From: an uncultured Bacteroidales bacterium
Lineage (GTDB): Bacteria > Bacteroidota > Bacteroidia > Bacteroidales > P3
Length of the DNA stretch: 64,000 nucleotides
Assembly (NCBI GenBank): GCA_944320415.1
Contig: CALUHJ010000004.1
Location: 1-64,000 of the forward strand
Reading direction: 5' to 3'
Shown here: positions 1-64,000 of the stretch, piece by piece
How positions within the stretch are numbered: position 1 is the stretch's first letter
How the letters are laid out: every line of letters starts with the position of its first letter
Translations under genes and position numbers: made by a program
The notes under the pieces: generated by a model
What the model saw: only the letters and a program-made list of their open reading frames with translations
The model's database searches: none
What the model was told of the DNA's origin: nothing

Positions 1-2
1 CA

Positions 3-140
3 ACAATCAATGAGGGAGAAACATATACCGAATACGGCTTCAACGAAAACAAAACGGGTACTTACACCCGTACAGTGAAAAAATCAGGCGACTGCGACAG
101 CACAATAGTGTTGCATTTGTCTGTCAATGCATCTTTGTAA
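3..140 (+). CDS. C-terminal end of a repeat-type surface protein (5' cut by window edge)
   Basis: An open frame enters from the left edge and stops with TAA at 138-140. The 45 visible residues read TINEGETYTEYGF... and GTYTRTVKKSGDCDSTIVL..., the pattern of the short Gly/Thr/Cys repeat units (GxYxxTxxxxxGCDSxVxLxLxV) found in tandem in large secreted proteins of Bacteroidota. No type IX sorting domain follows; the chain ends directly after the repeat unit. The role of the whole protein cannot be judged from this fragment. A strong hairpin terminator lies about 105 bases downstream. Confidence 0.7.
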   Translation, partial: TINEGETYTEYGFNENKTGTYTRTVKKSGDCDSTIVLHLSVNASL

Positions 141-246
141 GCAAACTTTATCTTATCAAAATTCAGTCAATGCAGAAAACTAAAGGACATACATCGCAGC
201 AATTTGATTGTTGAATAACTTCTCTCCCATTCAAATATGTACAACG

Positions 247-298
247 AAAAGACGAATGGCAGACATCAAAACATATAATCTGCCATTCGTCTTTTTTT
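247..298 (+). terminator. Rho-independent terminator
   Basis: A perfect 17-base-pair stem (247-263 with 279-295, core GACGAATGGCAGA) encloses a 15-base loop and runs into TTTTTTT. It ends the transcript of the surface protein at the left edge and isolates the histidine kinase gene that follows. Confidence 0.9.
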
Positions 299-353
299 AG
301 AGTAAGATTCATTCGGTCTCAAAACATTTCCCGTCTCGAATTTATTCGTAATG

Positions 354-384
354 TTTGCATCAAAGAAAAATCTTAGTACCTTTG
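354..384 (+). promoter_or_regulatory. Bacteroidota promoter of the histidine kinase-hemW operon
   Basis: TTTG at 354-357 and TACCTTTG at 377-384 are separated by 19 bases, matching the -33/-7 pattern. Because the -7 box lies inside the longest possible reading frame (from 351), the real start codon must be the ATG at 408. Confidence 0.75.
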
Positions 385-407
385 TCAGACATTACATATA
401 TTCAACC

Positions 408-1910
408 ATGAAATATTCTTTCAAAAGTACCAGAACTAAATGGATACTGCTTATTTTCGGGTTCGGCATAGTATTCCTTTTCTTTTTTCAAATAAACAGA
501 ATAGTCAATCAACTCAGAAATGAAGAACAATTGAAAATAAAGCTATGGGCAAATGCAATAACAAGAAAAGCCCAGCTTGTGGAGCGTACGGAGGTATTTT
601 TCAAGAAAGTAACTGAAGAAGAACGGATAAGATTGCAACAGTTTGTTACTGCCCAACAATACATTCTTTCACAACCTTTGGATGCAGACCTGACTCTTTC
701 ATACGACATAATAGCCAACAACAAGACAATACCCGTTATAATAACAGACGAATTCAATTACATCATACACAGTCAAAATGTTGACATTCCAAAAGGACAA
801 AAGGTTCTCGTAGGTTCACTATTGGACAGATTCAGTGAAAGAAAACCGATAGAATACTATGTCAGCGACATCAAATTCAAACTGTACTACGCTGAAAGCA
901 ATGTGTACAAGAACATGAAGGAAACCCTCATATATTTTACCAACAACTTTCTGAATGATGTCGTCAACAATTACATCTCTGTTCCTGTCATAATAACCGA
1001 CAGCACAAAGACAAAGATAATAGCATTCGGCAACGTAAAGAAAAACAAAATGAGTCCTGAAAACCTTGCAGAAACAATAAGTAAAATGGAAAAGGACAAT
1101 CCTCCCATATCAATCAATCTGCCCAATGCGCCAAATGCTAAGATATTCAGGGAAAAATCCAGATTCATACTTGCCCTGCAATATTATCCTGTCGTATACA
1201 CTGTCATCACGATATTTTTTGTGATTCTCATACTGCAATTGTTCAAAGCGATGAAAAGATCAGAACAGAATTCCATATGGATAGGATTGAACAAAGAAAC
1301 TGCACATCAACTCGGCACACCCATTTCATCTCTTGTAGCATGGGTTGAATACCTCAAACTTGACCCCAAAAACGAGGACATTTGCAAAGAGATAACCAAA
1401 GACATAAACCGTCTGGACATGATAACGCAAAGATTCTCACAAGTCGGCAAAAGTCCCAAGCTGGAATCACAAAACATCATACCGGTAATCAAGAATTCCG
1501 TCAATTACCTTTCTGCAAGATGCTCAAAAAAAATAATATTCACTCTTGACATGCAGGAAGACTTACCTGTGATGGTACAAATAAACCAACATCTGTTTGA
1601 ATGGACATTGGAAAACATAGTAAAAAATGCAATTGACGCCATGAACGGCATTGGCACACTCACAATATCACTCGTGGAAGACAATAAAAAAATATACATA
1701 GACATAAGCGACACGGGTAAAGGACTTGCGAAAAAACAGTTCAAGAAAATATTCGAACCCGGATATACCACCAAGGAAAGAGGTTGGGGCATGGGATTGT
1801 CACTTGCCAAAAGAATAATAGTGCAATACCACAAGGGAAAGATATTCGTAAAGCAGTCTATACCCGGTAAAGGAACGACTTTCAGAATAATCCTGAAAAA
1901 AACAATGTAA
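408..1910 (+). CDS. Membrane sensor histidine kinase
   Basis: This 500-residue protein has two membrane segments (about residues 12-28 and 260-280) that bracket a periplasmic sensing region of about 230 residues. A dimerisation/phosphoacceptor helix follows with His300 in ETAHQLGTP, then an ATPase domain with N box NIVKNAIDAM, DTGKGL and GWGMGLSLAK. Together these define a HisKA/HATPase sensor kinase that autophosphorylates and passes phosphate to a response regulator. No regulator gene adjoins it, so it is an orphan and its signal is unknown. The start at 408 is chosen because a promoter box occupies 377-384. The stop overlaps the start of hemW (TAATG), so the two genes are translationally coupled. 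Confidence 0.88.
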   Translation: MKYSFKSTRTKWILLIFGFGIVFLFFFQINRIVNQLRNEEQLKIKLWANAITRKAQLVERTEVFFKKVTEEERIRLQQFVTAQQYILSQPLDADLTLSYDIIANNKTIPVIITDEFNYIIHSQNVDIPKGQKVLVGSLLDRFSERKPIEYYVSDIKFKLYYAESNVYKNMKETLIYFTNNFLNDVVNNYISVPVIITDSTKTKIIAFGNVKKNKMSPENLAETISKMEKDNPPISINLPNAPNAKIFREKSRFILALQYYPVVYTVITIFFVILILQLFKAMKRSEQNSIWIGLNKETAHQLGTPISSLVAWVEYLKLDPKNEDICKEITKDINRLDMITQRFSQVGKSPKLESQNIIPVIKNSVNYLSARCSKKIIFTLDMQEDLPVMVQINQHLFEWTLENIVKNAIDAMNGIGTLTISLVEDNKKIYIDISDTGKGLAKKQFKKIFEPGYTTKERGWGMGLSLAKRIIVQYHKGKIFVKQSIPGKGTTFRIILKKTM

Positions 1911-2989
1911 TGTCAGGAATATACGTCCATATACCGTACTGTCGACAAAAGTGCATATACTGCGACTTCTATTCCACCGCCTCAAGACAAAGCAGGACGG
2001 CCTATATTGCGGCTCTGGAACAGGAAGCCATACAAAGAAAAGACTACCTCTTAACCCCTGTCCGCACCATGTATTTCGGCGGAGGCACGCCTACCGTTCT
2101 GACCAGAACGGAAATGGAAGAGATATACAACCGATTAAGCTCCGTCTTCGACCTCTCAAACTGCATGGAAACAACCATAGAGGCCAACCCTGAAAACCTT
2201 TCCGGAGAATATCTGTCGTTTCTAAGGCGACTCGGGTTCAACAGACTGAGCATAGGAATACAAAGCTTTAACCCTGACGACCTCATAGCACTCAACAGAC
2301 GCCATTCATGCCAGCAAGCAACGGAATCAGTACGTATGGCAAAAGAGCAGGGATTCGACAACATATCAATAGACCTTATGTTCAATCTGCCAGGAATGAA
2401 CATGGAAAAATGGAAAGGAAACCTTGACCGAGCACTGCAACTCGATGTGGAACACATATCGTGCTACAGCCTCACCAGGGAAGAGGAAACGATGCTTGAC
2501 AAGATGATAAAAGCCGGAAAAACAAGCCTTCCGAACGATGAGGAATGCATACGGCAATTCAACGCTGCAGATGAAATACTGACAAAAAACGGTTACCGTC
2601 ACTATGAAATATCAAACTACTGCAAAGTCGGCAAGGAAAGCATACACAACTCCTCATATTGGCAACAGATCGATTATATAGGACTGGGTGCGTCGGCCCA
2701 TTCCTTCAACAAAACGTCGAGACAATGGAATCCATCAAGCATAGAACAATACATCAACAACATAAACACCGGTGCTGAAACCGAAAAGGAAATCCTTTCC
2801 GACAAAGAAAAATACAACGAATACATCATGCTGTCACTCAGAACGGAAAAAGGAATAGACATAACACACATAAAAAAACACTTTCCCCAATTTCTATCTC
2901 ATTATGAGAAACAGTTGGAGAAAGTGTCTGATATGATGAGCGACCGCTGGATTCTTTCAAACAGAATCGCAGTGGAACTGATGCTCTGA
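1910..2989 (+). CDS. hemW: HemW-type radical SAM protein
   Basis: The 359-residue protein opens with IPYCRQKCIYCDFYS: Cys11, Cys15 and Cys18 form the CxxxCxxC site for the 4Fe-4S cluster, and Phe20 replaces the fourth Cys of true HemN oxidases, as is usual in HemW. The GGGTPT S-adenosylmethionine motif and the IGIQSF and IDLMFNLPG motifs of the family follow. HemW binds heme and is thought to insert it into client proteins; many databases still call it oxygen-independent coproporphyrinogen III oxidase-like. The gene overlaps the kinase stop codon by one base. A true coproporphyrinogen oxidase is less likely given the Cys pattern and the short C-terminus. Confidence 0.92.
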   Translation: MSGIYVHIPYCRQKCIYCDFYSTASRQSRTAYIAALEQEAIQRKDYLLTPVRTMYFGGGTPTVLTRTEMEEIYNRLSSVFDLSNCMETTIEANPENLSGEYLSFLRRLGFNRLSIGIQSFNPDDLIALNRRHSCQQATESVRMAKEQGFDNISIDLMFNLPGMNMEKWKGNLDRALQLDVEHISCYSLTREEETMLDKMIKAGKTSLPNDEECIRQFNAADEILTKNGYRHYEISNYCKVGKESIHNSSYWQQIDYIGLGASAHSFNKTSRQWNPSSIEQYINNINTGAETEKEILSDKEKYNEYIMLSLRTEKGIDITHIKKHFPQFLSHYEKQLEKVSDMMSDRWILSNRIAVELML

Positions 2990-2990
2990 A

Positions 2991-3698
2991 TCAATCCACG
3001 ATATAATACGTTATGGTGCTGACAACCCTGAACTTCTTGATATGCGGAGTGGATTCGTCAACATCCTCTATGGAAATCTGTCCCTGATAGGCTGTTTTCA
3101 TCTTACCCAATTCGGAGCCTGCATCCTTGGCGAACTGTTCACCTGCAAGTTTTGCATTCTGCATGCTTTCCGTTATCAGTTTTGGCTTTATAGTATTCAA
3201 GTCCGAAACTATGAACTCAGGTTTCAAATTCCATTCATTCTGCAAAACAATTACACCCTTACTCAACAAATCCGAGAACGAACCTATTATTTTCAATGCC
3301 TGTTCCACCTTATTGGTATTGACCGTAATTGTAGTATTTGATTCATATCTTACGGTTGCTCCCTGATAAGTGTTTTCACGAACATTTGGCGTACCCATTC
3401 TTATCTCCGAATCATCTATGCCGTTATCCTTTAGAAAGCTAATAATTATATCACCTGTTTTTTTCACTTTGTCCGTCAATTTGTTAAGATCATTATCGGA
3501 CACAAAGAAACCTATCGGTATCTTTACCTTGTCAGCCTTAACCTCCTTTTCGGACAAACCTCTCACAGTTACAACCCTTTCACCTTGGGAAATTTTGTAC
3601 AATCCGTTATAAATACAACAACCTAAAACTGACAATCCGCAAAATATCACCACGGAAGACAAAAGCAACCATAAATTTTTTTTAGTTTGATTTTCCAT
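2991..3698 (-). CDS. SIMPL domain (DUF541) protein
   Basis: The protein has 235 residues with one N-terminal membrane segment (about 9-28, LWLLLSSVVIFCGLSVLGC) and a periplasmic SIMPL/DUF541 domain that starts at GERVVTVRGLSEKEVKADK and carries the typical NTTITVNTNKVEQALKII stretch. SIMPL proteins form oligomeric periplasmic or outer-membrane assemblies of poorly known role; some are linked to stress resistance. The domain is complete. It converges on hemW with only one base between the stop codons, so it is transcribed alone. A cleaved signal peptide rather than a signal anchor cannot be ruled out. Confidence 0.85.
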   Translation of the reverse strand: MENQTKKNLWLLLSSVVIFCGLSVLGCCIYNGLYKISQGERVVTVRGLSEKEVKADKVKIPIGFFVSDNDLNKLTDKVKKTGDIIISFLKDNGIDDSEIRMGTPNVRENTYQGATVRYESNTTITVNTNKVEQALKIIGSFSDLLSKGVIVLQNEWNLKPEFIVSDLNTIKPKLITESMQNAKLAGEQFAKDAGSELGKMKTAYQGQISIEDVDESTPHIKKFRVVSTITYYIVD

Positions 3699-3798
3699 AA
3701 TTCACATTTTTCGTTAGTGTAACAGATAAACGCAATCAAAACATAAAGATTGTATAAAATACATCCAGAATCAGAAAAAAACGATCTTTTCAATCGCT

Positions 3799-4257
3799 TC
3801 ACTCTTTCACTTTCACCACTTTCGTCACCCTATAACTCGGAACTTTTATCGGCTCTAATTCGGGCGAACAGTTATTAGACAAAGGTGCTATCAATTTCTC
3901 ATAGTCAGCATTGGTACATTTCCTACAAATCAATACAAGCTCCACACCTGGATTCATAGCACCTATCTTTTCCATGCCCTCTATTGTATACGAAGCATTC
4001 AGATATCTGTAAAAATCCGGGATATTTATTGCGTTGTTTACATTGACATACGTTTCCTTGTCGTCAACAAGAAATCTGCCACTCTCTCCTATCGATGCAG
4101 GACTTTCAACCTCAAGCAATATACCTCCTATGCAAAAGTTCAAATCTGCTGCAACCTTAGCCTCTATTCTCACTTCTCCTTCCTCCAGTTTGTCTTCACA
4201 ACCGAAAAAGGTAATACAAAGCATAAGCACGAAAATCTTCTTCAATACAACTGTCAT
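3799..4257 (-). CDS. Small lipoprotein of unknown function
   Basis: Starting at the ATG at 4257, the 152-residue product has a lipoprotein signal peptide (MTVVLKKIFVLMLCITFFGC) with the lipobox Cys at residue 20. A longer frame from 4287 would add ten residues in front of the signal and is rejected. The mature part has several Cys (FCIGG, CRKCTNAD, NNCSPELE), which could form disulfides in the periplasm or bind metal; I recognise no family. It lies 41 bases downstream of another lipoprotein gene on the same strand and is probably cotranscribed with it. Confidence 0.75.
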   Translation of the reverse strand: MTVVLKKIFVLMLCITFFGCEDKLEEGEVRIEAKVAADLNFCIGGILLEVESPASIGESGRFLVDDKETYVNVNNAINIPDFYRYLNASYTIEGMEKIGAMNPGVELVLICRKCTNADYEKLIAPLSNNCSPELEPIKVPSYRVTKVVKVKE

Positions 4258-4298
4258 ATCCGTTATTTTTTTATGAATCAAATACACTCAAAAACCAT

Positions 4299-4835
4299 TT
4301 ATTTGTACACTTCGCTTAGCGGTACATCCTGAAAATCGAAACGCACTGCCCTTATATCCGAAGGATTTACGACATTCTGCATCCTGCCAAAAAAATATCC
4401 GCTAATCTCATTACTGTCCAAACTTTCAATGTAAACCCTTCCATCAAGACCTCTCATCATCAGTTCAAAATCTCCCTGACGCTCGGTAGACTTGTCTTTG
4501 TAGTATTCCATCTGAAATCCGGCTGCACCGCCAGCAGTGTCAAGATTTATATGCAAAAACACATAGTGTCCGTATCTTTCAACATCTGAATCTGTAACAT
4601 CATCAGTACATGCAACTACATCGCACCACTGCGGACTTTCCATTTGTGGAACCTTGGCATAACAACTGCCCAAGGCATTGCCGGCCGACTCCCATTTTAC
4701 ACCTTCACAACTGAAACATATGTATTTTCCGTTCAAAGGTCTTGTCCTTCCTTCTCCCTCACCATCCTTTTCACACGAACTCAACACTATGGAACACGAC
4801 AAAGTAAACACAAAAAACAACAATATCCTTTTCAT
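4299..4835 (-). CDS. Lipoprotein of unknown function
   Basis: The 178-residue product from the ATG at 4835 begins with a lipoprotein signal (MKRILLFFVFTLSCSIVLSSC, lipobox Cys21) followed by an acidic linker (EKDGEGEG). The rest is a Trp- and Tyr-containing, probably beta-rich domain with no motif I recognise. A -7 box (TATATTTG, minus strand) sits at 4862-4869, between this start and the longer frame at 4883, which supports the shorter start. It is first of a two-gene lipoprotein operon. Confidence 0.75.
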   Translation of the reverse strand: MKRILLFFVFTLSCSIVLSSCEKDGEGEGRTRPLNGKYICFSCEGVKWESAGNALGSCYAKVPQMESPQWCDVVACTDDVTDSDVERYGHYVFLHINLDTAGGAAGFQMEYYKDKSTERQGDFELMMRGLDGRVYIESLDSNEISGYFFGRMQNVVNPSDIRAVRFDFQDVPLSEVYK

Positions 4836-4861
4836 TCCGACAACAAAACAAATAACAGTGG

Positions 4862-4869
4862 CAAATATA
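4862..4869 (-). promoter_or_regulatory. -7 box of the two-lipoprotein operon
   Basis: TATATTTG on the minus strand, 26 bases ahead of the ATG at 4835. No clear -33 box: that position falls in the terminator hairpin of the upstream gene. Confidence 0.55.
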
Positions 4870-4879
4870 CAACTATTTT

Positions 4880-4916
4880 TCAATAAAATAGCCTGCGGAT
4901 GTTTTCCGCAGGCTAT
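4880..4916 (-). terminator. Rho-independent terminator of the DUF1015 gene
   Basis: A perfect 12-base-pair stem (4888-4899 with 4905-4916, core GCCTGCGGA) with a 5-base loop is followed on the minus strand by TTTTATTG. It lies just past the stop of the DUF1015 gene. Confidence 0.85.
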
Positions 4917-4938
4917 ACAAATTCCTTTTAATGTAACA

Positions 4939-6192
4939 TTAAATCAATTCGTGAATAACCAAACCTGAACGCAATTTTGGTTCAAACCATGTGGTCTTTG
5001 GAGGCATTATATTTCCCGAATCCGCAATGTTTATAAGTTGCTGCATAGATACCGGATACAATGCAAAGGCTACTTTCATTTCTCCGCTGTCAACCCTTCT
5101 TTTCAATTCACCGAGACCTCTTATTCCTCCAACAAAGTCAATCCTCTTGGATGTTCTCAAATCCTTTATGTCCAATATCTTGTCCAAAACATTGTTCGAC
5201 AGAATCGTCACATCCAATACTCCTATAGGGTCATTATCGTTGTATGTTCCCGGTTTTGCAGTCATCTTGTACCATTGTCCAGCCATGTACATTGAAAACT
5301 CATGTAACTTCGCAGGTTTGTATATCTCCGTTCCAACCTTCTCCACAACAAACGTGTCTTCAAGTCTCTTCAGGAACTCTTCTTCGGAAAGGTTGTTCAA
5401 ATCCTTCACCACGCGGTTGTAGTCTATTATCTTCAACTGATTGTCAGGGAAGATTACCGCCATGAAATAATTGTATTCCTCATTACCGGTATGGTTTGGA
5501 TTGTTTTTTCTTCTTTCCTGACCAACTCTTGCTGCAGCGGCTGTACGATGGTGTCCGTCCGCAACATAAAGTGCAGGTATTTCCTTGTCAAATATCTCTT
5601 CTATTCTCTCTATTGTCTTTTTGTCTTCAATAACCCAGAAAGAATGTCCGAAGCCATCCTCCTTGGCAACGAAATCATATATCGGTTTTTCCTTGGTTAC
5701 AATGTCGCTTACCATCTTGTCTATCTCCTTGTGTGCAGGATATGCAAAAAACACGGGCTCAACATTGGCGTTGGTTATGTTTACATGAATCATCCTGTCA
5801 TCTTCCTTGTCCTTGCGGGTAAGTTCGTGTTTCTTTATGACATTGTTGAAATAGTCATCTACATGGGTACATCCTACTATACCGTATTGCGTACGTCCGT
5901 CCATTGTTTGGGCGTATATGTACAACTTGGGCTCATTTTCCTTTACAAGCCAACCTTCCTTCTTGAACTTGTCGAAATTCTCCACAACCTTGTCGTAAAC
6001 CGCCTGAGAGTGTTCATCCGTTCCCTCCGGCAAATCTATTTCCGCCTTGGTTATGTGAAGTAGCGAATACTTGTTGCCAGCCGCTTCTTTCCTCGCCTCC
6101 TCGGAATTCATCACGTCATAAGGACGTGAAGCCAACAAGGAAGCTATCTCAACAGGTGGACGCAATCCCCTGAATGCCTTTACTCTTGCCAT
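4939..6192 (-). CDS. DUF1015 family protein
   Basis: The 417-residue sequence begins MARVKAFRGLRP and carries the family hallmarks PYDVMNSEEA near residue 24 and ALYVADGHHRTAAAARV near residue 210. The DGHHR motif suggests a phosphate- or nucleotide-related site, but the reaction is not established. In many Bacteroidota this family is encoded beside serC and serA (serine biosynthesis); that neighbourhood is absent here and the gene stands alone between its own promoter (6240-6247) and terminator. Length is normal for the family. Confidence 0.88.
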   Translation of the reverse strand: MARVKAFRGLRPPVEIASLLASRPYDVMNSEEARKEAAGNKYSLLHITKAEIDLPEGTDEHSQAVYDKVVENFDKFKKEGWLVKENEPKLYIYAQTMDGRTQYGIVGCTHVDDYFNNVIKKHELTRKDKEDDRMIHVNITNANVEPVFFAYPAHKEIDKMVSDIVTKEKPIYDFVAKEDGFGHSFWVIEDKKTIERIEEIFDKEIPALYVADGHHRTAAAARVGQERRKNNPNHTGNEEYNYFMAVIFPDNQLKIIDYNRVVKDLNNLSEEEFLKRLEDTFVVEKVGTEIYKPAKLHEFSMYMAGQWYKMTAKPGTYNDNDPIGVLDVTILSNNVLDKILDIKDLRTSKRIDFVGGIRGLGELKRRVDSGEMKVAFALYPVSMQQLINIADSGNIMPPKTTWFEPKLRSGLVIHELI

Positions 6193-6239
6193 ATTTTTAT
6201 TCTTTTTTTTGTTTGTTTTGAATTTATTTAATCAGTTTG

Positions 6240-6247
6240 CAAATATA
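6240..6247 (-). promoter_or_regulatory. -7 box of the DUF1015 gene
   Basis: TATATTTG on the minus strand, 47 bases upstream of the ATG at 6192. A TTG at 6265-6267 is a weak -33 candidate (17-base spacing). Confidence 0.55.
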
Positions 6248-6320
6248 GGACTTATTTTGAAGAGCAAGAAAAAAATGCCCGTTTTTCATTCTTTCGTTTT
6301 TAGAATCCGAAGAAATGAAA

Positions 6321-6328
6321 TATATTTG
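6321..6328 (+). promoter_or_regulatory. -7 box of the porW-like operon
   Basis: TATATTTG, 35 bases ahead of the TTG start at 6364. A T-rich stretch at about 6294-6300 takes the place of a -33 box. Confidence 0.55.
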
Positions 6329-6363
6329 CAGATTGTAAGTTTTTTATTGAAAAGATTCAGATT

Positions 6364-9162
6364 TTGAAAAAGACCCGCTATTCGGAAGTATTGCTTGCAA
6401 TAGGCTTGATATTTTGTCTGTATTCCTGTTCGACCAACAAGGACAAGTGGATAAACAGGCAGTATCACAGCGTTACAGCACACTACAATGCTTGGTGGAA
6501 CGGCAACGAAGCCCTGAAGGAAGGTATCAAAAGCCTTGAAAAATCACATAAGGACAATTACGCGGAAATACTGCCCATATACAAATTGGGCACAAGCGAA
6601 AACGCTGCTTCAATAAAAAACAACACCGACCGTGCGATAGAGAAAGGAAGCAAGGTTATCAAAAAACATTCCATGCGGTTTTCCGGTGTGGAGAAAAATC
6701 CACAGATAGACGATGCCTACCTGTTAATCGGCAAAGCCTGTTTTTATGCCCAAGACTACAAAAGTGCAAGCGCAACATTTTCACATATCATAGCACAATA
6801 CAAAGACAAGAAGGAAATGTATCTTCCAATGATTTGGCTTGCCCTAACCGACTCCAGAATGAAACAATACAGTGAATGTGACATACTGCTCGACCAGGTG
6901 AAGAACAGAATAGCCGAAGGCAAAGCACCAAAATCACTACACAACTTCATGTACACCGTTTATGCGGAAAACGCCCTTGCTCAAGGTAAAAACGGTTTGG
7001 CATTGGAATATCTCGGCAAAAGGAAATACAGGTTTCTTCGCTCAAAACTGAATACCCGCATATTATTCATAGAAGGACAGATATACCAGAGGGCAGGACA
7101 ATACGATGAAGCAACCAAACGTTTCAAGAAGACAGCAAGACGGGCAGGCGACTACGAAATGCAGTTCGCTTCCAAGCTGAACATAGCCATGTGTTACGAC
7201 CCCAAGACAAGCAGCAGCAAAGGCATAATATCAAAGTTGGAGAAAATGCTTGACGACAAAAAAAACGTGGAATTCAAGGATCAGATATATTATGCTTTGG
7301 GTGAGGTTTATTACAGAGACAAAAACATAGACAAGGCCTGTCTGCAATGGGAGGAATCGGTAAAGAACTCTGTTTCTAACATTCCCCAGAAAATAACATC
7401 CTCCCTGCGTGCGGCAAATACTTATTTCGACATACTCGAAAAATACGAAAAAGCCCAGATGTACTACGACACGGCCTTGGCCATAATGCCAAAGGACTAT
7501 CCAGACCTTGCAAAAATAGAAAGCCGTCAGAAAGTGCTGACCAATCTTGTGGAGAACCTCAGATGTGTTGAGCGTTGGGACAGCCTGCTTGCAATGAGCG
7601 AACTGAGCGAAGAGGAATTGAACCGAAGGATAGACGGATACATAGAGGAATACAAAAGAATACAAAAGGAAAAGGAGGAAGCTGAAAAAAAAGCACGCGC
7701 ATTGGCGGCGAGCCTTGCCGGGATGACAAACTACAACCAGTTCAACAACAAATCCAACTGGTATTTCTACAACAATGCCACTGTACAGGTGGGCCAAATG
7801 GAGTTCAAACGAATATGGGGAGAAAGAAAACTTGAGGACAACTGGCGTTTGAGTAACAAGAACAAGGATTTTGACTTCGACCAACTGGATGAGATGTTCG
7901 ATGAAAACGGCAACCCTATGGACAGCACCCAATCCGAACTGGCAAAAACGACGGCTAAAAGCAACGACCCTTCAAAAAGAGAATACTACACCAAGGACAT
8001 ACCGTTCAAACCCGAACAGAAGGAAACGGCTCACGCCGAAATAGCCGATGCGTTGTTGTCCGCAGGATACATATACTATCAGGGACTGAACAACAACATA
8101 AAGGCCATAGAGACATTCCTCGATCTGCACAGACGCTACCCTACCCACAAGAACATACTGCCTTCGTCCTATCATCTTTACCGCATATATGATGTGATAG
8201 GCCAGTATCCGAACTCCAATTTCTACAAAAACAAGATACTGAACGAATACCCTGAGAGCGAGTTCGCCATGATGATAAAAAATCCCGACTATTGGAACGA
8301 ACTGTCAGAGGCAAACTCCCTTGGCGAGAAGCTTTACACGCATGTATATGACATTTACGCCAAAGACTTGTACAAGGAAGCAATAGAGGAAGGACAGAAA
8401 GCAATAGACTCGCTCGGTTTCGGCCCGTACATTCCAAAACTGATGTACATACAGGCTTTGGCTAAAGGAAGACTCTACGGAATAGATTCCCTCGCAATGG
8501 ACCTTAACCTCATATTGCACAACTATACCGAACACGAAATAGCACCGGTGATAGAAAGTCAGCTGAAACATCTTGCCGCCGCATATCCTGACGGAAAAAT
8601 AGACCTGACATACAACCCAAAAACAAAAAAAGACCCTTCCGAAAATGAATCCGAAAAGACTGATAGCGAAGAACAGAACACAACTGTGGAAGAAGACAAG
8701 AAGGTAAACAAGGATGACATACTGGATGCCGAAAGTCTGGTATTCAGGTTCAAGGACATGAGACATTATTACGTACTGCTGTTCGATGACGGAAAGATTG
8801 ATGCCAGCCGAATAGAGGATGAGTTCCAGTCATACAACGATTCCCTGTTCAGGGACAAGAACCTGAAGACCACTACCATGCTGTTCACCATGTCGGAACA
8901 GATGCTCAGCGTCAGAAGTTTTGAAGACAAACAACAGGCTATAGACTACTATCTTGCACTTGAAGCGGAAAACGGACTGCTTTCAAAATACGACAAAAAC
9001 TATTACAAACATTTCGTGATATCTATGCAGAACTATCCTACCTTCTACAACCGCAAGAATATAGAGGCTTATCTTAAGTTCTTCAGACTAATGTACCTGA
9101 AACCTCTGGAACAACAAAAACAGGAGAACATTTCGGAAGAAAACACGGAACCAAAAGAATAA
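6364..9162 (+). CDS. porW: PorW/SprE-like TPR lipoprotein (type IX secretion accessory)
   Basis: The 932-residue protein has a lipoprotein signal ending LYSC (Cys22), then STNKDKWINRQYHSVTAHYNAWWNGNEAL, which closely follows the start of PorW/SprE proteins, and a long series of TPR helices to about residue 700. An acidic linker (about 760-785, rich in Glu/Asp) leads to a C-terminal domain. PorW/SprE is an outer-membrane lipoprotein needed for type IX secretion. The start codon is TTG: no ATG occurs in frame before residue 100, and the TTG start gives an intact signal peptide. It heads a run with bactofilin and AtpZ-like genes. Confidence 0.85.
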   Translation: MKKTRYSEVLLAIGLIFCLYSCSTNKDKWINRQYHSVTAHYNAWWNGNEALKEGIKSLEKSHKDNYAEILPIYKLGTSENAASIKNNTDRAIEKGSKVIKKHSMRFSGVEKNPQIDDAYLLIGKACFYAQDYKSASATFSHIIAQYKDKKEMYLPMIWLALTDSRMKQYSECDILLDQVKNRIAEGKAPKSLHNFMYTVYAENALAQGKNGLALEYLGKRKYRFLRSKLNTRILFIEGQIYQRAGQYDEATKRFKKTARRAGDYEMQFASKLNIAMCYDPKTSSSKGIISKLEKMLDDKKNVEFKDQIYYALGEVYYRDKNIDKACLQWEESVKNSVSNIPQKITSSLRAANTYFDILEKYEKAQMYYDTALAIMPKDYPDLAKIESRQKVLTNLVENLRCVERWDSLLAMSELSEEELNRRIDGYIEEYKRIQKEKEEAEKKARALAASLAGMTNYNQFNNKSNWYFYNNATVQVGQMEFKRIWGERKLEDNWRLSNKNKDFDFDQLDEMFDENGNPMDSTQSELAKTTAKSNDPSKREYYTKDIPFKPEQKETAHAEIADALLSAGYIYYQGLNNNIKAIETFLDLHRRYPTHKNILPSSYHLYRIYDVIGQYPNSNFYKNKILNEYPESEFAMMIKNPDYWNELSEANSLGEKLYTHVYDIYAKDLYKEAIEEGQKAIDSLGFGPYIPKLMYIQALAKGRLYGIDSLAMDLNLILHNYTEHEIAPVIESQLKHLAAAYPDGKIDLTYNPKTKKDPSENESEKTDSEEQNTTVEEDKKVNKDDILDAESLVFRFKDMRHYYVLLFDDGKIDASRIEDEFQSYNDSLFRDKNLKTTTMLFTMSEQMLSVRSFEDKQQAIDYYLALEAENGLLSKYDKNYYKHFVISMQNYPTFYNRKNIEAYLKFFRLMYLKPLEQQKQENISEENTEPKE

Positions 9163-9184
9163 TCAATAAAATACAAACAGAAAT

Positions 9185-9577
9185 ATGGCAAAGTTCGAAC
9201 AGGAAGAGCAGATGCTCAACGTTATCAGCAAGGGAACATCGATCAAGGGCGATGTGATTTCAGACGGAGACATGAGAGTAGACGGTATGATAGAGGGAAA
9301 CCTTATAGTAAAGGGCAAACTGTTCATGGGACAGACAGGCATGATAAACGGAACGATAGCAAGTCAGGATGCGGACCTTGCAGGCAGTGTGGTAGGCAAC
9401 ATAAACGTTAAGGGACTGCTTACTTTGCTCAGCGAATCGAAAATAAAGGGCGACCTGAAAATAGGACAGTTGTCAATAGAGCCTGGAGCCCAGTTCTCCG
9501 GACACTGCTCAATGGGAGAAGAACCATGCAACATGCAGGGAACCTCATCGGAAAACATATCGGAACAATACAATTAA
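9185..9577 (+). CDS. Bactofilin family cytoskeletal protein
   Basis: The 130-residue sequence has the short periodic units of the bactofilin (DUF583) beta-helix between about residues 12 and 110 (GTSIKGDVISDGDMRVDG, then IEGNLIVKGKL, GMINGTI, GSVVGNINVKG, SKIKGDLKIG). Bactofilins polymerise without nucleotide into cytoplasmic, often membrane-associated, filaments that position cell-wall enzymes. The gene starts 22 bases after porW and 15 bases before the AtpZ-like gene, the same order seen in other Bacteroidota. No unusual feature. Confidence 0.92.
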   Translation: MAKFEQEEQMLNVISKGTSIKGDVISDGDMRVDGMIEGNLIVKGKLFMGQTGMINGTIASQDADLAGSVVGNINVKGLLTLLSESKIKGDLKIGQLSIEPGAQFSGHCSMGEEPCNMQGTSSENISEQYN

Positions 9578-9592
9578 AAAAAGACAGTAGGG

Positions 9593-9781
9593 ATGAACGA
9601 ATACGGCAAATACTCCGCAATCGCATTCCAACTGCTTGCAATAGTGTTTCTCGGCACTTATGCAGGCTACAGGATAGATATGGAACTGCCGGAAGTAAAG
9701 CCGTTGTTCACCGTCATCCTAAGCCTATTGTCCATAGGAGTCGGGCTTTATGTCACACTTAAAGACTTAACAAAAAAATAA
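9593..9781 (+). CDS. AtpZ/AtpI family two-helix membrane protein
   Basis: The 62-residue protein has two hydrophobic helices (about 7-25 and 36-57) joined by the loop GYRIDMELPEVKP, the layout of AtpZ proteins that act with AtpI in assembly or ion supply of the F0 rotor of ATP synthase. The next gene, two bases downstream, occupies the place where AtpI-like genes normally precede atpB. No atpB, E, F or later subunit follows in this window. Confidence 0.8.
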   Translation: MNEYGKYSAIAFQLLAIVFLGTYAGYRIDMELPEVKPLFTVILSLLSIGVGLYVTLKDLTKK

Positions 9782-9783
9782 TC

Positions 9784-10242
9784 ATGCAAAATCATCCGCT
9801 GTTATCTTATTTTTCGAAACTCAGCATATTCTCAATATGCGTCTGTTTCGCATTTCTCTTCTGTTCGGTCTCACCGGCAAGAGAATTTCTCAGCGAGAAC
9901 ATGCCATACTACGTGGTCATGTTCTACATCCTTACCGCACTGTCTTACGTCAGTCTGTATCTGCTGCCGAAAAAAATGAAGGTGAACTTCATACACATAT
10001 TCCTAATCACCAAAATGCTCAAATTCATAATATACCTGTCCGTTTTGGTGATAGTATTGCTGTTCGGAATAGAAACGAATGTCAAGTTTGCGGTTTCTTA
10101 TCTTGTAATGTTTCTAATGTTTCTGACATTCGACACCATAACAACAAACAAACTGTCAAGGAAAGAAGCCGAAAAGGAAAAAAAGAAAAGACAAGAGGAA
10201 AAACAATCAAAAAACAATGAAAATGAAAAAGCTGCTGTTTAG
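9784..10242 (+). CDS. Four-helix membrane protein in AtpI position
   Basis: The 152-residue product has four hydrophobic segments (about 13-31, 39-59, 69-91 and 97-116) and a highly charged Lys/Glu tail (RKEAEKEKKKRQEEK). Size and position after AtpZ suggest an AtpI-like or unclassified F0-assembly membrane protein; the sequence alone does not prove it. Its 3' end overlaps the next gene by 26 bases, so the charged tail is encoded over the start of a lipoprotein signal peptide. Confidence 0.7.
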   Translation: MQNHPLLSYFSKLSIFSICVCFAFLFCSVSPAREFLSENMPYYVVMFYILTALSYVSLYLLPKKMKVNFIHIFLITKMLKFIIYLSVLVIVLLFGIETNVKFAVSYLVMFLMFLTFDTITTNKLSRKEAEKEKKKRQEEKQSKNNENEKAAV

Positions 10243-10666
10243 TTTGATTGCCGTTTTGGGCATATGGATATTTGCAGGCTGTCAGGAGGAAATTGAAGAG
10301 AACGACCTGATAGAGGGAAAATGGGTCAAGAAGTCGGCCCTTACCGATTCTACGGCAAATGATTGCGAAAGAAAATCGTTCTTGGAATTTTCCCATTATG
10401 TTTACGACAAAAAGAAATGTACATTCAGGGAAGTGGACTCTTGCAGCAACACATCCAACGAAGGGACCTACTCCATAAGTCTCGATACCCTTGTAATGGT
10501 TGACCAATATCAGACCACAAGAATGTACACCATAAAGAAGATAAACGCCGTCAACATGATTCTTCGCGACAAGAACAAGAAGGAAACGGTTTATCAAAGA
10601 TATGATTCGTGGAATGAAGTGGAAACAGGAACTGAAACAGGAACTGAAACCGAAGCGGAGGAATAA
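10217..10666 (+). CDS. Small lipoprotein, possibly lipocalin-like
   Basis: A 149-residue product with lipoprotein signal MKMKKLLFSLIAVLGIWIFAGC (Cys22). The mature part includes EGKWVKKS and a series of short strands ending LRDKNKKETVYQRYD, the general look of Bacteroidota lipocalin-like lipoproteins that start GxW. The C-terminus is a low-complexity Glu/Thr tail with the unit ETGT repeated. It overlaps the upstream membrane-protein gene by 26 bases. Function unknown. Confidence 0.7.
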   Translation: MKMKKLLFSLIAVLGIWIFAGCQEEIEENDLIEGKWVKKSALTDSTANDCERKSFLEFSHYVYDKKKCTFREVDSCSNTSNEGTYSISLDTLVMVDQYQTTRMYTIKKINAVNMILRDKNKKETVYQRYDSWNEVETGTETGTETEAEE

Positions 10667-10671
10667 CGGAA

Positions 10672-10725
10672 TTTGAATTCAGAAAAATGTTTTCTGAAAA
10701 GAAAAAATTGTTTTCTGAATTCAAA
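10672..10725. repeat. Intergenic palindrome, TTTTCTGAAAAG family (copy 1)
   Basis: Perfect 15-base arms (10672-10686 TTTGAATTCAGAAAA and 10711-10725 its complement) enclose a 24-base loop that itself contains ATGTTTTCTGAAAAGAAAA, the core found again at about 23188, 47151 and 57191. It lies six bases after a stop codon and may act as a terminator. Confidence 0.75.
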
Positions 10726-10738
10726 ATGACGGAATCAA

Positions 10739-11170
10739 ATGCTGGAATCAATAGGTCTTTGGGGACTTTTTATCGGGAGCTTTCTGGCCTCGACGGTTCT
10801 TCCTTTTTCTTCCGAGGCATTGCTTTTGGGTTGCATAGCCTTGGGTAACAACGTATGGGTGTGTGTCCTTGTCGCATCCATAGGCAATTCCATTGGAGGG
10901 ATGACCTCTTTCGGAATAGGCTGGCTTGGCAACTGGAAATGGATAGAAAGAATATTCAAGGTCAAGCGTGAAAAACTCGAAAGCATTCAAATGAAGATAA
11001 ACCGCTACAAAGCCATTGCAGGTTTTTTTGCATGGCTTCCGTTTGTCGGCGACCTGATTGCTATCGCCTTGGGCTTCATGCGTCTTTCTCCGTGGAAATG
11101 CTGTCTTTACATGACGATAGGACGTTTTGCGCGTTTTGCGGCGGTGGGAATCATCCTAAGTTTTTTCTGA
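10739..11170 (+). CDS. VTT (SNARE-associated/YqaA-like) membrane protein
   Basis: A 143-residue membrane protein that opens GLWGLFIGSFLASTVLPFSSEALLLG and continues with GNSIGGMTSFGIGWLGN, the signature region of the small YqaA branch of the VTT/DedA-like family. About four hydrophobic segments are present, with the charged stretch RIFKVKREKLESIQMKINR between them. Members are thought to move or handle lipids or ions across the inner membrane; substrate unknown. It begins 13 bases after palindrome copy 1 and has no promoter match I can defend. Confidence 0.85.
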   Translation: MLESIGLWGLFIGSFLASTVLPFSSEALLLGCIALGNNVWVCVLVASIGNSIGGMTSFGIGWLGNWKWIERIFKVKREKLESIQMKINRYKAIAGFFAWLPFVGDLIAIALGFMRLSPWKCCLYMTIGRFARFAAVGIILSFF

Positions 11171-11203
11171 TTTGGTTCAATAGAGCAAAAATCTGTACCT
11201 TTG
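11171..11203 (+). promoter_or_regulatory. Promoter of the deaminase/TonB receptor operon
   Basis: TTTG at 11171-11174 and TACCTTTG at 11196-11203 are spaced by 21 bases. This is a full -33/-7 match and fixes the start of the next gene at 11218 or 11227 rather than the much longer frame from 11032. Confidence 0.75.
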
Positions 11204-11226
11204 CCCAAATTTTACGAATGCGATTT

Positions 11227-12354
11227 ATGAAGTTTTACAAGACAATACCGTTGATTGCCCTTTTCGTTCAAATGATGAGCATGCCTGTTTTTTCTCAGGA
11301 AATATGCATGGAGGACAGTTTGCAGTTTGAGGTGTATGCACTCGGTTTTGAGATAGACACACTAAAAGCCGAAATAGTAAGGTTGCAGAACGACAATGCG
11401 AGGATAAAGGAAAGGAACAGACTGCTCATACTGTCGAACGACACATTGACAGTGGTAAACGAAGAGATACAGGCCGAACTGAACGAAAAGAACACCCTTC
11501 TGGAAGAGAAGATAAGGATATTGCAACAAAAGGAAATACTTTTTGCCGAAAAGGAACAACTGTACAAGGATGCCATAAACACGTCAAATATAGACAAGGC
11601 AAAAATAGAAGGACTGGTTGAGGCTAAGAATGCAAGCATAGAAGGCAAAAACAAGGAGATAGAACTGTTGCAGAACAGCATAAACGAGAAGGATCTGAAC
11701 ATATCCAACAAGGACATACAGCTAAGGAAGATTTCGGACGAACGGGATCGCTATTTCAAGATGGCGGACACGCTTAGGGAAAGACTGAAGGACTCACAGA
11801 TAATACTGATGCGTCAGGAGGAGGAACTCAAATACACGAAAAAAAGAGCCGAAGAGGCGGAAGCCAAGGTTCTTGCCGCAACAAACAGAAAGAAAAAGGT
11901 AAGGGTAATTCAGGGACTGGCCATGAGATTCTTCCCTACTCCCGAATGGGACATAATGCCTTCGGTTTTGGATGACGGAACTTATCAGAACATAATAATA
12001 AACCGCAATTCGAGCAAAGTGGAATTCGACCTGATTGTCGGTGCATCACTCATGCTTTGGGATCTTTCCAAACATTCGCAGAAATTCACGCAGGATTTGG
12101 GCATATATATAGGATTCGGCGGCAACAACATATTCAAGAACTTTTATCTCGGCCCCTCTTACAAGTTTCTTGACTTCCTGCATATTTCCACAGGAATAAA
12201 CATAGCCCAGTACACCTTGCTTGCAGACAATTACAGCGTCGGTTCCGTCCTGCCGGCAGGCTGGTCGATACAAACGACAAAGCAATGGAAAATAACAGGG
12301 TTCTTTTCACTTTCATTCGACCTTGAATTTTTGTCATACATAGGCAAGAAATAA
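11227..12354 (+). CDS. Coiled-coil envelope protein with barrel-like C-terminus
   Basis: From the ATG at 11227 the product has 375 residues: a signal peptide (MKFYKTIPLIALFVQMMSMPVFSQ), a continuous coiled coil from about 35 to 220 rich in Glu, Lys, Asn and Leu heptads, and a C-terminal region of about 120 residues with alternating strands (FDLIVGASLMLWD, DLGIYIGFGG, FLHISTGINIAQY, GFFSLSFDLEFLSYI) like a small outer-membrane barrel. ATG 11218 is an alternative start. I recognise no named family. It is first in a five-gene run with a deaminase and a TonB receptor. Confidence 0.75.
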   Translation: MKFYKTIPLIALFVQMMSMPVFSQEICMEDSLQFEVYALGFEIDTLKAEIVRLQNDNARIKERNRLLILSNDTLTVVNEEIQAELNEKNTLLEEKIRILQQKEILFAEKEQLYKDAINTSNIDKAKIEGLVEAKNASIEGKNKEIELLQNSINEKDLNISNKDIQLRKISDERDRYFKMADTLRERLKDSQIILMRQEEELKYTKKRAEEAEAKVLAATNRKKKVRVIQGLAMRFFPTPEWDIMPSVLDDGTYQNIIINRNSSKVEFDLIVGASLMLWDLSKHSQKFTQDLGIYIGFGGNNIFKNFYLGPSYKFLDFLHISTGINIAQYTLLADNYSVGSVLPAGWSIQTTKQWKITGFFSLSFDLEFLSYIGKK

Positions 12355-12370
12355 ACATTTGGAACAAGAG

Positions 12371-13600
12371 ATGAACATACTCATAAAACAAATCATGCTC
12401 GGGGAAAAGCCTAAGGACATATTGATTGAAAACGGCGTTTTCTCAAAAATATCGGACAATACGGACATTGTTTGCGACAAAACCATAGACGGACACGGCA
12501 AGGCTGTATTTCCGGCCTTTTACAACGGACACACACATGCGGCCATGACTCTTTTGAGGGGTTACGGTGAGGATCTCAAACTGTTCGACTGGCTGAACAA
12601 GGTATGGAAGCAGGAGGCCAAACTGACGGAAGAGGACATATACAACGGGACTCGTCTTGCGATATTGGAGATGATAAAGAGCGGGACTGTCTTTTTTGCG
12701 GACATGTATTGGCATCACAGTGCGGTAATAAGAGCCGTCAAGGAGATGAAAATAAGGGCCAATGTGGGCATAACGTTCATGGATTCCCTTTCGAAAAAAG
12801 CCTTAAGGGAGAACATCGACTTTGTAAAGAACTTCAAATCGGAATCAAATCCTCTCATACAGTTGGGAATATGTCCCCATGCCATATATACCTGCGGAAG
12901 CAGCATGTACACCGACTGTTTTGAATTGGCCGAACAATACGGGCTGAAACTGCACACCCATCTTGCGGAGACAAAATCGGAATTCGACTCAAGCCTCCGT
13001 AACAACGGCTGCTCTCCTGTCGCATATCTGGACAGTCTTGGCGTATTGTCCGAAAACACCATAGCGGCACATTGCGTTCATCTGACAGACAATGATGCGG
13101 AAATACTCGCGGAAAAAGGCGTGACAATCATACACAACCCATGTTCGAACATGAAGTTGGCCTCAGGCATATTCAACTACGGACTTACCAAGAAAAAAGG
13201 ATGTACAATAGCACTCGGTACTGACGGAGTATCCTCCAACAACAATCTTTCAATGATTGAAGAAATGAAATTCGCAAGTCTGTTAGCCAAGGTTTCGACA
13301 TTGGATTCACTATCGTTACCGGTGGAAGAAGCGATTAAATGGGGTACGGTAAATGTCGCAAAAGCGTTCGGACTTAATGCTGGAGAAATAAAGGAAGGCA
13401 TGCTTGCCGACTGCATAATACTTGATTTGAGCAACGAAAGGCTGATACCAAATCACAACCTTAAGTCAAACATGGTATTTTCTGCAGATTCTTCATGTAT
13501 AGACACGGTAATATGCAATGGAGAAATACTTATGGAGAACGGACATGTAGACAATGAAGAAGAAATAACGGAAATAGCAAGCAGATACGAGATACCATAA
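12371..13600 (+). CDS. Amidohydrolase, MTA/SAH (or chlorohydrolase-like) deaminase family
   Basis: The 409-residue protein is a metal-dependent amidohydrolase. His54 and His56 (YNGHTHAAM) begin the metal site; LGICPHAIYTCG, HTHLAETKSEF, AHCVHLTDND and ALGTDGVSSNNNLSM supply the later His, Glu and Asp ligands. This pattern and length match 5-methylthioadenosine/S-adenosylhomocysteine deaminases and related nucleoside or base deaminases; the exact substrate cannot be read from the sequence. The ATG at 12371 is preferred to a TTG at 12359. The gene lies 16 bases after the coiled-coil gene and one base before a TonB receptor gene. Confidence 0.85.
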   Translation: MNILIKQIMLGEKPKDILIENGVFSKISDNTDIVCDKTIDGHGKAVFPAFYNGHTHAAMTLLRGYGEDLKLFDWLNKVWKQEAKLTEEDIYNGTRLAILEMIKSGTVFFADMYWHHSAVIRAVKEMKIRANVGITFMDSLSKKALRENIDFVKNFKSESNPLIQLGICPHAIYTCGSSMYTDCFELAEQYGLKLHTHLAETKSEFDSSLRNNGCSPVAYLDSLGVLSENTIAAHCVHLTDNDAEILAEKGVTIIHNPCSNMKLASGIFNYGLTKKKGCTIALGTDGVSSNNNLSMIEEMKFASLLAKVSTLDSLSLPVEEAIKWGTVNVAKAFGLNAGEIKEGMLADCIILDLSNERLIPNHNLKSNMVFSADSSCIDTVICNGEILMENGHVDNEEEITEIASRYEIP

Positions 13601-13601
13601 T

Positions 13602-15983
13602 ATGACAAACAGCAAATACATACTGTTTTTACTGCTTTTGTCTCTACTGTTTCCGTTTGCAGCCAAATCACAGGACAACGCAAAAGGCTTTGTCACACTT
13701 AGCGGATATGTGAAGGATTCGGCAAGCGGCGAAAGCCTTATAGGTGCGACGGTATTCAATGTATTGACGCAACAGGGGAGCATAAGCAACAATCAAGGAT
13801 TTTACAGCATAAAGTTGTCCAAAGGAAACAATATGATTGATGTTTCCTTCGTGGGATATGCAAGCAAAAGGATTGAACTGTTTCTGGAAAAGGACAGCAA
13901 TATCAACGTTTTTCTCGGTCAACATTATACTCTTTCCGCCGTCGAAGTGGTGGATACATACAATGACGAGCAGTTCGTAAAGGAGACATCCCCGAGCAAA
14001 GTAAGCATAAGTCCTGAAATGATAAAGTCCCTGCCCTCTCTGATGGGGGAAAACGACCTTTTGAAGACATTGCAGCTGATTCCGGGAATCAAGGGTGGCA
14101 CAGAAGGTCAGAGCGGTATATATGTAAGAGGTGGAAATGTGGATCAGAACCTGTACCTTATTGACGGTATTCCCATATACAACCCAAACCATCTGATGGG
14201 TTTCATTTCCACATTCAACACGGAAGCTGTAAAAAACATAGACTTTTACAAGGGCGGCTTTCCTGCCCGTTATGGAGGACGTTTGTCATCGGTAGCTGAC
14301 ATAAGGACAAAGGACGGAAACATAAACAAACTGAACGCAGACATAGGCATAGGTCTTATTTCGACCAAAGTGAATGTGGACGGACCCATATACAAGGACA
14401 AGACAACTTTCAGTTTTTCCGCAAGACGCACCTATCTTGATCTTTTGCTCAAACCTGTCATGAATATTGTCAGTGACGATAACGGAAACGGAAGTTTCGG
14501 ATACCATTTCGTTGATTTGAACGCCAAAATAAACCACAGAATAAACAACAAAAACAGGTTGGTGGCAAATTTCTATTGGGGGCAGGACAAGTTCTCATTG
14601 AAAAATACAGAGGAAGACAATTCCTCCAATGGCACTTATCTTGAATCCAATTCCGAAGGACGATGGGGTAATACCATAGGTTCATTGACATGGATAAGGG
14701 AAATAAATCATAAGCTGTTTACCGACCTAAGCCTGTCGTACAACAGATATTCCTCCAATATTACAAACAAGGAAGTGTACAAACAATTGGAATTGCCATC
14801 GGAAGAATTCAAGTTCGAATATCTTTCCGGAATAGAGGACTTTTCCTTTTCAAACAACTACAACCTGTATCTGAACGAAAACAATAATATATTTTTCGGA
14901 TTGAATTACACCCATCACACCTATTCACCAGAACTCATTTCGGTCAATGAGTATTTTACGGACGAATTGTCCATTCCACATTCTGTATCAAAAATACAGG
15001 CAAACGAAATATCCGTATTTGCAGAAGACGACATTCAGATAAGCAAACGACTGTCAGTCAATGCCGGACTAAGATTCAATGCGTTTATGGTAGAAGATGA
15101 AACATATCTGTCACTTCAACCGCGTTTATCCGTGCGATACAGTATACTTGACGCTCTTTCAACAAAAGCCTCCTACTCAATGATGAATCAGAACATTCAT
15201 TTGCTTACCATGGGTATGCTGTCGTTTCCAACGGACTTGTGGCTTCCGGTAACCAAGGGTATAAAACCCAATACCGCACATCAATTCAACGCAGGCATAT
15301 ACTATACGCTCAAAAACATATGCAATATGTCCGTCGAAGGATACTACAAGAAAATGTACAACATAATAGATTATAAGGACGGAGCAAAAAGCATACTGTC
15401 CTACGGTTGGCAAGACAGGGTCGCTCAAGGCGAAGGGGAAAGCTACGGTGTGGAATTCATGATTCAAAGGGAGCGTAAGAAAATCAACGCATGGATAAGC
15501 TATACCCTAAGCTGGTCTTTCAGGGAATATCCAAACGGTGAAATAAATGCAGGTAAAAGATTCTATGACCAATACGATTATCGGCATGTCATAAACATCT
15601 CCCTGTCATATAAAATAAACGACAGGATAGACTGTTCCGCAACATGGGTTTACAACAGCGGCTCAAGATTTACACTGAATGCCTATGAATTGGACTATCC
15701 TTCCGTATTACCATCGCCAAATGACAATTCATTTGCAAACTCATTGAATATATATGACGAAAAGAATGCCTGCAAATTGCCAGCCTATCACAGACTGGAT
15801 TTAAATATAAACTTCAGAAAAGAGAAAAAACACGGAACAAGGATATGGACCGTCAGCATATACAATGCCTACAACAGGAAAAATCCGTCCTTTGTATTGC
15901 CTTCGTCAAATACGGACAAACTGACCGCTATATGCATAATGCCGATAATACCGACGGTTTCATACTGCTATAAATTCAGATAA
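13602..15983 (+). CDS. TonB-dependent outer-membrane receptor
   Basis: The 793-residue protein has a signal peptide to about residue 22, a carboxypeptidase-regulatory-like domain (VTLSGYVKDSASGESLIGATVF, about 30-105), a plug with PGIKGGTEGQSGIYVRGGNVDQNLYLIDGIP in parts (about 155-190), and a beta barrel to the C-terminus. The plug motif GGNVDQNLYLIDG is typical of the branch that pairs with DUF4249 lipoproteins, as it does here four bases downstream. It would import a substrate with energy from TonB. The substrate is unknown; an upstream deaminase hints at a nucleoside-like compound but this is weak. Confidence 0.92.
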   Translation: MTNSKYILFLLLLSLLFPFAAKSQDNAKGFVTLSGYVKDSASGESLIGATVFNVLTQQGSISNNQGFYSIKLSKGNNMIDVSFVGYASKRIELFLEKDSNINVFLGQHYTLSAVEVVDTYNDEQFVKETSPSKVSISPEMIKSLPSLMGENDLLKTLQLIPGIKGGTEGQSGIYVRGGNVDQNLYLIDGIPIYNPNHLMGFISTFNTEAVKNIDFYKGGFPARYGGRLSSVADIRTKDGNINKLNADIGIGLISTKVNVDGPIYKDKTTFSFSARRTYLDLLLKPVMNIVSDDNGNGSFGYHFVDLNAKINHRINNKNRLVANFYWGQDKFSLKNTEEDNSSNGTYLESNSEGRWGNTIGSLTWIREINHKLFTDLSLSYNRYSSNITNKEVYKQLELPSEEFKFEYLSGIEDFSFSNNYNLYLNENNNIFFGLNYTHHTYSPELISVNEYFTDELSIPHSVSKIQANEISVFAEDDIQISKRLSVNAGLRFNAFMVEDETYLSLQPRLSVRYSILDALSTKASYSMMNQNIHLLTMGMLSFPTDLWLPVTKGIKPNTAHQFNAGIYYTLKNICNMSVEGYYKKMYNIIDYKDGAKSILSYGWQDRVAQGEGESYGVEFMIQRERKKINAWISYTLSWSFREYPNGEINAGKRFYDQYDYRHVINISLSYKINDRIDCSATWVYNSGSRFTLNAYELDYPSVLPSPNDNSFANSLNIYDEKNACKLPAYHRLDLNINFRKEKKHGTRIWTVSIYNAYNRKNPSFVLPSSNTDKLTAICIMPIIPTVSYCYKFR

Positions 15984-15986
15984 AAC

Positions 15987-16919
15987 ATGAAAAAAGTTTA
16001 CTTGCTGATTGTAATGTCTCTCATTATGACTGCCTGTGAAAAAGAGATTGACTTTACAGGTGGGTATCCGGAAGACAAACTGTACATATACGGTTTTCTT
16101 GAGGCGGACAGTTGCGTATCCGTACAATACGGAAAAACCAACAAACCGAACAGTTGGAACGACAAGAAACTTGACAATGCCTCTATAAGCATAATGGTAA
16201 ACGGAAAAGAAGTATTATCCAAACAGGTTGTGAATTCGGACATATTAAAAACAGACATAAAGGTTCAAGACAACGACATTGTGGAAGTCAAACTTAAGGC
16301 TTCGGGATTTGAAACGGCAAGCGGCTCAGTGAAAGTAAACGACAAAGCCTACAAACCGTATTCCTGCAAGCTCGAATATAAAGCGGACACAACAGATGGA
16401 AACATTATTACAGAGAGACTTTATCTGAACCTGTCTTTAAAAGGGCTTCCATCGGAAGAAACGTTTTTCAGGGTCATGCCCTACATGGAAGGCATATTCG
16501 GAAACGACAGCCATTACAGCACATTGGAATGCCATTCCTTCCAACTGGTTAATGAAAACATCTCCGGTGTATTTTCGTCATCTCTAAACAATCCGTCAAA
16601 TTCATTGAACAACAAATACATGTTTTTTTCAAACAAACTGTTCGGCAACAATGAGTACAGAATGAAAGTGATAATATATGAACATACTTTCTCCTTGGGT
16701 TACAATGAGCATCGATTGAAAAAAGTAAGTGCAAAAATAGTTTTCTCAAACATTGACAAGGATTACTATTTGTTCTTGCAGTCATTGCAAAGGTCAGATC
16801 AGATTTCATCACTCTTTTCTCCGAACTACGTATATTCCAACATAGAAAACGGATACGGTGTCGTTACAAGCGCAAAAAACACTTCAGAATATATTATCCT
16901 GGATATTGAAAACAAATGA
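15987..16919 (+). CDS. DUF4249 lipoprotein, partner of the TonB receptor
   Basis: The 310-residue product has lipoprotein signal MKKVYLLIVMSLIMTAC (Cys17) followed by EKEIDF and a first strand region (KLYIYGFLEADSCVSVQYGKT) typical of DUF4249. This family is nearly always encoded next to a TonB-dependent receptor and is thought to be its surface or periplasmic partner, by analogy with SusD, although the folds differ. Starts four bases after the receptor and its stop overlaps the start of the next gene (ATGA). Confidence 0.88.
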   Translation: MKKVYLLIVMSLIMTACEKEIDFTGGYPEDKLYIYGFLEADSCVSVQYGKTNKPNSWNDKKLDNASISIMVNGKEVLSKQVVNSDILKTDIKVQDNDIVEVKLKASGFETASGSVKVNDKAYKPYSCKLEYKADTTDGNIITERLYLNLSLKGLPSEETFFRVMPYMEGIFGNDSHYSTLECHSFQLVNENISGVFSSSLNNPSNSLNNKYMFFSNKLFGNNEYRMKVIIYEHTFSLGYNEHRLKKVSAKIVFSNIDKDYYLFLQSLQRSDQISSLFSPNYVYSNIENGYGVVTSAKNTSEYIILDIENK

Positions 16920-17677
16920 TGGAAATGAAAGCAAAAACGACAACATGTTCATTCCTTTTACTTTTTATTTCATTCTGCGTTTGTGCGCAAAACAATCAAA
17001 AAATAGAATGGGTAAAAGTGGAAGGAGGAACTTTCGTAATGGGATGTCGGAATAATGGTGAGGACTGTTATCCAGATGAAGAGGAACATACGGTTTTTGT
17101 ATCCGATTTTGAAATAAGCAGATACGAGATAACAGTTGCACAATACAGAGAATACTGCCAAAAAACCGGAAAATCCATGCCTTCTACCCCACCCTTCGGT
17201 TGGCAGGACAATCATCCTATAGTAAACGTCAGCTGGCAGGAGGCAAACGATTACGCCAGCTGGATTGGAGCAAGACTGCCCACGGAAGCGGAATGGGAAT
17301 ACGCCGCCAAAGGCGGAAAGTTCAGCAAGGGATTCCTTTACGCCGGAAGCGACAATCCTTTTGAGGTCGGCTGGTGTTACGAGAATTCAGAGGGAAGTAC
17401 ACATCCTGTAGGAATGAAAAAGCCAAACGAACTGGGCATTTACGACATGAGCGGCAACGCTTGGGAATGGTGCTGGGACAATTACGGAATTTATTACTAC
17501 AAGGAAAGCCCCAAAGAAAACCCTCAAGGACCTGAACATGGATATGGAAAATGCAACAGGGGTGGTTGCTTCAATTTCGATCACAAACTGATGATGACAA
17601 CTCACAGAAGAGGAAGCGGAAACAAATCGACAGGCGTTGGTACGGGCTTCAGAGTGGCCCGCACCGTAAAAAAATGA
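16916..17677 (+). CDS. Formylglycine-generating-enzyme-fold (SUMF1) exported protein
   Basis: The 253-residue protein has a signal peptide ending in CVCAQ and a complete FGE-sulfatase/SUMF1 domain: VEGGTFVMGC, YEITVAQYREYC, PIVNVSWQEANDYASWIGARLPTEAEWEYAAKGG (in parts), YDMSGNAWEWCWD and RGGCFNFD, GTGFRVAR. True formylglycine-generating enzymes use two active-site Cys near the C-terminus; here only RGGCF is clearly placed, so it may be a non-catalytic, lectin-like or sortase-like relative, as with GldJ/GldK. It overlaps the DUF4249 gene (ATGATG) and is last of the operon. Confidence 0.85.
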   Translation: MMEMKAKTTTCSFLLLFISFCVCAQNNQKIEWVKVEGGTFVMGCRNNGEDCYPDEEEHTVFVSDFEISRYEITVAQYREYCQKTGKSMPSTPPFGWQDNHPIVNVSWQEANDYASWIGARLPTEAEWEYAAKGGKFSKGFLYAGSDNPFEVGWCYENSEGSTHPVGMKKPNELGIYDMSGNAWEWCWDNYGIYYYKESPKENPQGPEHGYGKCNRGGCFNFDHKLMMTTHRRGSGNKSTGVGTGFRVARTVKK

Positions 17678-17685
17678 TTCCGCCG

Positions 17686-18396
17686 CTATTTCATATTCGT
17701 GAAAACGTTGACCACGTCCTCGTCGTCCTCCAACCTTGCAACCAATTTTTCCACTTCAGACTGCTGTTCTTCCGTCAACTCTTTCATATCATTGGGTATT
17801 CGTTCAAAGGAGAAGGACCTTATTTCAAAGCCATTTTCTTCCAGATATTTCTGTATGGGACCAAAAGCTGTAAAATCTGCATATATGAATATCTCATCTC
17901 CATCCCGGAAACACTCGTCAACTCCGTAATCTATCAATTCCAGTTCCAATTCCTCCATATCCACATCGGGTTTGAAGGCAACCTTGAAATTACACTTCCT
18001 TTCAAAAAGGAAATCCAACATTCCCGATGTACCGAGAGTGCCGTTGCCACGATTAAACGCAGCTCTAACATTTGCAACCGTTCTTGTAGGATTGTCAGTC
18101 GCCGTCTCTACCAATACTGCTATTCCGTAAGGACCGTAACCCTCGTAAACCACTTCCTTGTAATCCGCCGTATCCTTTGACACAGCTCTTTTAATGGCAC
18201 GCTCAACATTTTCCTTTGGCATGTTTTCAGTTCGTGCAGTCTGCATCAACAATCTCAGACGAGGATTAGCAGAAGGATCCGCTCCACCTGCCTTAACGGC
18301 TATCTCTATCTCCTTACCCAAACGGGTAAAAGTTTTTGCCATGTTTCCCCAACGTTTAAGCTTCCTTGCCTTTCTGTATTCAAATGCTCTTCCCAT
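17686..18396 (-). CDS. yebC: YebC/PmpR family regulatory or translation factor
   Basis: From the ATG at 18396 the product has 236 residues and begins MGRAFEYRKARKLKRWGNMAKTF, the conserved YebC start, followed by ARTENMPKENVERAIKRA and EGYGPYGIAVLVET. YebC proteins were described as transcription regulators, and newer work links them to relief of ribosome stalling at proline-rich stretches. The longer frame to 18438 is rejected. It is transcribed alone from a -7 box at 18450-18457 and converges on the SUMF1-fold gene with eight bases between stops. Confidence 0.93.
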   Translation of the reverse strand: MGRAFEYRKARKLKRWGNMAKTFTRLGKEIEIAVKAGGADPSANPRLRLLMQTARTENMPKENVERAIKRAVSKDTADYKEVVYEGYGPYGIAVLVETATDNPTRTVANVRAAFNRGNGTLGTSGMLDFLFERKCNFKVAFKPDVDMEELELELIDYGVDECFRDGDEIFIYADFTAFGPIQKYLEENGFEIRSFSFERIPNDMKELTEEQQSEVEKLVARLEDDEDVVNVFTNMK

Positions 18397-18449
18397 ATTA
18401 AGTCTGTTATTGTATGTATATCTTATTGAAAAAAACAAAAATCAAGTGG

Positions 18450-18457
18450 CAAAGGTA
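18450..18457 (-). promoter_or_regulatory. -7 box of yebC
   Basis: TACCTTTG on the minus strand, 53 bases ahead of the ATG at 18396; no good -33 box seen. Confidence 0.5.
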
Positions 18458-18519
18458 CGAAAAAAAAGACTGTTTGAATTGAAACGAAAATAAAAAAACG
18501 GACCCTTATTTGATTTGAT

Positions 18520-18551
18520 TTTGGAAATGTGAACATTAATGACTACCTTTG
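18520..18551 (+). promoter_or_regulatory. Promoter of the 18.6 kb exported-protein gene
   Basis: TTTG at 18520-18523 and TACCTTTG at 18544-18551, 20 bases apart. It overlaps the longest frame (from 18549), so translation starts at the ATG at 18588. Confidence 0.7.
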
Positions 18552-18587
18552 CATTGTTGTTTTACAATAATTCCATTTTTTCAGACC

Positions 18588-19250
18588 ATGAACAAAAGAT
18601 TTCTTTTAATTTGTCTGCTTTGGCTCGGCATGCTGTCTAACAGTGCCATGGCGCAGGAGACTTTTCACAAAATAGAAAGAGAGAACATTTCGCTTGAAAT
18701 GCCTGAAGGCTGGACGGCTACAAGGTTAGGCAAGAAACTTGGAGACTACGGGATAAGAATAACGGAAAACGACGGTTGCGGACTTGTGGAGATAAACTGT
18801 ACACGTAAAGTCGTGGAACCTACAAGCAGGATAACGCTATTGGCTTCGGAACGCAGTTCAAAGCACGGCTTTGACTATATGCAGATAGACCGGGTAAATG
18901 ATGCGAAACTGAACAATATGAAAGCCAAACACCTTGCCTACACCAATACGTTCCTTACCGAAGCCTATGCCGGAGGAATATATGGCATTGTATTTGCAGG
19001 ATATACATATACCATAGAGTATTACGGCAAGGACATGCCAAAGGAAAGGGCGTTGATTGAAAAAATTCTCAAATCAGTTCGGATAGACCAACCCGACAAC
19101 AAACCTACAATGGTGGAAATGGAAGAAAGGTTCGTACCGAAAGACTGGAACGAGGTGCAGGATAAGGACAGTATTCCGGCAAATACGGAAAAAGAAAAGA
19201 AGAAATGGTTCAATTTCTTCAAGAAAAGCAATAAGGGAAAAAAAGAATAA
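18588..19250 (+). CDS. Exported protein of unknown function
   Basis: From the ATG at 18588 the product has 220 residues with a signal peptide (MNKRFLLICLLWLGMLSNSAMAQ). The middle resembles the small periplasmic proteins that start with an IxLEMPEGW strand and contain several amphipathic strands (GLVEINCTRKV, IYGIVFAGYTYTIEYYG, ALIEKILKSVRI); the C-terminus is a Lys-rich tail (KEKKKWFNFFKKSNKGKKE). No named family is certain. It shares a direction with the barrel gene 18 bases downstream. Confidence 0.75.
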   Translation: MNKRFLLICLLWLGMLSNSAMAQETFHKIERENISLEMPEGWTATRLGKKLGDYGIRITENDGCGLVEINCTRKVVEPTSRITLLASERSSKHGFDYMQIDRVNDAKLNNMKAKHLAYTNTFLTEAYAGGIYGIVFAGYTYTIEYYGKDMPKERALIEKILKSVRIDQPDNKPTMVEMEERFVPKDWNEVQDKDSIPANTEKEKKKWFNFFKKSNKGKKE

Positions 19251-19268
19251 AAACGCAGACATTGAAAC

Positions 19269-20486
19269 ATGCATGTCGGTAAAGTATTACTATACTTTAT
19301 ATTTCTGCAAACAATCATTACATCATCTTTCGCTCAAAAAAGAGAGGACCGCAATGTTTTCGACAATCTGTCGCGCAGTTTCGAATACAAAACAGTCAAA
19401 CTTAACATATACAACAGCAACTTCCTTGTTAACAACGAATACAGTGGCTTGAAGGTATCAGGTTACACACTGCCCGGATTCAGACTCTCTCCTACCGTTT
19501 CCTATACTCCGAACAAAAAAATAATGATTGAAGGCGGCGTCAGCATACTCCACTATTGGGGAGCGAACAAATATCCCTGCACGGTCTATTCCCACCTGCC
19601 CGACTGGAAAAGTTATCAGTATATGAACGGATTACATCTGGTTCCTTACTTCAGGGCAATATGGCTTATTGACAAAGACATGCTCCTTAGTTTCGGTAAT
19701 ATTTACAACTTCAACTCCCATCTGCTCAACGAAGTATTGTATAACTATGAAAACACATTCAATTCAGACCCTGAACTCGGTGCCCAATTCATAATGGACA
19801 AGGAACATTTTTATATGGATTTGTGGCTCAACTGGCAGAGTTTCGTATTCGACAGGGACATACATCAGGAATCCTTTACGCTTGGTTTTGCATCCGAAAC
19901 AAGGATTCAATCCGCAAATGACAGATTCCGCATAACATTTCCCTTAAACGTCATAATACAACACCTTGGAGGTGAAAATCTTGACATAAGACATGATGTG
20001 CAATCATGGCTTAACGCCTCCATAGGTCTGAAGACAACATACAGATTCAACCCTTACACATCCGTTTCCTTAGGAGGAGAGACGATAGGCTACAAAAAAA
20101 TATCCGGCAACGATATGTTCCCTTTCGACAAAGGCTGGGGCATCTATCCCTACATATCTTTCAAATACAATGGACTTGAAATCAAAGCAGCATATTTTGA
20201 AAGCGAAGACTTCGTTTCCCTGTTGGGAAACCAGCTCTTCTGCAATTTCTCAAACAATACGGAAAGTCTGTTGTTCGACAGAAACAGTCAGATATACGCA
20301 AAAGTATCCTATCACCTCAATATAGTAAACGGATATAACCTTAACCTGATATTCCAGTTGTTCAGACAAAACGAATTGAACGGATACCGCACTGGATACG
20401 GAAGTGTGGAAAGAAAAGGATTCACTTCTTTCACTCTTGGCGTTGTGTTCAACATAAACCCGTCAATCAAGTTAAAGACAATCTAA
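19269..20486 (+). CDS. Outer-membrane barrel-like protein of unknown function
   Basis: A 405-residue protein with a signal peptide (about 1-22, ending SSFAQ) and repeated amphipathic strands rich in Tyr, Phe, Asn and Gly through to a C-terminal FTLGVVFNINP strand. This is the profile of a 14- to 16-strand outer-membrane barrel. I recognise no family. It follows the preceding exported-protein gene by 18 bases and its stop overlaps the stop of the convergent heavy-metal-sensor-like gene by four bases. Confidence 0.75.
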   Translation: MHVGKVLLYFIFLQTIITSSFAQKREDRNVFDNLSRSFEYKTVKLNIYNSNFLVNNEYSGLKVSGYTLPGFRLSPTVSYTPNKKIMIEGGVSILHYWGANKYPCTVYSHLPDWKSYQYMNGLHLVPYFRAIWLIDKDMLLSFGNIYNFNSHLLNEVLYNYENTFNSDPELGAQFIMDKEHFYMDLWLNWQSFVFDRDIHQESFTLGFASETRIQSANDRFRITFPLNVIIQHLGGENLDIRHDVQSWLNASIGLKTTYRFNPYTSVSLGGETIGYKKISGNDMFPFDKGWGIYPYISFKYNGLEIKAAYFESEDFVSLLGNQLFCNFSNNTESLLFDRNSQIYAKVSYHLNIVNGYNLNLIFQLFRQNELNGYRTGYGSVERKGFTSFTLGVVFNINPSIKLKTI

Positions 20487-20974
20487 TTCAAATGAGGATG
20501 CGTACCTCCGTCTTCGGAACGGTGATTACATGTGGGACGACAGATGAAAATCTGTGCAAACAAACTGTCCAGAACAGGTATTTGCGACGGATTCAATATT
20601 GCCTTTATTTCATAATATTGCTCGACAGACAAATGCAGCAGCTCCTTCTGACATGAAACTATGTCCTTTTCTATCTGTGCAATCTTATTCGTATCACTCT
20701 CATTCCGCATCAAGGACCTCATCAGTCTTTCCTGCCTAAGGTGAAGACTGTCGGCAACAAGTATGGCCCTGTTCCTGTATTTGGACTTGATGCCGTCGTA
20801 CAACTGTTTCTGATTCTCATCCAACGATATCATCGAACTGACATAACATCCCTTGTTAGCGGCATTGGAACAAGCGCATGACCCGTCCTCTTGTTTACTC
20901 AAGAGAATAAAAAAATTGACGGCTGTAATCACAACCAGAAAAACTACTATTATAATGAAATGAGATTTCTTCAT
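20483..20974 (-). CDS. Periplasmic heavy-metal-sensor-like (Spy/CnrX fold) protein
   Basis: The 163-residue product has an N-terminal membrane anchor (about 5-24), then a Cys-rich stretch CACSNAANKGCY, then a helical domain (SLDENQKQLYDGIKSKYR ... LRQERLMRSLMRNES ... EKDIVSCQKELLHLSVEQYYEIKAILNPSQIPVLDSLF) that matches the periplasmic sensor family of CnrX and Spy/CpxP. The tail CRPTCNHRSEDGGTHPHLN has two Cys and three His and may bind metal. It starts three bases after the anti-sigma-like gene, suggesting a CnrX-like sensor controlling the sigma factor. Confidence 0.82.
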   Translation of the reverse strand: MKKSHFIIIVVFLVVITAVNFFILLSKQEDGSCACSNAANKGCYVSSMISLDENQKQLYDGIKSKYRNRAILVADSLHLRQERLMRSLMRNESDTNKIAQIEKDIVSCQKELLHLSVEQYYEIKAILNPSQIPVLDSLFAQIFICRPTCNHRSEDGGTHPHLN

Positions 20975-20977
20975 GTC

Positions 20978-21295
20978 CTATTCTCCCATCAATATCTGTT
21001 CCGGATAGTAATCCGAAAGTATGTCAAAATAATTCTCCTGCGCAAACTGTTCAAATGCCTCCGTCTGTTCATCCGCAACAAATCCGTCCTGATTGCCTGA
21101 AACCAAATCCGACAGATTCACTGCAACCGAAAAAAGCAGTACAAGACAGCACGCCAGCAAACATTTGGCAAATCCAGACGGCAAAAACAAAGATTCCCGC
21201 CGTCCAATCTCGGACATTATGTCCGAATACAAAGAAGTATTCGCCCGTCTTTGAATATCCTTTTGAATAAAACCGTCCATGTTTTCCATTTTCAT
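20978..21295 (-). CDS. Anti-sigma-factor-like single-pass membrane protein
   Basis: From the ATG at 21295 (a GTG at 21298 is possible) this is a 105-residue protein with an N-terminal cytoplasmic part, one membrane segment (about 42-62, AKCLLACCLVLLFSVAVNL) and a short acidic periplasmic tail. Position directly between an ECF sigma gene (two-base gap) and a CnrX-like sensor gene makes it the likely anti-sigma factor, as CnrY is in the Cnr system; it has no recognisable zinc anti-sigma motif, so the call rests on context. Confidence 0.65.
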   Translation of the reverse strand: MKMENMDGFIQKDIQRRANTSLYSDIMSEIGRRESLFLPSGFAKCLLACCLVLLFSVAVNLSDLVSGNQDGFVADEQTEAFEQFAQENYFDILSDYYPEQILMGE

Positions 21296-21297
21296 CA

Positions 21298-21852
21298 CTA
21301 AAATATATCCTTATCTATATTGTTCATTCTTTTCTTTATGTTCCCTCTTGCCCTGTGTACCAACACCTCAACCGCACTGACGGAACAATTCATTATGCCG
21401 GCTATTTCCTTCTGAGAAAGTTCATCATACATGAACAGGACAAAAGCCGTCTTCTGTTTTGCAGGCAAAGCATCTATCGCCTTGTGCAGATGATAACCGT
21501 ACTGCTTGTCCAACAAGGACCAGTCCGTCTGTTCAAACGACTGATAATCCAAGGTATCGGTAAAATCCAACGACAGAAACTTCCTTATCTTTCTTCTTCT
21601 TATATGGTTTATTGCCTTGTTGACAGCTATTCTGTATATCCATGTGGACAATTTGGATTCGGCGCGATAAGTCCCTATCGAGGAATATATCTCCACAAAG
21701 ATATCCTGAACCAAATCCTCCGCATCGTGTCTGTTGTGCAAAATGGCATAGCACAAATTCAGTATCTTCATATGATACCTATTGAACAACTCTTCGAAAG
21801 CAGAATTATCCCCTTCCGCTATACGTTTTGCCGCAATTATGTCGCTATCCAT
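21298..21852 (-). CDS. ECF-type RNA polymerase sigma factor
   Basis: From the ATG at 21852 the product has 184 residues with sigma region 2 (AFEELFNRYHMKILNLCYAILHNRHDAEDLVQDIF in parts, about 15-55; STWIYRIAVNKAINHIRR) and region 4 (LPAKQKTAFVLFMYDELSQKEIAGIMNCSVSAVEVLVHRAR in parts, about 125-170). A longer frame to 21903 adds 17 residues with no sigma homology and is rejected. It is second in a four-gene set, 60 bases after the Cys/His-rich gene and directly before the anti-sigma-like gene. Confidence 0.93.
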   Translation of the reverse strand: MDSDIIAAKRIAEGDNSAFEELFNRYHMKILNLCYAILHNRHDAEDLVQDIFVEIYSSIGTYRAESKLSTWIYRIAVNKAINHIRRRKIRKFLSLDFTDTLDYQSFEQTDWSLLDKQYGYHLHKAIDALPAKQKTAFVLFMYDELSQKEIAGIMNCSVSAVEVLVHRARGNIKKRMNNIDKDIF

Positions 21853-21912
21853 TATAAACAAACGGCAGGAACAGACATGTGTCGCCCCTGCCGCAAACTG
21901 CATAAATAAAAA

Positions 21913-22230
21913 CTATTTCTTCGTTTCAACCTTTTTTTGCATCGCAGCCTTGTCTCCGCTATTGTGCTGAGCGCACTTGCCGGTGCATTTGTGAGCCGCC
22001 GTACCCTTGCAGTTCTGTCCGTTGCCTACACATTTTTTACCAGCCTCATTGGCCTTTGCCTTGCAATCGCTCTTACATTTGTGAGCGGCATCCTTGCCAT
22101 GATTCTTGCAATCATTCTTGCACTTGTGTTCCACCTTGGCTTTTTCCTTTTGAGTCTTTACCGGCTCCTGAGCCACTGCAACCGCTCCTGCAAATCCAAC
22201 CGCAAGAAGCAATACCATCAATTTCTTCAT
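21913..22230 (-). CDS. Exported Cys/His/Lys-rich protein, likely metal-binding
   Basis: The 105-residue product has a signal peptide (MKKLMVLLLAVGFAGAVAVAQ) and a small mature domain with eight Cys and five His set in a Lys-rich frame: HKCKNDCK, HKCKSDCK, KKCVGNGQNCK and HKCTGKC. Such spaced Cys pairs could bind soft metals or form disulfides in the periplasm. A TTG at 22239 would add three residues and is rejected. It is first in the run that continues with an ECF sigma factor, an anti-sigma-like protein and a CnrX-like sensor. Confidence 0.8.
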   Translation of the reverse strand: MKKLMVLLLAVGFAGAVAVAQEPVKTQKEKAKVEHKCKNDCKNHGKDAAHKCKSDCKAKANEAGKKCVGNGQNCKGTAAHKCTGKCAQHNSGDKAAMQKKVETKK

Positions 22231-22281
22231 AAAAAACAATTTAAATTGGTTATCATTATGTCAATACTTCTCTTTAGACAA

Positions 22282-22289
22282 CAAAGGTA
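22282..22289 (-). promoter_or_regulatory. -7 box of the Cys/His-rich protein-sigma operon
   Basis: TACCTTTG on the minus strand 51 bases ahead of the ATG at 22230. A TTTG at 22314-22317 is 24 bases away, longer than usual, so this could be a poor housekeeping promoter or overlap an ECF-type one. Confidence 0.5.
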
Positions 22290-22366
22290 GGAATAATCTT
22301 ACACCCGCATATACAAAAAAACACCTTTTTAACATTCATACCACTACAACTGCATTGTAAATATAG

Positions 22367-22374
22367 TAACTTTG
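22367..22374 (+). promoter_or_regulatory. -7 box of the FISUMP gene
   Basis: TAACTTTG, 34 bases ahead of the ATG at 22409; it lies outside the longer TTG-started frame. Confidence 0.5.
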
Positions 22375-22408
22375 CAGGCGTTGTTTTATAATTTTGAAAT
22401 TGTTGGAC

Positions 22409-23149
22409 ATGCAGAAAACGATAATCGCATTCATTTCCTTTCTGATAATTTTTCCATTCAAGTCATGGAACCAGAATTATGACGATAATTTCGCAAAACC
22501 GATAGTAAGCGAAGAAGGCAGGTTTACATACTACGAACTGCCTCCTATAAAGACACCGGTAGGTGAACTGATTTTCTTGGACAGAAATCTCGGAGCATTG
22601 TCCGACTATGTCGGCACGAGCGATTCCTGGGGAGACCTCTATCAATGGGGAAGGGCGACGGACGGTCACGAAAAACGCCTGTCCGACACCGTACTTACGC
22701 TTGCCTCCAACTATCAAACCAATCATGACAAGTTCATAGTGGACGAACGAAAGGCCAACGACTGGCTGTCAAACCCCGATGACCATCTGTGGAGCAAGGA
22801 AAACGGGCTGACCAATCCGTGTCCGTGCGGGTACAGGCTGCCTACTGCCGAGGAGTGGAGGGCATTGCTCAGTCTGGGTTACCAGGTAAAGACCTCTCAG
22901 GAAGGATATTATTATCTTGACATCGGAAACGGACAGTTGCTTTTGCCCGCTGCAGGACTCAGAAACGCCTATACGGGCAACTTCCAGCACATGGGAACAC
23001 GCGGATATTACTGGGGAGCGGATGCGGTTTCAAAAGGCACCTCCTCCTGCATAGACTTCAACAAGGACGACATAACAACCAATGTGACAGTCTTGGGTTT
23101 CAGGGCGTTCGGACGCAGCATAAGATGCATCAAGGACAAAGGGCATTGA
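22409..23149 (+). CDS. FISUMP-domain exported protein
   Basis: From the ATG at 22409 (a TTG at 22394 is less likely) the product has 246 residues: a signal peptide (MQKTIIAFISFLIIFPFKSWNQ), then the Fibrobacter succinogenes major paralogous domain with GELIFLDRNLGA, GDLYQWGRATDG, CPCGYRLPTAEEWRALL, LLPAAGLRN, YYWGADA and a final GRSIRCIKD. The function is unknown; such domains are common in surface proteins of gut and rumen Bacteroidota and Fibrobacter. It is divergent from the metal-sensing-like operon and ends at palindrome copy 2. Confidence 0.85.
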   Translation: MQKTIIAFISFLIIFPFKSWNQNYDDNFAKPIVSEEGRFTYYELPPIKTPVGELIFLDRNLGALSDYVGTSDSWGDLYQWGRATDGHEKRLSDTVLTLASNYQTNHDKFIVDERKANDWLSNPDDHLWSKENGLTNPCPCGYRLPTAEEWRALLSLGYQVKTSQEGYYYLDIGNGQLLLPAAGLRNAYTGNFQHMGTRGYYWGADAVSKGTSSCIDFNKDDITTNVTVLGFRAFGRSIRCIKDKGH

Positions 23150-23187
23150 CCGAAAGGCCGTTTGGTCAAAATGAAACTTGATTTCAA

Positions 23188-23242
23188 AAATTTCTTTTCT
23201 GAATCCGTTTTTTTCTTTTCAGGAAAGGATTCCGATGGAATT
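23188..23242. repeat. Intergenic palindrome, TTTTCTGAAAAG family (degenerate copy 2)
   Basis: CTTTTCTGAATCCG and TTTTTTTCTTTTCAG occur in the same order as in copy 4 (57216-57246), followed by a GGATTCC that can pair with the GAATCC. Arms are imperfect. It lies between two convergent genes, where a terminator is expected. Confidence 0.55.
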
Positions 23243-23252
23243 AGACCCTGTT

Positions 23253-24662
23253 CTACCGCAATCCTTTCTGTTCCCTGTCGAGTTCGATGACCTTCTGCAC
23301 ATGTGAATAGACAGCTGTCTTGTTCATTATAACCTTGTTCTTATCTAGGACATACAGTTCGGGAGTGTGGTCTATGTCAAGACTGTAATCCTCTTTCAAA
23401 CGGCGCGGATCGGCCCTGAGCACTATCCAGTCAAAAGGCGTATTGGTCTGATGGTCCTTCACCGCCTCCAGGTCATTGCCCAAATCCACCGAATATATTT
23501 CCACATTGTATTTTTCCTTGAAGTTCTTGTAAAAATCAACAAGCGTCTCAATGTTCTTCTTACAGCTTTCGCAGTTTGCGCTCCAGAAGAAGACAACCGT
23601 ATATTCGGTGTTTATGTCATACAGATCCACCACCCTGTTGTCCAAATCCACCGCCCGCATCCTTGGAAAAGGATTGCCGGCAAGGAAAGGCCTAATCCGT
23701 TCTATGTTGATTTTGTGTTGTTCCACCTCACTCGGCGTCAGCCATGGAGTATATTTGTCATTCACAAGCGAATCGACGATGAGAGTATAGAGCATTTCGT
23801 TGAATGAAAAAGGCATCATGGGCAATCTTTGAAGATAATGGTCGATAACATACCTTGAATAAATCTGTCCGCCCTTGGAATTGGCCAAATCGATGAAATG
23901 TTTGAATGACGAGAATACCGAATCGGCTGTCTGCATAGTGACCTTGTCCATATAAGTCTGGAACTTTCTGTAAAAATACGGCGTTGCTATTATCCTTTCG
24001 TCGCTGAAATCAAAGCCGTCCCAAAACCTCATTCTGTAATCGTTCGCATATTCAAGTTCCATTCCTTTTTTCAGTTTGCCGTTTTCATCAAAGAATTTCA
24101 TGTTCGGGGCTGGATTCTGCACGGCCTTGACCAATACGCTCATTATATTCTCCGGATAATTCCTGTAAAACGACTCTCTGTAATCACCGAACTCCTTTTC
24201 CTTCTGGCGTATCAGGGCACTGAGCGAATCCGTCAGTGAAGGGTCCTTCTTCATCTGCAGTTCATATTCATACTTGGCCAATCTGTAATCCATGTTCATC
24301 TTCTGGAATTCCAGATATATGTCATTTTCCAGACTTCCCTTCACTTCATAGAAACCGTCGGGGTATATGTCCAATGAAAACCTTGAATCCTTGTCGAGTA
24401 CAAAGCTGAACAAATCCTCCTTAGGGGAAGCCACCACGACTATTCCGCTGTTGAACCTGCCCTTAAGCACGAACTCCCCGTCTTTTTTCAAGTGAAGCGT
24501 ATCCAGAATTATACTGTTCTGTTGTCCGTACGCGCCTTTTACGTACACAATGCTGTCCTCCAGCTGATGAATCCAAAGAGTAACCTCGTAATCTCTCTTT
24601 TGGGCAAACAGACTTACGGAAAACAGGAAAGATAAAAAGAAAAACGACAGCTGTCTCATCAT
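23253..24662 (-). CDS. Thioredoxin-fold exported protein (CxxC = CESC)
   Basis: A 469-residue protein with a signal peptide (to FAQ near residue 21), an N-terminal beta-sandwich-like part (EVTLWIHQLEDSIVYVKG, GEFVLKGRF) as in DUF4369/DUF5106 proteins, a long helical middle, and a TlpA/thioredoxin-like domain from about 330 with VVFFWSANCESCKKNI as redox site and cis-Pro motif HTPELYVLD. It starts immediately after its paralogue's stop codon (no gap). It probably handles thiol/disulfide exchange in the periplasm; partner unknown. Confidence 0.85.
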   Translation of the reverse strand: MMRQLSFFFLSFLFSVSLFAQKRDYEVTLWIHQLEDSIVYVKGAYGQQNSIILDTLHLKKDGEFVLKGRFNSGIVVVASPKEDLFSFVLDKDSRFSLDIYPDGFYEVKGSLENDIYLEFQKMNMDYRLAKYEYELQMKKDPSLTDSLSALIRQKEKEFGDYRESFYRNYPENIMSVLVKAVQNPAPNMKFFDENGKLKKGMELEYANDYRMRFWDGFDFSDERIIATPYFYRKFQTYMDKVTMQTADSVFSSFKHFIDLANSKGGQIYSRYVIDHYLQRLPMMPFSFNEMLYTLIVDSLVNDKYTPWLTPSEVEQHKINIERIRPFLAGNPFPRMRAVDLDNRVVDLYDINTEYTVVFFWSANCESCKKNIETLVDFYKNFKEKYNVEIYSVDLGNDLEAVKDHQTNTPFDWIVLRADPRRLKEDYSLDIDHTPELYVLDKNKVIMNKTAVYSHVQKVIELDREQKGLR

Positions 24663-26087
24663 CTAAAACTTAAGTTTACCTTCCTTCAACAATTCCATTA
24701 TTGCCTCCATGTTGTCGGCCTGAACATTCTTTGCCACTATTACGTTGTCTTTGTTCAATATGAATATGACAGGCGTTTTCACTATGTCGAAATAATCCCT
24801 CCAGTCAAAATTGGCCACAAGTCCGTTGACGTTTATCCAATTCAAACCTTTTTCGACTATGAACTTTTTCCAATGTTCTATATTGTCTTCGGTGTTTATG
24901 GCAAATACCTTTATTTTGTATTTGTCCCTGTTTTTGGAATAAAAGTCATAAAGTTTTGGTATTTCGGTCGAACAGTGGCCGCAGTCGGGCGACCAGAAAA
25001 TCACTATCTTGTAGTCAGCCTCCAAAGAATACACGTCGTGCCATATGTTGTTCGTATCCGGACAGGCTATATTGGGAACCAGTTTTCCTATAAGCAGATT
25101 TTCCCATTTCTCAGCCCTTGCGACCTCCTTTTCTATATCACTTGGGGCAAGCCAGTCGGCTTCTCCCGACTTGAAATACCTTTTTATCATCTCGACATAT
25201 ATCTTGTCGTGTCCCATTATAGGACTTTGAAGATACCTTTCCGTTATGTTGTGCAACAGGAAACGGAACATTTTTTCCGAACCTCTCGACTTGTCTATCA
25301 ACGATGAGGCATAATACAATATGGAATCATTGCTTTCATATTTCATGACCTCATCCCAATAGCGGTTGTAGTTCCTGTAGAATACCGCAGCGGGAGTATG
25401 CAACAGTCCGTCACAGGTAAGATCCACATTGTCGAAATAATGATGTTTGTAATAAACCCAACGTTGCATGTTCCACAAAGCGCTGTCCTGCGTTCCGTCA
25501 TCATTTACCGGCACTTCCATTTGGGGAACGATTACTGGCTTGGTTGCCTGCAGCACCTTGGAAAGCAGATTGTCCGGATATTTCCTTATGAATTCCTCCT
25601 TCAATGTGTCGTTCTGCAATCTCAGAACTTTGATTTTTTCGTCGTATTCCTCCTTGGTCAGTGAATCCTTCCGCATTGACAATTCCCTTGCCTTGTCCGA
25701 CAACAGGTTTGAGGCCTTTATGTACTCGAAATACTGTTCCGAAGGTTTGGAGCCCCTGACTTTCATTTGTCCTGCCCAGTCCCCTTCCTGCGTCTTGAGG
25801 GTAAAATTCATGTCCTTGTCTATTATGAATTCGCAGAACCTGCCGTCGAAGGTGCTGAAGAAATAAATGCCGTCATCCAGCTTCTTTTCCTTGCTTCTGA
25901 ATTTGAAATCGCCACTTTTGCTGAAGGCTGTATCCAAGGCATACGTCTTGTCAAGGTAATAATAACCGAGAATAAGAGCCGTATCCTTGCAGTCTTTTAT
26001 GTCAACATTTATCTTGTATTGGGAAAACGCCTCCTGAACAAAGGCAAGACAAAGAACCGTCAACGGCAACAAACTTTTTAGTTTCAT
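24663..26087 (-). CDS. Thioredoxin-fold exported protein (CxxC = CGHC)
   Basis: A 474-residue paralogue of the next gene, with signal peptide ending EAFSQ, an N-terminal strand region (INVDIKDCKDTALILGYYYLDKT), helical middle, and C-terminal TlpA-like domain with IVIFWSPDCGHCSTEI and KTPVIFILN. The CGHC site is more oxidising than typical thioredoxin CGPC and is like that of protein disulfide isomerase. A -7 box at 26114-26121 drives the pair. Residues flanking the redox site differ from the CESC partner, so the two may form a relay or serve different clients. Confidence 0.85.
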   Translation of the reverse strand: MKLKSLLPLTVLCLAFVQEAFSQYKINVDIKDCKDTALILGYYYLDKTYALDTAFSKSGDFKFRSKEKKLDDGIYFFSTFDGRFCEFIIDKDMNFTLKTQEGDWAGQMKVRGSKPSEQYFEYIKASNLLSDKARELSMRKDSLTKEEYDEKIKVLRLQNDTLKEEFIRKYPDNLLSKVLQATKPVIVPQMEVPVNDDGTQDSALWNMQRWVYYKHHYFDNVDLTCDGLLHTPAAVFYRNYNRYWDEVMKYESNDSILYYASSLIDKSRGSEKMFRFLLHNITERYLQSPIMGHDKIYVEMIKRYFKSGEADWLAPSDIEKEVARAEKWENLLIGKLVPNIACPDTNNIWHDVYSLEADYKIVIFWSPDCGHCSTEIPKLYDFYSKNRDKYKIKVFAINTEDNIEHWKKFIVEKGLNWINVNGLVANFDWRDYFDIVKTPVIFILNKDNVIVAKNVQADNMEAIMELLKEGKLKF

Positions 26088-26113
26088 ATCCTAAGCAATT
26101 TTTTTACGAAACG

Positions 26114-26121
26114 CAAAAATA
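26114..26121 (-). promoter_or_regulatory. -7 box of the paired thioredoxin-fold genes
   Basis: TATTTTTG on the minus strand, 26 bases ahead of the ATG at 26087. Confidence 0.5.
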
Positions 26122-26187
26122 CGATATTGCGACAGATTATAGACAAGCAAATCATCAAAAAGTAAACTCCGGCGACAAAATAAATCT

Positions 26188-26195
26188 TATATTTG
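26188..26195 (+). promoter_or_regulatory. -7 box of the class III aminotransferase gene
   Basis: TATATTTG, 20 bases ahead of the ATG at 26216. No -33 box found. Confidence 0.5.
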
Positions 26196-26215
26196 CACAA
26201 GAAAAAAGGCATAAT

Positions 26216-27406
26216 ATGAAGACTACCGTATCCGAATTCAGGGAATATATTGCACAAGTGGGGGAAATAGACCAGATAATGATTGATGTCGACAGGGCGG
26301 AAGGCATACATGTCTGGGATATATCGGGCAAAGAATATATGGACATGCTCTCCGGCATATGTGTAGGCAACGTGGGACACCGCAATCCGAGAGTGGTGGA
26401 TGCTGTCAGAAAGCAAACGGAGCGTTATATGCACGTAATGGTTTACGGAGAATTCGTACAGAGTCCGCAACTGGAATATTTCAAGCGTCTGAAAAAATAC
26501 CTGCCGGATTCCTTTGCCCAGATATTCTATGTCAATTCAGGTTCGGAAGCGATAGAAGGAGCGATAAAGGCGGCAAGACTGTTCAACCGCAGGACTGAAA
26601 TCATTTCCTGCCGCAACAGTTACCACGGCAGTACGCTCGGAGCCGTTTCCATGCTATCCGAAGAAAAATTCACCCAACCTTTCCGTCCTTTGATACCAGA
26701 TTGCAACCACATCAGGTATAACTGTTTCGAGGATATAGAGAAAATAACCGAAAAGACATGCTGTGTGGTTATGGAAGCCGTTGCCGTTGGAACAGGTGTG
26801 GAACTACCCGAAAAGAACTATTTGAAACAAGTCAGGGAAAGATGCTCTGAAAAAGGCGCGGTGCTCATATTCGATGAAATACAGACAGGCTTCGGCCGTA
26901 CCGGCAAACTTTTCGCCTTTGAACATTTCGATGCCGTTCCTGACATATTGTGTATTGCAAAAGGAATGGGCGGCGGGATGCCGATAGGTGCCTTCACCGG
27001 CAGAAAAGACATAATGCTCGCACTGAACAACGGTCATCCGCTTATAGGACATGCCACAACATTCGGAGGACATCCCGTATGCTGTTCGGCCGCCCTTGCC
27101 GTACTTGAGGCGATAATGGAGGATGATTTGATGCGTGATGTAGACAAGAAAGGAGAAATGTATCGCACCCTTTTGAAACATCCTCTCATAAAGGACGTCA
27201 GAGGCATAGGACTTTTCAACTGCATTGAGCTCCGTGAGGATGTAAACTGGCAAAACGCACTCAAGGCATGTTTCAGTAACGGCATAATAACGGGAACACA
27301 CCTTTTCAATCCTCAGTGTCTGAGCCTGAAGCCGGCTCTGATAATCACACCCGAGCAAATAAAAGAAAGTATCGACAGAATACATACAGCCCTTGATTCT
27401 TTATAA
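26216..27406 (+). CDS. Class III (ornithine-type) aminotransferase
   Basis: The 396-residue PLP enzyme shows NSGSEAIEGAIKAARL, the NSYHGSTLGAVS cofactor-binding motif, IFDEIQTGFGRTGK, and the Schiff-base Lys249 in CIAKGMGGGMPIG; C-terminal FNPQCLSLKPAL completes the fold. This is the fold of acetylornithine, ornithine and 4-aminobutyrate aminotransferases; no other gene of arginine or GABA metabolism is adjacent, so the substrate is open. Its own promoter lies at 26188 and it is followed by the clpB leader. Confidence 0.9.
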   Translation: MKTTVSEFREYIAQVGEIDQIMIDVDRAEGIHVWDISGKEYMDMLSGICVGNVGHRNPRVVDAVRKQTERYMHVMVYGEFVQSPQLEYFKRLKKYLPDSFAQIFYVNSGSEAIEGAIKAARLFNRRTEIISCRNSYHGSTLGAVSMLSEEKFTQPFRPLIPDCNHIRYNCFEDIEKITEKTCCVVMEAVAVGTGVELPEKNYLKQVRERCSEKGAVLIFDEIQTGFGRTGKLFAFEHFDAVPDILCIAKGMGGGMPIGAFTGRKDIMLALNNGHPLIGHATTFGGHPVCCSAALAVLEAIMEDDLMRDVDKKGEMYRTLLKHPLIKDVRGIGLFNCIELREDVNWQNALKACFSNGIITGTHLFNPQCLSLKPALIITPEQIKESIDRIHTALDSL

Positions 27407-27438
27407 AAAACACACGAACTATTCTTTCAATATGAATA

Positions 27439-27489
27439 TTTTGTCAGTGTTTTAGTTTTATCCGAATGTCCATACGTCTTTTTGTCAGT
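27439..27489 (+). repeat. Direct repeat TTTTGTCAGT upstream of clpB
   Basis: TTTTGTCAGT occurs at 27439-27448 and again at 27480-27489, 41 bases apart (about four helical turns), upstream of the sigma-54-like promoter. The positions would suit an activator. Confidence 0.55.
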
Positions 27490-27500
27490 TCTGAAGAGCG

Positions 27501-27515
27501 TGGCACGTCTTATGC
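27501..27515 (+). promoter_or_regulatory. Candidate sigma-54 (-24/-12) promoter of clpB
   Basis: TGGCACG at 27501-27507 and ATGC at 27512-27515 match the sigma-54 consensus TGGCACG-N4-TTGC with the exact GG-to-GC spacing of 10 intervening bases; one -12 base (A for T) deviates. No TAnnTTTG box lies at a suitable distance. Confidence 0.55.
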
Positions 27516-27520
27516 TTTTT

Positions 27521-27536
27521 CTCCTTCCGAAAGGAG
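27521..27536 (+). promoter_or_regulatory. Hairpin that buries the clpB Shine-Dalgarno (candidate RNA thermometer)
   Basis: CTCCTT (27521-27526) pairs perfectly with AAGGAG (27531-27536) across the tetraloop CCGA. AAGGAG is a strong ribosome-binding site six bases ahead of the ATG at 27543. If the transcript starts upstream of 27521 the site would be closed at low temperature. Confidence 0.5.
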
Positions 27537-27542
27537 TTAATT

Positions 27543-29690
27543 ATGGAAACGACAAAAAAGAATTTGGAGAATTTGAACAGGTTTGCATTGGATTTGATTG
27601 AACAGGCCAAGTCCGGCAAATTGGACCCTGTGATAGGAAGGGATGACGAAATACGTAGAGTGCTTCAGATATTATCAAGGAGAACGAAAAACAACCCCGT
27701 GCTTGTCGGTGAACCGGGCGTGGGAAAGACTGCGATAGTAGAAGGACTGGCCCAAAGGATTTTCAAGAAAGACGTACCGGAAAACCTTAAGAACAAGATG
27801 ATTTATTCATTGGATATGGGTGCATTGGTCGCAGGTGCCAAATACAAGGGGGAATTCGAGGAAAGACTAAAAGGCGTGGTAAATGAAGTAATCGCTTCAA
27901 AAGGAGAAATCATCCTTTTCATAGACGAAATACACACTTTGGTTGGTGCGGGAGCCTCCGAAGGTTCAATGGACGCGGCCAACATATTGAAACCTGCTTT
28001 GGCGCGTGGAGAGTTGAGGGCAATAGGTGCCACGACACTCAACGAATACCAGAAATATTTCGAGAAAGACAAGGCTCTTGAGAGAAGGTTTCAGATGGTG
28101 ACGGTGGACGAACCGAGCGTAAGCGACACAATAAGCATCCTCAGGGGATTGAAGGAAAGGTATGAGGTGCATCATCACGTGAGAATAAAGGATGCGGCCA
28201 TAATAGCCGCCGCCCAGATGTCGGCAAGGTACATTACGAACAGATTCCTGCCCGACAAGGCGATAGACCTTATAGATGAAGCGGCCGCAAAACTGAGAAT
28301 GGAGATAGATTCCTCACCCGAAGAACTGGATGAGTTGGAAAGACACATCATGCAGTTGGAAATAGAAAGGGTTGCCATCAAAAAGGAAAAAGACGAGAAA
28401 AAGACAGAGGAGCTTACCAAAGAAATAGACGGACTGAAAGCCGAAAGAGACAGGTTGAAAGCCCGTTGGGAAGAACAGAAACGTTATGTGGATGCCATAC
28501 AGGATGAAGTAAAGAAGATAGAACGTTACAAATTCGATGCACAGCAGGCCGAAATGAGCGGAGATTACGGAAAGGTTGCCGAATTGCGCTACGGAAAGAT
28601 AAAGACCGCCGAAAAAGACCTCGAAGACTACAAGAGCAAACTGAAGGACTTGCAGGTTAACGGTTCGCTCATAACGGAAGAGGTCGATGACAATCATATC
28701 GCGGAGGTCGTTTCCCGTTGGACGGGCATACCCGTTGCGAAAATGGTTCAAAGCGAAAAGGACAAGTTGTTGCATCTGGAAGAAGAATTGGGCAAAAGGG
28801 TCATCGGTCAGCAAGAAGCCATAGCCGCCGTTTCCAATGCGATAAGAAGAAGCCGTTCGGGTCTGTCCGACGGAAACAGACCAATAGGTTCCTTTGCCTT
28901 TCTGGGCAGCACGGGAGTCGGCAAGACCGAACTGGCAAGAGCATTGGCCGGATTGCTTTTCGACAAGGACGACATGATGGTAAGGATTGACATGAGCGAG
29001 TATCAGGAACGTCATACGGTCTCCCGTCTTATAGGAGCGCCTCCGGGATACGTCGGCTACGAAGAAAGCGGACTATTGACCGAAGCAGTAAGAAGAAAGC
29101 CTTATTCCATCGTTCTGCTTGACGAAATAGAAAAAGCCCATCCCGACGTGTTCAACATTTTGTTGCAGGTATTGGAAGACGGACGTCTTACGGATAACAA
29201 GGGCCGTGTGGTCGATTTCAAGAACACAATAATAATAATGACCTCGAACATAGGCTCGGAATACTTGCAGGAAATGATAGAAAAACATGAAAACGATCTG
29301 GAATCGGCATGGAACGAAGCCAAGAGTTCGGTTTTGGGACTTTTGAAAAAATCCATAAAGCCCGAATTGCTAAACCGTATTGATGAAATAGTGGTATTCA
29401 GACCGTTGATGAAACAACAGGTGAGGGAAATAGTCAAACTGCAGTTGGCAATTCTGGAGAAGAAACTGGCCGAACGCAACATACATCTTCAGTATGAAGC
29501 GAACATGCTCGACTTTCTCGCCGACAATGGATACGAACCGGAACTCGGAGCAAGACCGGTAAAAAGAGCCATACAGCGTTATCTTACCGATCCTTTGAGC
29601 AGTCTTCTTATAGGCTCGCCTTCCGCTTCGGAGATGACAATACGCGTGGTGCCCGCAGGTGAAAAGTTGGATTTTCAACTCGTAAAATAA
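27543..29690 (+). CDS. clpB: ClpB-type disaggregase without N-terminal domain
   Basis: This 715-residue AAA+ protein has two ATPase domains with Walker A sites GEPGVGKT (56-63) and GSTGVGKT (455-462), and between them the long coiled-coil middle domain of ClpB (about 255-375). It begins about at the point where the first ATPase domain of a normal 850-860-residue ClpB begins; the usual 145-residue Clp_N domain is missing. Only 136 non-coding bases separate it from the aminotransferase gene, so no split N-terminal exists upstream. ClpB works with DnaK to dissolve protein aggregates; the N domain assists substrate binding but is not essential in the well-studied enzymes. Confidence 0.92.
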
Positions 29691-29755
29691 AACACCGCCA
29701 CGGTGTCATAATCCAAAAAAAACCGATTGGTAAAATCACTCAATCATGATATGCG

Positions 29756-29794
29756 AAAGGGGATTCGGACAGTCCGAATCCCTTTTCTGTTTTT
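29756..29794 (+). terminator. Rho-independent terminator of clpB
   Basis: GGGATTCGGAC (29760-29770) pairs with GTCCGAATCCC (29772-29782), with AAA before and TTTT after, then CTGTTTTT. A smaller hairpin ACACCG-CCA-CGGTGT (29692-29706) lies right after the stop codon. Confidence 0.8.
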
Positions 29795-29855
29795 CGGTAT
29801 TTGGAGCAAAAAAAACAGCCTGACTGTTGCAAACCTTGATGTCAGCGTTGCAAGT

Positions 29856-30015
29856 CGTCAGATGAAAGTTGTAAAACGTCATATAAAAATGAAAAGTCGT
29901 CATGATAGACCTCAAAAAGTCTAACTTTTTACCCTAAAAAGTCCAACTTTTTACCCCAAAAAGTCCAACTTTTTGCATACTGAACTCTTGACTTTTCATT
30001 TTCATCTGACGTTTT
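29856..30015. repeat. Structured intergenic repeat element (inverted arms around three tandem palindromes)
   Basis: The left arm (29873-29898) and right arm (29990-30015) are inverted copies matching at 24 of 26 bases. Between them are three head-to-tail 22-base units at 29914, 29936 and 29958, each with the palindrome AAAAAGT-CYA-ACTTTTT. A partial extra arm (CGTCAGATGAAA) lies at 29856-29867. No protein is encoded. Confidence 0.85.
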
Positions 30016-30297
30016 GCGACATTTTCTCAAGGACAAACCGTTTGGGAAATCATAAGGCGGAAAGACTTCTTAACTTGTTGAATAATGATGATAAAAAAAA
30101 GCGGTTTGATACATGAGAGGCAAGACGTTCGAAAAATAATAATTTTGTAAAACATACTGCATCCATCCTCCTTCATTCATCTATCTTCACATATTGGAAT
30201 TGACTGTATCTTCAACCGATAAGGATTTTGGTATTTTCAGCCAAGTACGAAAGAAACAAGGAATATTTTCATAAATTCATTTGAATCCGTTTTTTTA

Positions 30298-30326
30298 TTG
30301 TATTGTCTTTAAAAACACTATCTTTG
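30298..30326 (+). promoter_or_regulatory. Promoter of glmM
   Basis: TTG at 30298-30300 and TATCTTTG at 30319-30326, 18 bases apart; the ATG is 26 bases downstream. Confidence 0.6.
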
Positions 30327-30352
30327 CAAAACAGTAAACAAACGATAAGGAT

Positions 30353-31741
30353 ATGGCACTTATAAAATCGATTTCAGGATTCAGAGGAACGATAGGCGGC
30401 AGGGCAAATGAAGGTCTTACGCCTATAGATACGGTAAAGTTTGCAGCGGCTTTTGCAACTTTCATAAAGGAATCATACAATAAGGACAGGATAAGGATAG
30501 TTCTGGGCCGTGATGCGAGACTCTCAGGCAGGATGGTGTCCGACCTGGTTACCGGTACGCTGATTGGAATGGGTGTAGAGGTAATAGATACGGGGCTGTC
30601 AACAACGCCTACAGTGGAGGTTGCGGTAACGGACAAGAAAGCCGATGCAGGAATAATACTTACCGCAAGCCATAATCCGATAAACTGGAACGCGCTCAAG
30701 TTCCTCAACGCAAAAGGAGAATTCATCTCGGCAGAGGAAGGAAAACGCGTATTGGAACTGGCCGCAAGCGAAGACTTCGACTTTGTTACCGTCGACAAGT
30801 TGGGGCATTGCATAAGTGACGACAGTACGGTGGACAACCACATCCGCAAGGTATTGGAATTGGAGTTGGTTGACACAGATGCCATAAGGAAGGCTAACTT
30901 CAGGGTTGCCTTCGATTCGGTCTGTTCGACGGGAGGGTTTGTTCTGAAAAAACTGCTGAAAGAGTTGGGAGTGGCTCATGTAGTTGCATTGAACGATGAG
31001 CCTACGGGAGTATTTCCGCACAATCCCGAACCTTTGCCGGAGAACATAACGCAGATATGCAATGAGGTTGTGGACAGCAAGTGCGATGTAGGCTTTGTGG
31101 TCGATCCCGATGTGGACCGTCTGGCAATAGTCTGCGAAAACGGAAAGCCTTTCGTTGAGGAATACACCTTGGTTTCCATAGCAGACTACGTACTAAAACA
31201 TACACCCGGAACGACAGTATCCAACATGTCTTCGACAAGAGCGTTGAAAGATGTGACGGAAGCTGCAGGAGAAAATTATTTTGCATCGGCCGTAGGGGAA
31301 GTCAATGTGGTTGAAATGATGAAAAAGCACAAGGCCGTCATAGGCGGTGAGGGCAACGGAGGAGTCATTTATCCCGCACTGCACTACGGAAGAGATGCTT
31401 TGGTTGGAATAGCTCTGTTTCTGTCTTTGCTTGCAAAAAGCGGCATGAAGTGTTCAGAGCTAAGGGCAACTTATCCTGAATATGTCATATCAAAGAACAA
31501 AATGGAATTGACAAAAGACATGGATGTTGACGGAATCTTGGCTCAAATGGCACAGAAATACAAGGATTATGAGGTCTCGACGGTTGACGGTGTAAAGATA
31601 ATGTTCGACAAACAGTGGGTACATTTGAGAAAAAGCAATACCGAGCCTATAATAAGGATATATTCCGAAAGCAGTACGATGGAAAAGGCTGAAAAGCTTG
31701 CAAAATCTATAATGGAAGACATCAGATCTCTGGCAAGATAA
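30353..31741 (+). CDS. glmM: Phosphoglucosamine mutase (alpha-D-phosphohexomutase family)
   Basis: The 462-residue enzyme starts with KSISGFRGTIGG, has the phosphoserine loop TASHNPINWN (Ser106), the metal-binding VVDPDVDRLA loop and the sugar-binding GEGNGGVI motif, and ends with RKSNTEPIIRIYSES. GlmM converts glucosamine-6-phosphate to glucosamine-1-phosphate for UDP-GlcNAc. A phosphomannomutase or glucomutase role cannot be fully excluded by motifs alone. It heads a run with two glycosyltransferase genes and metG. Confidence 0.85.
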   Translation: MALIKSISGFRGTIGGRANEGLTPIDTVKFAAAFATFIKESYNKDRIRIVLGRDARLSGRMVSDLVTGTLIGMGVEVIDTGLSTTPTVEVAVTDKKADAGIILTASHNPINWNALKFLNAKGEFISAEEGKRVLELAASEDFDFVTVDKLGHCISDDSTVDNHIRKVLELELVDTDAIRKANFRVAFDSVCSTGGFVLKKLLKELGVAHVVALNDEPTGVFPHNPEPLPENITQICNEVVDSKCDVGFVVDPDVDRLAIVCENGKPFVEEYTLVSIADYVLKHTPGTTVSNMSSTRALKDVTEAAGENYFASAVGEVNVVEMMKKHKAVIGGEGNGGVIYPALHYGRDALVGIALFLSLLAKSGMKCSELRATYPEYVISKNKMELTKDMDVDGILAQMAQKYKDYEVSTVDGVKIMFDKQWVHLRKSNTEPIIRIYSESSTMEKAEKLAKSIMEDIRSLAR

Positions 31742-31744
31742 ACA

Positions 31745-33202
31745 ATGGACAAGGGAAAAAAACGTTTACTTATTTTTATCATCGTATATTCGGTTGTGGC
31801 CTTGTTTGCCATTTTTCCCCGTCTGGGTTCTTTGCCTTTAAGGGAATGGGACGAAAGCCGCAATGCGGCCAATGCCTATGAGATGTACGACGGCGGTGAT
31901 TTGCTTGTAACGACATTCGACCACAATCCGGACCTTTGGAACACGAAGCCTCCCTTTGTAATATGGATTCAGGCCCTGTGTTTTTCACTGTTCGGAGTGA
32001 GTGAAGCAACCGTTCGTCTTGTGTCTGCCGTGGCCATGTTTCTCACTGGTATTATCCTGATTTTCTTGGGACACAAACTGAACAGACCTTTGGCAGGGTT
32101 TTACAGCGCCATATTGGTGGTTTGTTCCAAAGGACTGCTGTTCTACCACGCCGGAAGAAGCGGTGATTACGACTCCACGATGATAATGTTTATCGTGCTG
32201 TATTCGGCTTTGTTTTATCTTTTTCTCCATTCCGGCAAGACAAAATACATGTTTTTTTTCTTTATCGCCCTTTCTTTTGCTGTGTTGACAAAGGGAATAC
32301 AGTCTCTCATACCGCTTCCCGTCTTTCTTGTCTTTCTATTATACAAACGCAAACTGGCCTGCGCCTTGAAATCGGGACAAACATACGCCGGTCTTTTGAT
32401 TTTCCTGATTTTGGTGGGAGGATTCTACATATCAAGGGAAATAGCGCAGGAAGGGTATCTGAAAGCGGTGTGGAACAATGAGATAGGCGGAAGATACGCA
32501 ACCGTGGTGGAAAACCATGCAGGTGAACCCTCATTCTATTTCAAGGTTTTAAAGGACAACATCATACCTTACTTCTTCTGGATATTCCCCTTTGCATTCG
32601 TATTCAACCTGTTTACTAAAAACAGTACAAGCAGGGATTTGTCACTGTTTACGGGCATAACGGCACTGTTTTATTTTGTCATCATAAGCAGCGCGAAGAC
32701 AAAACTGGAATGGTATGCGCTTCCTATGGTACCTTTCATGCTTGTTGTCATTGCCTTGTCGTTCGAAACCATTCATTTGTTCATCGCCAAAAGGAAAAAG
32801 ACCATTTTCAAAGTTCTACCCTTTGTGCTTTTCGTTCTGTTTGCCTACAAACCTTATGCCGAGATAGTAAAGCATGTTACGGCTTCAAAAGAAGGCGAAG
32901 ACTTCAAAGGATATTATTCAAGCGTGGTTGTAATGAAACAAATAGCGGAGAACGAGGTAAGGTTGAACAACATAAACTACATAAAAGAGGAATTCGGACA
33001 ACTGCATTTCTTCTATTACTACTGGATGCAGGACAGCGGCATAGAAGTCGGCAAGAAACATCTGAACGAACTGAAAGAAGGAGATACTGTTCAGGTTAAC
33101 AGACCCGACACTATGGAAATAATAAAAGAACGGTTTGAATACGAGGAACTTTATTCGTTCATTCAGGCAAGAATAATCAAATTGGGAAAAACAAAAACAT
33201 AA
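31745..33202 (+). CDS. GT39-type (ArnT/PMT-like) membrane glycosyltransferase
   Basis: The 485-residue polytopic protein has an early luminal DE motif (LREWDESRNAANAYEM, residues about 33-48) and WNTKPPFVIWIQA, the acceptor and metal site of GT-C enzymes such as ArnT, followed by some ten membrane segments to about residue 385 and a soluble C-terminus. It would transfer a sugar from undecaprenyl phosphate to a lipid or protein in the periplasm. The GT2 gene four bases downstream probably makes the lipid-linked donor. Confidence 0.88.
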   Translation: MDKGKKRLLIFIIVYSVVALFAIFPRLGSLPLREWDESRNAANAYEMYDGGDLLVTTFDHNPDLWNTKPPFVIWIQALCFSLFGVSEATVRLVSAVAMFLTGIILIFLGHKLNRPLAGFYSAILVVCSKGLLFYHAGRSGDYDSTMIMFIVLYSALFYLFLHSGKTKYMFFFFIALSFAVLTKGIQSLIPLPVFLVFLLYKRKLACALKSGQTYAGLLIFLILVGGFYISREIAQEGYLKAVWNNEIGGRYATVVENHAGEPSFYFKVLKDNIIPYFFWIFPFAFVFNLFTKNSTSRDLSLFTGITALFYFVIISSAKTKLEWYALPMVPFMLVVIALSFETIHLFIAKRKKTIFKVLPFVLFVLFAYKPYAEIVKHVTASKEGEDFKGYYSSVVVMKQIAENEVRLNNINYIKEEFGQLHFFYYYWMQDSGIEVGKKHLNELKEGDTVQVNRPDTMEIIKERFEYEELYSFIQARIIKLGKTKT

Positions 33203-33206
33203 CATC

Positions 33207-34160
33207 ATGGATATATCGGTAATCATACCCATCTACAATGAAGAGGGAAACATACAGCCAATGTACGAGAGGATGAGTGCCACCCTTTCGAAAATAACTG
33301 ATGACTACGAGATCATATTCGTAAACGACTGCAGCAAGGATAATTCCCTTTCCTTGGTCAAGACATTGACTCAAAAGGACAGTCATATCAAATATATAAG
33401 TTTTTCAAGGAATTTCGGACAGCAGATAGCCGTAAGTGCTGGGTTGGATTATGCCGAAGGAGATGCGGTAGTCATAATCGATGCGGACTTGCAGGACCCT
33501 CCCGAACTGGTCATTGAGCTTTACAGCAAATACAAGGAAGGTTTCAAGGTTGTGTATGCAAAACGCAAGAGCCGCGATGGCGAGACATGGTTCAAGAAAT
33601 TCTCCGCAAAGGTATTCTATCGTCTTTTGGCCAAAATGACAACGGTGGACATACCTGTCGATGTAGGAGACTTCAGAATAATGGACAAGGTAATCGTTCA
33701 GCACCTGCGCAATATGCCGGAAAAAAGCAAATACATAAGAGGTCAGGTTTCATGGATAGGATACAAACAGACATACGTGGAATACCAAAGAGATGCAAGA
33801 CTGTCCGGAGAAACGAACTATCCGTTCAGAAAAATGATGCGCTATGCCATTGACGCGATTACGTCCTTTTCGGACAAACCTCTTAAGATAGCCTCTACGC
33901 TCGGTCTTCTCACATCCTTATTCGCATTTCTTGCAATCATTTACGCATTGGTTTCACACTTTGTGTTCGATAATGCCGTTTCGGGCTGGACCTCCCTGAT
34001 ATTGAGCATATTGTTCATAGGAGGAGTCCAAATGATTACTATTGGCATAATAGGAGAATACATTGCGAGAATGAACAACGACATAAGAAACAGACCTCTC
34101 TACATAATTGAAGAAAAAAACGTTGAAGAACAGAAAAACAAAAGCATAGAAACAAAATGA
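33207..34160 (+). CDS. GT2 polyprenyl-phosphate sugar synthase (GtrB/ArnC-like)
   Basis: The 317-residue protein has a GT-A domain with [35 protein letters not shown] (the DxD metal site) and [10 protein letters not shown], and two C-terminal membrane helices (about 232-255 and 265-287), the layout of GtrB and dolichyl-phosphate mannose synthase. It transfers a nucleotide-activated sugar to undecaprenyl phosphate, presumably for the neighbouring GT39 enzyme. Its stop overlaps the start of metG by four bases. Confidence 0.9.
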
Positions 34161-36211
34161 AATACACTGAAAACGACAAAAGATTCAACCGGTATTGCGT
34201 AACTACGGCTTTGCCATACGCCAACGGACCTGTACACATAGGACATCTTGCCGGCGTTTACGTTCCTGCCGACATATACGTCAGGTATCTGAGACAAATG
34301 GGAGAAGACGTACTGTTTATAGGAGGCAGTGACGAACACGGTGTGCCAATAACCATAAAGGCTCGCAAGGAAGGCGTGAACCCTCAGCAGATAGTTGACC
34401 GTTACCACAGCATAATCAAAGACTCATTTGAACAGTTCGGCATATCGTTCGACATATATTCAAGGACAAGTTCGGAAATACATTCGAAAACGGCGTCGGA
34501 GTTTTTCCGCAAACTGTATGAAAACTCGAAACTTGTTGAGAAAACGACACAACAATATTACGACCCTCAGGAGAAAGTGTTCCTTGCAGACAGATATATC
34601 ATGGGAACGTGTCCTCACTGCGGCAACGAGAAAGCATACGGAGATCAATGTGAAGCATGCGGAACATCCCTGTCGGCAACCGACCTGATAAATCCAAAAT
34701 CAACCATTTCCGGAGCGGAACCGGTACTGAAAGAAACCAAACACTGGTATCTTCCTCTTGGAGACTATGAAGACTTTTTGAAACAATGGATTCTCGAAGG
34801 GCATAAGGAATGGAAGCCGAACGTGTACGGACAATGCAAAAGCTGGATTGAGCAGGGATTACAGGAAAGAGCAGTTACAAGAGATTTGGACTGGGGAGTA
34901 CAAGTGCCGGTAGAAGGTGCCGAAGGCAAGGTGCTGTACGTATGGTTTGACGCTCCGATAGGATACATATCCAACACCAAGGAACTTAAACCGGACGACT
35001 GGGAAAAATGGTGGAAAGAAACCGATACAAAACTCGTTCACTTCATAGGAAAGGACAACATAGTATTCCATTGCATAATATTTCCTGTAATGCTCAAGGC
35101 AGAAGGCAGCTACATCCTGCCAGAAAACGTGCCGGCCAATGAATTCCTGAACCTGGAAGGCGACAAGATTTCCACCTCGCGCAACTGGGCCGTATGGCTT
35201 CACGAATATCTCAGGGATTTCCCTGACAAACAGGACGTATTGCGCTATGTATTGTGCGCCAATGCCCCAGAAACAAAAGACAATGACTTCACATGGAAGG
35301 ATTTCCAGACTCACAACAATTCCGAACTTGTCGCAATACTCGGAAACTTCGTAAACAGAACGATAGTGCTTACACACAAATATTTCGGAGGCCAGGTTCC
35401 CAATATCGGCATATTGAACGACTCGGACAGACAAATGGTTGAACAGATGTCTCAATACCCTCAAAAAATCGGCAGGTCAATAGAGCAGTACCGATTCCGA
35501 GAAGCTTTGAGCGAAATGATGAACCTCGCCCGCCTTGGCAACAAATACCTCACGGAAAACGAACCATGGAAAACGATAAAGACCGACAAGGAAAGAACGG
35601 CAACGGTATTGAATCTCTCGCTTCAAATATGTGCCGCTCTTGCAGTGATGATGGAACCGTTCCTGCCTTTTACTGCAAAGAAACTGTACAGGATGCTCAA
35701 CTTCGCTCCGGTTGCATGGTACGAATCCGGCAGAACGGACCTTTTGGGTGAAGGTCATGCGGTCAATCCTGCCCAACTGCTGTTCGAACTTATAGATGAC
35801 AAACAAATAGAACAGCAGACTGAGAAACTGCAACAGACCAAAAAGACCAACAGCATAGACTCAGCCGAGACAGAACCACAAAAGGAAAGCATAAAATACG
35901 AACAATTCGCACAAATGGACATAAGGGTGGGCACCATAGTTGAAGCGGAAAAGGTGGCAAAGACAAAAAAACTGCTGAAACTGACCGTAGATACCGGCAT
36001 AGACAAAAGGACGATAGTGAGCGGAATTGCAGAATACTACAAGCCCGAAGAGATAACAGGCCGACAGGTATCGGTTCTTGTCAACCTCGAACCAAAGAAC
36101 CTCAAAGGCATTGAAAGCAGGGGAATGATACTTATGGCCGAAAATCCGGACGGAACATTGAGTTTTGTTTCGCCGGACAAATCATTGAAAAACGGCAGCA
36201 AGATAAGTTAA
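34157..36211 (+). CDS. metG: Methionine-tRNA ligase with C-terminal tRNA-binding domain
   Basis: The 684-residue enzyme has [13 protein letters not shown] (HIGH at 27-30), a zinc knuckle [17 protein letters not shown], the variant KMSKS loop [15 protein letters not shown], and a C-terminal EMAPII-like tRNA-binding domain from about 575 ([37 protein letters not shown]). KISTS in place of KMSKS is usual in this phylum. It overlaps the GT2 gene and precedes an ABC exporter by 12 bases. Confidence 0.96.
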
Positions 36212-36223
36212 CGGACAAAAGCG

Positions 36224-37135
36224 ATGACCATTTTAGAAACAAAAGAAGTATCCAAAACATACGCAGCCCACAAAGCATTGGACAAAGTATCCGTATGTGT
36301 GGAGCAGGGAGATGTCTTCGGACTGCTTGGACCGAACGGTGCGGGAAAGACAACCCTGATAAGGATGATAAACCAGATAACCGCTCCTGATGAAGGAGAA
36401 ATATTCTTCTGCGGCAACAGACTGAGAGCACAGGATGTGCATCATATAGGTTACCTGCCCGAAGAAAGAGGTCTGTACAAGAAAATGAAGGTGGGGGAAC
36501 AGGCCGTTTATCTTGCACAGCTCAAAGGCATGGATACAAAAACGGCAAAGGAAAAACTGAAGGAATGGTTCACCAGATTCGACATAATGAACTGGTGGGA
36601 CAAGAAAGTGGAAGAACTGTCCAAGGGAATGGCCCAGAAGGTTCAGTTCATCACAACCGTACTTCACGAACCAAAACTGTTGATTTTCGACGAACCATTC
36701 AGCGGTTTCGATCCACTGAATGCCAACCTGCTCAAGGAGGAAATACTGAACCTGAGAGACAAAGGGGCAAGCATTATATTCTCCACCCACAACATGTCAT
36801 CGGTAGAGGAGATATGCGACAAGATTGCACTGATAAACAAATCCAAAAAGATATTGGACGGAAGCGTAAAGGAAATAAAGCAAAGGTTCAAAAAGAATCT
36901 GTATGAGCTGGTTCTTCCGAAGGAAGCAGCAATAGAGGACATGCTGGTGGAGGGTTGTTATTTGCAAGACAAGCTCAGGGCAGGCGACACCCTCGTGGTC
37001 AAACTGTCAATCGACAAAGGCAGGAATGCCGAACTGTTAAGCAATATCCTGAAGACTACGGATATAATATCATACAGGGAACTGCTGCCTTCAATGAATG
37101 AAATATTTATACAGACAGTACAGGAAAATGAATAA
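36224..37135 (+). CDS. ABC transporter ATP-binding protein (NatA-like)
   Basis: The 303-residue protein has Walker A GPNGAGKTT, signature LSKGMAQKVQF, Walker B LLIFDEPFSGFDP and the H-loop STHNMSSVEEI. The C-terminal 75 residues form the extra domain of NatA-type exporter ATPases. Its stop overlaps the permease gene (start ATG at 37128), a clear exporter pair. Substrate is unknown; sodium, drugs and peptides are possible. Confidence 0.9.
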   Translation: MTILETKEVSKTYAAHKALDKVSVCVEQGDVFGLLGPNGAGKTTLIRMINQITAPDEGEIFFCGNRLRAQDVHHIGYLPEERGLYKKMKVGEQAVYLAQLKGMDTKTAKEKLKEWFTRFDIMNWWDKKVEELSKGMAQKVQFITTVLHEPKLLIFDEPFSGFDPLNANLLKEEILNLRDKGASIIFSTHNMSSVEEICDKIALINKSKKILDGSVKEIKQRFKKNLYELVLPKEAAIEDMLVEGCYLQDKLRAGDTLVVKLSIDKGRNAELLSNILKTTDIISYRELLPSMNEIFIQTVQENE

Positions 37136-38516
37136 GACAAGCATTATAATAAGACGAGAATACCTTACAAGGGTAAGGAAGAAATCATTTCTGGTAATGA
37201 CCATATTGGGTCCAATTCTGTTGTGTGCATTGTGGGCCACACCATTCTTGATTTCAAAAACGGCCCAAAAGACGGACAACATAATAGTTGTAGATACAAA
37301 TGCAATAGTCGCGGATTCAGATATAATAGTTGTGGACAATGCCGCGGATAAGAAAAAGGGCGAAAAGGTCTATCTGTTCAAGGGAAACTTCAAAAACAAG
37401 GAGAACATAAAGTTCGAATACATGGATGACATATCTCAGGCTCAGGCATTGCTCAAGGAAGGTTCATGCGACGGTGTACTGGAAATAGTGAAGACAGGAG
37501 ACAATCCGCCCATAAAGGGCTTCATGTATTACGAAGAATCGGAACCGGGGCTTTCCACCCAGGAGGAAATAAAGAAACAGATGTCCGACATATTCAAGAC
37601 CAAAATCCTCGAATATGATTACAACATGGACAAAAAGGAAATAGAGTGGATAAACAATGCGGAAATAGATTTTTACACCAAAAACATACTCACGGGAAAG
37701 GAATCGTATCAGGAAATCAAAATGGTACTCGGAGGAGTAAGCGGCTTTCTCATTTATTTTTTCGTCTTCCTTTTCGGAGCACAGGTTATGAAGAGTGTAT
37801 CGGAAGAAAAGGTCAATAGAATAGTGGAAGTGTTGGTTTCGAGTGTCAAACCCGTACAGCTTCTTATGGGAAAACTAATAGGCATAGCCCTTGTAGGTCT
37901 AACGCAGTTCTGTCTGTGGGTTGTCCTTACCTTTGCAATCCTGGGATTTGTCCGTGCGGCCGCACCGCAGATGTTTCAGCCGGTGCAACAGGAAGAAATA
38001 ACGGTCAATGAAAGAATCATAAGCGTTGACAAGATAAATGCAGCGGAAGCCGGTGACACGACAAACGAACTGATTCAAGGATTGCTATCGATAAATTACC
38101 TTACCATGATAGGCATGTTCCTGTTCTATTTCATCGCAGGCTATTTTCTTTATGCCTCATTGTTCGGAGCGGTGGGCAGCCTAATTGACGCGGACACGGA
38201 CGGTCAGCAGTTCACCCTTCCGATAACCGTTCCTCTAATCATAGCCATAGTATGCCTTCCCGCCGTTCTGGACAACCCGACAGGAAACGTGGCATTCTGG
38301 CTCTCAATCATCCCTTTCACCTCACCGGTGGTCATGATGGTGAGAATACCTTTCGGAGTGACATTCTGGGAACTGGCACTGTCGGCCTCGGTAATGCTTC
38401 TGTTCATCGCCGCTGCCGTATGGCTCGCCGCAAAAATCTACCGAACCGGCATACTCATGTACGGAAAGGAAATAAACTACAGGGAAATCTGGAAGTGGTT
38501 GAAATACAAGAACTGA
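37128..38516 (+). CDS. ABC-2 type permease (NatB-like)
   Basis: From the ATG at 37128 the product has 462 residues: one N-terminal membrane helix (about 20-42), a large extracytoplasmic domain (about 43-200), then five or six helices with GAQVMKSVSEEKVNRIVEVLVSSVKPVQLLMGKLIG, in parts, between the first and second of them. This is the arrangement of NatB-type ABC-2 permeases. The longer frame from 37098 is rejected because it lies inside the ATPase gene. A terminator follows at 38515. Confidence 0.88.
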   Translation: MNKTSIIIRREYLTRVRKKSFLVMTILGPILLCALWATPFLISKTAQKTDNIIVVDTNAIVADSDIIVVDNAADKKKGEKVYLFKGNFKNKENIKFEYMDDISQAQALLKEGSCDGVLEIVKTGDNPPIKGFMYYEESEPGLSTQEEIKKQMSDIFKTKILEYDYNMDKKEIEWINNAEIDFYTKNILTGKESYQEIKMVLGGVSGFLIYFFVFLFGAQVMKSVSEEKVNRIVEVLVSSVKPVQLLMGKLIGIALVGLTQFCLWVVLTFAILGFVRAAAPQMFQPVQQEEITVNERIISVDKINAAEAGDTTNELIQGLLSINYLTMIGMFLFYFIAGYFLYASLFGAVGSLIDADTDGQQFTLPITVPLIIAIVCLPAVLDNPTGNVAFWLSIIPFTSPVVMMVRIPFGVTFWELALSASVMLLFIAAAVWLAAKIYRTGILMYGKEINYREIWKWLKYKN

Positions 38517-38562
38517 AAAAAGGGGCAGGTGTTTTCAAATACCCCTTGCCCTTTTTTTTTCA
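38515..38562. terminator. Imperfect bidirectional terminator
   Basis: AAAAAAGGGGCAGG (38516-38529) can pair with CCTTGCCCTTTTTT (38544 onward) with bulges. It lies between the convergent permease and barrel-protein genes and has T runs in both directions. Confidence 0.65.
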
Positions 38563-38569
38563 ACCGAAA

Positions 38570-39244
38570 TTACAGTGCAAAAGTGTAACCCACACTGACG
38601 TATAACGAATTCAACTTATGGAAAGGATAGTCCGACAACTTGTCGTTCCCTCCAAATATCCTTGTCGTACCGGTATCGAAACTGTGTCTGTACACAAGAT
38701 GTATAACGGCCTTGGAATTGTCAAACTCAAACAGATTGAAAGAAAAGCCGACAGGCAGATAAAGATTGAAATCCTGGTTTGCAACGCTGTTGAACACACC
38801 GTAGGCCATCGGCTCGGTAGTTGGCGGAACAGGATTGCTGTTCGCATAGGTTATTTTGCTGCCATAAAATCCAAATCCCAAACGAAAATCCATCGAAAAC
38901 CATGACGAATGACTTTTCCAAAACTTGTAAGCGGCGTTGATTCCAATACTTGTCGACAAAATGTCGAGATTGTGTTCAAACTTTTCGAGTCCAACACTTT
39001 CCATTCCGAAGTCAAAAAAGACAGAGAATCTGTCGGTGATATTGTAACCAAGGTCATAACCAACGAAACTTGACACCACCGCATCCTTGTCGCAACCGTA
39101 GGTCTTGAAAACACTGTTATCAACATTCAAGCAGGAAATTCCAATAAAGGGATTAACCCAAACCGCTCCCTTTTGGGCAAAACCGTACTGTCCCACCATG
39201 AAAAACATCGTCGCAAGGACAATTCCAAATCTTAACCGTTTCAT
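38570..39244 (-). CDS. Small outer-membrane beta-barrel protein
   Basis: The 224-residue product from the ATG at 39244 has a signal peptide ending GQYGFAQ and a barrel of about eight strands (VWVNPFIGISCL, VSSFVGYDLGYNITDRFSVFFDFGME in parts, SIGINAAYKFW, FRLGFGFYGSKI, FNLYLPVGFSF, VIHLVYRHSF) that ends in LYVSVGYTFAL, with a C-terminal aromatic-rich strand. The family is not recognised beyond outer-membrane protein beta-barrel. Its promoter region contains a G10 tract in place of a -33 box. Confidence 0.8.
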   Translation of the reverse strand: MKRLRFGIVLATMFFMVGQYGFAQKGAVWVNPFIGISCLNVDNSVFKTYGCDKDAVVSSFVGYDLGYNITDRFSVFFDFGMESVGLEKFEHNLDILSTSIGINAAYKFWKSHSSWFSMDFRLGFGFYGSKITYANSNPVPPTTEPMAYGVFNSVANQDFNLYLPVGFSFNLFEFDNSKAVIHLVYRHSFDTGTTRIFGGNDKLSDYPFHKLNSLYVSVGYTFAL

Positions 39245-39277
39245 ATCCATAAATGTTTTTTAATTAATAATGTTCTG

Positions 39278-39314
39278 CAAACATACAAAAAATCATCGAA
39301 TATACCCCCCCCCC
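39278..39314 (-). promoter_or_regulatory. Promoter with G10 tract ahead of the barrel-protein gene
   Basis: TATGTTTG (-7) sits at 39278-39285 on the minus strand. The usual -33 site, 19 bases upstream, is occupied by a run of ten G (39305-39314). Length change of such a run would alter -33 to -7 geometry. Confidence 0.6.
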
Positions 39315-39338
39315 ATTTTTTTGACTTTTTAATAAGAA

Positions 39339-39992
39339 TTAAAGTTTTTTCGTGCATATTGCTACAAACACCTGCTCTTCTGACAGAAACAAACTGTTGA
39401 TTTGCAGTTTGTTTGAAACGGTTTCGGGACAGGTCGGAATGAAACGCCATTGTGTTTTTCCGGAATCAAATTCTAATTTACTGGAATCAAGTTCTATTTT
39501 CGTAGAATCAAATTCTGCTGAAAGGCTTTTGGGAATTACGGAAAAGGTCTTTAAATTGTCCGCTATCCCTTCACCGGTAAACTTAACGTAAGCCTCCTTC
39601 ATGGTCCAGATGCGGGTAAAGAGTTCGTCCCTGTATTTTTCGGCCGCAGAGGAAAGAAAATCGGCCTCCCTTGCATTGAAGAACCTTCGGACCAAATCCT
39701 CATTGTATCTGCGCAGACATTCAACATCTATCCCTATGGGACTGTCGTTCAATGCCAATGCGATGTGTTCTTTGGTATGGGAGAGCGAAAAGTGCAGCCC
39801 TTCATTATAAAGAAAATAAGGTTTGCCTTTCGGACCGTACGCAATCGTCGTATCGAAAGACAAACCTTTACTTTGTATCCACCAAAGGAGTTTCCTTTTT
39901 GCAAGGGCGGAGACCTGACGGGAACGGGTCAGACTGTCGTCCGACCCGAACTCCTTCTTACAATCCTCCACCCTGCAAACAATATACTCCAA
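39339..39992 (-). CDS. 4'-phosphopantetheinyl transferase
   Basis: A 217-residue Sfp-type transferase with the motifs HFSLSHTKEHIALAL, GIDVECLRRY (Mg site) and RIWTMKEAYVKFTGEG. It moves the phosphopantetheine arm from CoA to carrier proteins. Near the C-terminus is an insertion encoded by a 21-base tandem repeat (39463-39525), reading EFDSTKI-ELDSSKL-EFDSGKT. No carrier protein or synthase gene is nearby. Its start is two bases after the FKBP gene, so it shares that operon. Confidence 0.9.
   Translation of the reverse strand: MEYIVCRVEDCKKEFGSDDSLTRSRQVSALAKRKLLWWIQSKGLSFDTTIAYGPKGKPYFLYNEGLHFSLSHTKEHIALALNDSPIGIDVECLRRYNEDLVRRFFNAREADFLSSAAEKYRDELFTRIWTMKEAYVKFTGEGIADNLKTFSVIPKSLSAEFDSTKIELDSSKLEFDSGKTQWRFIPTCPETVSNKLQINSLFLSEEQVFVAICTKKL
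39463..39525. repeat. 21-base tandem repeat inside the phosphopantetheinyl transferase gene
   Basis: Three units start at 39463, 39484 and 39505 with GAATCAAATTCT / GAATCAAGTTCT / GAATCAAATTCT, each followed by a variable 9 bases. The period of 21 keeps the frame and encodes a seven-residue unit. Confidence 0.85.
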
Positions 39993-39994
39993 AT

Positions 39995-40618
39995 CTACTT
40001 GTTTATTCCCAACAACTCAACCTCGAACACCAAAGTGCTGCCTGCCGGTATGCTGCCCACGGCCTGGTCGCCGTAAGCCAAATCGGAAGGGATGAAAAAC
40101 CTGTACTTGCTTCCCACGCTCATCATCTGCAATCCTTCCGTCCAACCTGCTATCACCTGATTCAAAGGAAACGATATCGGTTCCCCTCTCTGCACCGAGG
40201 AATCGAATACATGTCCGTTCAAAAGCGTGCCGTGATAGTGTACATGAACAGTATCCGTTGCCTTAGGCTTGGGACCTTCCGCGCCTTTCAAAACCTTGTA
40301 CTGCAAACCGCTCGGCGTCTCAAATACTCCGGGTTCGTTCCTGTTCACTTTCATAAAGGCCTCCCCTTCACTCTTGGCCTGCCTGCTTTCTTCCGCAGCC
40401 TTGGCCTGTTTCTTTGCCTGCATCTCTTTCTGCCAACGCATCATGACCTCGTTCTTTTCATCTTCCGTAAGCAATCCTTCGCTCTTTCCGCCGGCCGCAT
40501 GACGCAATGCATCCAACATTATGTCGAGATCCAGGTCGTATCCTTCATGCAAAAAAGACCTTCCTATGTCCTCTCCTATTATATAGCTAACCTTTTCCCT
40601 GTCGTTTGTCAGTTTCAT
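39995..40618 (-). CDS. FKBP-type peptidyl-prolyl isomerase
   Basis: A 207-residue protein with a charged helical N-terminal half (FKBP_N-like, LTNDREKVSYIIGEDIGRSF) and a C-terminal FKBP domain from about 110 (GLQYKVLKGAEGPKPKATDTVHVHYHGTL in parts, VIAGWTEGLQMMSVGSKYRFFIP, IPAGSTLVFEVELLGI). No signal peptide is seen, so it is probably cytoplasmic, unlike the related Mip and FklB exported forms. It lies between the S46 peptidase (11-base gap) and the phosphopantetheinyl transferase (two-base gap). Confidence 0.92.
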   Translation of the reverse strand: MKLTNDREKVSYIIGEDIGRSFLHEGYDLDLDIMLDALRHAAGGKSEGLLTEDEKNEVMMRWQKEMQAKKQAKAAEESRQAKSEGEAFMKVNRNEPGVFETPSGLQYKVLKGAEGPKPKATDTVHVHYHGTLLNGHVFDSSVQRGEPISFPLNQVIAGWTEGLQMMSVGSKYRFFIPSDLAYGDQAVGSIPAGSTLVFEVELLGINK

Positions 40619-40629
40619 ATTCCTTTTCC

Positions 40630-42801
40630 TTACTTTATTATTTTCAATTCCTTTATAAGGTTCTGGGCATTTGCATACTTGTCTATTATGAAAAGTACAT
40701 ACCTTGCGTCAACGTTTATCGTTCTCTGCAATTCCGGTTCGAATGCTATGTCTCCGCTCATTGCCTCCCAGTTTCCGTCAAAGGCCAATCCGATAAGGTG
40801 TCCGTCCGCATTCAATATGGGGCTTCCGGAGTTGCCTCCCGTTATGTCGTTGTTGGAAAGGAAGCATGTTATAAGCTTTCCGTCCTTGTCGGCATAAGGA
40901 CCGTAATCCTTCTTGTTGTACAACTCCTTCAACTTGGCAGGAACTATGAATTCGTCATTGGAAGGGTCTTCCTTTTCCATAACGCCGTCCAATGTCGTCA
41001 CATAATCATAATGTATTGCATCTGCAGGATAATAATCCAACACCTGACCGTAAGTCATTCTCATGGTAAAGTTGGCATCAGGATATTGAACCAAGGAAGG
41101 ATCCATCTTCCTCAAAGCCTCGATGAACAGTTGTCTTGTCTTCTCCAGTTTTTCTCCTGCAAGGGTATATTGTTCCGATGCACTGCCAATCATGTTGTAG
41201 GCAACCATTGCCAACATATAGACAGGGTCTTTGGCCAGTTTCTTTACGTTGGCCTTTTTCATGAACTTGTCGTATCTTTCCTTGTCCGAAAAGATTGACT
41301 TCCTGAAATTCTTTTCCACCTCCTTGTCTATGTCACCCTTGTAGTTTTTGTTCAAAAAGGCCTTCAACTCTTCCGACTGTTCGGATTCAGGAATCGACTT
41401 CAACAATACGACCAAAGCCTTGAACATTTCCTTTTCAGTATTCAAATCGGTCTTTGAAAACAATTCTTCCGCCTCAGACCTTGCAACTGACAATAAAGAT
41501 TCCCTTATGGTGTCGTTTTTAGCGGCTTGTGCGGCATTGAGTATGGCTCCTGTCCTGAAAGCGGTCAACGCCGTCTTGCATGTAACCAGTCCAAGGTTTG
41601 CATACCACATGTATTTGTATGAAGGTTCTGACGCTATGGTTTTGCAGGATGTTTCAAGATCCTTAATAACGTTGCCGTATCTTTGACTGCGTGAAGCGTC
41701 CTCTTTTATCCATTGGGCCAGTCTGTCCTCTATTGCTTTCTTTTTTCCATAAACATCAAGACGTTTCAAACCCCTCAACTCACCCTTTTTGTTCTTCCAA
41801 AGATTCATGTAACCTGCATAATCGGAAGCATACTTGAGTCTGATTGCATTGTCCGTATCCATCATTTTCTTCATTACAGGAAGCAATGCTTCGCCTGCCT
41901 TTATCACCGAAGGGTCTTCAACGTTCATTGTATTGGCCACCTCATATGAGGTCATGTATCTTTCAGTCGAACCAGGATAGCCCCATATCATGGTGAAGTC
42001 TCCCTTTTCCACACCCTTTATGTTTACTGGCAAATAATGCTTTGGCTTGTAAGGAACATTATCTTTGGAATAGTCGGCAGGTTTGTTATCCTTTCCGGCG
42101 TATACTCTGAATATTGAGAAATCTCCCGTATGACGAGGCCACATCCAGTTGTCGGTATCACCTCCGAATTTTCCTATTGCGCTAGGAGGAGCTCCCACCA
42201 AACGTACGTCGGTGAAGACCTCATAGATGAACATATAGTATTCCAATCCTTCGAAGAAAGGCTTTATTTCAACCCTATAACGTCCGTCTTCGCTGTATTT
42301 CAACTGCAATTCGCTTATGTTCTTTTCTATTTCCTTGGCATACTTGCTCTTGTCCGCCTCGTCAATATGCGAACCGAGAACCTGCTTGGTCACATCGTCC
42401 ATTCTTACAAGGAACGAGACATAAAGACCGGGTATCGGAAGCTCCTCTTCCAAGGAATAAGCCCAAAAGCCGTTGGTCAAATAATCATGCTCAACCGTCG
42501 ACTGGCTTGCTATAGCATCATAACCGCAATGATGATTGGTAAACATAAGACCCTTGTCCGATACAATCTCTCCGGTACAAAACTGACCCATCTGTACGAT
42601 GGCATCCTTCAATGACGAATTGTTGAAACTGTAAAGTTGCTCGGCCGTAAGACGCAAGCCCATCTTCTGCATCGTTTCATAATTCAAATCCTTAAAAAAC
42701 ATAGGCAGCCACATACCTTCGTCAGGTGCTGCAACGGGCTTTGCAAAACTCATACCGCATGCAAAAGCCACAGCCATAAATGTAAACAAAACTTTTTTCA
42801 T
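40630..42801 (-). CDS. S46 family dipeptidyl-peptidase (DPP7/DPP11 type)
   Basis: The 723-residue protein has a signal peptide (MKKVLFTFMAVAFACGMSFA) and the S46 catalytic pattern: His in MFTNHHCGYDAI (about 91), Asp in FGGDTDNWMWPRHTGDFSIFRVY, in parts (about 224), and Ser in TGGNSGSPILNADG. Counting from that Ser, residue +18 is Gly (FDGNWEAM), the place where DPP11 (Asp/Glu specific) has Arg, so a DPP7-like preference for hydrophobic residues is more likely. These enzymes release dipeptides in the periplasm for amino-acid fermentation. Confidence 0.93.
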   Translation of the reverse strand: MKKVLFTFMAVAFACGMSFAKPVAAPDEGMWLPMFFKDLNYETMQKMGLRLTAEQLYSFNNSSLKDAIVQMGQFCTGEIVSDKGLMFTNHHCGYDAIASQSTVEHDYLTNGFWAYSLEEELPIPGLYVSFLVRMDDVTKQVLGSHIDEADKSKYAKEIEKNISELQLKYSEDGRYRVEIKPFFEGLEYYMFIYEVFTDVRLVGAPPSAIGKFGGDTDNWMWPRHTGDFSIFRVYAGKDNKPADYSKDNVPYKPKHYLPVNIKGVEKGDFTMIWGYPGSTERYMTSYEVANTMNVEDPSVIKAGEALLPVMKKMMDTDNAIRLKYASDYAGYMNLWKNKKGELRGLKRLDVYGKKKAIEDRLAQWIKEDASRSQRYGNVIKDLETSCKTIASEPSYKYMWYANLGLVTCKTALTAFRTGAILNAAQAAKNDTIRESLLSVARSEAEELFSKTDLNTEKEMFKALVVLLKSIPESEQSEELKAFLNKNYKGDIDKEVEKNFRKSIFSDKERYDKFMKKANVKKLAKDPVYMLAMVAYNMIGSASEQYTLAGEKLEKTRQLFIEALRKMDPSLVQYPDANFTMRMTYGQVLDYYPADAIHYDYVTTLDGVMEKEDPSNDEFIVPAKLKELYNKKDYGPYADKDGKLITCFLSNNDITGGNSGSPILNADGHLIGLAFDGNWEAMSGDIAFEPELQRTINVDARYVLFIIDKYANAQNLIKELKIIK

Positions 42802-42849
42802 CTCTTCTCTTTTTATTTTTATAATTTTATTTCATGTCAATAAAGCGTG

Positions 42850-42880
42850 CAAATATATGACAATTCGGCTATAATGCCAA
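42850..42880 (-). promoter_or_regulatory. Promoter of the S46 peptidase operon
   Basis: On the minus strand TTG (42878-42880) and TATATTTG (42850-42857) are 20 bases apart; the ATG is 48 bases downstream. Confidence 0.65.
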
Positions 42881-42900
42881 GTCGAAACCAAAATCCGAAA

Positions 42901-44139
42901 TCACACATACTGCATTCGCGAAAGTTTTTCCGAAGCAAATATATCTCTTGCGCATATAAGCAAATCCTCGGCGGTCAACCGTTCTATCGAATCGTAAACG
43001 GTCTGAAGGCTGTCCACCTTTCCAAAATTCAACAGGGCTTTTGCGGCCGACAGCATGTCGTTTTGATTCGAATCCATGTTTATTGCCAATTGTCCCATCA
43101 TCTGTTTCTTGTATTTTAGCAGCGTACCGTCACTTATCTTTTCCTGTGTGAATCTGTCCAGTTCGTCCATTATCAGTCTGATGGTGCGTTCCACATATTT
43201 CTTGTCAGTACCAGCATAAACGGAAAATACTCCGCAATCGGAATATGCGGTGTACATGGATTCTATCGTATAGGCAAAGCCGTACTTTTCCCTTATGTGC
43301 ATGTTAAGATAAGAATTCATCGCCGGTCCTCCTAGGATATTGTTCAATAAAGAAAAGGCGAGTTTCTTCTCGCTTTTGTATCCGTAAGCCTTTGTACCTA
43401 TCATAAGGTGCGACTGAAAGGTATCGCGTTCCTCAACCCTTACTCTCGGAACGCAATTCCTTGGAGGATATCTCTTATGTCTGCTCGACATCTTTGCCTG
43501 TCCCGCAAAATATTTCTCACACAAGGAAAACCATTTGTCAGCTTCTATCGAACTCACAACGGATATAACCATCGATTCGGTGGAATAGTTTCTTGAGATG
43601 AATTCCTTTACCTTTGCAGATGTGAACGAGTTTATCCTTTCTGGCGTCCCAAGAATCAACCGTCCCAATCCGTGATTACCGAACAGCAGATGCTCGAATT
43701 CATCAGCTATAAGCTCATAAGGAGAGTCCTCATACGAGTTTATCTCATCCAAAATCACCACCTTTTCCTTATCCAGTTCCCTGTCCGGAAAAACTGAATG
43801 AAATACAATATCAGCCAAAAGTTCCAGAAATCTTTCATGGTAGGCATTGAGAAAAGTGGCATATATACAGGTTTCCTCCTTTGTGGTAAAAGCATTCAAC
43901 TCTCCCCCCACACCGTCTATCCTGTTGAGAATATGAAAGGCCTTTCTCTTTTCAGTACCCTTAAATATACAATGTTCAATAAAATGAGCCATGCCATTCT
44001 CGGAATGCAACTCATCTCTGGAACCTACATCTATCGTAATGCCACAATGTGCAACGGGAGAAGTGCTGTGTCTGTGCACAAGCCTTATCCCGTTCGAGAG
44101 TTTATGAATACTGTATGGAAATTCCTCTATCCTTATCAT
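42901..44139 (-). CDS. M16 family zinc metalloprotease
   Basis: A 412-residue insulinase/processing-peptidase protein. The inverted zinc site HFIEH in NGMAHFIEHCIFKGT (about 52-56) and the downstream Glu of KEKVVILDEINSYEDSPYEL are present, followed by the second M16 half with GGPAMNSYLNMHIREKYGFAYTIES (in parts). No signal peptide, so it is cytoplasmic or needs another partner. The gene follows the HU-SPOR gene by 25 bases and is the last of that operon. Confidence 0.92.
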   Translation of the reverse strand: MIRIEEFPYSIHKLSNGIRLVHRHSTSPVAHCGITIDVGSRDELHSENGMAHFIEHCIFKGTEKRKAFHILNRIDGVGGELNAFTTKEETCIYATFLNAYHERFLELLADIVFHSVFPDRELDKEKVVILDEINSYEDSPYELIADEFEHLLFGNHGLGRLILGTPERINSFTSAKVKEFISRNYSTESMVISVVSSIEADKWFSLCEKYFAGQAKMSSRHKRYPPRNCVPRVRVEERDTFQSHLMIGTKAYGYKSEKKLAFSLLNNILGGPAMNSYLNMHIREKYGFAYTIESMYTAYSDCGVFSVYAGTDKKYVERTIRLIMDELDRFTQEKISDGTLLKYKKQMMGQLAINMDSNQNDMLSAAKALLNFGKVDSLQTVYDSIERLTAEDLLICARDIFASEKLSRMQYV

Positions 44140-44164
44140 CCAAACCGATTTGCGCCTTCTACCT

Positions 44165-45649
44165 CTATCGGGAAATAATATAGTATTCCCCTCCCATCTT
44201 TTCCTTCATCTTGGCCATAAGGTTGTTTGCATCCTGAAGAGTTCTTCTGCTGCCGTAACTTACGTAGTATATAGGCGTTCCGCTTTTTACCTTGCTCAAG
44301 ACATAACTGTCGTAACCGAGACTTTTAGCCTTACGGGCCAGACGTTCCGCCTTGTCCTTGCTCGAAAACTCCCCTCCTATCACGTCAAATCCCAACTTGG
44401 AATAATTCTGTATCACTACCGGAGTATTGTCCTCCTTAGGTATTTCGGCACCCTTGGTTTTCTGCTCTTCCTGCTTTTGTTTGTCATTATCCTTGCGGAC
44501 AGACTGCACCTTCTGTCTTTTAGGCTTTTCCGCTCTAATAGGTTGCGGTTCCACCGGCACTATTTCAGTCTGCTCGGATACTGTCTCCGTATAAGTCTCC
44601 TCTACAACCGTCTCGGTTATTGTAGCCTGAGGTACCGTAGCAGCAGGTTTTACTTCCACAACCTTAGGCTTTATGTAATAATCAAGCCGTTCGGTCAAAG
44701 GTCTGAAAAAAGGATAATCCTTCAACAAACCGTAATAATGTCCCGCAACCAAAGCTCCACAAAGCAAAAGCAAAAGCAAAAGAACGGTCAGTATGACAAC
44801 AAGTATTCTTTTTCTGCGTTTTTTCAACTTCTTTTTCTTTTTCTTTTCCTTCCTCTTCTTTTCCTCCTTATGCTCCATTTTTTCCTGCAACATCAGGTCC
44901 TCATCTATTATTGCCTGAGCCTTCGCTCTCATATCTTCCTTTGCAGGTTGTATGTCCTCTATTTCCACTATCTTTTGTACCGGCTCTACCGTCGCCTTTT
45001 CTTCAGGTCCTCTTTCCACCTCTATTGCATTCCCTTCCGCATTCTCAACCTCAACCTTTTCAAAATCCTTTTCCACTACAGCCTCAGTATGACTTACCGT
45101 TTCCGTAGGAATGAACTCCTGAACAGGTTCGGGTTCAGGTTCTACCACAGGCTGAGACTCAACCTCCGGTTCTACCTCCGGCTCCGGAGAAGGCTCAACC
45201 GTCCTTATCGGTTTCACCTCCTGCTCGTCTATATAAAAAGTCTTGACATTCTTCAAGGTGGTAAAAGCAAAAGAATCATCCAACAAATTCAAATCCTTCA
45301 AAGGTTCAAACACATAATTGCCAAGATAATCCTTGCCCAAAGTTCCCAAGCCTTTTATCTCACAGCTTTTGCCGGAATCTATTTTCTCCTTCAAGGATAC
45401 CGAATACTGCCTAATCCAATCCAAAGCCGTTTTTGGCGAAATGAATTCCTTCTTGGCCATATTCTCCACAAAGGAACAGTCTCCCTTTTCCTCAACCCTG
45501 AAAGTCAATAGCCTGCAAGGAGGTTCTATTTCTCCCGTAAGCGAACTTATTCTTGCCGGTCTGCTCTCCACATAAAAGGTTCCCAAACCCGCCAGTTCGG
45601 CCGAATCGTGTTCTTTCAAATAGTCCAATAAATTTGCTGCAACATTCAT
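44165..45649 (-). CDS. HU-domain/SPOR-domain transmembrane protein
   Basis: The 494-residue protein has an N-terminal HU-CCDC81-like part (NLLDYLKEHDSAELAGLGTF..., about 1-130), an acidic Pro/Glu/Val linker, a block of about 25 Lys/Arg residues (KKRKEKKKKKKLKKRRKR), one membrane segment (about 284-306, ILVVILTVLLLLLLLCGALV), a second linker, and a C-terminal SPOR domain (GFDVIGGEFSSKDKAERLARKAKSLGYDSYVL in parts). The HU-like half would be cytoplasmic and the SPOR half periplasmic, where SPOR domains bind denuded peptidoglycan. It could tie DNA or a cytoplasmic partner to the division wall. Confidence 0.88.
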   Translation of the reverse strand: MNVAANLLDYLKEHDSAELAGLGTFYVESRPARISSLTGEIEPPCRLLTFRVEEKGDCSFVENMAKKEFISPKTALDWIRQYSVSLKEKIDSGKSCEIKGLGTLGKDYLGNYVFEPLKDLNLLDDSFAFTTLKNVKTFYIDEQEVKPIRTVEPSPEPEVEPEVESQPVVEPEPEPVQEFIPTETVSHTEAVVEKDFEKVEVENAEGNAIEVERGPEEKATVEPVQKIVEIEDIQPAKEDMRAKAQAIIDEDLMLQEKMEHKEEKKRKEKKKKKKLKKRRKRILVVILTVLLLLLLLCGALVAGHYYGLLKDYPFFRPLTERLDYYIKPKVVEVKPAATVPQATITETVVEETYTETVSEQTEIVPVEPQPIRAEKPKRQKVQSVRKDNDKQKQEEQKTKGAEIPKEDNTPVVIQNYSKLGFDVIGGEFSSKDKAERLARKAKSLGYDSYVLSKVKSGTPIYYVSYGSRRTLQDANNLMAKMKEKMGGEYYIISR

Positions 45650-45660
45650 GTTCGTATAAA

Positions 45661-46416
45661 CTATTTTTTTGTCGTTATCATTTTGTTTATCCTTTCCAAA
45701 TCCTCAGGAGTATCCACCCCAAAACTGTCATACTCAGTCGTCTTGACCATTATCTCAATACCATTTTCCAACCATCGCAACTGTTCCAGACTCTCGGCCT
45801 GTTCCAATGGCGTTCTATCCAACCTCACAATCTTATGCAAAACCGACGGCAGATATGCATACAATCCTATGTGTTTGTAATAGAAGCCCTCTTTGAGTGC
45901 CTCCTCCATACTCAAAGAACGGACAAAAGGTATTGCGCTGCGCGAAAAATACAAAGCTCTTCCACATGAAAAGGCTACCTTAACCACATTGGCGGAAAGA
46001 ACATCTTCCAAATTGTTCAAAGGCTTGACCAAAGTCGCTATCTGACAACCCTCATGTTCAAAACAACCCAAAACAGCCTGAAGCTGTTCCCGTTTTATCA
46101 AAGGCTCATCCCCCTGAACATTTACAACAACATCATATCTTTCTCCATGTTTCTCAAGCTCGTCAAGTACCTGTTCGCATCTTTCCGTTCCGCATACGTG
46201 GCTCTGCGATGTCATCATAACCTCCGCACCATTTCCCTTCACCACACTGAATATCCTTTCGTCGTCAGTAGCAACAACAACCCTGTCAAACAGACCTGAG
46301 GACACCACGGCATCATAAACCCACATGATGACCGCCTTGCCTTTCAACAAGGCCAAAGGCTTCGCCGGAAATCTGGTGCTTGCATATCGAGCCGGTATTA
46401 CTGCCAATGCTTTCAT
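45661..46416 (-). CDS. kdsB: 3-deoxy-manno-octulosonate cytidylyltransferase
   Basis: From the ATG at 46416 the 251-residue enzyme begins MKALAVIPARYASTRFPAKPLA, the nucleotide loop of KdsB, and has VVVATDDERIF, NVQGDEPLI and YKHIGLYAYLP. It activates Kdo as CMP-Kdo for lipopolysaccharide. A TTG at 46425 is rejected. It lies between a deoxynucleoside kinase (five-base gap) and the HU-SPOR gene. kdsA is elsewhere in the window, at 51928. Confidence 0.95.
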   Translation of the reverse strand: MKALAVIPARYASTRFPAKPLALLKGKAVIMWVYDAVVSSGLFDRVVVATDDERIFSVVKGNGAEVMMTSQSHVCGTERCEQVLDELEKHGERYDVVVNVQGDEPLIKREQLQAVLGCFEHEGCQIATLVKPLNNLEDVLSANVVKVAFSCGRALYFSRSAIPFVRSLSMEEALKEGFYYKHIGLYAYLPSVLHKIVRLDRTPLEQAESLEQLRWLENGIEIMVKTTEYDSFGVDTPEDLERINKMITTKK

Positions 46417-46421
46417 ATCTC

Positions 46422-47033
46422 TCAAAACAAACCGTTTACCTCCGCATTTATCTTTTCTACAATCTTTCCGAAATCCTCAGGTTTTTCGGTTATGTCCAGA
46501 CAATCCATATCAACAACCAGTTTCCTGCCCTTGTAGTTTTCTATCCAATCGTCATAGCGTTCATTCAACGACGTTATGTAGTCCAACCGTATGGAACTCT
46601 CATAATCCCGTCCCCTTCTCTGTATCTGTTTTACAAGCGTGGGTACGGATGCCTTCAGATAAAGAAGTAAATCCGGCGGAGAAATGAAACTGTTAACCAA
46701 TTCGAACAAATCCCTGTAAGTTTCGAAATCCCTGGTATTCATAAGACCCATGGCATGAAGGTTGGGCGCAAAAATATAGGCATCTTCGTACAAGGTCCTG
46801 TCCTGAACTATATCCTTGTATTGTTTTCTGGCATCGATGATATACTTGAACCTTCTGTGCAGAAAATATACCTGCAGATTAAACGACCAGCGACGCATGT
46901 CCTCATAAAAATTGGCTATGTACGGATTGTCGTCTATCTGCTCGTAAACAGGTGTCCATTTGAACTGTTTGGCCAACAGACCTGTCAAAGTGGTTTTTCC
47001 GCTGCCTATGTTTCCTGCTATTGCAATATGCAT
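46422..47033 (-). CDS. Deoxynucleoside kinase
   Basis: The 203-residue enzyme from the ATG at 47033 has P-loop GNIGSGKTT (7-15), the DRTLYEDAYIFAPN motif with the DR and E residues of the deoxynucleoside kinase family, and the lid region QRRGRDYESSIRLDYI. It phosphorylates deoxynucleosides (dA/dG/dC type not determined). The longer frame to 47093 is rejected: a -7 box lies at 47067-47074. First of the four-gene operon dNK-kdsB-HU/SPOR-M16. Confidence 0.9.
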   Translation of the reverse strand: MHIAIAGNIGSGKTTLTGLLAKQFKWTPVYEQIDDNPYIANFYEDMRRWSFNLQVYFLHRRFKYIIDARKQYKDIVQDRTLYEDAYIFAPNLHAMGLMNTRDFETYRDLFELVNSFISPPDLLLYLKASVPTLVKQIQRRGRDYESSIRLDYITSLNERYDDWIENYKGRKLVVDMDCLDITEKPEDFGKIVEKINAEVNGLF

Positions 47034-47066
47034 AAATCCTGCTATTCTTATATATATACCAACCGG

Positions 47067-47098
47067 CAAATTTACAAAGAAGTTTGCAATCAAACAAA
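47067..47098 (-). promoter_or_regulatory. Promoter of the deoxynucleoside kinase-kdsB operon
   Basis: On the minus strand TTTG (47095-47098) and TAAATTTG (47067-47074) are 20 bases apart. A second TAAATTTG lies at 47095-47102. Confidence 0.65.
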
Positions 47099-47150
47099 TT
47101 TACAAATGTTTTAAAATCTCAAACAAAGTTCCGTCAATCTTGATTTAAAA

Positions 47151-47215
47151 AAAATGTTTTCTGAAAAGAAAAAAACGAATTCAGAAGACATTTTTTTCTT
47201 TTCAGAAAACATTTT
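47151..47215. repeat. 65-base intergenic palindrome, TTTTCTGAAAAG family (copy 3)
   Basis: A perfect 25-base-pair stem (47151-47175 with 47191-47215) around a 15-base loop (CGAATTCAGAAGACA). It starts 39 bases after the stop of the Sua5-like gene and has T runs within the stem, so it can serve as terminator. Confidence 0.9.
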
Positions 47216-47253
47216 ACCGTATAAAAAAGACAGTATCGGATTCAGGCAGTCCA

Positions 47254-47802
47254 CTATTCCCTTATGACATCCACACCACCCTCTTCCGTGATTCTTATTA
47301 TGGAAGAGGCCTGATGCTCCGCCTTGTCTTCCCTTTCCTCCATGCTTATGTAATCCACCGACTCCATTATACGGGGAGATATCTGCGAATAGTTCTTGGG
47401 CGATTCCTCTCCGCTGATATTGGCAGAGGTACTGACTATCGGCTTTTTCAATTCACTCAGAATCCTTTGACAATATTCGTGCCCCACAACACGTATCCCT
47501 ATGCTACCGTCATTGGACAAAAGGTCTGTCGGAAGATTCTTTGCCCCGGGGTATATTATCGTCAATGGTTTGATGCTGTTCCGGATAAGCTCCAAAGCCT
47601 TTTCCGGAATGCTCTCGACATAATCGGAAAGCATTCCGATATCTTTTACCAATATTATAAGGCTTTTGTTTTTAGGTCTTCCCTTTATACGGATTATCCT
47701 TTCTATTGCCTGACGGTTGGTGGCGTCACAGCCCAATCCCCAAATCGTATCGGTGGGATAAAGTATCACTCCTCCCCTTTCAAGTATTTCAGTTTCCTTC
47801 AC
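47254..47802 (-). CDS. Threonylcarbamoyl-AMP synthase (Sua5/YrdC family)
   Basis: A 182-residue YrdC-domain protein with YPTDTIWGLGCDATN, KGRPKNKSLIILV, PGAKNLPTDLLSNDGSIGIRV (in parts) and PIVSTSANISGEES. It makes threonylcarbamoyl-AMP for the t6A modification of tRNAs that read ANN codons. Length fits the short TsaC/YrdC form without the C-terminal Sua5 domain. It follows pepE by ten bases and is followed by palindrome copy 3. Confidence 0.92.
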   Translation of the reverse strand: MKETEILERGGVILYPTDTIWGLGCDATNRQAIERIIRIKGRPKNKSLIILVKDIGMLSDYVESIPEKALELIRNSIKPLTIIYPGAKNLPTDLLSNDGSIGIRVVGHEYCQRILSELKKPIVSTSANISGEESPKNYSQISPRIMESVDYISMEEREDKAEHQASSIIRITEEGGVDVIRE

Positions 47803-47812
47803 CGCAGTCGTT

Positions 47813-48532
47813 TTACCTCATAAGGAAGTTTATGTCGTCTTCAAGGGAATATTCCTTTGGTTCCTGGCCATACCTGAACACTTTCATCTTGTTGTTTCTG
47901 CCAATCAGGCTCAACCTTCCTTCTTTCAGTCTCAATGCCGTGGCCTCCCTTATTCCTGCAACCCACATTTGAGGGTTTACCTTTATGAATTCGTTCAGTC
48001 TGTCGTCTCTTGTCTCTCCTCCGTGTTTGGGATCGAAAAAGTCGGTGTAGTGAGGATTTATCTGAAACGGCACGAGGTTCATGCAGTCAAAGCTTTCCGG
48101 TTCTATTATAGGCATGTCGTTGGTTGTTTTCAGGCTCGGACCTGCAACATTGCTTCCTGCACTCCAACCCATGTAGGCCATACCGTCCTTCGCTCTTGAG
48201 GATATTTCCTCCATTATTCCGTTACGGTAAAGCTCATAAACCAAATGGAACGTGTTTCCACCTCCTACAGCTATGCATTCCGCATTCCTTACGGCCTGAA
48301 CGGCATCTTTTTCCCTGTGTATGCTGTGAAGGTTCAATCCAATACCTTCAAAGACGGATTTGACCTTGGTTTCATAATTGTCATATCCCATGGACACTCC
48401 TGCATACGGGATGAACAATACGTCTTTCACTCCGCTTTCATTGCAAAAGTCCCTTATCATGTCCCTGCACCAGCCGAGATATTCCTCACCTCTGTTTGTG
48501 GAGTTGCTTATAAGCAGTAAATTTCTTTTCAT
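47813..48532 (-). CDS. pepE: Dipeptidase E (peptidase S51)
   Basis: A 239-residue serine dipeptidase with IAVGGGNTFHLVYEL, the nucleophile elbow GWSAGSNVAG (Ser, about 122) and the later FQINPHYTDFFDP with the His of the triad. PepE cleaves Asp-X dipeptides in the cytoplasm, which would suit an organism that imports dipeptides released by S46 enzymes. Divergent from the BatA/VWA gene; promoter at 48559-48589. Confidence 0.92.
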   Translation of the reverse strand: MKRNLLLISNSTNRGEEYLGWCRDMIRDFCNESGVKDVLFIPYAGVSMGYDNYETKVKSVFEGIGLNLHSIHREKDAVQAVRNAECIAVGGGNTFHLVYELYRNGIMEEISSRAKDGMAYMGWSAGSNVAGPSLKTTNDMPIIEPESFDCMNLVPFQINPHYTDFFDPKHGGETRDDRLNEFIKVNPQMWVAGIREATALRLKEGRLSLIGRNNKMKVFRYGQEPKEYSLEDDINFLMR

Positions 48533-48558
48533 CGTCTATACTTTTTTGTTTTGTTTCA

Positions 48559-48589
48559 CAAAAGTATGTATTTTGTTCGAGGTTGCAAA
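48559..48589 (-). promoter_or_regulatory. Promoter of pepE
   Basis: On the minus strand TTTG (48586-48589) and TACTTTTG (48559-48566) are 19 bases apart; the ATG is 26 bases downstream. Confidence 0.7.
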
Positions 48590-48624
48590 ACATTTTCGTA
48601 ATTTCGCACCCAAATTGGAGGCGG

Positions 48625-50676
48625 ATGAATTTCTTGAACCCTTATTTTCTGTTCGGCTTGTTTGCAGTGGCAATACCCATTGCCGTTCACCTGTTCAACT
48701 TCCGTAAATTCAAAAAAGTTTATTTTACAAATGTAAAGCTGTTGCAGGAAATAGAAATCAGAACAAAAAAACAAAACAAACTGTACAATTACCTGCTGTT
48801 GCTTTTCCGTTGTCTGACGGTTATATTCATTGCATTGCTTTTTTCACAACCATACATAGCGGATGAAGACAAGGCTCTTGTGCAACAGGGAGAAAATGCA
48901 GTACTGATATTCGTTGACAACTCCTTTTCCATGGAAAACTCCACTAAAAGCGGCAACCTGCTTGAAGAAGCCAAAATCAAGGCAAGGGAAATCACAAGTC
49001 AATATTCCAATTCCGATGTCTTTTGTCTGATGACCATGGACATGCTTGGACGGCACCGGCATTTCGTAACCAAAGAACGTTTTCTCGAACTGCTTTCCGA
49101 AATAGAGATAAGTCCGTCATCAAAACCGTTCAGCGAAATATTGAAAAGTTCCCACGACCTTATAAGAACCAATACATCAGATTCCAGACGTTGTTTCTAC
49201 ATATCGGATTTCCAGTCATCCTGCTTCGATGTGGAAAATTTTCCCGATGACTCGGTAGAAAACATCTTCATACCACTGCATTCACAGAATACAGACAATG
49301 TTTTCATAGACTCAATATGGTTCGACAACAAACTGTTCAGGGCTTCGCAGGTTGCGAATCTTAACGTGAGGGTGTGCAACTGGTCGGACGAACCTGTCGA
49401 AAAACTGCCTTTGAAACTGTTTGTCGAAGATAAACAGGTTGCAATCGCAAGTGTGGACATTCAAGCCAAACAAACACAAACGGAAAGTCTCGGTTTTACA
49501 ATTCCGAACGACACAATAATCCATGCAAAGCTTAGCATTATGGACAATCCCGTATGTTTTGACGATGATTTTTATTTCACGCTCCTTGTCAGCGAAAAAA
49601 TAAAGACGCTTATAATCAACGGGGAGTCGGAAAACATTTACCTTAACAGACTTTTCGGACAGGATGAAGATGTGGAGATAACAAACGTATCCGTCAACAA
49701 TCCGGATTATGGTAACTTTCCTAAATACAGTATGATTATATTGAATGAATTGAAAGACATGTCTTCAGGTTTGCTCAATGAACTGAAAAAGGCTCTTGAT
49801 AATTCATCCTCACTAATCATACTTCCTTCAATGGAGATGGAGACAGGTTCCGTAAACGCATCTTTATTGCAAATGGGAATACCTCCTTATGCCGATTTGG
49901 AAAAGGCTCCTGCAAGAGTAGTCAGGATAGACACGGAGAACAGTCTGTTCAAAGGTGTTTTCTCGTCAATCGATGAAAACATTGAAATGCCTGCAACAAG
50001 TTCTCATTTTCCAATAACAAAGAACGGAACGAGAGCATACCAAAGCATAATGCAACTGTCCAACGGTGATGACTTCCTAATCGTGGTGCCGAGAGACAAT
50101 TCCAATGTTTATATGTTTTCATCTCCACTTAAGGAATCGTGCACAGACTTTGTAAAGCAATCTCTTTTTGTCCCGGTTTTATGGAACATGTGTGCAATGA
50201 GTCAGATAATGTCAAGAACGGATTATGTCTTGGGCAGAAACGAATTTATAGACCTCTCTTCATTTGTAAATACGGAGACACAACAGGTATTGACCGTAAA
50301 GCAACTGCATGATAAAAACAGTTTCATACCTCAAATCATAAAGCGACACAACAAAACCGGACTGTTATTGAACAATCAGGCCAGAACAGCAGGAAACTAC
50401 AATGTATTTCAACAAGAGAGTCTTCTTGCAGGTTTTTCATTGAACTATCCACGCAGGGAAAGCAAACTGGAATTTTTATCCGACTCGGATATCAGGTCCT
50501 TGCTTGAAAAACAAGGAATAAGCAATGCAAGAGTGTTCAACGAAAAAGGATTGCTTGAAACACAGTTTGTAAAAAGCGAGGCGGAATTTTCCTTCACATG
50601 GATTTTATTGTTGTTGTGTTTTTTATCCATAGCATCGGAATTGTTTTTATTATATAGAATCAGAACAAAAACATGA
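48625..50676 (+). CDS. BatA-domain / VWA-like membrane protein
   Basis: From the ATG at 48625, eight bases after GGAGG-like bases, the product has 683 residues: the BatA N-terminal domain with two helices (MNFLNPYFLFGLFAVAIPIAVHLFNFRK, in parts, and about 56-76), a von Willebrand A-like domain with the metal site VDNSFSMEN (about 97-104), a long extracytoplasmic part, and a C-terminal helix (about 655-675). A TTG at 48583 is rejected. Such proteins are linked to aerotolerance and envelope integrity; no other bat gene or MoxR ATPase is near. Confidence 0.88.
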   Translation: MNFLNPYFLFGLFAVAIPIAVHLFNFRKFKKVYFTNVKLLQEIEIRTKKQNKLYNYLLLLFRCLTVIFIALLFSQPYIADEDKALVQQGENAVLIFVDNSFSMENSTKSGNLLEEAKIKAREITSQYSNSDVFCLMTMDMLGRHRHFVTKERFLELLSEIEISPSSKPFSEILKSSHDLIRTNTSDSRRCFYISDFQSSCFDVENFPDDSVENIFIPLHSQNTDNVFIDSIWFDNKLFRASQVANLNVRVCNWSDEPVEKLPLKLFVEDKQVAIASVDIQAKQTQTESLGFTIPNDTIIHAKLSIMDNPVCFDDDFYFTLLVSEKIKTLIINGESENIYLNRLFGQDEDVEITNVSVNNPDYGNFPKYSMIILNELKDMSSGLLNELKKALDNSSSLIILPSMEMETGSVNASLLQMGIPPYADLEKAPARVVRIDTENSLFKGVFSSIDENIEMPATSSHFPITKNGTRAYQSIMQLSNGDDFLIVVPRDNSNVYMFSSPLKESCTDFVKQSLFVPVLWNMCAMSQIMSRTDYVLGRNEFIDLSSFVNTETQQVLTVKQLHDKNSFIPQIIKRHNKTGLLLNNQARTAGNYNVFQQESLLAGFSLNYPRRESKLEFLSDSDIRSLLEKQGISNARVFNEKGLLETQFVKSEAEFSFTWILLLLCFLSIASELFLLYRIRTKT

Positions 50677-50677
50677 T

Positions 50678-51559
50678 ATGAATTTCAAGAAAAGTGCATA
50701 TGTATTATTATGCTTTTTATTCTGTTTGTCAGGATTTGAAGGCATGTCCATGCAGGAGCAGGATTCAACCAAGAAATGGGCACTTAAAAACAGCATTATA
50801 TTTTCTTCGGAACAGACAGCCTTAAGCAATTGGTCCGCGGGAGGATACAGTTCTTTGTCCTTTTCTGCATTTTACAAGGGATTTTACAATTACAAACGCG
50901 GCAAAAACCAATGGGACAACAGTATTGAGCTTGCATATGGTCTTTTGAGGCAGGACGTTACGGGCAAAGGACTTATGGACAAAGGAAACATATTCCAGAA
51001 AAGCGATGACAAAATAGAATTGAATTCGATTTTTGGAAGGCAGTTGTACAAATACTGGAATTACAGCGGACTTCTGAACATGAAAAGCCAATTTGACGAA
51101 GGATTCAAGGACAGTGTTCTTGTATCTGCACCGTTTTCACCCATGACGTTTACAACATCAATAGGATTTGAATACAAACGTAAAAGTTTTTCTTTATTGC
51201 TTTCATTCCTTACAGGTAAAACAGTAGTGGTCTGCGACAACAGACTTAAGGGATCAAGTCTGTTCGGTTTTTCAGAACCTAATCAATCTGCATACTTTTC
51301 TGTCGGTCCTTACATAAAGTTTTTCTATCAGAAAGACATATTCAAGAATATCAATCTATTGGCAAAACTTGATTTTTATTTTGACTATTCTAAACCCTCC
51401 ATACTGGATACGGATATAAATGCGGAAATATTTTTAAATCTCAAAGTGACAAAATATCTGACAGCATTCATAAGTATTCAGGCAATAATGGATAAAGATT
51501 TCAATTCGACACTTCAATACAAGGAAAGAATGGGGATATCTATTCCTTTAAACTTTTAG
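50678..51559 (+). CDS. DUF3078 outer-membrane protein
   Basis: A 293-residue protein with signal peptide (to about residue 24) and WALKNSIIFSSEQTALSNWSAGGYSSLSF, in parts, the typical start of DUF3078, followed by barrel-like strands and a terminal LQYKERMGISIPLNF. Family members are predicted outer-membrane barrels with unknown role. It starts one base after the BatA/VWA gene. Confidence 0.85.
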   Translation: MNFKKSAYVLLCFLFCLSGFEGMSMQEQDSTKKWALKNSIIFSSEQTALSNWSAGGYSSLSFSAFYKGFYNYKRGKNQWDNSIELAYGLLRQDVTGKGLMDKGNIFQKSDDKIELNSIFGRQLYKYWNYSGLLNMKSQFDEGFKDSVLVSAPFSPMTFTTSIGFEYKRKSFSLLLSFLTGKTVVVCDNRLKGSSLFGFSEPNQSAYFSVGPYIKFFYQKDIFKNINLLAKLDFYFDYSKPSILDTDINAEIFLNLKVTKYLTAFISIQAIMDKDFNSTLQYKERMGISIPLNF

Positions 51560-51566
51560 AGAATTG

Positions 51567-51824
51567 CTAATCGAAGATATTTGTTTGTCTCGGTGCAAAA
51601 AGGTCTAATTGATTTTCCGCCACCGTTTCCTCTGGCGGCAAGGTTTCCATAAGATAATTATGCAGTATTTTTTTTATTGCCAGTTTTGGAGTAGTCTTAT
51701 TGATTATGCAATAACGTTCAAGCATCCTGAAATCAGCTGCTGAAAGATTTATATTGCAATAATTCCTGTTTTGCTTCTTTTTTCGGGAGTTTTTTCTCAA
51801 ATTTGTAACTTCAAATTTTGGCAT
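51567..51824 (-). CDS. Small basic protein, ribbon-helix-helix-like
   Basis: From the ATG at 51824 the product has 85 residues: a basic N-terminus (RKNSRKKKQNRNY), a strand-like CNINLS, then AADFRMLERYCIINKTTPKLAIKKILHNYLME, which resembles the strand-helix-helix of small DNA-binding proteins, and a Pro/Glu tail. I know no function; DNA binding is inference. A -7 box (minus strand TACCTTTG) lies at 51857-51864, inside the longer frame to 51878, which supports the shorter start. Confidence 0.65.
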   Translation of the reverse strand: MPKFEVTNLRKNSRKKKQNRNYCNINLSAADFRMLERYCIINKTTPKLAIKKILHNYLMETLPPEETVAENQLDLFAPRQTNIFD

Positions 51825-51856
51825 GACGGTTTTTGTATTTGCACCTATTCGAATGC

Positions 51857-51864
51857 CAAAGGTA
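51857..51864 (-). promoter_or_regulatory. -7 box of the small basic protein gene
   Basis: TACCTTTG on the minus strand, 32 bases ahead of the ATG at 51824. Confidence 0.5.
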
Positions 51865-51927
51865 GTAATTTTGAACAAAATACGTATTTATTTAGCATTT
51901 AAGTTACCAACCCAAATTTGTTGAAAC

Positions 51928-52740
51928 ATGAACTTATATGAGAATCTAAGAAAAAAAAACAGCAATTTCTTTCTGATGGCCGGTCCTTGCGTCATTGAAA
52001 ATGAGCAAATGCCTTTCGAGATTGCAAAAGAACTTGTAAATATGTGCCATCATCTTGGTATTGAATTTATTTTCAAGGCTTCATATCGCAAGGCCAATCG
52101 TTCAAGACTTGATTCTTTTACCGGAATAGGAGATGAAAAAGCATTAAAACTGCTTGCCGAGGTAAGAGAACGGTTTTCAGTTCCTGTCGTTACCGACATA
52201 CATTCAAGATATGAAGCGGATATGGCTGCCGATTATGTGGATGTCATACAGATTCCGGCATTTCTGTGCAGACAAACGGACTTACTTGTTGCAGCTGCTA
52301 AAACGGACAAAATAATCAACATAAAGAAAGGTCAGTTTCTTTCCGCTCACGCCATGCGGTTTGCTTTGGACAAGGTTCTTTCCTGCGGAAACGACAAAGT
52401 TTTGTTGACCGAGAGAGGCAACATGTTCGGTTATCAGGATTTAATAGTCGATTTCAGAAATATTCCCATAATGCAGTCTTTTGATGTTCCCGTAATAGTT
52501 GATGTTACACATTCACTGCAACAGCCTAACCAGTCTTCAGGTGTAAGCGGAGGACTTCCACAAATGATAGGAACGATTGCAAAGGCTGCAATTGCCACAG
52601 GCTGTGACGGAATCTTTATGGAAACACATCCGAATCCTTCTCTTGCAAAAAGCGATGGTGCAAACATGATACCTCTATGTGAGGTAGAAGAACTGCTCAA
52701 AACCCTGGTAAAGATAAGAAGCGCTATAACAAAAAAATAG
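51928..52740 (+). CDS. kdsA: 3-deoxy-8-phosphooctulonate synthase
   Basis: A 270-residue enzyme with MAGPCVIEN, FKASYRKANRSRLDSFTG, DVIQIPAFLCRQTDLL, IKKGQFLSAHAM and DVTHSLQQPNQSSGVSGG. It condenses arabinose-5-phosphate with phosphoenolpyruvate. Cys21 in AGPC marks the metal-dependent class, where E. coli KdsA has Asn. It stands alone, followed by a perfect 28-base palindrome that separates it from the convergent regulator gene. Confidence 0.95.
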   Translation: MNLYENLRKKNSNFFLMAGPCVIENEQMPFEIAKELVNMCHHLGIEFIFKASYRKANRSRLDSFTGIGDEKALKLLAEVRERFSVPVVTDIHSRYEADMAADYVDVIQIPAFLCRQTDLLVAAAKTDKIINIKKGQFLSAHAMRFALDKVLSCGNDKVLLTERGNMFGYQDLIVDFRNIPIMQSFDVPVIVDVTHSLQQPNQSSGVSGGLPQMIGTIAKAAIATGCDGIFMETHPNPSLAKSDGANMIPLCEVEELLKTLVKIRSAITKK

Positions 52741-52767
52741 GATGGAAAAACCTAGGTTTTTCCATCC
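52740..52767. terminator. Perfect 28-base palindrome between kdsA and the response regulator gene
   Basis: GGATGGAAAAACC (52740-52752) and its complement (52755-52767) flank TA. It overlaps the last base of kdsA and lies between convergent genes; it lacks a T run. Confidence 0.65.
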
Positions 52768-52792
52768 TGTAAATATAGGTTATCAACACATC

Positions 52793-53506
52793 CTATTCCA
52801 CTTCGTTCTTATAAGCAAGTTTGAATCCTACTCCATGTTGGTTTACTATGTCAACATTAGGATCTCTCCTCAAATATTTTCTCAACTTGGTGATATAAAC
52901 ATCCATGCTTCTTGCATTGAAATACGTGTCATTTTTCCATATTCTTTGCAACACAACACTTCTGTCCACAACCTGATTAGGCATCAAACAAAATGTTTTA
53001 AGCAATTCAGACTCCTTTGAAGTCAATCTCATATCCTCAGGAGTGCCGGTTTCAGGATTGTTGTAGGTCAACATCTGACGATTGTAGTCAAAAACAAAAT
53101 TGGAAAACTTGAAAATATTGTCTTCTGGATTTTCTTCCCTTACACGTCTTGCTATGACGTTTATTCTAAGCATAAGTTCATCCATTGAAAACGGTTTGGT
53201 CAAGTAATCGTCAGCTCCGACTGTAAAGCCTTTAATTTTGTCTTCTTCCTGATTTCTTGCCGTCAAAAATATTATAGGGATGTTCTTGTTTATTTTTTTC
53301 ATTTCCGATGCTGCCGTAAATCCGTCAACAATAGGCATCATCACATCCAAAATACACAAAGTATAATCATCCCCTTTAAACAAACTAATGGCAGACTCGC
53401 CATCACGAGCCAATCTGCAATAATAACCCTTCTGCTCCAAATAAGCCTTCAATATAGGGCCAAGATTAACATCATCCTCTGCCAATAAAATTTTAATCTG
53501 TGTCAT
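52793..53506 (-). CDS. rprY: OmpR-family response regulator, RprY-like
   Basis: A 237-residue regulator with a receiver domain (acidic pair EDD at 10-12, phosphoacceptor Asp54 in CILDVMMP, Lys in YLTKPF) and a C-terminal winged helix (MRLTSKESELLKTFCLMPNQVVDR, in parts; ARSMDVYITKLRKYLRRD). It closely resembles the orphan RprY regulators of Bacteroidales, including NQHGVGFKL at the end. No sensor kinase adjoins; the orphan kinase at 408 is far away. The gene symbol is by resemblance only. Confidence 0.82.
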   Translation of the reverse strand: MTQIKILLAEDDVNLGPILKAYLEQKGYYCRLARDGESAISLFKGDDYTLCILDVMMPIVDGFTAASEMKKINKNIPIIFLTARNQEEDKIKGFTVGADDYLTKPFSMDELMLRINVIARRVREENPEDNIFKFSNFVFDYNRQMLTYNNPETGTPEDMRLTSKESELLKTFCLMPNQVVDRSVVLQRIWKNDTYFNARSMDVYITKLRKYLRRDPNVDIVNQHGVGFKLAYKNEVE

Positions 53507-53596
53507 AACTCATCTCCTTGTTTTTAAAACTCTTCTTAACTACTCAAACAAAAAAACTTAAAAGAACTACACTTTATTGTGTCGCATGTAAAAAAA

Positions 53597-55333
53597 TTAT
53601 TTTACTATTCTAAATATTTTTTTCCACCTTACTTTATCCAGTCCTCCTTTGTCCTTATTCAGAGACAACCAGACAAATGAAGCCTTGCCAACTATATGAT
53701 CCTCAGGAACAAAACCCCAATAACGGCTGTCCGCCGAATTATGTCTGTTGTCACCCATCATCCAATAATAATCCATTTTAAACGTGTACTGACGGGTCAA
53801 TTTACCGTTTATATAGTAATTCACACCCTTACGCTCCAACTTATTACCCTCAAAAATCGTTATTGCCCTCTCATAAAAAAGCAAATTGTCCTCATTCAGC
53901 GTAATAGTCATACCTTTTTCAGGTATTTTAACCGGTCCGTAAAAGTCAACGTTCCAAGCGTATTTGGAAGAATGCGGAAACATGTTCCCATCCGCAAATC
54001 CCTTCATTGTCAAAACCTTTTCTATTTTCTCCACATAAGGCATCTTGCTTACCTTTTGCACCAATTCATTTGACAACGGCAAGGTGGCATAATTTCTTGC
54101 CTTGGCAACCTCTGCACTGTCAACACCGGCCTGTAACATGAAAGATGCCTTGTCATACAAATCAGGATGGAAGAAAACCTTGCAAGGAATCTTATAATTC
54201 TTGTCTATGTTCGTCCCATAAACCATGCCGTTATGTTTCAAAGGCTCTATCTCCAAAACGTAAGGATTGTTCATGAATGCCTCTATCTGCTGTTTTGTAA
54301 GATCAATATAATAGAAATAATACATCATACTCATGTCCTCTTTGGACACTCCTATGTTCAACAGTTCCTTTTCATTTAAGGAATTGCCATCTTTGGTAAT
54401 TATCTTGCATGTCAACTGGGCATCTTCCGGATTTTCTATCGGTTTGTCATTAATAAGAACCAAACCGTTTTCAACAGAAACCGTCTCACCCGGCAAACCA
54501 ACACATCTTTTTATAAAATTCTCCCTCTTGTCAACCGGTCTTGCAATTATGTCTCCAAATTCAGCCTTGTTTGACCATACTGCATCACGTCCATATCTTC
54601 TCACAAGAGAATAATAACTTTCCGAACTCTGATATACCGTTGAAAGGGTGTCTCCGTCAGGATAATTGAACACCACTGCATCCCCTCTTTTCACCTTGCC
54701 CAAGCCCGGCAAACGATGATAATCCAATTCTATCCAATCCAGGTAGGATTTCATGCCAAGCAAAGGAACGGTATGATGCACCAAAGGAACGGACAAAGGC
54801 GTATTAGGTATCCTCGGACCGTAAGCCAACTTGGAAACAAACAGATAATCTCCCACCAACAACGACTTTTCCATTGAAGAAGTAGGTATGGTATAAGCCT
54901 CAAAAAACATTGTCCTTATGACCGTGGCGGCAACAACCGCAAACAAAATGGCATCAACCCATTCTCTGACGGCAGAAGCCTTGTATGGCGGCAAATCCTT
55001 CGGATTGGTATATTTCTCTTTTTTAGAAAATCCCAACAATGGCAAAAACACAAAAGGAAATATAATGGACAAAAGCTGATACCACAGATTGTTTTTTCTG
55101 AAACATTTGTCCACCTCGACAATCATGAGCATCACCACGAATACATTGATGAAAGGTATCAGACAATATATGAACCACCAGAATTTCTTGTCTATTATTC
55201 TGACCCAATACCATATATTGACGAACGGAATCAAAGACAACCACGGTTTCAGTCCCGCTTTCCCGAAAATCTTCCACAAACCGGCAAGGCATAAAACCAA
55301 GGATATCAACAGCAGAATCAAATATATGTCCAT
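53597..55333 (-). CDS. lepB: Signal peptidase I (S26), long form
   Basis: A 578-residue enzyme with three or four N-terminal helices (about 4-18, 25-42, 50-75 and 85-100) ahead of the S26 domain. The catalytic Ser is in [17 protein letters not shown] and the Lys in [14 protein letters not shown], with a C-terminal [19 protein letters not shown] box. A central insertion of about 200 residues between these boxes makes it larger than E. coli LepB; long forms are known in Bacteroidales. It removes signal peptides at the inner membrane. Confidence 0.92.
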
Positions 55334-55404
55334 TGTTTAAATATTATTTCACAATATTACGGAAGTTGTAACGTTTTCAAAACATCATTTATTGCACTTG
55401 AATT

Positions 55405-57168
55405 ATGAAAAAACTTGTTTTTATTTCGATTTTATTTTCCTGCGCATTGCTCTACGCCCAAAAGGACGGTAAAGAAGCGCTTAAAGAGTCAAGCCTGAAA
55501 CTGGCAAATACCATGCAGTTGATTGATTATTTTTACGTGGATGATGCCGATTTAAAAAAAATATCCGAAAAGGGAATAGAGTCAATCCTTAAGGAGCTTG
55601 ACCCCCATTCCGTTTTCATCACCAAGGAGGACGTACAGAAGATGAACGAACCTCTTGTGGGCAACTTCGACGGAATAGGCGTAAGCTTTCAGATTCACAG
55701 CGATACGATACATGTGATTGACGTAATAAGCGGAGGTCCTGCCGAAAAAGTGGGAATGCTTGCAGGAGACAGGATAATAAAGGTTGACGACCTTGCGGCC
55801 GTAGGCGACAGCATCAAAAACGACTGGGTGTTCAAACACCTCAGAGGCAAAAAAGGAAGCAAGGTTAAGGTGACAGCTCTGCGCAAGGGACGCAACGAGC
55901 CGATAGTGTTCGACATAACAAGGGATAAAATCCCTATCAACAGCATAGATACATGGTTCATGATTGACAAAAGCACCGGATACATACGGCTGAACCGTTT
56001 TGCACAAACCTCAAACGAAGAGTTTTCCGAAGCGATATCTGACCTTAAGAAGCAGGGAATGAAGAACCTCATTTTCGATTTGAGAGGCAACGGCGGCGGA
56101 TACCTTAACATTGCCTTTGAAATAAGCGACCAGTTTCTCGACAAGGACAAACTGATTGTATATACCCAAGGCAGCAAATCACCCAAACAGGAACTGAAAT
56201 CCGAAAGGAAGGGAGCGTTCGAGCAGGGTCGTCTTGTGATTCTGGTTGACGAGACCTCGGCATCGGCTTCCGAAATCGTTTCGGGAGCGGTTCAAGACTG
56301 GGACAGGGGTGTACTGGTAGGCAGAAGGACTTTCGGCAAAGGACTCGTACAAAGGCCTTTCGTGCTCCCGGACGGTTCGCAGATAAGACTTACGACATCG
56401 CGTTACTACACTCCGAGCGGAAGATGCATACAAAAGCCTTATGACGAGGGAACGGACTCTTACCTTCAGGATTACGAAAGACGTTACAAACACGGCGAAC
56501 TGCTTAACGCCGATTCCATACATTTTGCAGACTCGCTGAAGTATTCCACAAATGCAGGTCGAGTTGTTTACGGCGGTGGAGGCATAATGCCTGACGTTTT
56601 CATGCCTATTGACACTTCGAGAGCGTCTGACTATTTAATCAACCTGCGTTCAAAAGGGCTGTTCAACACCTTTGCATTGGAATGGGTGGAACAGAACAGG
56701 GAGAGCTTTCTGAAAAAGGCTCCGGATTACGATTCGTTCTCAAAAGAATACGAAAAACTGAACCTGTTGAATGACTTCGAGAAATTCGCAGAGGAAAAAG
56801 GTGTGAGAAAAAACGAAATAAAAAAAGAATGGGTCAATTCCATAGTAATGGATTGCCTAAAGGAAGAGACAAGCGATACTAATGCGGCAAAATACGACAG
56901 TTACAAGGATTATGCCGACTTCCTTCTTTCTGACAATGGAATACTGTCCGAGATAAGGCAAAAGGCAAAAGAGGAGGATGAAAAGACAAGGAAAACCAAT
57001 GCCGTGTCGGACAAATACATTGCCGCCACACTCAAAGCGCTCATAGCACGTAACCTTTACGGAATAAAGTATTACTACATGACGATGCAGGACAACGATG
57101 ATGAACTGCAGAAAGCAATAGAAATCATCAAGGACGAAAAGCTTTACAATTCCATATTGAAGAAATAG
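55405..57168 (+). CDS. S41 C-terminal processing peptidase
   Basis: A 587-residue periplasmic protease with signal peptide MKKLVFISILFSCALLYAQ, a PDZ domain (about 88-165, VGNFDGIGVSFQI, GDRIIKVDDLAA), and the S41 core: NLIFDLRGNGGGYLNIA, the catalytic Ser in DETSASASEIVSG (282-294) and the Lys in RRTFGKGLVQRPF. A helical C-terminal extension of about 190 residues follows. Tail-specific proteases like this trim or turn over envelope proteins. It is followed 22 bases later by palindrome copy 4. Confidence 0.93.
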   Translation: MKKLVFISILFSCALLYAQKDGKEALKESSLKLANTMQLIDYFYVDDADLKKISEKGIESILKELDPHSVFITKEDVQKMNEPLVGNFDGIGVSFQIHSDTIHVIDVISGGPAEKVGMLAGDRIIKVDDLAAVGDSIKNDWVFKHLRGKKGSKVKVTALRKGRNEPIVFDITRDKIPINSIDTWFMIDKSTGYIRLNRFAQTSNEEFSEAISDLKKQGMKNLIFDLRGNGGGYLNIAFEISDQFLDKDKLIVYTQGSKSPKQELKSERKGAFEQGRLVILVDETSASASEIVSGAVQDWDRGVLVGRRTFGKGLVQRPFVLPDGSQIRLTTSRYYTPSGRCIQKPYDEGTDSYLQDYERRYKHGELLNADSIHFADSLKYSTNAGRVVYGGGGIMPDVFMPIDTSRASDYLINLRSKGLFNTFALEWVEQNRESFLKKAPDYDSFSKEYEKLNLLNDFEKFAEEKGVRKNEIKKEWVNSIVMDCLKEETSDTNAAKYDSYKDYADFLLSDNGILSEIRQKAKEEDEKTRKTNAVSDKYIAATLKALIARNLYGIKYYYMTMQDNDDELQKAIEIIKDEKLYNSILKK

Positions 57169-57190
57169 TTCAAGGGAATCAAATCCCGTG

Positions 57191-57255
57191 AAAATGTCTT
57201 CTGAAAAGAAAAAAATGTCTTCTGAATCCGTTTTTTTCTTTTCAGAAGACATTTT
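57191..57255. repeat. 65-base intergenic palindrome, TTTTCTGAAAAG family (copy 4)
   Basis: A perfect 25-base-pair stem (57191-57215 with 57231-57255) around a 15-base loop, same layout as copy 3. The TGTTTTC of copy 3 is TGTCTTC here in both arms, and the loop is the reverse complement of the copy 3 loop with one mismatch. Confidence 0.9.
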
Positions 57256-57285
57256 TTTTAAATCCAAGAACAATCCGTTCACAGG

Positions 57286-57340
57286 TTCAATCGACGTAAT
57301 AACAAGGCTTTTTGTCGATTGAAAGAAGCCTTTTGTCGAT
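57286..57340 (+). promoter_or_regulatory. Candidate operator: GTCGAT repeats ahead of the efflux/LytTR operon
   Basis: TTCAATCGAC (57286-57295) is an inverted copy of GTCGATTGAA (57314-57323), and TTTTGTCGAT occurs twice (ends 57319 and 57340) with a 21-base period, 13 of 16 bases matching over the longer unit. The -7 box is 30 bases downstream. Confidence 0.55.
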
Positions 57341-57369
57341 ATTATTTTCAAAAGGGGCAGTTGCATTTG

Positions 57370-57377
57370 TAGTTTTG
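57370..57377 (+). promoter_or_regulatory. -7 box of the efflux/LytTR operon
   Basis: TAGTTTTG, 26 bases ahead of the ATG at 57403; no -33 box, as in activator-dependent promoters. Confidence 0.55.
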
Positions 57378-57402
57378 CAGTGAACATCAAAACATTTCAC
57401 AT

Positions 57403-58689
57403 ATGCAAAAGCCGAGTTTGATTATCGTCCTGTTCATTTGTCTTTGCACTATGACCAGGGCACAAAACGAAAAATGGGATTTGAACAAATGCATAAGCCA
57501 TGCAAGGGAAAACAACGTCGATGTCATTGCCGCCAGACTGCAAAAGGAAACGAGCAGTGAGGAATACATAAGGTCGAAAGCGGACCTTCTTCCTCAGGTG
57601 GACTTCATCAGCGGGCAGAACTTTTCATATACCAACAGCCAAAACCAGGGTATTTACACCGGTACCTACGGCGTTCAGGCCTCAATGGATTTCACCTTCG
57701 GCAAAAAGCTGAATACCATAAAGCAGAGAAAACTCGAAGACGACATTGCAAGCATAGAACTCGAACAGACCAAGGACAATCTGGAGCTGTCAATCATACA
57801 GGCCTACATAGAGATACTGTATGCCCAGGAAGCGGTCAAAAGCAGCGAATCATCCCTGAATGTTTCAAGGAAACAGCTTGAAAGAGCGGAACAGTTGCTC
57901 AAGTCCGGCAGCATATCCCAAGTGGATTACGCCCTTTTGGAAAGTCAGACATCCAACTACGAATACCAGCTCGTTCAGGCGGAGAACACGCTCAGTCAGA
58001 CCAAACTTAATCTTAAACAGTTGCTGGAATTGCAGCAAGACATAGATATAGAATACATAGACATAAAGGAAGAGGACATTCTTGTCGTAAGTGAAAATGT
58101 GGAAAACATATACAGGAATGCCGTCGGTTTTCTTCCTCAGATTCTTTCTGCCCGAAACAGCATAGAGACTGCCAAACTGGAGTTGAGCAATGCAAAGGCG
58201 GACTTTTTGCCGAGCATTTCGCTTTCGGCGGGAATAAACACCGGCAACAGCACTGCAAACGATATAGGGCTGATGCGTCAGTTGAAAGACGGCTTTTATG
58301 AAAACATAGGTCTCAACATCAGCATTCCCATCTATTCCAAACGAAACAACAGAACCAACCTCAACAAGGCAAAAATCAACATAATGCAAAGCGAGAACCA
58401 AATGCGGAGCGTGGAAAAGCAGGTGTACAAGACAATAGACGAACTGCATCTTGAGCTGCTCAATTACCAAAGCGCATACAAGGCGGCCAAGGTCAACCTC
58501 GAGGCAAGCCAGAAAAGCTATGAGCTTTTGGAGCAGCAATACAACGTAGGCCTGAAAAACACGGTAGAACTGTTGACCGAAAGCAACAATCTGTTTTTAG
58601 CCAAACAGAATCTCTTGCAGACCAAATATCAGGCATTAATCAGAATTCAGTTATTGAAATATTATCAAAATCAGGAAATGGGATTATGA
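57403..58689 (+). CDS. TolC-family outer-membrane efflux protein
   Basis: A 428-residue protein with signal peptide (to about residue 20, TRAQ) and the two long helical repeats of TolC proteins (about 60-215 and 270-420), including the C-terminal VGLKNTVELLTESNNLFLAKQNLLQTKYQAL, in parts. It forms the outer-membrane duct of a tripartite pump. Its stop overlaps the start of the adaptor gene (ATGA). First gene of an operon of six. Confidence 0.93.
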   Translation: MQKPSLIIVLFICLCTMTRAQNEKWDLNKCISHARENNVDVIAARLQKETSSEEYIRSKADLLPQVDFISGQNFSYTNSQNQGIYTGTYGVQASMDFTFGKKLNTIKQRKLEDDIASIELEQTKDNLELSIIQAYIEILYAQEAVKSSESSLNVSRKQLERAEQLLKSGSISQVDYALLESQTSNYEYQLVQAENTLSQTKLNLKQLLELQQDIDIEYIDIKEEDILVVSENVENIYRNAVGFLPQILSARNSIETAKLELSNAKADFLPSISLSAGINTGNSTANDIGLMRQLKDGFYENIGLNISIPIYSKRNNRTNLNKAKINIMQSENQMRSVEKQVYKTIDELHLELLNYQSAYKAAKVNLEASQKSYELLEQQYNVGLKNTVELLTESNNLFLAKQNLLQTKYQALIRIQLLKYYQNQEMGL

Positions 58690-59876
58690 AAAGGAAATTG
58701 ATGAAAAGAATTGTCGCCATTTGTGTTGCGGTGGTTGTTTTGGGAGTTTTGTGCATTTTTTTGTTCAAACCTGAAAAAGGAGGTGAAATAACACTCGAAC
58801 AGACAAAGGCAAGCATTGGCGACATAGGGGTATGCATAACGGCCACAGGTACGATAGAGCCTACCAATCAGGTGGAAGTCGGAACGCAGGTGTCAGGCAA
58901 GATAGCCAAACTTTATGTCGATTACAATTCAAGCGTGAAACAGGGACAGATTCTGGCCGAGTTGGACAAGGAGATTCTGCAGAACGAACTGTACAGCGCC
59001 CAAAGCGCGTTGGAGAGTGCAAGAATAGAATATGAATACCAGCAGAAGAACTACAACCGCAGCAAGGTGCTTTACCAGCAGAAGTTGATAAGCGACAGCG
59101 AATACGACGAGGCGTTGTACAATTATCAAAAATCCAAAACGGAATATGAACGTTCCAAGACGGAACTGTCAAAAGCCAAAACCAATCTTGGTTACGCCAC
59201 GATATACAGCCCGATAGACGGCACCGTAATATCGAAAGCGGTGGAGGAAGGACAGACCGTTGCCGCCAGTTTTTCGACACCGACTCTTTTTACCATTGCT
59301 CAGGATTTGACACAGATGCAGGTGGTTGCCGATGTTGACGAAGCGGACATAGGAGGCGTGCAGGAAGGACAGCGCGTCACATTCAGTGTGGACGCTTACC
59401 CGCGAATGACATTTGAAGGTACGGTAAAACAGGTCAGACTCGAAGGTATAGAAAATTCGAACGTGATAACATACGAAGTGATAATAGATGCTCCGAACGC
59501 CGATTTAAAACTCAAGCCTGGCCTTACGGCGAACGTAAGCATATACACTCAGGAAGCGAATGGCGTACTGACCGTTCCCACAAAGGCATTGAGCTTCACA
59601 CCCGACAAGGAAATAATAGGCAGGAAATATAAAATAAATCCCATACCCGCAAATGAAGCGGGCAGCAAACATGTATGGATTCTGAACGGTAACAGTCTTT
59701 ATGCCAAAAAGGTGGAAGTGGGAATAAGCGGAAACGGTTCATGTCAGATTTTGGCAGGATTGGAAAAAGGCGAGACAATAATAAGCGGTATAAAGTCGAA
59801 GGATATTCCCATGAAGGAGGATGCTGCACAGGGAGCCTTTTCAATGCCTCGTCCGGGCGACAAGAAAAAGAAATAG
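58686..59876 (+). CDS. MacA-type periplasmic adaptor protein
   Basis: A 396-residue membrane-fusion protein with an N-terminal helix (about 8-27), a lipoyl/barrel-sandwich half (GTIEPTNQVEVGTQVSGKIAKLYVDYNSSVKQGQILAELD, in parts), a helical hairpin (about 100-165), a second lipoyl half (LGYATIYSPIDGTVISKAVEEGQTV) and beta-barrel domains. It links the MacB-type ABC transporter to TolC. The preceding gene is TolC and the next two genes are the transporter. Confidence 0.93.
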   Translation: MKRKLMKRIVAICVAVVVLGVLCIFLFKPEKGGEITLEQTKASIGDIGVCITATGTIEPTNQVEVGTQVSGKIAKLYVDYNSSVKQGQILAELDKEILQNELYSAQSALESARIEYEYQQKNYNRSKVLYQQKLISDSEYDEALYNYQKSKTEYERSKTELSKAKTNLGYATIYSPIDGTVISKAVEEGQTVAASFSTPTLFTIAQDLTQMQVVADVDEADIGGVQEGQRVTFSVDAYPRMTFEGTVKQVRLEGIENSNVITYEVIIDAPNADLKLKPGLTANVSIYTQEANGVLTVPTKALSFTPDKEIIGRKYKINPIPANEAGSKHVWILNGNSLYAKKVEVGISGNGSCQILAGLEKGETIISGIKSKDIPMKEDAAQGAFSMPRPGDKKKK

Positions 59877-59879
59877 GTC

Positions 59880-60584
59880 ATGGGAAAGATAATTGAGATA
59901 AGGGATTTAAAGAGGTTTTTCCTTGTAGGCGGAGAAACGGTACAGGCTCTCAAGGGAATAAATTTCTCGATAGAGCAAGGCGAGTTTGTGACCATAATGG
60001 GAAAAAGCGGCTCGGGCAAATCGACATTGCTGAACATTCTCGGCTGCCTGGATGTTCAAAGCGAGGGCGATTATTTTCTCGACGGAGTGGACGTACGTTG
60101 CATGAGCAAGGATGAACGGGCGGTTTTGAGAAACAAAAAGATAGGCTTTGTATTCCAATCCTACAACCTGCTTGCAAAAACCACCTCGATAGAGAACGTG
60201 GAACTGCCGTTGATGTACAACTCTTCATACAACAAGATTCAAAGACGGCAAATGGCCATAAAGGCCTTGGAAATGGTAGGTTTGCAAAACAGGCTATACC
60301 ACAAATCGAATCAAATGTCGGGAGGGCAACAGCAAAGAGTGGCGATAGCAAGAGCTCTGGTAAACAATCCGGTCATAATACTTGCCGATGAAGCCACGGG
60401 AAACCTTGACACAAAAACCTCTTTCGAGATACTGGCCCTGTTTCAGGAACTGCACTCAAAGGGAAGCACCATAGTATTCGTCACGCACAATCCAGAAATA
60501 GCAGATTACAGCACGAGGAACATTGTTCTTCAGGACGGCATCGTGATAGAGGATTCATACAACAAAAACAGAAAAATCATTTAA
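59880..60584 (+). CDS. MacB/LolD-type ABC transporter ATPase
   Basis: The 234-residue ATPase has Walker A GKSGSGKST, Q-loop FVFQSYNLL, signature MSGGQQQRVAIARAL, Walker B VIILADEATGNLD and H-loop FVTHNPEIADY. It powers the MacB-type permease encoded 20 bases downstream. In contrast to E. coli MacB, ATPase and permease are separate proteins. Confidence 0.95.
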   Translation: MGKIIEIRDLKRFFLVGGETVQALKGINFSIEQGEFVTIMGKSGSGKSTLLNILGCLDVQSEGDYFLDGVDVRCMSKDERAVLRNKKIGFVFQSYNLLAKTTSIENVELPLMYNSSYNKIQRRQMAIKALEMVGLQNRLYHKSNQMSGGQQQRVAIARALVNNPVIILADEATGNLDTKTSFEILALFQELHSKGSTIVFVTHNPEIADYSTRNIVLQDGIVIEDSYNKNRKII

Positions 60585-60604
60585 TCAAAAACACGCAAAC
60601 GACA

Positions 60605-61825
60605 ATGGGTAACTTGATTTCCATAGCCTTAAAGGCATTAGGCAACAACAAAATGAGATGTTTTCTGACCATGCTCGGCATAATCATAGGCGTCAGTTCG
60701 GTGATTGTAATGCTTGCAATAGGTCAGGGAAGCAAGGAAAGCATAAAGGAACAGGTGAGTGAAATGGGCAGCAACATGATAATGATTCATCCCGGCAACA
60801 TGAAACGGGGAGGTGTTGCCCAGGATGCTTCTTCAATGCAAAGCCTTAAATTGAAGGATTACGAGAACCTCAAGGAAGAATGCGAATACATATCCGCCAT
60901 AAGCCCGGTGGTAAACAGCAGCGGACAGTTGATTTACGGTGCGAACAATCATCCATGTTCGGTAAACGGATGCAACGAGGATTATCTGGAGATACGAAAA
61001 TACAAGATAAACAGTGGGGAAATGTTCACTCAGGAAGACATAAGGACGGCTGCAAAAGTATGTGTCGTAGGCAAAACCGTAGTGGACAAACTGTTCACCG
61101 ACGGAGAAGACCCCTTGGGAAGAACAATCCGTTTCGGTTCCATACCTCTTACGATAGTAGGAGTACTTGAATCGAAAGGCTACAACAGCATGGGGCAGGA
61201 CCAGGATGACTGCGTCATTGCACCATATACTACCATACAAAAAAGAGTATTGGCCATAACACATCTGCAAAGCATATTCGCTTCCGCCATAAGCGAGGAA
61301 CTGACCGACAAGGCAACGGAAGAAATGACCAAAATACTAAGACGCAATCACAGAATAGAAACGGATGATACGGATTTGGACGATTTTGAGATACGTTCAC
61401 AGGAAGAACTGGCTACAATGATGAGTTCGATGAGTGACATAATGACCATACTTTTGAGTTGCGTTGCAGGCATATCACTGATAGTTGGCGGAATAGGCAT
61501 AATGAACATAATGTATGTCTCGGTAACGGAACGGACCAAAGAGATAGGACTGAGAATGAGCGTAGGAGCAAGAGGGAAGGATATTCTGTTACAGTTTCTG
61601 GTCGAGTCAATAATAATATCCGTTGCAGGCGGAATATTGGGTATTGTATTTGGAATAGCCGTTTCATCATTTCTTGCCATATTCAGCACATGGCGTATTT
61701 CAATATCGGTTTTTTCGATAATAATAAGCTTTTTGGTCTGCAGCATAGTCGGCATATTTTTCGGCTGGTATCCTGCTAAAAAAGCCTCAAGACTGAATCC
61801 GATAGAGGCAATAAGATACGAGTAA
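60605..61825 (+). CDS. MacB-type ABC transporter permease
   Basis: The 406-residue permease has a first helix (about 21-41, CFLTMLGIIIGVSSVIVMLAI), the large periplasmic MacB_PCD domain (about 45-270), and three C-terminal helices including GGIGIMNIMYVSVTERTKEIGLRMSVGARGKDIL in parts. This is the FtsX-like MacB fold that moves periplasmic substrates through MacA and TolC. Likely cargo: peptides, lipids or drugs; not determinable here. Confidence 0.93.
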   Translation: MGNLISIALKALGNNKMRCFLTMLGIIIGVSSVIVMLAIGQGSKESIKEQVSEMGSNMIMIHPGNMKRGGVAQDASSMQSLKLKDYENLKEECEYISAISPVVNSSGQLIYGANNHPCSVNGCNEDYLEIRKYKINSGEMFTQEDIRTAAKVCVVGKTVVDKLFTDGEDPLGRTIRFGSIPLTIVGVLESKGYNSMGQDQDDCVIAPYTTIQKRVLAITHLQSIFASAISEELTDKATEEMTKILRRNHRIETDDTDLDDFEIRSQEELATMMSSMSDIMTILLSCVAGISLIVGGIGIMNIMYVSVTERTKEIGLRMSVGARGKDILLQFLVESIIISVAGGILGIVFGIAVSSFLAIFSTWRISISVFSIIISFLVCSIVGIFFGWYPAKKASRLNPIEAIRYE

Positions 61826-61872
61826 TACAAAACATGAATTTGTACAACAAAAGCAATACGACAAAAATGCAC

Positions 61873-61880
61873 TATATTTG
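61873..61880 (+). promoter_or_regulatory. -7 box ahead of the LytS-like kinase gene
   Basis: TATATTTG, 19 bases ahead of the ATG at 61900; it falls inside the longer frame from 61834. It may give the two-component pair its own promoter. Confidence 0.5.
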
Positions 61881-61899
61881 CAAAACAAATCCTTACGAG

Positions 61900-62919
61900 A
61901 TGTCGCACAAAAGAAGCATGATAGTAATCCTGCATTTTCTGATATGGCTGCTGGTGATACTTTTTCCCCTCATTCCGCCATTGCATCACCGCGCAATCGA
62001 CAGGGAATTCGTAATACTGCATTCCATAAATGCTTCTATGATGCTCGTATGTTTTTATTCCAACTATTTGCTTTTCATCGACAAATTCCTGTTTGAAAAA
62101 AAATTCACGAAATTCATAAGCATAAATATCCTGATGATATTGGCATTCGCCTTGACAAACCACATCTGCGTAGGCCTTATTGCCGGCAAAGAACACGGAA
62201 ACATACCATTCGGACTTAATCTTGTGATGATATTGCGAAATTCGCTTTCACTCTTGCTTACACTCGGCATCTGCATAGGAGCAAAAATGAGCATCAAATG
62301 GCTTGAAACCGAAAAGGAACGCGAAAGAATAGAAAAACTCAAGGCCGAATGCGAATTACAGAACCTGAAAAACCAGATGAATCCTCACTTTCTGATAAAT
62401 ACATTGAACAACATATATGCTCTTGTAGGTATTTCGCAGGAGAAAGCCCAGGATGCAATACAGCAACTGAGCAAACTGTTGAGATACGTGCTCAGAGTAG
62501 ATGGACACAATCTTGTTCCGCTTGTTCAGGAAACGGATTTTCTAAAAAGCTACATAGAATTGATGAAACTGCGTCAGGGAAACAACGTGACGATAGAACA
62601 GAACATAGAAATAAACGACAGAACGGACAAGATGATAGCTCCTCTCATACACATAAGTCTTATCGAAAACGCATTCAAACACGGAATAAACTCCGGAGAA
62701 AAGTCAAAAATAGTCATAAACATACGGGAAACTGACGAAGGAATAAGTACTCTGATAAAAAACACTTATTTCCCAAAAGACAAAACAGACAAATCCGGCA
62801 GCGGAATAGGATTGCAACAAGTAGAAAAAAGGCTTAAACTGCAATATCCCTCAAAATACGACTACGAACACAAGATAGAAAACGGGTATTACATTGTGAA
62901 ATTGGACATAAAAGTATAG
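61900..62919 (+). CDS. LytS/YehU-type sensor histidine kinase
   Basis: From the ATG at 61900 the product has 339 residues with four hydrophobic segments (about 8-28, 40-60, 73-95 and 108-128), a coiled-coil linker and the His_kinase domain with the phosphoacceptor His in NQMNPHFLINTLNNIYAL and an HATPase part (LIENAFKHGIN, SGSGIGLQQVEKRL). The longer frame from 61834 contains a -7 box and is less likely. It is followed 18 bases later by its LytTR regulator and preceded eight bases (from 61834) by the MacB-type permease. Confidence 0.9.
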   Translation: MSHKRSMIVILHFLIWLLVILFPLIPPLHHRAIDREFVILHSINASMMLVCFYSNYLLFIDKFLFEKKFTKFISINILMILAFALTNHICVGLIAGKEHGNIPFGLNLVMILRNSLSLLLTLGICIGAKMSIKWLETEKERERIEKLKAECELQNLKNQMNPHFLINTLNNIYALVGISQEKAQDAIQQLSKLLRYVLRVDGHNLVPLVQETDFLKSYIELMKLRQGNNVTIEQNIEINDRTDKMIAPLIHISLIENAFKHGINSGEKSKIVINIRETDEGISTLIKNTYFPKDKTDKSGSGIGLQQVEKRLKLQYPSKYDYEHKIENGYYIVKLDIKV

Positions 62920-62937
62920 CCAAAACATATTTACGAC

Positions 62938-63690
62938 ATGCAACTGACCTGCATAGCAATCGACGATGAGCCTCTGGCATTAAGCCTAATGGATTCTTAC
63001 ATCAAAAAGACATCCTTTCTGGAAGGCTTGGGTTGTTTCAATTCCGCACTTGAGGCTTTGGAAACTATAAAAACACAAAAACCCGACATTATATTCCTGG
63101 ACATACAAATGCCCAATCTGAACGGTATGGATTTTGCGAAAAACATAGACGAAGACTCCAAAATAATCTTCACAACAGCTTTTGACCAATATGCCATAGA
63201 AGGCTACAAGGTAAACGCCTGCGACTATCTGCTAAAGCCCATAAGCTACAAGGATTTTTTTGAAGCAGTCGGCAAGATATACTCGTCAAAGTGCAAACAG
63301 GAAAGTCAGGTAAAAAATTCAAACTCATCAGATGGCATATTCATAAAGGCAGACGGCAAATTCGTGAAGGTGCTGTTCAACAGAATAACATATATTGAAG
63401 CCGTAAAGGACTACATAAAGATATGCTTCGATGACAAAACGGCAATGCCGCTTATGAGTCTCAACAGAATGAAAAACATAGAAAACGAACTGCCTGAAAA
63501 CTTTGTAAGAATACACAAGTCATTCATAATAAACACCGAAAAGATAGACTACATAGAACGCAATCATGTAATAATAGGCAATGTACGCATACCTATCGGA
63601 GGATATTTCAACGCCTCAAGAGAAATAAAAGACATGAAAACCCTCAGTTGCAGTGAACTGCTCGAACTTCTGAAAAAAGAGAAGTCATAA
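62938..63690 (+). CDS. LytTR-family response regulator
   Basis: A 250-residue regulator with a receiver domain (DDE near residue 9, phosphoacceptor Asp55 in IIFLDIQMPN, Lys in YLLKPISY) and a C-terminal LytTR DNA-binding domain (IFIKADGKFVKVLFNRITYIEAVKDYIKI in parts; FVRIHKSFIINTEKIDYIERN). LytTR proteins bind direct repeats spaced by about 21-22 bases. It probably controls the efflux operon of which it is last; its stop overlaps the stop of the convergent DUF3788 gene by six bases. Confidence 0.93.
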   Translation: MQLTCIAIDDEPLALSLMDSYIKKTSFLEGLGCFNSALEALETIKTQKPDIIFLDIQMPNLNGMDFAKNIDEDSKIIFTTAFDQYAIEGYKVNACDYLLKPISYKDFFEAVGKIYSSKCKQESQVKNSNSSDGIFIKADGKFVKVLFNRITYIEAVKDYIKICFDDKTAMPLMSLNRMKNIENELPENFVRIHKSFIINTEKIDYIERNHVIIGNVRIPIGGYFNASREIKDMKTLSCSELLELLKKEKS

Positions 63691-64000
63691 TTTCCTCTTC
63701 AGACAGTAAGCCCTTGCAAAATTCTCCACATCCTTTGTCTGTCTTATTTCAAATATCATCGGAATCATTTTGGAACTATGTTCTGTCTCAACAAATTCCC
63801 GCTTGTGCTTTTCATCTATGTCAGACAAGCGTATCGCATCCATATTCTTTTCAGTAAAAAACAAGACAAGTTTGAAATACCCTTCATGGACATGCAACCA
63901 TGCAATATTTTTCTTCTTTACAATCAATTTGCCCAGCCATGCTTTGCCGTCCCGATAGTAATTCCAGTTTAATTCCATGCCCTCTTTCAATGCAAAGGAC
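63685..64000 (-). CDS. DUF3788-like protein (5' cut by window edge)
   Basis: The frame is open from the right edge through the codons for SFALKEGMELNWNYYRD and ends at a TGA at 63685. The visible part (WNYYRDGKAWLGKLIVKKKNIAWLHVHEGYFKLVLFFTEKN) fits the compact DUF3788 family, where a Lys-rich strand region precedes a Gly-Tyr-Phe motif. The function is unknown. It is encoded convergent with the LytTR gene. Confidence 0.7.
   Translation of the reverse strand, partial: SFALKEGMELNWNYYRDGKAWLGKLIVKKKNIAWLHVHEGYFKLVLFFTEKNMDAIRLSDIDEKHKREFVETEHSSKMIPMIFEIRQTKDVENFARAYCLKRKL

Follow-up and report, generated by a model that had tools for sequence, protein, structure and literature searches.

What signal does an ECF sigma factor operon answer when its first gene encodes a small exported protein rich in Cys and His? 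We addressed this question for such a locus in a 64,000-nucleotide stretch of DNA (the window) from an uncultured gut Bacteroidales bacterium. Here an ECF-type promoter and the gene for a Cys/His-rich leader precede those for an ECF sigma factor, a one-helix anti-sigma and a sensor of the CnrX fold. We consider it reasonably likely that they form a trans-envelope response to thiophilic metal, in which metal bound by the sensor would act through the sigma factor to induce an exported buffer and a second operon.

Architecture and conservation of the operon

The operon comprises, all on the minus strand, the leader gene (22230-21913; 105 aa), the ECF sigma gene (21852-21298; 184 aa), the anti-sigma gene (21289-20978; 103 aa) and the sensor gene (20974-20483; 163 aa), and it reaches past the 20483-22289 interval of a preliminary description, up to a promoter at 22303-22274. 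Locating the open reading frames bore out that description's four genes, their positions and their order, and the analyses below agree with its naming of an ECF sigma factor, a one-helix anti-sigma-like protein and a CnrX/Spy-like sensor with Cys/His ends. The order leader-sigma-anti-sigma-sensor is kept in 19/19 same-family loci; the linkage of the leader to the sigma genes, on which the earlier proposal had staked itself, thus holds across the family and, with dN/dS of 0.085 to 0.165 across all four genes (versus the nearest species), exceeds chance. No HME-RND efflux genes adjoin the operon in the window or in the family loci read.

The leader consists of a MKKLMVLLLAVGFAGAVAVAQ signal peptide (about 22230-22171, minus strand) followed by 85 residues that include 8 Cys, 5 His and 22 Lys but no aromatics, and is therefore small, Cys-rich and aromatic-free in the manner of a metallothionein. 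The Cys and His counts given earlier stand; the wording "repeated HKCKxDCK units" is fair but generous, because the exact unit occurs twice (HKCKNDCK and HKCKSDCK) and is accompanied by the degenerate units HKCTGKC and KKCVGNGQNC. The gene is under purifying selection (dN/dS about 0.165 versus the nearest species), and a Cys-rich exported protein fills the leader slot in every one of the 19 family loci; the 18 members checked have 3-19 Cys each and no aromatic residue. Mature leaders carry 5-17 His in genera g1 and g2, and the leader of one relative, G030, has just 3 Cys and 0 His. Searches against Pfam gave no match to the leader, and those against NCBIfam-type profiles gave only a sub-threshold hit to CopL_fam (E 0.1); no Pfam or NCBIfam family scored above threshold for the leader, the anti-sigma or the sensor. 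The leader is probably a periplasmic metallothionein-like buffer that soaks up copper-like metals.

Between the leader and sigma genes lies a strong hairpin (21901-21858, minus strand; MFE -23.7 kcal/mol, z -5.0), a candidate leaky terminator or leader mRNA 3' end. Hairpins occur at the same place in 16/19 loci, and their sequences are unrelated.

The sigma factor matches Pfam Sigma70_r2 (4e-19) and r4_2 (6e-16), with SigW, RpoE and CnrH as its relatives in the PDB. For the anti-sigma a single TM helix is predicted, and AF2 places helices at residues 4-31 and 40-84; its C-terminal periplasmic peptide is conserved in the family alignment (F..ENYFDIL..YYP..). The anti-sigma profile matches the C-terminal part of the order's ZAS anti-sigmas (96.5%, E 9e-10). 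The N-terminal HxxxCxxC zinc finger (zf-HC2) is absent from the own-family anti-sigmas and present in order relatives sharing the rest of the protein; judged by these profiles, the anti-sigma is a ZAS relative without the zinc finger. The locus thus pairs an ECF sigma factor with a short anti-sigma that has one TM helix and no zinc finger, as CnrYXH does.

The promoter and a probable distal target operon

The promoter upstream of the leader gene (22303-22274, minus strand) reads TGTAAGATT-N14-TGTCTAA, and in most relatives an ECF-type promoter, TGTAAGATT-N13/14-CGTCTAA, stands before the leader, mostly with the 13-nt spacer. The motif has its sole match in the window here, with 0 expected by shuffles; none of 63 upstream regions of window ORFs (at least 150 aa) scored as high, and a simple sigma-70 scan found no promoter at this site. 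In a second background set 7/160 regions scored as high, and all 7 belonged to a single type of distal operon, which encodes a TonB-dependent receptor and an exported MerP/Cu-chaperone-like protein (the receptor/HMA operon) and is preceded by the same promoter.

This promoter was found before the receptor/HMA operon in all 11 genomes with both operons (10 clear, and weak in G024 at 11/16), in a set of upstream regions that had not been used in defining the promoter boxes. As a single-genome negative control, it is absent before the receptor/HMA operon of G008, a relative without the sigma operon. Judged from these upstream sequences, the circuit appears to include another operon at a distant site of the genome. 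The HMA-like partner has invariant CC and CC, and its profile is closest to Cu-ATPase metal domains (1e-16) and MerP (1e-6); in genera g2 and g5 the leader operon is present but a close HMA homologue is not.

In G024 the motif also stands before a second sensor copy, with a CusA/CzcA-family pump (1147 bits) encoded after it. The three RND proteins of the own genome score well below the CusA/CzcA cut-off and none lies at a motif site, which rules them out as a missing output; the motif scan of this genome covered exact patterns only. Five exact-motif matches in or beside unrelated coding sequence were dismissed as chance, and a reversed-pattern control yields a few matches as well. The earlier suggestion of a metallothionein-like product in place of an efflux pump therefore holds at the locus but not genome-wide, given the second operon elsewhere and the RND pump in G024.

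The sensor and its likely signal

In the sensor, a single N-terminal TM helix (residues 3-26) is followed by a helical hairpin, and Cys and His residues occupy both termini of the soluble part. When the AF2 model of the sensor (overall pLDDT 75, with the soluble helices above 85) was compared with the PDB by Foldseek, ranks 1-15 were all CnrX or NccX, and VIA Z was 10.7-11.5 for CnrX, with ZraP next (9.6) and Spy at 8.5; the predicted structure is thus a membrane-anchored, hooked helical hairpin of the CnrX/NccX type. An order-wide sensor profile matches ZraP (1e-6), NccX (2e-5), Spy (6e-5) and CnrX (4e-4). The window sensor alone is below the Pfam cut-off for the Spy/ZraP/LTXXQ superfamily (PF07813/PF13801), to which it is joined via relatives: Metal_resist (PF13801) is above cut-off in order relatives, and LTXXQ is matched by 4/11 family members (best 2.9e-5).

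Cys43 and Cys145 are invariant columns among 11 sensor sequences. None of the five ligands of the CnrX metal site is kept (H42, H46, E63, H119 and M123 align with G42, S46, K63, Q119 and I123), and nickel/cobalt sensing by a CnrX-type site is therefore unsupported and was ruled out; metal sensing would consequently rest on cysteines, which could form disulfides instead. Across the order, Cys145 pairs with a Cys-rich leader (13/16 versus 1/37), but the association loses significance when relatedness is allowed for, with the labels changing 5 times on the sigma tree and a single independent pair having support. Because it is not independent of relatedness, we take this covariation as supportive and reject it as proof.

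Were envelope or folding stress the signal, the Spy-fold sensor would bind unfolded periplasmic proteins and free the anti-sigma, with the Cys-rich leader as a secondary output. The matches of the sensor's order relatives to LTXXQ/Spy profiles fit this account, as do the strong induction of cirYZ-spy of Phocaeicola vulgatus in colitis (PMC13114119) and a second Spy-like gene downstream in 15/37 leaderless loci versus 0/16 with a Cys-rich leader. We nevertheless judge it unlikely: the second Spy gene never occurs in own-family modules, the nearest fold is CnrX/NccX and not Spy (Z about 11 versus 8.5), and the second promoter target encodes no chaperones or proteases but a protein with an HMA metal domain.

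It is more doubtful still that the circuit senses oxidative or reactive sulfur conditions, with Cys43, Cys145 and the leader cysteines forming disulfides and the leader serving as a redox sink or dithiol reductant, not a chelator. The conserved sensor residues are indeed Cys, not the His/Glu/Met ligands of CnrX, and oxygen is a stress for gut Bacteroidales, which are anaerobes; yet the abundant His of g1 and g2 leaders (5-17 per mature chain) would be needless for a disulfide role, and the second targets point to metal, with an HMA metal domain and, in G024, also a pump of the HME-RND type. Metal acquisition, in which the circuit would answer scarcity or handle a metallophore, the receptor importing a metal complex and the leader storing or passing on the metal, is very improbable, since known CnrX-type circuits respond to excess metal and a metal-efflux pump lies behind the same promoter in G024, even though the second target operon opens with a TonB-dependent receptor, a type of protein that usually serves import, and neither own-genome target includes an efflux pump (the own RND proteins being below the CusA/CzcA cut-off).

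For a thiophilic-metal response we counted the gene order (19/19), the sensor fold, the promoter at both operons, the HMA partner, the G024 pump, the leader composition and the hairpin (16/19); against it, the missing CnrX ligands, the envelope-stress interpretation of CirYZ-Spy, the G030 leader, the single-genome control and the lack of HMA in g2 and g5. At rest, the anti-sigma would hold the sigma factor through its cytoplasmic helix and touch the sensor with its C-terminal periplasmic peptide. A soft metal, probably Cu(I) (with Ag, Zn, Cd and Hg as alternatives), would bind the sensor's conserved terminal Cys/His, upon which the anti-sigma would release the sigma factor to transcribe its own operon. 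The hairpin after the leader gene may ensure that far more leader than regulator is made; in the periplasm the leader would buffer metal and thereby also damp the signal, and the same sigma factor would turn on the receptor/HMA operon for further metal handling.

More tentatively, it is quite possible that this is a soft-metal response specific to Bacteroidales, in which a CnrX-fold sensor has exchanged a His/Glu/Met nickel site for terminal Cys, a built-in leaky terminator causes overproduction of the main output, an exported metallothionein, the distal regulon is the TonB receptor/metallochaperone operon, and the leader repeats (HKC, CCK, EF-hand-like) evolve fast with the circuit kept. Little is known about how gut Bacteroidales buffer metal in the periplasm; host nutritional immunity and animal feed expose them to copper and zinc. 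The locus offers a concrete circuit open to reporter tests (a sensor site, a promoter and two target operons), would tie the order's widespread, unexplained sigma/anti-sigma/Spy-like modules to metal handling, and provides a natural experiment in one sensor fold with versus without terminal Cys, paired with differing leaders.

Relation to known systems

With CnrYXH of C. metallidurans and NccYXH the operon shares a co-encoded ECF sigma, a short one-helix anti-sigma without a zinc finger and an anchored sensor of equal fold. The likeness to CnrY is one of architecture (short, one-helix), and the anti-sigma resembles the ZAS anti-sigma tail. The operon differs from CnrYXH in its sigma-anti-sigma-sensor order, in lacking CnrX's five ligands and in its adjacent output, which is an exported protein rich in Cys and His instead of CnrCBA. 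The resemblance to CnrYXH proposed earlier thus survives for sensor fold and anti-sigma but not for the nickel/cobalt site (0/5 ligands).

Bufferins are MNIO-modified copper-binding RiPPs, often with an ECF sigma, and likewise link a Cys-rich exported peptide to an ECF sigma/anti-sigma pair (PMC12452194). The MNIO enzyme (PF05114) had 0 matches in the own genome and the searched family members, with a positive Caulobacter control, and EGKCG is absent from the leader; because both are missing, we rejected bufferin membership. EcfO/Reo was ruled out as a relative by its different architecture, with a five-compartment anti-sigma. The leader is small, Cys- (or His-) rich and aromatic-free like bacterial metallothioneins and SilE/PcoE, the latter being exported, metal-induced periplasmic metal sponges. 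It is, however, exported whereas SmtA and MymT are cytoplasmic, with no sequence family match, and has Cys and His repeats where SilE has Met/His.

Order-wide sigma/anti-sigma/PF13801 modules with an EF-hand-like Cys leader (FVDKNGDGVCDN proteins) resemble the locus in gene order, in having a leader slot, in promoter layout (CGCAAGTTTT-N-GTCTAA) and, often, in the terminal Cys of the sensor; they differ in their Asp-rich EF-hand-like leader units, in an anti-sigma usually with zf-HC2 and in sigma factors that fall in a separate clade. The nearest described relative, likened by gene order and published description, is CirY-CirZ-Spy of P. vulgatus, an autoregulated, colitis-responsive operon read as envelope stress (PMC13114119). 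It has the same order of Bacteroidales ECF sigma, anti-sigma and Spy-fold protein, but a Cys-rich leader is unreported there, and a hydrolase and a LysM/glucosaminidase protein lie downstream (PMC13114119). Because this system is published and sigma/anti-sigma/Spy-like sensor modules are present in many families of Bacteroidales, to call the locus a "distinct" metal-buffering response in Bacteroidota was too strong; its metal links, through the HMA-like protein and the G024 HME-RND pump, stand. The open-access literature yielded no published Bacteroidales system of an ECF sigma with a Cys-rich exported leader, although subscription papers could hold one. Newly described here are the ECF-type promoter of the leader, the distal receptor/HMA operon behind the same promoter, and the hairpin between the leader and sigma genes.

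The leader and its linkage to the sigma genes

All four operon genes are called on the minus strand, in the order exported leader (22230-21913), ECF sigma factor (21852-21298), anti-sigma factor (21289-20978) and sensor (20974-20483). An LpxZ-family gene (19269-20486; 306.8 bits against a curated cut-off of 460) converges on the sensor, with overlapping stops, and is retained as its neighbor within the genus; on the other flank, a FISUMP-domain gene (22409-23149) diverges from the leader. In genus g12, a second sigma-70-family gene lies directly 3' of the sensor (L052:3504-4091, L053:4060-4650, L056:5682-6269).

The mature leader contains 8 Cys, 5 His and 22 Lys, with no aromatic and few aliphatic residues. 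The nearest named record to this 2.0-Mb Bacteroidales assembly is Candidatus Onthomorpha intestinigallinarum (92% identity at the sensor). Purifying selection acts on all four genes, with dN/dS values against the nearest species of 0.165 (leader), 0.085 (sigma), 0.130 (anti-sigma) and 0.141 (sensor), and all eight leader Cys are retained in that comparison. The preliminary description had proposed searching genomes for the four-gene order; we searched 61 genomes, read the neighborhoods and classified the loci systematically, which placed a Cys-rich exported leader immediately 5' of the sigma gene in 19/19 family loci, bearing out the linkage. The repeat type varies between genera: HKC/HKCTGNH in g1, HKCSKDAKGAD in g2, CKKxxKCP in g5 and CCDKK/CCKK in g10 and g12.

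The gap separating the leader and sigma genes contains a hairpin (21901-21858; -23.7 kcal/mol). Strong hairpins occupy this position in 16 of the 19 family loci (z -3.7 to -6.5, confirmed by dinucleotide shuffles for a subset) and are absent from the g5 loci. Across the window and 15 relatives the structure is conserved, the sequences having diverged until unrelated. One possible role is that of a leaky terminator, or of a guard on the mRNA 3' end, which would lift leader expression over that of the regulator.

Sensor and anti-sigma factor

An AlphaFold2 model of the sensor (11 sequences) gave pLDDT >85 for the soluble helical part, and Foldseek returned only CnrX or NccX at ranks 1-15. VIA-align scored CnrX at Z 10.7-11.5 across 100-103 residues, followed by ZraP (9.6), against about 8-9 for unrelated helical hairpins. 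Z runs high for helical bundles, which makes the sequence profile relevant too; it matched ZraP (1e-6), NccX (2e-5), Spy (6e-5) and CnrX (4e-4). The CnrX/Spy-like assignment holds for the fold, but the CnrX metal ligands are not retained. Invariant among the 11 closest sequences are Cys43, which directly precedes the first soluble helix and is offset by one residue from the CnrX His42 position, and Cys145, directly past the last helix.

The anti-sigma AlphaFold2 model comprises two long helices (4-31 and 40-84), and the family alignment conserves an NPF.F motif ahead of the membrane helix and a C-terminal peptide. Its profile joins the post-zinc-finger part of the order's ZAS anti-sigmas (96.5%, E 9e-10), and those relatives bear a Pfam zf-HC2 domain; this family has therefore either lost its zinc finger or never gained one.

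Promoter and putative second target

In most family loci two boxes, TGTAAGATT and CGTCTAA, stand 27-44 nt 5' of the leader, separated by 13 nt (14 nt in the window). This agreement is partly circular, because the consensus was read from those regions, and a whole-genome scan served as an independent test. The genome of the window has two sites with the exact pattern GTAAGNTT-N13/15-GTCTWA, one at the leader and one at G000:C16:78831-78858, which lies outside the window. Background was 0/63 ORFs in the window and 7/160 at other family loci, all seven being the receptor/HMA operon described here.

The second site opens this operon (G000:C16:78831-81555; L197:3332-6056), lying 30 nt ahead of a TonB-dependent receptor (Pfam TonB barrel, plug and CarbopepD_reg_2), which is followed by a 128-aa exported protein. 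The latter falls just under the Pfam HMA cut-off (E 1.3e-4) and has MerP as its best, sub-threshold NCBIfam match; the profile of its family hits metal domains of Cu-ATPases (1e-16) and MerP (1e-6), with an invariant CC...CC...C pattern. Operon and motif are kept together across three genera, and 11/11 genomes with both operons carry the two boxes with spacer 13 at this second operon (ten scoring at least 13/16, G024 scoring 11). The boxes are absent at the receptor/HMA operon of G008, a genome without the sensor operon. G024 has the motif at a further place, ahead of a second, orphan copy of the sensor; a CusA/CzcA-family RND gene (TIGR00914, 1147 bits vs cut-off 701) and its adaptor come next (L055:3841-9341; G024:C34). 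The 1464-aa RND protein ends in a TolC-like C-terminal fusion.

Candidate metal and related modules

We favor Cu(I) as the candidate metal on three grounds: the MerP/Cu-chaperone-like fold encoded at the second target, the CusA/CzcA family membership of the G024 pump, and the Cys-rich ends of the sensor, which fit a thiophilic ion. Possible alternatives are Zn, Cd, Ag and Hg.

Sensor relatives are present in 76/393 genomes of the order. Sigma and sensor genes occur together at 74 loci; setting aside the family's own loci and those whose upstream region is ambiguous leaves 53, and 16 of the 53 carry a Cys-containing leader, built of FVDKNGDGVCDN units. In many Bacteroidales, such EF-hand-like exported proteins with Cys are encoded immediately 5' of an ECF sigma gene (e.g., L106:106-537, L104:40-462), and Pfam and NCBIfam assign them no family. 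Many order-wide EF-hand-like leaders are preceded by the form CGCAAGTTTT-N-GTCTAA. A striking parallel comes from another Bacteroidales family, where G043 encodes an ECF sigma factor, a small anti-sigma-like protein, an EGKCG bufferin-like peptide and an MNIO enzyme (L088:7301-10528; G043:C24), with a GTAAGGTT-N14-GTCTAA motif 37 nt 5' of the bufferin gene.

The window operon is a family-specific branch of the Bacteroidales sigma/anti-sigma/PF13801-sensor module, of which CirYZ-Spy (PMC13114119) appears to be a published example of the same kind. The proposed likeness to CnrYXH extends to the mode of working, but the metal site differs and a putative buffer is the main product.
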